Shown: positions 1 to 21,928, counted from the first letter of the stretch. The stretch is DNA of 21,928 bases from a virus (IMGVR_UViG_3300020439_002104:1-21928); one strand, 5' to 3'. A program made the numbers and translations. The notes: generated by a model not told the origin, from the sequence alone.

Positions 1-604
1 AAGGGGTGGCGTAGTTTTGGGATTTCGTATGTATTTCCATACCAATTTTGGATAGCCGACTTCTCAGTTGATCGTTGCTGTAAACATTGAACTTGTTGGG
101 TATTTGATTATGGGGGTTTTGGATAAAAAATCTAACAACCCGTTCAATGAAGCAAGACTTGGTGAGCTTTTCACTTTTAGATTCATAAAAGGCTAGGGCC
201 CCATCGATGGCGTTATAACACTTGTCAGAGATTTTCAAGGCAATGTCCCTTTTGAATTCGTTGTCTCTCGCTACGTTTTCGGGGCCGATGTTAATATTTG
301 TGGTTGAAGTGGGCTGCACGTTAGATTCGTCATTAATGAGCTGATCGATTTCATTGACGGCAGCGTCGGCGTTGGTTTGTTCTTTTGTGTTGTTCATATC
401 AAATTGTTCTTTAAGTGTGTCAGGTATCGTGATCCCGTTTTGCAGTCCGTTTTCTGCTTGCTGCTTCAACTCTTTCTGCAGTCGTTTTTGCTGTTTTTTA
501 CTCAAGCGTCTGTGAGGGTTTGCGGAGCTGTTTTCGTAAACTTGACTGTATTCGTGGTCTGACAAGCCATGCCAAATTTCTGGGGGTGGGAGTTCATCTT
601 CCAT
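1..604 (-). CDS. Hypothetical protein, N-terminal 201 residues, open at left edge
   Basis: An uninterrupted minus-strand reading frame starts at an ATG at 604 and stays open to base 1, so the C-terminus lies outside the window. I translated it by hand. The N-terminus (MEDELPPPEIWHGLSDHEYS) is acidic and proline-containing. A Lys/Gln-rich helical stretch follows at about residues 33-52, then an Asn/Asp/Thr-rich linker, and from about residue 110 a more globular section with mixed hydrophobic residues. The start overlaps the stop of the upstream gene as TGATG, and a GAAAGG purine run about 8 nt upstream could serve as a ribosome binding site. It is the most downstream visible gene of the left minus-strand operon. 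I recognise no family. Codon use is less AT-biased than in the genes to the right. Confidence 0.7.
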   Translation of the reverse strand, partial: MEDELPPPEIWHGLSDHEYSQVYENSSANPHRRLSKKQQKRLQKELKQQAENGLQNGITIPDTLKEQFDMNNTKEQTNADAAVNEIDQLINDESNVQPTSTTNINIGPENVARDNEFKRDIALKISDKCYNAIDGALAFYESKSEKLTKSCFIERVVRFFIQNPHNQIPNKFNVYSNDQLRSRLSKIGMEIHTKSQNYATP

Positions 605-768
605 CAGTATGCCCTTTCTCCTCCTCTAGTCCAGAGGTCATCGTTGTGGATATCAGCTTTAAGCTGTTGCGCTCTGCGCTTCATCCATTGTTTCATCTTG
701 GGTGATATGGTCCAGACTTTTTCGACTGGGACCTCGAACTTGGTTGGTTTGGCAAACTCAATCTTCAT
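604..768 (-). CDS. Small hypothetical basic protein (54 aa)
   Basis: A 54-residue frame runs from ATG at 768 to TGA at 604-606. It begins MKIEFAKPTKFEVPVEKVWT, has a basic centre (KMKQWMKRRAQQ, about residues 24-35) and ends ERAY. It sits 12 nt after the upstream gene and overlaps the next start by one base, so translational coupling is likely. There is no signal peptide or membrane segment. The operonic packing and sense-looking composition support it as a gene; the function is unknown. The plus-strand frame covering the same bases looks like a shadow, with a low-complexity Ser/Leu/Phe composition. Confidence 0.6.
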   Translation of the reverse strand: MKIEFAKPTKFEVPVEKVWTISPKMKQWMKRRAQQLKADIHNDDLWTRGGERAY

Positions 769-780
769 AACTCAATTCAA

Positions 781-978
781 TTACATTTCAGGGAAAGCGT
801 CAACAAGAAAATTCGCAATTCCTCCATCATACATTTTGTTGACAAGCTTGATCTTTCGGTGAAAGCTGTATTCCGCGATCACATCCCACTCTTCCTCTGT
901 GGTGGCGCAGTCGCACAGCCAGTCCTCTAGTCTCTTGTTGATTTCATCCATAGTGATTTTAGTAAGTGCTGCGCTCAT
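781..978 (-). CDS. Small hypothetical acidic protein (65 aa)
   Basis: This 65-residue protein runs from ATG at 978 to TAA at 781-783. It begins MSAALTKITMDEINKRLEDW and includes a CDCATTEEEWDVIAEY segment, so it is probably mostly helical and soluble. The start lies one base after the stop of the upstream 57-aa gene, the usual arrangement in compact phage operons. The two cysteines (CDC) are too few to argue for a metal site. No family is recognised. The plus-strand frame across these bases is hydrophobic and unlike a phage early protein, so the minus-strand reading is preferred. Confidence 0.65.
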   Translation of the reverse strand: MSAALTKITMDEINKRLEDWLCDCATTEEEWDVIAEYSFHRKIKLVNKMYDGGIANFLVDAFPEM

Positions 979-979
979 C

Positions 980-1153
980 TTATGCGTCCCAGCTAAAAGG
1001 TTGAGCCTTGGTGCTGCGCTTGTATGGCTTAGCGAGGTGAGCCTTGCGAGCTGCGTTCTTCTCTTCTTCTTCCTTGCGAAGCAGTCCGTTCATGTGCGCG
1101 TTGTGAGCGGCGAACTCCTTGCGGATCTCAGTCAGTGTTCCGTTAACTTTCAT
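980..1153 (-). CDS. Small hypothetical charged protein (57 aa), first gene of left operon
   Basis: The frame runs from ATG at 1153 to TAA at 980-982 and encodes 57 residues beginning MKVNGTLTEIRKEFAAHNAH. The middle is a charged helix (LLRKEEEEKNAARKAHLAK, about residues 24-42), followed by a basic tail ending FSWDA. This fits a small DNA-binding or regulatory early phage protein, but no family is recognised. It is the promoter-proximal gene of the minus-strand cluster. The TATAAG just before the start codon leaves little room for a conventional leader. Its codons include many C/G-ending ones, unlike the island on the other side of the intergenic region. Confidence 0.6.
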   Translation of the reverse strand: MKVNGTLTEIRKEFAAHNAHMNGLLRKEEEEKNAARKAHLAKPYKRSTKAQPFSWDA

Positions 1154-1159
1154 ACTTAT

Positions 1160-1188
1160 AAAGTAGTCGAATCCGTCAACGATTGCAA
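1160..1188 (-). promoter_or_regulatory. Possible promoter of the left minus-strand operon
   Basis: On the minus strand, TTGCAA (1188-1183) and TACTTT (1165-1160) are separated by 17 nt, and the second hexamer ends 6 nt before the ATG at 1153. Matches to the sigma70 consensus are only partial (4/6 and 3/6). A better TATAAG lies between this hexamer and the start codon but has no well-spaced upstream partner. Confidence 0.3.
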
Positions 1189-1217
1189 GAAAAAGTTTTA
1201 ATTATTTTTAATCTGCC

Positions 1218-1394
1218 TACCCCTCCCCCCATTGCCTACAGCAGCTGGTGTGCCAAGACTCCCCCCTTTTTCTAAAATATTTTCGGGATTGACTTTTGCT
1301 AAATAGGTGGGGGGACATTTTCTTCAATATGTAATTCATTTTTAGGCAAACTAAACCCATCTCAAATAATAAAAACCCATACCCCTCCCCCATT
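1218..1394. repeat. Direct repeat of a C-tract element (TACCCCTCCCCC(C)ATT)
   Basis: Two copies are visible: 1218-1233 with six C in the second run and 1380-1394 with five. They are identical apart from that one-base homopolymer difference and lie about 160 bp apart in the divergent noncoding region. Length variation of the C-run could be biological or a sequencing or assembly effect. Confidence 0.65.
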
Positions 1395-1492
1395 TAATAA
1401 AAATTAACAAGATTAATAAAAAATAAAAATAAATAAAGAACAAAAAAAAATAAACAAGCGTCCTGAAATAGGTGAAAAAAGATAAATATTAT

Positions 1493-1521
1493 TTGACAGC
1501 CGCCGACATATTTAGTATTAT
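1493..1521 (+). promoter_or_regulatory. Sigma70-type promoter of the carbohydrate island
   Basis: TTGACA at 1493-1498 is a perfect -35, followed by a 17-nt spacer and TATTAT at 1516-1521, which differs from the -10 consensus at one base. The -10 ends 7 nt before the ATG at 1529, so the expected transcription start falls on or next to the start codon. It reads into 1529-7864. Confidence 0.6.
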
Positions 1522-1528
1522 ATAAACG

Positions 1529-1843
1529 ATGGACTATTTAATGGTATACCTAGACGAGAACCGGGAAAAACGAGCTGCGATTCCTGATGATGAAGGAGTG
1601 TATTACAATTCGGTTGATTTCGATGAGTATACTGAAGACATGTCTGCAACAGAAGTGGTGGTATTACAGTCTGAAGATTTCTACAATAAAGTTAGGGACC
1701 CTGATGCTGATGGTAAGTTTTTTACATGTAAATTTGCGGGTAGGTACGTATCTAACATGAAAGTGTGTGATAGTATAGAAGATATAGGATTTACTACATT
1801 TTTTACTACTGTTATTAATGAGCATATAAAATATGAAGAATGA
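1529..1843 (+). CDS. Hypothetical acidic protein (104 aa)
   Basis: This is the first gene of the plus-strand carbohydrate island. It starts at ATG 1529, 7 nt after a well-formed -10 element. The protein is strongly acidic (for example YNSVDFDEYTEDM at about residues 26-38) and appears globular, with a later hydrophobic stretch near GFTTFFTTVINEHI. There is no signal peptide, membrane segment or metal motif. Its stop overlaps the start of the next glycosyltransferase gene as ATGA, so the two are probably translationally coupled. The function is unknown. Position suggests a partner or regulator of the glycosylation genes, which is inference only. Confidence 0.65.
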   Translation: MDYLMVYLDENREKRAAIPDDEGVYYNSVDFDEYTEDMSATEVVVLQSEDFYNKVRDPDADGKFFTCKFAGRYVSNMKVCDSIEDIGFTTFFTTVINEHIKYEE

Positions 1844-2883
1844 AAATAGGAGTATTATTTTCTGCTTATAATTGCGCATCATACATTGATAAATGCTTGG
1901 AGCCGTGGTTAAAATTAAAAAAAGAACTTAATTTAGTACTGGCGGCAACTAATGGCCGGTACATATTATCTCCTGAAGAACCTGAAGACATGAAAGGTTC
2001 TCATTCTTTACTAAAATTATTAGGTAAAGATTTAGATTTTTTATTACATTCTTGTGGTCAAAACAGGTGGACCGAAGAACAAGGGCGTAATTACATGTTG
2101 AATTATGTATTAGATCAAAAAGTTGATTTAATTTGGGTTATTGATTGTGATGAAATATACACAGAAAAAGATATACGCAATATCTTGTCTTATATCAAGG
2201 AAAACCCTAATCCTGATTGTTATAGATTGTATTTTAAAAATTACTGTGTGAAATATCCGTATTGGATTGATGATGATTTTAATAAGTTTTGTATATATTG
2301 GACACAAAGAAGAGGCGGCGTAAAACAATTTTACTTTGACTGTGATTTAAAATATCAAAATGGAGATCTTGTGCATAAATTACAGCCTCAAAACTATCAT
2401 TTAATTGAAAAAAACACAGCATTCATAAATCACTATTCTTGGATACAAGATGATCCGAGGACAAAAGATAAAATACACAATCAAAATATAAAATATGCTG
2501 GCGAACAAGATGCTAAATGTGGTTATTTATTTGATTCGAAAGATAATTTAATAATAAACAAAACATTTTTTGAAAAAAGAAACGCAAAATTACCTCATCT
2601 TCATAAAACTTTAATTTCTGAATTAAATATATGTGATGTTAAATATGATGTTGCCGACAATATAATACGTTTGTCTTCAATCACTGACCTAGATAATTAT
2701 GTAATAAATATTTTAGACAATAAAAATAATTTAGTTTATTCTTGTGTTGCTGATTTATATATGAATTATTTTATAGGTCCCACTAGAGATTTAAGAATTG
2801 AAAATTATTTCATAATTGAATTCATAAAAGATAACAATATATTAAAAAAAGAAGAAATACATGTGAACTTCAATAATTATTAA
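1840..2883 (+). CDS. GT2-like glycosyltransferase (347 aa)
   Basis: Likely a nucleotide-sugar-dependent GT-A glycosyltransferase. The N-terminus (MKIGVLFSAYNCASYIDKCL) has the opening strand and acceptor-side helix typical of GT2-like enzymes. Residues 98-105 contain a hydrophobic strand ending IDCDE, a DxD metal/nucleotide motif at D102 and D104. A later NHYSW segment near residue 195 also occurs in related family 2 proteins, by my recollection. The C-terminal third is Asn/Ile-rich and unassigned. There is no membrane helix, so the enzyme is probably cytoplasmic. It overlaps the upstream gene by ATGA and is one base from the next gene. The sugar and acceptor cannot be inferred from sequence. 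Confidence 0.8.
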   Translation: MKIGVLFSAYNCASYIDKCLEPWLKLKKELNLVLAATNGRYILSPEEPEDMKGSHSLLKLLGKDLDFLLHSCGQNRWTEEQGRNYMLNYVLDQKVDLIWVIDCDEIYTEKDIRNILSYIKENPNPDCYRLYFKNYCVKYPYWIDDDFNKFCIYWTQRRGGVKQFYFDCDLKYQNGDLVHKLQPQNYHLIEKNTAFINHYSWIQDDPRTKDKIHNQNIKYAGEQDAKCGYLFDSKDNLIINKTFFEKRNAKLPHLHKTLISELNICDVKYDVADNIIRLSSITDLDNYVINILDNKNNLVYSCVADLYMNYFIGPTRDLRIENYFIIEFIKDNNILKKEEIHVNFNNY

Positions 2884-2884
2884 T

Positions 2885-5800
2885 ATGAATTATTTTATAA
2901 CACATTGTGATAAAAAATACATAAAATATGCTGAAAGATTATTTAAATCTTTAGAAAGATATTCTAATTGTAAGGTTTTATTTTTTTCTGTTGATTTTGA
3001 TTATAAAAATCGTTTTAAAAATGTAATTAATGTAAAATTTAATACCGCTGAAGCTTTTGGTGCTGAAGAAAACGATTTCACCGGTTCTTTCGACGAAAAT
3101 TGTAAATCTTTCCACGTATTTATAAAGCCATTGCTAATAAAAAACATTTTAGAAGGAAAATTACTAAAAATATCCGATGAAGATAATTTTTGTTACTTAG
3201 ATTCAGATTGTTTTGCGCGAAAATACTGTGATAATATATTTTTAAACGCAGAAAGGATTGTAAGTCACCCATTGCTGAATGTCGCATGTCAAGAATTCAT
3301 GATGATGTCTGATGGTAGGGGTAATCCTTTTGCAAATGGAGATATGGATTTGAATTTATCCTTAGAAGCTCCATTAATGCATAAACTAGGAATAAATATA
3401 AATTTAAGAACTAACACATATTTACAAACTGGAGTATTTTTATTTAATATAAAATGTTATAATTTTTTGTTAGAATGGTTTAATTTATGTTTTAGTGATT
3501 TAATTATCAATGATTGGCAGCATTTTGCGCCATTTCATGAGGAAACTGTAATCAATTGTCTTCTATGGAGAGATAAAGTTAAAGATAACTTAAAACAAAC
3601 TTTAATAAATGTAATCGAAGGAGGACAGGATGAGTTGCAGTTAATGGTTGATAAATTAAAAAATCCTGAGTCACAGTTAGAAAGGCTAACAACTTTTTGT
3701 GTCGTCCCTGCAAAACAAGACATTGATAACCTTTACTTCTACCATAGAAGAGTAACAAACTCTGTTTACAAATTTTTAACAAAAGAAATGAAGCAATACT
3801 TTTTATTAGTTCACTCGCCGTCTTTGGGGGATACTTTAGCAGCAACCCCAACATTAAGAAAACTTTCTAAATCCTACGATAGTTTGATAAATGTTGTAAC
3901 ATACAACAAAGAAATATTTAAAAATAATAAATATGTTTCTAAACTTTATTCTTTTGAAGAGTATAATAGCCTTAAATCATCTGTAAAAGGCTCTCATGAG
4001 GTTTTTGAGACGTTTTTGGGTATAGGAGATAAAAATGAGCGGGGAATAGAAAAGAAACACGCTACAATCGATATAAGACAATTCCACGCTTTGGATTTAG
4101 GTTTTTGTTTATCTGATAAAGATATGGAATATGATTTTTTCGCAGATGAATACCAACCAATACAAGGCTTACCCGAGAACTATATAGTTTTACATGTAGG
4201 ATCTACATGGCCTTCTAGAACTTACTCTAAAGAAAATTGGCAGCAATTAATAAAATTATTAAATCAATCTCAAATACCTGTAGTTTTAGTTGGAAAAAAT
4301 GATCATGAAACAGGTTTTTACGACATAGATAAAAAAACAATTAACTTAAATATTAATTTAGGTTTAGATTTAACAAATCAGTTAACTTTATCTCAGTGTT
4401 GGCATGTTATTAACAAGTCTAATTGTTTAATTACTATGGATTCTGGTTTATTGCATATAGCTGGAACAACAGATACTTTTATTGTTCAATTAGGTTCTTC
4501 TTTAAATAATAAATTAAGAGCTCCTTACAGAAATGGATCGCAAGATTATAAATATAAATATATAAGTGGACCTTGTGACATTTTTTGCGCTTCTGATATA
4601 AAATACGGAATCAAAGAGTGGGGCACTATTCAAGGTGTACCCCCTTTAATAAACTGTTTAGAAGGTAAAGATTCTTTTGAGTGTCATCCAGATCCCGTAA
4701 AAGTTCATCAGTTTGTAGAAAAAAAATATAACACCAACAATATAACTCTCAAAAAGAAAATATTATTTTTAGCCCCTCACTTGTCCACTGGTGGATCTCC
4801 AGCTTATTTAAAATGGTTAATAGAGAAAAAAATAAACGAAGGGCATGAAGTTGCGGTGGTAGAATATTGTTACTATGGAAATTATGTGGTTCAAAGAAAC
4901 CAAATAGAAAAAATCGTGGGACCGCAATGCTTTTATAGTTTCGGAAGATTAAACGATTCTGATGAATCTTACCAAAAAAGAACCGTCGAATTGATAAAAC
5001 ATATTAATTTATTTAATCCAGATGAAATTCACTTGAACGAAATAGCTGAAGTATTTTCTTTGAAAGTTTTAACTGATGAATTAAAAGAATTTTTATATAG
5101 CCCTGATCGCAAGTTTAAAATATTTGAAACTTGTCATAATTCCACATTTGATTTTAATAATAAAGTTTTAATTCCAGATGAATTTCATTTTTGCTCACCA
5201 TTTCATCTTAAGCTTTCAGAGCATTTAAATATTCCTAAAAAAATTGTAGAAATGGAAATTCCTAAAAAGCAGCGTCCAGAAAGAACGGCGGCTTTAAATA
5301 AATTAGGTTTATCTCCAGATTATTTTCATGTTCTTAACGTCGGTTTATTTATGGTAAATAAAAATCAAAAATATTTATTTACTTTAGCTGAAAAATTAAA
5401 AGATAGAAAAATTAAATTTCATTTCATAGGCAATACATGTTTTTTAAATGATTGCGGTATACCGGAAAATTTATTGAGCCTTGATAGCTGCGTAATCCAT
5501 GGAGAAAAAGATAATGTTGATGAATACATGGCTGCAATGGATTTATTCGCGTTTCCTTCGTTATTAGAGCTTAATCCAATTTCTCTTAAAGAGGCTTTAA
5601 GCTGGGGTATGAAAACTTTCTTAAATAAGTTGGACGTGTACTCTGATTATTTTGATGATAATGATTTAGTTACATATATTAAAAACGATAATTTATATAA
5701 ATATTTAGAATCTATGACAAAGTTAACCTCAGACATCCATTCAGAAGATAATAACAAAATTACACATAGTTTTGAAAATACGATTGGTAAAGTTGAAATA

Positions 5801-6850
5801 CTTGGTTCTGATAATTTTAATTATTTAGTTAAGTTTTTTAACAGCGAAGGGCAGGTTAGTTTTAAAGACAAAATAACTAACAATATGTGGTCAAAGGGTT
5901 TAGTGGGTGCTTGTGGGCGAGTCGAGATAACTAACTTATCAAATTTCAAAAAGACAACTTTATATTTTGAAAACAAAAAAGACTCTGACATAAATATAAT
6001 TAATGAATCTGGCGCTTTAGGAGATTGTTTGGGGTGGACTCCTGTGGTAAATCAATATGCACTAAACAAAAATAAAAAGGTAAACTTTTATACACCTCAC
6101 AAACATTTATTTGATAAAGATGAATATTCCATGATTGATTTTATTGATTATTCAAGTAAAGATCAAATCAAAGAAAATGAAACAACGATCAAGGTGGGTT
6201 GTTTTAAAAAAGAAAATCTTTCTGTTCCGTTACAGAAATTAGCTGCGGATATACTGGAGGTAGATGAAAAAAGCATAACGCATAAAAAGCCATTATTAAA
6301 TAAAACTTATTTTAAAGACAGTCCGTTTGAAAAAAAATACGTTTGCATAGCAACACAATCAACAGCTCAACTTAAATATTGGAATAATCCAGAAGGTTGG
6401 AATAAAACTGTAGACTATTTAAAAACTTTAGGTTACGAAGTTGTTTGTGTCGATAGGTACTCAAGTTACGGTAATGAGCAGAAAATGAATTTCATTCCAA
6501 AAAATGCTCTACATTATCCCGGCAAGTCCATGGCAGATATAATCAATTGTTTGCATCATTCTGAATTTATGATTGGTTTGAGTTCTGGTTTATCTTGGTT
6601 AGCGTGGGCTTGCGAAAAACCAGTTGTTATGATTTGTGGGTTTTTGAAACCTGAGTATCATTTTGATACGCCATATTATGTTCAAAATACAAATGTCTGC
6701 AATAATTGCTGGCACGATCCAAAACATTCGTTTGATTCTTCAAATTGGATGTGGTGCCCAGAAAATAAAAACTTTGAATGCTCTAGTAAAATTTCTTTTG
6801 AAATAGTGAAAGAAAATATAGATAATTTAATACAAGATCATAATTTATGA
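2885..6850 (+). CDS. Four-module glycosyltransferase fusion with C-terminal TibC/Aah-like O-heptosyltransferase domain
   Basis: At 1321 residues this is the largest gene here. Module 1 (about 1-300) is GT-A-like with CYLDSDCF and a DxD at D106/D108. Module 2 (about 305-600) resembles GT9 heptosyltransferases: HSPSLGDTLAATPTL, HVGSTWPSRTYSKENW, then MDSGLLHIAG. Module 3 (about 623-950) is a GT4-type GT-B domain with APHLSTGGSPAYL and an E-x7-E motif at E895/E903. Module 4 (about 965-1315) closely resembles bacterial autotransporter strand-loop-strand O-heptosyltransferases: GALGDCLGWTP, IATQSTAQLKYWNN, GLSSGLSWLAWA, and four cysteines at 1272, 1275, 1291 and 1299 matching the iron-finger pattern of TibC. 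Family members heptosylate Ser/Thr of adhesins; the substrate here is unknown. No stop or frameshift interrupts the frame. It is coupled to the next gene by an ATGA overlap. Confidence 0.85.
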   Translation: MNYFITHCDKKYIKYAERLFKSLERYSNCKVLFFSVDFDYKNRFKNVINVKFNTAEAFGAEENDFTGSFDENCKSFHVFIKPLLIKNILEGKLLKISDEDNFCYLDSDCFARKYCDNIFLNAERIVSHPLLNVACQEFMMMSDGRGNPFANGDMDLNLSLEAPLMHKLGININLRTNTYLQTGVFLFNIKCYNFLLEWFNLCFSDLIINDWQHFAPFHEETVINCLLWRDKVKDNLKQTLINVIEGGQDELQLMVDKLKNPESQLERLTTFCVVPAKQDIDNLYFYHRRVTNSVYKFLTKEMKQYFLLVHSPSLGDTLAATPTLRKLSKSYDSLINVVTYNKEIFKNNKYVSKLYSFEEYNSLKSSVKGSHEVFETFLGIGDKNERGIEKKHATIDIRQFHALDLGFCLSDKDMEYDFFADEYQPIQGLPENYIVLHVGSTWPSRTYSKENWQQLIKLLNQSQIPVVLVGKNDHETGFYDIDKKTINLNINLGLDLTNQLTLSQCWHVINKSNCLITMDSGLLHIAGTTDTFIVQLGSSLNNKLRAPYRNGSQDYKYKYISGPCDIFCASDIKYGIKEWGTIQGVPPLINCLEGKDSFECHPDPVKVHQFVEKKYNTNNITLKKKILFLAPHLSTGGSPAYLKWLIEKKINEGHEVAVVEYCYYGNYVVQRNQIEKIVGPQCFYSFGRLNDSDESYQKRTVELIKHINLFNPDEIHLNEIAEVFSLKVLTDELKEFLYSPDRKFKIFETCHNSTFDFNNKVLIPDEFHFCSPFHLKLSEHLNIPKKIVEMEIPKKQRPERTAALNKLGLSPDYFHVLNVGLFMVNKNQKYLFTLAEKLKDRKIKFHFIGNTCFLNDCGIPENLLSLDSCVIHGEKDNVDEYMAAMDLFAFPSLLELNPISLKEALSWGMKTFLNKLDVYSDYFDDNDLVTYIKNDNLYKYLESMTKLTSDIHSEDNNKITHSFENTIGKVEILGSDNFNYLVKFFNSEGQVSFKDKITNNMWSKGLVGACGRVEITNLSNFKKTTLYFENKKDSDINIINESGALGDCLGWTPVVNQYALNKNKKVNFYTPHKHLFDKDEYSMIDFIDYSSKDQIKENETTIKVGCFKKENLSVPLQKLAADILEVDEKSITHKKPLLNKTYFKDSPFEKKYVCIATQSTAQLKYWNNPEGWNKTVDYLKTLGYEVVCVDRYSSYGNEQKMNFIPKNALHYPGKSMADIINCLHHSEFMIGLSSGLSWLAWACEKPVVMICGFLKPEYHFDTPYYVQNTNVCNNCWHDPKHSFDSSNWMWCPENKNFECSSKISFEIVKENIDNLIQDHNL

Positions 6851-7218
6851 AAATAGAAGTTTCAAACGGAGAAATCTTAGATAAAATTACAATTTTGAGG
6901 TTAAAGTTAGAGCATATATATGATAAAGATAAAAGAGCTAATATTATAAAAGAATATGATTTTTTAAAGGAGGCTTCTGAGGAGATTAATTATTCAGATA
7001 ATTTATATCATGAATTGTATTTAGTTAATAAAGCTCTATGGAAAATTGAGGATGAAATTAGAAACAAAGAAAGAAGTAAAGAATTCGATCAAGAATTTAT
7101 TGATTTAGCGCGATCTGTTTATTTCACAAATGACAAACGTTCTGAAATTAAAAAACAAATAAATTTAGAAAGTAAATCTGAATTTGTTGAAGAAAAGTCA
7201 TATAAAGATTATGAGTGA
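6847..7218 (+). CDS. DUF6165-like protein of glycosyltransferase clusters (123 aa)
   Basis: The protein begins MKIEVSNGEILDKITILRLK and contains LYLVNKALWKIEDEIRNKE, FDQEFIDLARSVYFTNDKR and a C-terminal EEKSYKDYE. From memory this matches the small DUF6165 family, found next to heptosyltransferase and surface-polysaccharide genes; no biochemical role is known to me. It looks helical and charged, with no signal peptide or membrane segment. It overlaps the four-module glycosyltransferase by ATGA and the downstream methyltransferase by 8 nt, so all three are likely made together. It could be an accessory subunit of the TibC-like module (inference). Confidence 0.7.
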   Translation: MKIEVSNGEILDKITILRLKLEHIYDKDKRANIIKEYDFLKEASEEINYSDNLYHELYLVNKALWKIEDEIRNKERSKEFDQEFIDLARSVYFTNDKRSEIKKQINLESKSEFVEEKSYKDYE

Positions 7219-7864
7219 AAAAGAGTTATCTTCATACGGTTTTGTGGAAAATGAAATGTTTGAATTAAATCAATATCAAAGATTTCAAAAAGTAGAAGAA
7301 AACGATGTCGTTTTAGACTTAGGCTGTTCTAAAGGATTTTTTTATTTTTTGAACAGGCATTTGAATATTAATTATATTGGGTTAGACGCTAGTATAGATT
7401 GCGTCAAAGATTTTTATGATTACCTGCAAGAAGATGATGATCCTTTTATAATTAATTCTTTTTTAAGTGATAAATTTCATGTCGAAAAATTTCAATCTAT
7501 TTTTCATGATTTACCCGCTAAAGATGTGAACTCGTTAACTTTCAAGTCTTTAGTGAAAATTATAAATAAAAAAATAAATTTTTTAAAGTTCGATATAGAA
7601 GGTTATGAAAGACTTTTCCTAAAAGATGAGTATGATTTATTTAAACGCAGCGTAGATAAATTTGCGGGTGAGGTGCATTTCACGGAAACTTCAGCTTTAG
7701 GGCGAGCGGATGGATATGAAGTTCTAAATAAAATGAAAGAAGATGATGATATTGATTTTAAATTATATTCTGTAGATATGGTTGATATAACAGATTATTT
7801 TTGGAGCCACAAAGACTTTTATACAGAAATAATTATTAATGGGTTAATTAATTCAAAGATTTAA
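7211..7864 (+). CDS. FkbM-like SAM-dependent methyltransferase (217 aa)
   Basis: Likely transfers a methyl group from S-adenosylmethionine to a sugar or related hydroxyl. Motif I is VVLDLGCSKGFFYFL, followed by an acidic residue at the end of the next strand (YIGLDAS). The FkbM signature appears as NFLKFDIEGYERLFL. ATG 7211 is preferred because it overlaps the upstream stop in the usual phage manner; a longer frame would need a TTG start at 7184. The gene ends tail-to-tail with the minus-strand glycosyltransferase, sharing 17 bp. Context suggests methylation of a glycan built by the neighbouring transferases, perhaps as a cap. The acceptor is not determinable. Confidence 0.8.
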   Translation: MSEKELSSYGFVENEMFELNQYQRFQKVEENDVVLDLGCSKGFFYFLNRHLNINYIGLDASIDCVKDFYDYLQEDDDPFIINSFLSDKFHVEKFQSIFHDLPAKDVNSLTFKSLVKIINKKINFLKFDIEGYERLFLKDEYDLFKRSVDKFAGEVHFTETSALGRADGYEVLNKMKEDDDIDFKLYSVDMVDITDYFWSHKDFYTEIIINGLINSKI

Positions 7865-8891
7865 AAATCATTTCGTAATGATTACATTGTATTTCTATAG
7901 TGAAATTATGCATAGCGTTTTTTAAACAATTTTCAGGATTAATTTCCTTGCAACCTTTTCTTATTGCGAAATTAAATTGTTCGTAAGTCGAACATCTAAA
8001 TCCAGTGTATCCTTGTTTAACTGTTTCGGTGAAGCCTCCGAAGTCTGTAGTTATAGTCGGAGTTCCTGAAAACTGAGCTTCTATCACGGTCCAATTACAT
8101 GGTTCAATAAAAAAACTAGGCGCTAATAAAAATTTAGCTTCAGATAATAATTTCTTTCTTTTTTCAGGTTCTACAAAACCAAGCATCTTACAATATTTGG
8201 TATCTTTCAGTTCTAATATATTTGGCCCAGCAAAATATATTTCTTGGCCGATAGCGTTGCACATATCATACGCAGCTTGAGCCCCTTTTGGCTCTATCAT
8301 TCTGCCCAAAAATAAAGCTACGTTTGATTTTTGTTTTTTAAATAAAAAGTCTTCTTTTTCAAATCCCGGGTATACTACAAATTCTGAATTAAATTTTACA
8401 TTTGATTTTTGCGCTCCATGTAATTTATGCATCTGGGAGTAAGTTTCAAAAATCTTAATAGGGGCAAACATTGAATCATATCCTATGCTTGGTTCCACAA
8501 CTATCGCTTTGCTGATAAATTTTTTTACGCATTCATGGTGAGCAAAACCAAACCAGCATAATATAAATTCATCTTCTGACTTTATTCTTTTATTTAATTC
8601 TCTTTCGCAATTTTTGTTAAATATTTTTACAGATTCTGTTTTTGTTTGCTGGTTGTAACCTTTCGTCTTCCAGCTACTTAAATCTGAGTAGCTTTTTTTT
8701 AATATTTCGTCGTTGGTTACGGTTATATGCTCTGTGCATGTCACTTTAGAGTTTTCGTGACCATAATGATATACAGTATGACCACGTTTAGTCATTTCTT
8801 TGCAAAATTTATAAACTTTTTGTGTAAATGCACATAGTGAGTTTTCTTTTCTCGTAGGAGAATAAGGAACACTTAGGCAGTGAAAAATCAT
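7848..8891 (-). CDS. GT4-family (group 1) glycosyltransferase (347 aa)
   Basis: A GT-B fold glycosyltransferase. The N-terminal region has MIFHCLSVPYSPT and TKRGHTVYHYG, typical of the acceptor-side domain. The C-terminal donor domain has VALFLGRMIEPKGAQAA, then an E-x7-E motif in EPCNWTVIEAQFSGTPTITT and a Gly-rich FGGFTETV. The start is uncertain: ATG at 8891 gives the most family-like N-terminus, ATG at 8897 adds two residues, and the longest frame would need TTG at 8909. It is the only minus-strand gene between 1153 and the right end, and it faces the methyltransferase gene. This may be an independently regulated cargo gene. The sugar is unknown. Confidence 0.8.
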   Translation of the reverse strand: MIFHCLSVPYSPTRKENSLCAFTQKVYKFCKEMTKRGHTVYHYGHENSKVTCTEHITVTNDEILKKSYSDLSSWKTKGYNQQTKTESVKIFNKNCERELNKRIKSEDEFILCWFGFAHHECVKKFISKAIVVEPSIGYDSMFAPIKIFETYSQMHKLHGAQKSNVKFNSEFVVYPGFEKEDFLFKKQKSNVALFLGRMIEPKGAQAAYDMCNAIGQEIYFAGPNILELKDTKYCKMLGFVEPEKRKKLLSEAKFLLAPSFFIEPCNWTVIEAQFSGTPTITTDFGGFTETVKQGYTGFRCSTYEQFNFAIRKGCKEINPENCLKNAMHNFTIEIQCNHYEMIFKSLN

Positions 8892-8926
8892 ACACATATA
8901 GTGTAACAAATACTACAATATGTCAA
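8892..8926. promoter_or_regulatory. Compact divergent promoter region between GT4 and phoH-like genes
   Basis: Only 28 bp separate the two proposed start codons. On the minus strand, a perfect TTGACA (8926-8921) sits over the phoH-like start codon, followed 15 nt later by TACACT (8905-8900), 8 nt before ATG 8891. On the plus strand, TACAAT (8914-8919) abuts the ATG at 8920, and GTGTAA at 8901-8906 recurs ahead of other genes. The assignment is tentative. Confidence 0.3.
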
Positions 8927-9651
8927 CAAAAAAACGTAGGCAACCAAAAGGGACAATAAAAGAAGTTTTAGACGACAATGTGTTCAGACAAGTTAAATTA
9001 CAAATTAAAAAATTTGATTTAACAGAAAAACAAAAAAGTTTAGTGGAGTTAGCTTTCCAGCATGATACAAAAATAATTTTTATTAACGGGGTAGCAGGTT
9101 CATCAAAAACGTTTTTATCAGTTTATTGCGCGTTACATTTACTGAACGCAAATCCAAAGTACGAAATAAAATACATCAGAACAATCGCAGAAGCAGGAGA
9201 AAGAGGTTTAGGCTCTTTGCCCGGAACTGTAGATGAAAAATTCAATCCATTCATGATGCCATTGTATGATAAGTTAGATGAATTACTTCCTGTTACTCAA
9301 TCTAAGTATTTAGAAGATCAAGGGTATATCGAAGCGTTTCCTGTAAACTTCCTGAGAGGCGCTACATGGAACGATAAGGTGATTATAGCAGACGAGGCCC
9401 AAAACTACTCTACAAAGGAGCTTGTAACGCTTTTAACGCGTATAGGGGAGGGAACCAAGATGTTTATTTGTGGCGACTCAATGCAGTCAGACATTGGCAT
9501 GAAATCTGGGTTTACTAAAATATACGATTTATTTAAAAGTAAAGAAAGTGAAGCGAAAGGTATTCATTGTTTTGAATTTGAAGAAACGGACATTGTTAGA
9601 AGTGAGATTTTAAAATATATAGTTAATGTATTTAAGAAATTAGATAAATAA
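8920..9651 (+). CDS. phoH: PhoH-like P-loop ATPase (243 aa)
   Basis: PhoH-like proteins are P-loop NTPases common in marine and other phages; their phage role is still unclear (RNA metabolism has been proposed). The Walker A motif is GVAGSSKT at residues 57-64, Walker B is VIIADEAQN with D158/E159, and FICGDSMQSD follows at about residues 182-191. The length fits the short phage versions. The basic N-terminus (MSTKKRRQPKG) may bind nucleic acid. It is divergent from the GT4 gene and begins the plus-strand run leading into the packaging genes. The family assignment is firm; the function in this phage is not. Confidence 0.9.
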   Translation: MSTKKRRQPKGTIKEVLDDNVFRQVKLQIKKFDLTEKQKSLVELAFQHDTKIIFINGVAGSSKTFLSVYCALHLLNANPKYEIKYIRTIAEAGERGLGSLPGTVDEKFNPFMMPLYDKLDELLPVTQSKYLEDQGYIEAFPVNFLRGATWNDKVIIADEAQNYSTKELVTLLTRIGEGTKMFICGDSMQSDIGMKSGFTKIYDLFKSKESEAKGIHCFEFEETDIVRSEILKYIVNVFKKLDK

Positions 9652-9662
9652 TCAAAAGTTGA

Positions 9663-9668
9663 TATAAT
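9663..9668 (+). promoter_or_regulatory. TATAAT -10-like element before the zinc-ribbon gene
   Basis: A perfect TATAAT lies 6 nt before ATG 9675 in the 23-bp gap after the phoH-like gene. A -35 at 17 nt spacing is poor (TTAGAT at 9640). If used, it would yield a nearly leaderless transcript for the zinc-ribbon and sigma-like genes. Confidence 0.35.
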
Positions 9669-9674
9669 ATATCA

Positions 9675-10034
9675 ATGAGTAATATATTTTGTTCGCAATG
9701 TGGATCTAAACATTCTGTGGGTTCTAAGTTTTGTTCTGCGTGTGGCAGTCCTTTATCTAACTTTGCAGCACCTAGACAACAAAGTCAACATGTGGAAATT
9801 CATCATGATGAACCAAACTCTTTTAGTAGACCTAAGGGTTTATCTTATGAAATCCAAAACGGCGGAAACAATATTTTTAAAGGGGAAGATATTTTAAAAT
9901 CTAACCCAGTTAGCGAACACGACAAATTGAATCGACCTGCAACTCAAGCTCAACAATTAACCCAAGAAGAATATCTAGCGGAGTCTTTAAAGGAATGTGC
10001 TCCTAGGGGTATGCAAGATATTGATGAAACCTAA
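9675..10034 (+). CDS. Zinc-ribbon protein of unknown function (119 aa)
   Basis: The first 27 residues form a compact zinc ribbon with C6-x2-C9 and C20-x2-C23 (FCSQCGSKHSVGSKFCSACG), like the N-terminal ribbons of many bacterial proteins. The remaining 90 or so residues are Gln/Asn/Pro-rich and probably disordered, with no membrane segment, which separates it from membrane-anchored ribbon proteins. A TATAAT box is 6 nt upstream of the start. The gene end overlaps the start of the sigma-like gene by 11 nt. A role as a nucleic-acid or RNA-polymerase adaptor is plausible from context but unproven. Confidence 0.75.
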   Translation: MSNIFCSQCGSKHSVGSKFCSACGSPLSNFAAPRQQSQHVEIHHDEPNSFSRPKGLSYEIQNGGNNIFKGEDILKSNPVSEHDKLNRPATQAQQLTQEEYLAESLKECAPRGMQDIDET

Positions 10035-10737
10035 AAAAAAGACTTTTGAAGAAATGTATGAAAAAATTGACGAAGTTATAAAAAAAAGAAAATCTAAATG
10101 GCGTTTAAAAGCTATTGCATGGTTCGATTTTGAAGATATTGAACAAATAATAAAATTACATATATATAAAAAATGGCATCTATGGGATCAGTCAAGACCT
10201 ATAGAGCCTTGGGTTAACAGAATCGCTACAAACCAAATAAGAAATATAATTCGAAACAATTACACCTCGATTGCCAAACCTTGTTTGTCTTGCCCTTTTA
10301 ATACTAGCAAAGGTATTGAAGTCGTATACGAGGATTCTTGTGGTTTCACTCCTAGCAAAGTTCAATGTAATGAATGCCCCTTATACGCTAAATGGGAGAA
10401 ATTAAAAAAACCTGCTTATGATATAAAAATGACTGTAAGTTTGGAAAACCACCAAAATTATTACATGTCTTTTGAGTCTACAGTTGATTATGATTATGTA
10501 GGAGCGGAAAAGAAAATGCATGATTTAATGAGGGGCGTTTTAAACGATAAACAGTTTATGGTTTATAAATTGTTTTTCATGGATAATTTAAGCGACGATC
10601 AAGTTGCTAAAATATTAAATTTTAAAACCAACGAGCGTGGGAGAAAAGCGGGATATAAACAAATAAAAAATTTAAAAAAAATGTTGTATAACAAAGCGCA
10701 AAAATTATTGCGTGACAACGATTTATTTTCAGAGTGA
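10024..10737 (+). CDS. Sigma-factor-like transcription factor with cysteine-rich insertion (237 aa)
   Basis: Probably a phage sigma factor that redirects host RNA polymerase. Region-2-like sequence spans about residues 32-80 (FDFEDIEQIIKLHIYKKW, then IEPWVNRIATNQIRNIIR), the core-binding and -10 recognition layout. A C-terminal region-4-like helix-turn-helix follows from about residue 175 (LNDKQFMVYKLFFMDNLSDD). Between them is an insertion with CLSCP, a lone Cys and CNECP, probably a metal-binding knuckle. ATG 10024 overlaps the upstream gene; a longer frame would use GTG 9997. Its position before the packaging and head genes suggests control of late transcription. Confidence in the family is moderate, since region 4 is divergent. 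Confidence 0.7.
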   Translation: MKPKKKTFEEMYEKIDEVIKKRKSKWRLKAIAWFDFEDIEQIIKLHIYKKWHLWDQSRPIEPWVNRIATNQIRNIIRNNYTSIAKPCLSCPFNTSKGIEVVYEDSCGFTPSKVQCNECPLYAKWEKLKKPAYDIKMTVSLENHQNYYMSFESTVDYDYVGAEKKMHDLMRGVLNDKQFMVYKLFFMDNLSDDQVAKILNFKTNERGRKAGYKQIKNLKKMLYNKAQKLLRDNDLFSE

Positions 10738-10739
10738 TC

Positions 10740-11813
10740 ATGTTATCAGAAGATCAAAAATTATTTATTAATAAAAAAATAGAAGAAGGGCTAAGCGATT
10801 ATATCGTCATAGCTAATTTAGTGCATAAAAAAGAAAATTTAACTGGCAGGTCAAAAGAAGCTAAAGAAGTTAGAGCTTTTTTAGTTGAAACAGGTTTTAT
10901 CAAACCCAAGAAAAAGAAAGATAGATTTTCTCCAGTAAAAGAAGTTTTATCAGAGAACCAAAGAAATTTTATTGATCAAAATATTGAATCAGGCATGGGG
11001 CCAAAGCAAATAACAGAATTGTTGTTTAATAAGAAATTTCAAGGCATCGAAAATTTACAAATTCATATTACTGCAGAGTACAGGGCGGTTCATAAATACG
11101 TAAAAGAAAAATATCCTCAGTTTTTAAACGAGTCAGAATCTGGTGTGAATCAGAAATATTCTGTGCCTAGATCTTTAAAAACAGCTTTGAATAAAGTTAA
11201 TAAATTGGTGGGTCAGAATTTAAATGAAGATAAATTATCTTTACAGCATCGAAAATGTTTAGAGAGACTTTTAATTTATCTGGGCAGTCCGCGTTTTGTC
11301 GGAAATTATGATTCTTACATGAGTGCGCAGGATAAAGACTTATTTGAAGCGGAATTTGTTCGAGCTGTTTGGGATAAGCCTGATTTAACAATTGATGAAA
11401 TTAATTTGTACATAAATGTTTGCATGGATTACATCAACTTAAGGCAGATAGATATTAAGAAGAATAAGGTTAACGACATGTTCAACGAAACCCAAGAGCA
11501 AAATGATTTAACAATTCGTTTGACTGAAATTTTAAAAACTATCAGCGAAGAGTACAATCAGTGCGCTAGACGTATTGATCAGAGTATTCAAAAACTAAAC
11601 GGTGAGAGAGCAAAGAGAGTCGAGCGGCACAATCAAAAAAACGCTTCTATTTTAAACCTCGTAGAACTTTTTCAAGACGAGAAAGAGCGAAGCATGATGA
11701 TTCAAATTGCTGAAATGCAAAAACAAGCCGTCGAAGATGAAGCGGAAAAAATGGAAAACATGTCTTCTTGGAAAGCTCGTATCTTGGGTGTTTCTAAGGA
11801 GGATGCTATATGA
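10740..11813 (+). CDS. Hypothetical protein with N-terminal tandem duplication; candidate terminase small subunit
   Basis: A 357-residue, mostly helical, charged protein. Residues 2-52 and 70-121 are related repeats that open LSEDQKLFINKKIEEG and LSENQRNFIDQNIESG. Each could form a small helical DNA-binding unit. Residues about 255-340 look coiled-coil (repeated Glu/Gln/Lys heptads, such as ERAKRVERHNQKNAS). The gene ends overlapping the nuclease gene by four bases. Its position two genes before the terminase, with DNA-binding-like repeats plus a coiled coil, would fit a terminase small subunit, but no recognised small-subunit motif was found. ATG 10740 is preferred over GTG 10734 because it lies just after the upstream stop. 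Confidence 0.65.
   Translation: MLSEDQKLFINKKIEEGLSDYIVIANLVHKKENLTGRSKEAKEVRAFLVETGFIKPKKKKDRFSPVKEVLSENQRNFIDQNIESGMGPKQITELLFNKKFQGIENLQIHITAEYRAVHKYVKEKYPQFLNESESGVNQKYSVPRSLKTALNKVNKLVGQNLNEDKLSLQHRKCLERLLIYLGSPRFVGNYDSYMSAQDKDLFEAEFVRAVWDKPDLTIDEINLYINVCMDYINLRQIDIKKNKVNDMFNETQEQNDLTIRLTEILKTISEEYNQCARRIDQSIQKLNGERAKRVERHNQKNASILNLVELFQDEKERSMMIQIAEMQKQAVEDEAEKMENMSSWKARILGVSKEDAI
11796..11802 (+). promoter_or_regulatory. Strong Shine-Dalgarno site for the ERCC4 nuclease gene
   Basis: AAGGAGG is placed 7 nt before ATG 11810, inside the end of the preceding gene. It is one of few canonical ribosome binding sites in the window; most starts here lack one. It supports 11810 as the start. 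Confidence 0.6.
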
Positions 11814-12727
11814 TAAAGTGCGCGATATGCGAAAATAAATTTTCTTCTGACAAATCATTTCACGCTCATTTAAAAAAGCATGGAATGTATCAAGCAGAAT
11901 ATTACTGCAAATACTATCCTAGATATTCTACTTACTATAAAAAACAAATTCCATTTACAAATAAAAAAGAATATTTCCAAAAAGAATTTATTGATTTAAA
12001 TGAATTATTAATTTGGGAAAAAAATGCTGACACTGAATTAGTTAAAGCTAAATGTCTGGAATTACTTTCAAAAAGAATAGAAGAAAAAGAATATGAGTAT
12101 GCGCCGTTTCACAATGAATTGAAGACTTTAGATTTACCTCCTGTAGAAGTATTTAAAAAACATTTTAAATCTTACAGTAAAGCTTGTGCAGCTATAGGTA
12201 AAGAACCTTTATTTAATAAACCTTTGCCATCAGATTTTTATTCAGATGTTCCTGATTTTGAAATTTTAATAGATACCAGAGAACAAGATCCATTGCCGTT
12301 TAAAAAATTTAGAAAAGAAAAATTATATGTAGGTGATTATTTAAATAGTCATGGAGAGTATACTTATACATATGTGGATAGAAAAAGTGAAGGTGATTTT
12401 TTAGGTACGTTAGCTTCTGGGGTTAGCCGGTTTGAAAGAGAAATACAAAAAGCAGTACAGCTAGAAAGTTATTTGTTTGTGGTGATAGAAACAACCATAA
12501 ATAAAATAAAATCTAATCATAAAAAATTTAGAAGAAAAACAAGTTTAGAGTATGTGTTTCATAACATGCGGCATTTAAGTCACAAATATCCTAGAAATGT
12601 GCAATTTATTTTTACAGGTGATAGAAAAAAATCTTTAGATATTATTCCAAGGCTTATTCATTTGGGAGATCGTTTATGGAATGTAGATATACAATATTAT
12701 TTAGATCATGAGCTGGGAAGTAGGTAA
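11810..12727 (+). CDS. C2H2 zinc finger plus ERCC4-type nuclease (305 aa)
   Basis: The N-terminus has a C2H2-type finger, C4-x2-C7-x12-H20-x3-H24. The C-terminal half is an ERCC4/XPF-family nuclease domain: ILIDTREQDPLPF (residues 152-164), VGDYL with G175/D176, VDRKSEGDFLGTL with D190-R191-K192 and D196, RFEREI at 207-212, then YLFVVIE. The canonical ERKxxxD appears here as DRKxxxD. ERCC4 nucleases cut branched or flap DNA. Lying between the candidate small subunit and the terminase, it may resolve branched concatemers before packaging (inference). The last 20 bp overlap the terminase start. Confidence 0.8.
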   Translation: MIKCAICENKFSSDKSFHAHLKKHGMYQAEYYCKYYPRYSTYYKKQIPFTNKKEYFQKEFIDLNELLIWEKNADTELVKAKCLELLSKRIEEKEYEYAPFHNELKTLDLPPVEVFKKHFKSYSKACAAIGKEPLFNKPLPSDFYSDVPDFEILIDTREQDPLPFKKFRKEKLYVGDYLNSHGEYTYTYVDRKSEGDFLGTLASGVSRFEREIQKAVQLESYLFVVIETTINKIKSNHKKFRRKTSLEYVFHNMRHLSHKYPRNVQFIFTGDRKKSLDIIPRLIHLGDRLWNVDIQYYLDHELGSR

Positions 12728-14573
12728 TCAAATACCAAGAAAAAAAGAATTCATTAGTAATGAAGAGTTGTTAAAAAAGAAAGGTTTCTTAGAAGAGAAA
12801 GAAGCTAAGCTTTTGTTTTATCAATTTTTACGAAACAATACTACTTTTGCTACAGATCTAATAACAGGAGTTCAATTATTTCCGTTTCAGCATATGGCTA
12901 TTAAAAGCATGTTGGAGACAGATTATTTTTTAGGTGTGTGGTCTCGCGGAATGAGTAAAAGTTATACAACTGGTATTTACGCTGTGCTTGATGCGATTTT
13001 AAATCAAGGTGTTGAAACAGGTATTCTTTCAAGGTCGTTCCGTCAGTCTAAAATGATATTTAAAAAGATTGAAGATATTGCCGCAAAACCAGAAGCTTAT
13101 TTATTAAAACAATGTATCACTCATGTTTCAAAAAGTAATGACGAGTGGGTAATGGAAATAGGTAAAAGTAGAATTCGTGCTTTGCCTTTAGGTGATGGTG
13201 AAAAGCTACGTGGATTTCGTTTTCATCGTATTATTATTGATGAGTTCTTGCTTATGCCAGAACGTATTTATAATGAAGTTATAGTGCCGTTTTTATCTGT
13301 TGTTCAAAATCCCACACAAAGAGAAGAACTATATCAAGTGGAAAGTAGATTGATCGAGCAAGGTAAGCTTACTGAAGAGGATAGGTATCAGTGGCCCAAC
13401 AATAAATTAATCGCTCTTTCATCTGCTTCTTTTAAATTTGAATATTTATACAAGTTATACGAACAGTATGAGAATTTGATTTTTAATCCCAAGAATGGCG
13501 AACGGACGCGACGCTGTGTTATGCAGTTTAGTTATGACTGCGCTCCTGTTCAGCTATACGATCAAAATCTTATTAATCAAGCAAAGGCAACAATGAGTGA
13601 GTCTCAGTTCATGAGGGAATTCGGAGCTCAATTCACTGATGATAGTTCTGGGTATTTCAAGATATCTAAGATGGCGTTATGTACTGTTCCTGACGGAGAA
13701 TCACCTTCTGTAGAAGTCGTTGGGAAACCGGAAGACGAATATATTGTAGCGGTTGACCCCTCATGGTCTGAAACAGAATCTTCTGATGATTTTGCAATTC
13801 AAGTTTTAAAATTAAATCAAGAAAAACAAATTAGTACATTGGTGCATTCTTATGCTTTATCGGGCAGTTCTTTAAAAGACCATATTAAATACTTTTTATA
13901 TATTTTAAAGAATTTTAATGTTATTGCCGTGTGTATGGATTACAACGGTGGTGTGCAATTTATGAACTCTTGTAATGAGAGTGAATTATTTAAAAGTGAA
14001 GGAATTAATTTAAAACAAATTGTTACTGAATTTGAAAAACCAGAAGACTATCCTCAAAACTTAACAATGGCCAAAAATGAATACAATAAATCAGATTATA
14101 AATACGTATTTTTGAGAAAGCCAACTTCTAGTTGGATTAGAACAGCTAACGAGTTGCTTCAGGCAAATTTTGATCACAGAAGAATATTTTTTGGCAGTAG
14201 GGCTATAGATAATAACTTTAGATCTCAAACAAAAAAGAAAATAGGTATTTTACAAATGAAGTTCTCAAATACTGCAGATTCGGATAAACAAAACGAAGAA
14301 GCAAAAATGATTGATTTTGTTGAACATTTAACAGATATGATTTTGTTAACAAAAACTGAATGCGCACTTATTCAAATAACAACAACAGCTCAAGGTACAC
14401 AAAGTTTCGATTTGCCGCCGAATTTAAGAAGAAAGACTGGTCCAGATAAACCGAGAAAAGATAGTTATTCGGCTTTAGTATTAGGGAATTGGTTGGCGAA
14501 AATTTACTACGACATGAACAATACTGAAGTAGAAGAGGTTGCAGCGACTTTTACGCCGATGTTTATTAATTAA
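12708..14573 (+). CDS. terL: Terminase large subunit (621 aa)
   Basis: The DNA-packaging motor ATPase and headful/site nuclease. The ATPase domain carries a Walker A variant, WSRGMSKSYTTG (residues 78-89, K84), Walker B IIIDEF with D178/E179, and a coupling motif ALSSASF at about residues 236-242. The RNase H-like nuclease domain shows acidic residues in VAVDPSW (D350), CMDYNG (D411) and MIDFVEHLTD (D536, D543). The length is typical. The start overlaps the ERCC4 gene by 20 bp, which favours coupling; no good Shine-Dalgarno is seen. It acts at the portal vertex during packaging, with the portal encoded immediately downstream. Confidence 0.93.
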   Translation: MSWEVGNQIPRKKEFISNEELLKKKGFLEEKEAKLLFYQFLRNNTTFATDLITGVQLFPFQHMAIKSMLETDYFLGVWSRGMSKSYTTGIYAVLDAILNQGVETGILSRSFRQSKMIFKKIEDIAAKPEAYLLKQCITHVSKSNDEWVMEIGKSRIRALPLGDGEKLRGFRFHRIIIDEFLLMPERIYNEVIVPFLSVVQNPTQREELYQVESRLIEQGKLTEEDRYQWPNNKLIALSSASFKFEYLYKLYEQYENLIFNPKNGERTRRCVMQFSYDCAPVQLYDQNLINQAKATMSESQFMREFGAQFTDDSSGYFKISKMALCTVPDGESPSVEVVGKPEDEYIVAVDPSWSETESSDDFAIQVLKLNQEKQISTLVHSYALSGSSLKDHIKYFLYILKNFNVIAVCMDYNGGVQFMNSCNESELFKSEGINLKQIVTEFEKPEDYPQNLTMAKNEYNKSDYKYVFLRKPTSSWIRTANELLQANFDHRRIFFGSRAIDNNFRSQTKKKIGILQMKFSNTADSDKQNEEAKMIDFVEHLTDMILLTKTECALIQITTTAQGTQSFDLPPNLRRKTGPDKPRKDSYSALVLGNWLAKIYYDMNNTEVEEVAATFTPMFIN

Positions 14574-14585
14574 AATAAAAGTTAA

Positions 14586-14608
14586 AAAGTCACTTTGAAA
14601 GTAACTTT
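14586..14608 (+). other. Imperfect hairpin in terL-portal gap
   Basis: AAAGTCACTT and AAGTAACTTT pair at 9 of 10 positions around a TGA loop. No T-run follows, so a simple intrinsic terminator is unlikely. It lies just ahead of, and overlaps, the proposed portal promoter, so it could be an operator or mRNA-end structure. Confidence 0.35.
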
Positions 14609-14621
14609 GTGTAATTATAAT
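14595..14621 (+). promoter_or_regulatory. Possible promoter of the head gene block
   Basis: TTGAAA (14595-14600), a short 15-nt spacer and a perfect TATAAT (14616-14621) lie 6 nt ahead of ATG 14628. The short spacer weakens a sigma70 reading. A phage-sigma late promoter centred on TATAATATA is an alternative. Confidence 0.4.
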
Positions 14622-14627
14622 ATAGAT

Positions 14628-16670
14628 ATGCCACGTAAATATACAAAAAGATCAAATTATTGGGATAAGTTTTCATCAGGAAACGAAAGTAACAATAGTT
14701 CTTTGGAAGACTTGATAAAAGATCAGTCTTCAGAACCTCAATTAGTGGGAGATCCATTTTACAATTTTGATAGTAAAGCTGCAGCTTATTCAAGAAACGG
14801 TGGCGCTTCTTCTACTAATTTAAGAAGAAATAGAACTTCTGTAGCTCCCAAAATGCACAGATACGCAAATATTCGAGAAGGTTTATTGCCTTTCGAAATG
14901 TCTATTAATGGGTATAACGTTAGAGATGCTATCGAGTTGTGTCAAAAAGCTTATGCAAATGTATCAATTTTTCGTAACGCTGTTGATATCATGTCTGAGT
15001 TTTCAAACGCTGAAATCACTTTAGAAGGTGGCAGTTCAAAAGCTCAAGATTTTTTCCACAAGTGGATGAAATACGTAAAAATGTGGAGAGTAAAAGATCA
15101 GTACTTCAGAGAGTACTATCGTAGTGGTAATATTTTCTTTTATAAGTTAAATGCCAAATTTGGATTAGATGATTTTCAATCTATTTTAAAATCTTATGCG
15201 AATGATGGTTCTTATGATAATACAGAAAAAATTTATAATTATCCAACACCTTATGATGTAAAAAATTCTATTCCTGTTCAATACACTTTGCTTAACCCTT
15301 TTTACGTTGTTGCTAATAGATCCACTTCTTGGAAGCAAGTTATTTATCAAAAAGTACTTTCTGAATATGAATTAGAGAGATTACAAAACCCTAAAAACGA
15401 GCATGATAAAATTATTTTTGAAAGTTTAGATTCAGAAGCTCAAGACAAAATTAAAAATGGCCAATGGTCGCAGGATGGTTTAAAAATACAACTTAATCCA
15501 ACAGATGTCATTTATTCTTTTTATAAAAAGCAAGATTATGAGCCGTTTGCGGTTCCATTTGGTTTTGCTGTTTTGGATGATATTAATTTTAAGTTAGAAA
15601 TGAAAAAGATAGATCAAGCGATCTGTCGTACAATTGAAAATGTTATTCTTCTTATAACTTTAGGAACTGAGCCTTCCAAGGGTGGTATCAATCACAAGAA
15701 CATTTCTGCGATGCAATCTTTATTAGGTAATCAGTCAGTTGGCCGCGTACTAGTTGCAGATTATACAACCAAAGCGGATTTTATTATTCCTGATATGAAT
15801 AAAGTATTAGGGTATGAAAAATATAAAATTGTCAACGAAGATATTAAAGAAGGGTTACAGAATATTTTAATTGGTTCTGAAAAGTTCGCTAATACTACAA
15901 TTAAAGCTCAAGTATTTTTTGAAAGACTAAGAGAAGCTAGAAACGCATTCTTAAATGATTTCTTGCAGCCAGAAATGGAATTAATATTTAGAAATTTAGG
16001 TTTTAAAGGAAAATGTCCTATTGCTAAATTTGAAGAAGTGTCCATTAAAGATGAAACTCAGTTCAATAGAGTTGTTACAAGAATGATGGAACTTGGAATT
16101 CTGCCTCCAGAAGAAGGTATAAAAGTTATTGAAACAGGAATTTACCCTACCAACTCAGAGCTAGAAGCTGCCCAAGAAAAATTTGTCGAACAAAGAAAGA
16201 GGGGATTTTATAATCCTATTGTTGGTGGTGTACCAAGCGTAGCCCCTCCTATTCCCGGTGATGATTCAGTTGACGAGCCAAAACCAGATGTTAATCCAGT
16301 TAAAAATAGCGTTCCTAATGAAGTTGGCCGTCCAATTGGAACAACTAAAGCTAATGTTTATTCAAGAGAAGCTATAGCGGGGGTTTTTGATTTAACTAAA
16401 GAATTATATTCTAATGTACAAAATTTATTAAAACAAAAGTATAACAAGAAACGTTTAACAAAAGATCAAAAGAAATTAGCTGAAAGTGTTAGTGAGGCTA
16501 TTATTATAGGTTCAGAAAGTGATAGCTGGAGCAACACTGCCGAAAACGTTTTAAAAGATCCTTCCACATTGGATAAGTTAGGTGTGATGAAAGCTGTGCA
16601 AGATCTGGCAGCAGAACATGATTTAAACACGTATGCAGCTGCTTTATTATATCACAGTAATAAAAAATAA
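14628..16670 (+). CDS. Portal protein (680 aa)
   Basis: The dodecameric head vertex channel through which DNA is packaged and ejected. Evidence is the position directly after the terminase and before the prohead protease, the large size, and a portal-like core: INGYNVRDAIELCQKAY at the start of the stem/wing region, then FFHKWMKYVKMWRVKDQY and YYRSGNIFFYK, which resemble large phage portals. The C-terminal part is Pro-rich (GGVPSVAPPIPGDDSVDEP), then helical. ATG 14628 (MPRKYTKRSNYW) is chosen over a TTG at 14595 because the latter would put the TATAAT box inside the gene. Confidence 0.82.
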   Translation: MPRKYTKRSNYWDKFSSGNESNNSSLEDLIKDQSSEPQLVGDPFYNFDSKAAAYSRNGGASSTNLRRNRTSVAPKMHRYANIREGLLPFEMSINGYNVRDAIELCQKAYANVSIFRNAVDIMSEFSNAEITLEGGSSKAQDFFHKWMKYVKMWRVKDQYFREYYRSGNIFFYKLNAKFGLDDFQSILKSYANDGSYDNTEKIYNYPTPYDVKNSIPVQYTLLNPFYVVANRSTSWKQVIYQKVLSEYELERLQNPKNEHDKIIFESLDSEAQDKIKNGQWSQDGLKIQLNPTDVIYSFYKKQDYEPFAVPFGFAVLDDINFKLEMKKIDQAICRTIENVILLITLGTEPSKGGINHKNISAMQSLLGNQSVGRVLVADYTTKADFIIPDMNKVLGYEKYKIVNEDIKEGLQNILIGSEKFANTTIKAQVFFERLREARNAFLNDFLQPEMELIFRNLGFKGKCPIAKFEEVSIKDETQFNRVVTRMMELGILPPEEGIKVIETGIYPTNSELEAAQEKFVEQRKRGFYNPIVGGVPSVAPPIPGDDSVDEPKPDVNPVKNSVPNEVGRPIGTTKANVYSREAIAGVFDLTKELYSNVQNLLKQKYNKKRLTKDQKKLAESVSEAIIIGSESDSWSNTAENVLKDPSTLDKLGVMKAVQDLAAEHDLNTYAAALLYHSNKK

Positions 16671-16684
16671 GTGTAATAGTTACT

Positions 16685-18280
16685 ATGTATAAGTACATAA
16701 CGCGGTTCAATAATGTTGTTACTGCTTCAGTAAATTTTGATAATAATTTACTGTTGTCTCAAGCATCGTTAGAACCTATCAAAGGTTTAATACCTAAGTC
16801 AGTTAACTTAGAAAAGAATGTAGATTTAATTGGGGCAGCATTTAATGGTGCTGTTGTTAACGCTTTTAACAAAAATGGTGATGGGATTGACACTGATACC
16901 GCTATTGAATTTAAAAATTATTTTACGCATAAACCTACTAACATAGAACATAAAAAACAAAAAGTAGTAGGTCACATTGTTAATTCAGCTTTTTCTTCTT
17001 TTGGGGAAAATAACATTTTAACAGATGAAGATGTCAAGGGATCTTTAGATCCTTTTAATATTGCTTTAGCTGCTGTTGTTTATAAAACTGTAGATAAAGA
17101 TTTTGCTGAAGCACTTTTAGAATCTAATGATCCTGATTCAAACTTGTATCAAAAAATAAGCGCAAGCTGGGAGATAGGATTCAATGATTATAATATCGCT
17201 TTGGGTAGTGATAAGCTTAACGAAGCTGAAATCATTACTAAAAAAGAACAAATAAATGAATTTAAAAAATATCTGCGAGGTTTTGATGGTACTGGGTTCA
17301 CAGATGATGGAACGCCAGTTTATCGCCTTGTAACTGGAAGAATTTATCCGTTAGGTATCGGTTTTACAACCAACCCTGCGGCAAACGTAAATGGCGTAAT
17401 TGTTGGAGATGGAACTCAAGATGTAATGGATAAAAACGATGCGAGTGATACAGAGGTGGATAATAATACACCTGAAGTATTAAAAATTCGCGAAAATTTT
17501 TCACAAAATAAAAAACAACCTGTAAATATAACCAAAACTAATATTATGGATTTAGAACAGATATTATCAGATTTAAAGACCGTCCTTGCTGAAAAGCAGA
17601 CGAAAGAATCATTCAGCGAAGAGGCAGTTGCGAACATCTCTGCAAAAATCGCTGAAAGCATTAAGGAAAAGAGCGAAGAAATTCAATCTAAAATCGCTTC
17701 AGCTGAAGAAGCTAAGGCAACTGCTGTTGCTGAAGCTGAAGACTTAAAAAAGAGTTTAGCAGAAAATGGCGAAAAATTAGATAGTGCTCTTTCTAAAATT
17801 AACGAGTTAGAATCTATTCTTTCTGCGCAAGCTGCACAGGAATTATTTAATTCCAGAATGGGCATCTTAGACACAGAATACGATTTTGATGACGCTGACC
17901 GTAAGTTGTTAGCTGAAGAATTAAACACTTTAGATAGCTCAGAAGAAGCTTTTGCTTCTTACCAAGAAAAACTGACTGTGATTTATCGTCACAAGAGCAA
18001 AGCATTCAAGGATGAGCAAGAAAAGATTTTCCAAGAAAGATTAGAAGCTGAATTAGCTAAGAGAATTCAGAATACTGAAGAAGTTGAAGTTGCTGAAGCA
18101 TCTGCAGAAGCAACCGAAGCTCCTGAACCTGAAGTCGAAGTTGAGACTGCATTAGCAAATGCTCAGACTGAAGAAGCTTCTTTACCTGCTCAGAATATCG
18201 AGCCTACTGAAGAGAAGGTTTCTTGGAAGGACAAGTTAAGTAAGGCTTTTTCAAAAGAAAATATAACAATTAACTTTTAA
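16685..18280 (+). CDS. Prohead protease fused to scaffold-like domain (531 aa)
   Basis: The N-terminal 260 or so residues look like a phage head-maturation protease: VDLIGAAFNGAVVNAFNK, then NIEHKKQKVVGHIV with a candidate catalytic His89, and KISASWEIGF with candidate Ser159/Ser161, followed by RIYPLGIGFTTNPAANV. Residues about 288-530 are an acidic, Ala/Glu-rich, coiled-coil scaffold-like region ending in basic VSWKDKLSKAFSKE. Capsid protease-scaffold fusions are known in other phages. An internal ATG at residue 288 could make the scaffold alone. GTGTAAT lies 14 nt before the start. The catalytic residues are inferred from motif context. Confidence 0.8.
   Translation: MYKYITRFNNVVTASVNFDNNLLLSQASLEPIKGLIPKSVNLEKNVDLIGAAFNGAVVNAFNKNGDGIDTDTAIEFKNYFTHKPTNIEHKKQKVVGHIVNSAFSSFGENNILTDEDVKGSLDPFNIALAAVVYKTVDKDFAEALLESNDPDSNLYQKISASWEIGFNDYNIALGSDKLNEAEIITKKEQINEFKKYLRGFDGTGFTDDGTPVYRLVTGRIYPLGIGFTTNPAANVNGVIVGDGTQDVMDKNDASDTEVDNNTPEVLKIRENFSQNKKQPVNITKTNIMDLEQILSDLKTVLAEKQTKESFSEEAVANISAKIAESIKEKSEEIQSKIASAEEAKATAVAEAEDLKKSLAENGEKLDSALSKINELESILSAQAAQELFNSRMGILDTEYDFDDADRKLLAEELNTLDSSEEAFASYQEKLTVIYRHKSKAFKDEQEKIFQERLEAELAKRIQNTEEVEVAEASAEATEAPEPEVEVETALANAQTEEASLPAQNIEPTEEKVSWKDKLSKAFSKENITINF
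17546..18280 (+). CDS. Possible nested scaffold protein from an in-frame internal start (244 aa)
   Basis: The internal ATG at 17546 begins MDLEQILSDLKTVLAEKQ, exactly where a Lys/Asn/Thr-rich linker ends and the coiled-coil scaffold starts. Codon use changes here: upstream is strongly A/T-ending, while downstream has many C/G-ending codons like those of the decoration and capsid genes. Separate high expression of a scaffold from a nested start is a known strategy (for example lambda C/Nu3). No clear Shine-Dalgarno is visible, but few genes here have one. Confidence 0.45.
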   Translation: MDLEQILSDLKTVLAEKQTKESFSEEAVANISAKIAESIKEKSEEIQSKIASAEEAKATAVAEAEDLKKSLAENGEKLDSALSKINELESILSAQAAQELFNSRMGILDTEYDFDDADRKLLAEELNTLDSSEEAFASYQEKLTVIYRHKSKAFKDEQEKIFQERLEAELAKRIQNTEEVEVAEASAEATEAPEPEVEVETALANAQTEEASLPAQNIEPTEEKVSWKDKLSKAFSKENITINF

Positions 18281-18285
18281 AAGTT

Positions 18286-18939
18286 ATGGCATTAAGATTA
18301 TATCCATTCAGACAGTACAGCGAGCAAGACGTAGTTAACTTGTTTGCAAGCGACACTGCTGATACATCTCCATCTACAAATGGTAATGGTTCAGCTGGTG
18401 TATTCGTAAAAGTTTCAGCCGGTAACTTGGACAATGATCCAATTACTTATGCTACTAACGGTTACTTAGGTAAGACTGATTACCCTTTTGTTGGCGCTGC
18501 TCAGTATCCCTCAGTACCTTTAACTTTCACAGCGGCTACCAATGACGCTCCGGTTCTTGGTATTACGTTAAATCAAACCATCTTAGAGGATGAAAACGGA
18601 GAAAAGCTCCTCTACAATCCTGTTAAAGCTGCAGAATTACAAGCCGTTTTAAGCGGTCAAGCAGTTCCTGTTGCAACTCGCGGTCTCTTCACTTTAGATG
18701 ACGCGGCCATTGATTGGGTTGACGCCAACATGGTTCCTAATTCTCACTTAGTTATTTCTGCTACCGCAGGTAAGGTTTCTGGTGTTCTTTCTAGCGCCAC
18801 TCCTACAGCTGCTGTTGGCAGAATTTTAGCTACCGGTTCACGTTCTTCTCAGAATGGTGAAAGTGATCAGTTCGCTGGTACGGGCACTGGTAAATATGCC
18901 TTGGTCCAGATTGATTGTGTTACAACTAACATCGTCTAA
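18286..18939 (+). CDS. Putative capsid decoration/head protein (217 aa)
   Basis: It lies between the protease/scaffold and the major capsid gene, the usual place for a head decoration or stabilising protein. It begins MALRLYPFRQYSEQDVVNLF and is rich in Gly, Ala, Thr and Ser, with beta-strand-like alternation and no long helices (for example AGVFVKVSAGNLDNDPITYA, SGVLSSATPTAAVGRILATG). There is no signal peptide or membrane segment. Its codons are the C/G-ending set shared with the capsid gene, consistent with abundant expression. It starts five bases after the upstream stop. Function is assigned by context and composition, not by a recognised motif. Confidence 0.65.
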   Translation: MALRLYPFRQYSEQDVVNLFASDTADTSPSTNGNGSAGVFVKVSAGNLDNDPITYATNGYLGKTDYPFVGAAQYPSVPLTFTAATNDAPVLGITLNQTILEDENGEKLLYNPVKAAELQAVLSGQAVPVATRGLFTLDDAAIDWVDANMVPNSHLVISATAGKVSGVLSSATPTAAVGRILATGSRSSQNGESDQFAGTGTGKYALVQIDCVTTNIV

Positions 18940-18958
18940 CCCTTAGAAATTTAATAAT

Positions 18959-20128
18959 ATGAAGATAGTTTTAAAGAGAACAGACGAACAGGTTGAGTTA
19001 ATCAAAGCTTTGGCATCTAAAAACCGTGAAGTAGCCTTTGACGCGCAAGTCGCCTTGGCTGAATTCATTGGTCCAGTTTTAGCTGAAGTTATTAATAATG
19101 CTCCAACTGTTTCTAACTTATTCACAAGTTTACAATTCAACGCTGAAGACAATCCTTCAATTCCTCTCGACTTATACTATGATGTTTTAGATGAAGATTA
19201 CATCAAGGTTTACAGTCAGTCCGTTGCTGGTGGTCTTCCTCAGAATATCGTTCAGCCTACTGCTTCTGAACTCAAAATCGCAACCTATCGTTTAGATAGC
19301 GCTGTTGCTTTTGACAAGAAGTATGCTTCCAAGAGTCGTCTTGATGTTGTTAGCAAGTCTTTCACTCGCGTAGCTCAAGAAGTTATGTTAAAGCAAGAAA
19401 GAACTTCTGCTAACCTTCTTATGACTGCTTTAGCAACCGCTTCAACAGGAAATAGTGCAACAGCTGCTGATAATTATCACGTTTTCCGCTCTGCTGCTGC
19501 TGGTCGTTTTGTCTTGAGTGACTTCAACAAGTTATTCACTAAGATCAAGAGAAACAACGCTTCTTTTGTTGGCGGCACTCCTTCTGGAGCTCGTAGAGGT
19601 TTAACAGATCTCATCGTTTCCCCTGAAATCGTTGAAGAGCTTCGTGGAATGGCTTACAATCCTATTTCAACTAAAGGTCCAGATTTAACTTCTGCTCCTG
19701 CAGCTGGTGATGGAGCTGGTATTGCTGCTCCTGATTCTGTTCGTAGTCAGATGTTCAATCAGTCTGGTTTACCTGAGTTCTTTGGTGTTTCCATTATGGA
19801 AATCTTAGAACTTGGCGTTGGTAAGAAGTTTGATACAATCTTCAGAGCTGTAGATGGCAACACTGCTTACGCTGATAACTACGCTGTTAATGCTAACAGT
19901 GGTACAGCGCGAGCAATTCAAGCAACAGAGCAAGTCGTTGTTGGTCTTGACAGATCTCGCGATTCTCTTATTCGTGCTGTTGCAGTTGACGCTGATTCAG
20001 GTTCTGAATTCAACTTACAAGCTGACGATCAGTACACTCTTCGTCAGAACAAGATTGGTTACTTCGGTGCTCTTGAAGAAGGCCGTATGGTCCTCGACAG
20101 TCGCGCACTCGTTGGTCTTATCGTTTAA
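18959..20128 (+). CDS. Major capsid protein (389 aa), HK97-fold type
   Basis: The main shell subunit, inferred from location after protease/scaffold and decoration genes, length, and sequence character. The N-terminal helix-rich part (residues about 5-45) includes VALAEFIGPVLAEVINNAPT. It is followed by VSNLFTSLQFNAEDNPSIPL and by a spine-helix-like region, SKSFTRVAQEVMLKQERTSA. Later comes a beta-rich stretch with LTDLIVSPEIVEELRGMAYN, typical of P-domain sequence. Codons are noticeably richer in C/G endings than elsewhere. The gene ends 21 bp before a strong terminator. No processing site for the prohead protease could be assigned. Confidence 0.82.
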   Translation: MKIVLKRTDEQVELIKALASKNREVAFDAQVALAEFIGPVLAEVINNAPTVSNLFTSLQFNAEDNPSIPLDLYYDVLDEDYIKVYSQSVAGGLPQNIVQPTASELKIATYRLDSAVAFDKKYASKSRLDVVSKSFTRVAQEVMLKQERTSANLLMTALATASTGNSATAADNYHVFRSAAAGRFVLSDFNKLFTKIKRNNASFVGGTPSGARRGLTDLIVSPEIVEELRGMAYNPISTKGPDLTSAPAAGDGAGIAAPDSVRSQMFNQSGLPEFFGVSIMEILELGVGKKFDTIFRAVDGNTAYADNYAVNANSGTARAIQATEQVVVGLDRSRDSLIRAVAVDADSGSEFNLQADDQYTLRQNKIGYFGALEEGRMVLDSRALVGLIV

Positions 20129-20149
20129 TATCAATCAGATCCACTCAGA

Positions 20150-20181
20150 GGGTGCTACTCATAAGGGTAGCACCCTTTTTT
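20150..20181 (+). terminator. Strong intrinsic terminator after the major capsid gene
   Basis: GGGTGCTAC (20150-20158) pairs perfectly with GTAGCACCC (20167-20175). The stem extends by a T-G and a C-G pair to leave an ATAA tetraloop, and six T residues follow. It closes the head operon. Confidence 0.92.
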
Positions 20182-20182
20182 A

Positions 20183-20209
20183 TTGAATTTTAAAATTTTA
20201 TTTTATTAT
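20183..20209 (+). promoter_or_regulatory. Possible promoter directly after the terminator
   Basis: TTGAAT (20183-20188), a 15-nt spacer and TATTAT (20204-20209) lie 6 nt before ATG 20216. The layout matches the portal promoter candidate (TTGAAA-15-TATAAT-6-ATG). The region is very A/T-rich, so chance matches are possible. Confidence 0.35.
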
Positions 20210-20215
20210 ATATAT

Positions 20216-20605
20216 ATGGCCAAAAAATCTACCAAAAATAAGAAGTCTGAATTAGATAACTTAAACTTTGCTGACGGTAAAGTTCATGAAGATCCTGACA
20301 TCACAAAAGTTAGGGAAATGGAAAAAGCTTTAGGAATTGAAAAGGCAAACCCCTTTGGCACAACAAGTTTAGAAATCTTTAAAGAAAAGCTGAAAGAAAT
20401 GACTAATGTTGATTTGCAACATATGTGTGAAAAGATCGGCATTTTTGCTAGCGGTTCTAGGCAAGATATCAAAGATAAACTATTAAGAGAATTTAGGTCT
20501 ACTAACAAGGGTACTATTGGAATGATGACCGAAAACCCTTCTGTTCATTTAGACCCTAATAATCCAGAGCATCAAAAAGCTTTAAAAATACTTGGAGAAA
20601 TTTAG
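20216..20605 (+). CDS. SAP-like domain protein, possible head-completion factor (129 aa)
   Basis: The N-terminus is basic (MAKKSTKNKKSELDN). Residues about 62-95 (EMTNVDLQHMCEKIG followed by ASGSRQDIKDKLLREF) match the two-helix SAP/Rho-N type pattern used for nucleic-acid binding. The C-terminus (PNNPEHQKALKILGEI) is short and helical. The ATG at 20216 is preferred over an upstream start at 20183, which would add a hydrophobic Phe/Ile/Tyr tail and cover the promoter-like element. It lies just after the capsid terminator, in the head-to-tail transition part of the genome. A head-completion or DNA-contact role is a guess. Confidence 0.65.
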   Translation: MAKKSTKNKKSELDNLNFADGKVHEDPDITKVREMEKALGIEKANPFGTTSLEIFKEKLKEMTNVDLQHMCEKIGIFASGSRQDIKDKLLREFRSTNKGTIGMMTENPSVHLDPNNPEHQKALKILGEI

Positions 20606-20645
20606 TTATTCTTCTTTTTTTATTGTATTAAGTGTAAAGTAAGAT

Positions 20646-20990
20646 GTGGCAACGCAACTTACTGTAATTCGTGGCGACAGGCTTGAGACTCAGACTATAA
20701 ATTTATCTTCTTCTGTTGATGATTTTACGGGTCTTGTTTGCACTGGTGAACTTCGCGCTCATCCCGATGGAGATTTAATTTATCAATTTGTTCCTACTGT
20801 TGAATACGCTGCTCCACAGAGTGGAGCCGTATATTTTTCAATTCCCGGGGATGAAACTAAAAGCTTTCCTCCTTTAAATTTATACGGAGATATTCATTTT
20901 ACTACAGAAGGAGGTACCGCTAGTGGAGTATATAATAGAACTCTTTTTGAGTTTAGGCTAAACGTCAAAGCTGATGTTACTCAGTTATAA
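20646..20990 (+). CDS. Small beta-rich phage protein, possible tail/baseplate accessory (114 aa)
   Basis: The only in-frame start is GTG at 20646 (TAA lies two codons upstream). The protein begins MATQLTVIRGDRLETQTINL, and its pattern (RGD near the start, DDFTGLVCTGELR, YFSIPGDETKSFPPL, a final FEFRLNVKADVTQL) resembles small all-beta phage proteins with a BppU-N-terminal-like layout found next to fibre genes. GTGTAA lies 14 nt upstream. It ends 10 bp before the collagen-like gene, which has TAAGGA as a ribosome site at 20988-20993. A role in mounting the fibre is inference. Confidence 0.65.
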   Translation: MATQLTVIRGDRLETQTINLSSSVDDFTGLVCTGELRAHPDGDLIYQFVPTVEYAAPQSGAVYFSIPGDETKSFPPLNLYGDIHFTTEGGTASGVYNRTLFEFRLNVKADVTQL

Positions 20991-21000
20991 GGAATAATTT

Positions 21001-21928
21001 ATGGGAGAAATTAACGTAAATTTATCTTCAGGTGATCCAATAGATGTTAATTTGGCCTCCCAAGTTAGTACTGGTGCCACTGCTCAAACCATTGCAAGAG
21101 GTCCAGCGGGTTCTTCGGGTAGTAGCGGTACTTCAGGTATTAGTGGTACTTCTGGTACTTCAGGGACTAGCGGCACATCAGGAACAAGTGGCACTTCTGG
21201 TACTTCTGGAACATCAGGCACTAGCGGCACTTCTGGGACATCAGGCACTAGCGGCACCTCAGGAGCTTTAGGTCCACAAGGTGATACAGGTGCTACTGGA
21301 CCAGCTGGTACATCAGGGACAAGTGGTACATCAGGGACAAGTGGTACATCAGGGACAAGTGGCACCTCAGGTTTAGATGGTAATTACGGTGGAATTTCGA
21401 TTAAATACAATTTTTCTACCAATACTTTAGACACTGACCCGGGAGCAGGAGATTTTAAATTCAATTCTTCTACTCAATCTTTAGCTTCTAGGATTAACAT
21501 AAATTCTGAAAGTTTAGAAGGTGCAGATCTTAGCGCTTTTTTAAGAGCTATTGATGATTCAAATAGCGGAGTTAGTGGTCATGTAAAAATATCTAAAATA
21601 TTTGATCCAGAAAAGTTTATCATTTTTAGCTTAACAACATCTACTGAGTTTTCTGGATATTTTAAAATTTTAGTAACAAGAATTTCAAGCTCAGAAACTA
21701 ATCCTTTTGTAAATGGTGATGATTGCATATTGAGTTTTTCTAGAACTGGTGATTCAGGATCAAGTGGAACTTCTGGAACCAGCGGAACTTCTGGAACCAG
21801 CGGAACTTCTGGAACCAGCGGAACTTCTGGAACCAGCGGTACATCAGGTACTTCTGGCACATCAGGGACTAGTGGGACTAGTGGTACATCAGGCACCAGC
21901 GGAACTTCAGGAACCTCTGGTACTAGCG
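21001..21928 (+). CDS. Collagen-like GTS-repeat tail fibre/structural protein, partial at right edge
   Basis: ATG 21001 follows an AAGGA ribosome site 7 nt upstream; the frame is open to the window end (309 codons visible). Layout: a short N-terminal head (about residues 1-33), a first run of Gly-Thr-Ser triplets (to about residue 88) with a collagen-like segment GALGPQGDTGATGPAG, another GTS run to about residue 123, a globular domain (about 125-250, with YGGISIKYNFSTNTLD and RAIDDSNSGVSGHVKISKIF), then a second GTS array entering the edge. Gly-X-Y repeats suggest a trimeric collagen-type shaft, as in many phage fibres. Such GTS-repeat proteins with this interposed domain occur in environmental phages (recollection). 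The density of Ser/Thr makes it a candidate glycosylation target. Confidence 0.85.
   Translation, partial: MGEINVNLSSGDPIDVNLASQVSTGATAQTIARGPAGSSGSSGTSGISGTSGTSGTSGTSGTSGTSGTSGTSGTSGTSGTSGTSGTSGALGPQGDTGATGPAGTSGTSGTSGTSGTSGTSGTSGLDGNYGGISIKYNFSTNTLDTDPGAGDFKFNSSTQSLASRININSESLEGADLSAFLRAIDDSNSGVSGHVKISKIFDPEKFIIFSLTTSTEFSGYFKILVTRISSSETNPFVNGDDCILSFSRTGDSGSSGTSGTSGTSGTSGTSGTSGTSGTSGTSGTSGTSGTSGTSGTSGTSGTSGTSGTS
21307..21360 (+). repeat. Three exact 18-bp tandem repeats coding GTSGTS
   Basis: The unit GGTACATCAGGGACAAGT occurs three times in tandem, inside the first Gly-Thr-Ser shaft. Neighbouring triplets use different synonymous codons, so this exact block looks recently duplicated. Confidence 0.9.
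21766..21837 (+). repeat. Four exact 18-bp tandem repeats coding GTSGTS
   Basis: The unit GGAACTTCTGGAACCAGC occurs four times in tandem, starting the second shaft segment. Its codon choice differs from the 21307 array, indicating separate expansion. Copy number may vary between strains or be collapsed in assembly. Confidence 0.9.

Follow-up and report, generated by a model that had tools for sequence, protein, structure and literature searches.

The question raised by this locus is what a phage makes with one polypeptide that reads as several glycosyltransferases in series, and on which acceptor. The gene lies at positions 2885 to 6850, on the plus strand, of a 21,928-nucleotide viral sequence (IMGVR_UViG_3300020439_002104:1-21928), which makes up its entire viral record and is referred to here as the window. 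The 1,321-codon frame proved to be a single open reading frame without interruption, as the first-pass annotation had stated. The encoded 1,321-aa protein had relatives in other phages and no match in PHROGs.

Four glycosyltransferase modules in an operon-like run

The protein consists of a retaining GT-A module, a GT9 module, a GT4 module, and a whole TibC protomer, four glycosyltransferase modules that are each complete. All four had been named in the first-pass annotation, and profiles, folds, and catalytic motifs showed each name to be correct. The borders guessed there were close to those found (residues ∼1 to 295, 300 to 620, 622 to 945, and 955 to 1321, the last divided into a barrel at 955 to 1034 and a catalytic domain at 1035 to 1321). 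Profile and structure checks of the separate modules recovered glycosyltransferase folds in all four, for module 1 through its model only.

Module 1 (positions 2885 to 3769) had no family match when residues 1 to 295 were searched alone against Pfam. Its AlphaFold model (pLDDT, 93.4) identifies it as a retaining GT-A fold with GT6, GT24, and GT8 enzymes as nearest relatives (GT6, VIA Z of 16.4 over 216 residues; the GT8 enzyme LgtC, Foldseek E of 7e-7). Both aspartates of its DxD motif, D106 and D108, were invariant among 53 homologues, so that GT-A fold and motif are both present, with membership no finer than GT6/GT8/GT24-like. Module 2 (3782 to 4744) is GT9, or heptosyltransferase-like (PF01075; E of 3.5e-23; 82.7 bits versus a cut-off of 22), and D316 is the catalytic Asp of its LGD motif. 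Module 3 (4748 to 5719) is a GT4 enzyme of the GT-B type (PF00534; E of 5.7e-10; 39.4 bits versus a cut-off of 26.4), in which both glutamates of the EX7E motif, E895 and E903, were invariant.

The fourth module comprises a TibC-type N-terminal beta-barrel (5747 to 5986) and a TibC-type GT-B catalytic domain (5987 to 6847). It scored 252.9 bits against the TIGR04414 equivalog profile, for which the curated cut-off is 200, and matched PDB 4rap with an E of 1.8e-47. A structure model of residues 945 to 1321 (pLDDT, 92.8) aligned to 4rb4/4rap with a Z of 36.8 over 353 residues, covering chain 21 to 392 of 4rb4 and including the barrel; the next-best structures, of GT9 enzymes, reached a Z of about 21 (21.2). 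The barrel, D110, and the four-cysteine iron finger of TibC are required for protein glycosylation (PMC4358343). Of the TibC residues studied in that work, the phage module keeps D110 (its catalytic D1047), T226, K230, and W305, together with all four cysteines of the iron finger. These cysteines (C1272, C1275, C1291, and C1299, at 6698 to 6781, equivalent to TibC C339/342/358/370) did not vary among the TibC modules compared, 151 from viruses and 95 from bacteria.

The gene is tightly packed among its neighbors. A 347-aa GT2-like gene (1840 to 2883, plus strand), a member of the same cassette whose PF00535 match was weak (E of 0.0019, below the cut-off), ends 1 to 2 bases upstream; it is kept in L009, L021, and L022, with more distant forms in L011 to L013. 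On the other side, the start of a DUF6165 gene (6847 to 7218, plus strand; PF19662; E of 3.3e-14) overlaps the stop codon, and an FkbM-like methyltransferase gene follows (7184 to 7864, plus strand; PF05050; E of 3e-5, above the cut-off). A conserved glycosyltransferase on the minus strand (7848 to 8909; phrog_3408; E of 2.6e-59), 66 to 85% identical among relatives, marks the right edge of the variable cassette. That the 1,321-codon frame is an assembly artefact fusing separate genes can be put aside as extremely improbable, because full-length relatives with the same four modules in the same order (L009 to L015 and L186) occur on several independent contigs from other metagenomes and because the genes upstream and downstream abut or overlap the frame.

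The terminase of the window is at most ∼25% identical to those of isolated phages, and therefore no host was inferred. The window apparently represents a phage lineage without prior description. Three proteins encoded 3' of the terminase (14595 to 20990; 680, 531, and 389 aa) had no PHROG match.

A shuffled family of fused phage enzymes

The first-pass annotation implied that the four-part layout was unique, which did not hold: many architectures occur in this widespread phage family, the layout of the window among them. An alignment search returned 170 relatives, and in the 80 from which architectures were taken the commonest was GTA-GT4-TibC; the GTA-GT9-GT4-TibC order of the window was frequent, and split and permuted forms were also present. 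The same kinds of module occur, shuffled, in more than 100 other phages, where the partners of TibC are GT-A, GT9, GT4, GT2, FkbM methyltransferase, and SDR modules. A search with the TibC module added GT4-TibC, GT4-GT4-TibC, GT2-GT4-TibC, GT4-GT2-TibC-FkbM, GT9-GT9-FkbM-TibC, GT4-GT4-FkbM-TibC, and TibC-FkbM-SDR. With the TibC query, 70% of viral TibC open reading frames were at least 600 aa long, versus 2% of bacterial ones, and the bacterial relatives were almost always single-domain proteins (median, 439 aa). No description of fused phage glycosyltransferases was found in the open-access literature, and the 1,321-aa protein apparently belongs to a large modular phage protein family without prior description.

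Several members deserve separate mention. The isolated Microcystis phage Mel-JY01 (PP395634.1; L006:2550-6230) encodes a 1,226-aa protein, deposited as "methyltransferase FkbM," that consists of a GT4 module, a methyltransferase, a TibC barrel, and a TibC catalytic domain. At L230:700-3447 one protein joins a TibC module to FkbM methyltransferase and short-chain dehydrogenase modules; thus, sugar-nucleotide chemistry may be fused as well. The TibC reading frame at G060:C1:85590-86381 contains five in-frame TGA codons, which suggests either that TGA encodes an amino acid in this phage or that the gene has decayed.

Modules have been gained, lost, split, permuted, and swapped between relatives. 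Among close relatives, the 1,003-aa proteins of L002 and L004 are GT-A/GT4/TibC and lack GT9, and L003 and L005 encode GT-A/GT9/FkbM/GT4/TibC proteins (1,639 and 1,634 aa) plus a separate TibC-only gene. The FkbM modules of L003 and L005 are 80 to 96% identical, versus mostly 35 to 80% for their other modules. Cassette genes are variable or missing in relatives, and cassette modules are 43 to 79% identical to those of the window in phages whose PhoH, sigma, and terminase proteins are 68 to 99% identical; because the cassette varies while these genes stay conserved, it constitutes an island whose content changes but whose location does not. GT-A trees group the window with L009/L010 (81/98), a group that the TibC data reject (AU P value, 7e-5), and the TibC clade of L021 and L022 (100/99) is rejected by the GT-A data (AU P value, 5e-6), the groups for these tests having been picked after the identities were seen. 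Judged from such conflicts between trees, modules are exchanged between related phages.

In L028/L029, GT9 and FkbM methyltransferase are separate genes adjoining GTA-GT4-TibC, and the FkbM-like gene of the window clusters with the free-standing methyltransferases of these two loci. Free-standing neighbors of this kind are what fused enzymes of successive pathway steps would predict and support one common pathway. They thus lend weight to the earlier proposal that a single polypeptide builds a short glycan, a synthesis that we infer.

A collagen-like fibre as candidate acceptor

Absent from the first-pass annotation was a candidate acceptor encoded in the same window. The open reading frame at 21001 to 21927 (plus strand), which runs off the end of the window, encodes a collagen-like tail fibre with Gly-X-Y repeats (PF01391; E of 1.2e-22; 79.9 bits versus a cut-off of 27.2). 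It contains 42 G[ST][ST] triplets, of which 39 are GTS, and the triplet DNA pattern matched 24 times versus 0 times in 100 shuffles. The fibre and glycosyltransferase genes are 14 kb apart. A scan for Ser/Thr-rich proteins located a Gly-Ser-Ser/Gly-Thr-Ser fibre at the equivalent position of a 114-kb relative. We consider it somewhat better than an even bet that the 1,321-aa protein is a one-polypeptide O-glycan assembly line, TibC priming and the other modules extending, that coats this collagen-like fibre of the phage itself.

The co-occurrence of TibC modules and this repeat in phages is new here. Gly-Ser/Thr-Ser/Thr repeats were present in 32 of 38 TibC records versus 0 of 34 TibC-negative controls (P value, 1e-14), and contigs selected solely for the repeat carried TibC in 14 of 26 cases (P value, 6e-7); of the 13 such contigs of 80 kb or more, 10 did. 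These P values overstate independence, since the lineages positive for TibC and for the repeat are in part related. The cyanophage-sheath control set was narrow, and a random-contig control was therefore added. Mel-JY01 is among the six TibC records in which the repeat is missing. None of 12 large-phage controls without TibC had the repeat, and among 23 random large contigs the only one with TibC was also the only one with the repeat, ∼3 kb away. The repeat gene adjoins the TibC gene or lies within a few hundred bases of it in L194, L206, L213, L027, L069, and L598; the order in L206 is GT9, GT4..TibC, and a 963-aa fibre with 127 triplets. Proteins with the repeat match tail-fibre families, although the repeats themselves may drive the PHROG "tail fibre" names. 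In L598 (G078:66000-84000), on a random 252-kb viral contig, a fibre open reading frame of at least 2,780 aa with 690 Gly-Ser/Thr-Ser/Thr triplets is close to a glycosyltransferase gene with a TibC module.

Clusters of glycosyltransferase genes in cyanophages, pelagimyophages, and jumbo phages are usually read as remodelling the host surface (PMC7824862, PMC7029224). The 1,321-aa protein might likewise build or cap host LPS or capsule, blocking superinfection or changing a receptor, and some relatives do carry sugar-nucleotide genes near the cassette (phrog_540 epimerase). However, the TibC barrel and iron finger, with its invariant cysteines, mark an enzyme with a protein acceptor (PMC4358343), and the repeat was found within the fetched flank of 41 of 163 viral TibC loci versus 0 of 80 bacterial ones, a strong tie to Ser/Thr triplet fibres in phages. 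A role at the host surface is therefore credible but unlikely.

O-glycosylation of a different virion protein, such as the tail sheath or capsid, was also considered and seems rather improbable. Virion glycosylation in mycobacteriophages is cited in PMC12619734, and at 20 loci (L197:6947-10861 and 19 others) a tail-sheath gene lies directly 3' of the TibC cassette, with a GT4-TibC gene on its 5' side. A Ser/Thr-rich insert (20 to 28% S+T over residues 100 to 600) lengthens the sheaths at these loci to ∼1,100 to 1,350 aa; the sheath of Mel-JY01 has 812 aa and that of a Flavobacterium phage 709 aa. A sheath acceptor would nevertheless leave unexplained the association with the repeat, which holds also in L197-type records with a long sheath, and the lineage of the window has no such sheath link.

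Virus-encoded glycosyltransferases take part in DNA hypermodification (Pyle 2024, as cited in PMC12619734), and the modules could in principle add a sugar chain onto modified phage bases. But the TibC fold acts on a protein acceptor, and of 10 records G022 alone had a match to PF00303, the thymidylate-synthase-type hydroxymethylase; the 114- and 128-kb relatives were among the 9 without one. Some of these records may be incomplete. We regard a DNA acceptor as very unlikely, and the collagen-like fibre remains the preferred one.

Proposed pathway and comparison with known systems

For the activity of the 1,321-aa protein, the order of its steps, its donors, its acceptor, and its benefit, we infer the following scheme. 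Priming would probably fall to the TibC-type module, which would place a first sugar on Ser/Thr hydroxyl groups in a protein of the phage; the GT-A, GT9, and GT4 modules of the polypeptide would extend the glycan with further sugars. Products of neighboring genes might complete it: the GT2-like protein and the FkbM methyltransferase, FkbM-type enzymes being expected to methylate. The likeliest acceptor would be the phage's own fibre (21001 to 21927), in whose Gly-Thr/Ser-Ser triplets hydroxyls are dense and proline is scarce. Module swaps between related phages would alter the glycan displayed on the fibre.

The first sugar may not be heptose. Arg286 of TibC, which contacts the adenine of ADP-heptose (PMC4358343), is Ile1219 in the 1,321-aa protein, and therefore its donor may not be ADP-heptose. 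Arg was present at this position in 94 of 95 bacterial modules versus 58 of 151 viral ones; its loss from most fused TibC forms predicts an altered donor for the module. A supply of ADP-heptose was rejected as a general trait of the relatives, as heptose-pathway genes occurred in isolated records only. GmhA was detected above the cut-off in a single relative's record, the 636-kb phage LR756504.1 (L252:6084-6653), where a TibC-like gene lies ∼27 kb away. The 163-kb record of L029 contains two adjacent, overlapping genes (L250:6848-7988) that look like a split HldE, one like the heptose-7-P kinase and the other like the heptose-1-P adenylyltransferase, and both score below curated cut-offs. An adenylyltransferase-like match in the 114-kb relative was a better fit to glycerol-3-phosphate cytidylyltransferase. 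Since some relatives carry heptose-pathway enzymes, heptose may still be the sugar used.

Extended to the family, it is about an even call whether TibC-initiated O-glycan assembly lines, combinatorial and each on a single polypeptide, coat collagen-like Gly-Ser/Thr-Ser/Thr virion fibres, with shuffling giving each phage its own coat. If so, phages would produce their own glycoprotein fibres using modular enzymes whose build somewhat resembles that of natural-product megasynthases, and a phage could change its glycan by swapping modules. Large glycosyltransferase cassettes hitherto read as modifying host LPS would gain a function, Ser/Thr-rich collagen-like phage fibres a rationale, and the fused enzymes would be a kit for protein O-glycans.

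Among the closest known systems is TibC/BAHT (TIGR04414; 4rap, 4rb4; PMC4358343), with which the phage module shares the complete protomer: barrel, GT-B core, iron finger, and the residues D110, T226, K230, and W305. Bacterial relatives stand alone, whereas the phage module is fused behind three other glycosyltransferases and has Ile in place of Arg286. The canonical SLST acceptor repeat of TibC (TIGR04415) was not found in the window or in 30 other phage records, 31 in all. Because the ADP contact and the SLST acceptor are both missing, the 1,321-aa protein was not classed as an autotransporter heptosyltransferase.

Chlorovirus PBCV-1 has three-domain glycan synthases, A111/114R (PMC7826918) and A064R, in which a single viral polypeptide likewise combines several glycosyltransferase domains and makes glycans for a virion protein, a likeness of working and not of compared sequence. 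They differ in coming from a eukaryotic virus, in making N-glycans on a capsid, and in their modules. No TibC module is known in A111/114R or A064R, nor is any shuffling of their domains. The bifunctional glycosyltransferase WbbM (PDB 6u4b) is also a chain of several glycosyltransferases and has a structurally similar GT-A module (Z of 16.1), but it is a bacterial O-antigen enzyme with other partner domains. LPS-like gene clusters of phages resemble the locus as variable cassettes of glycosyltransferase, methyltransferase, and sugar-nucleotide genes; there the genes are separate and are taken to modify the host surface (PMC7824862, PMC7029224). A parallel for the proposed acceptor is Clostridioides difficile BclA3 with SgtA (PMC7157674), a collagen-like protein with a dedicated glycosyltransferase; BclA3 is a bacterial spore protein served by one glycosyltransferase, whereas the triplets of the phage fibre are Gly-Thr/Ser-Ser.
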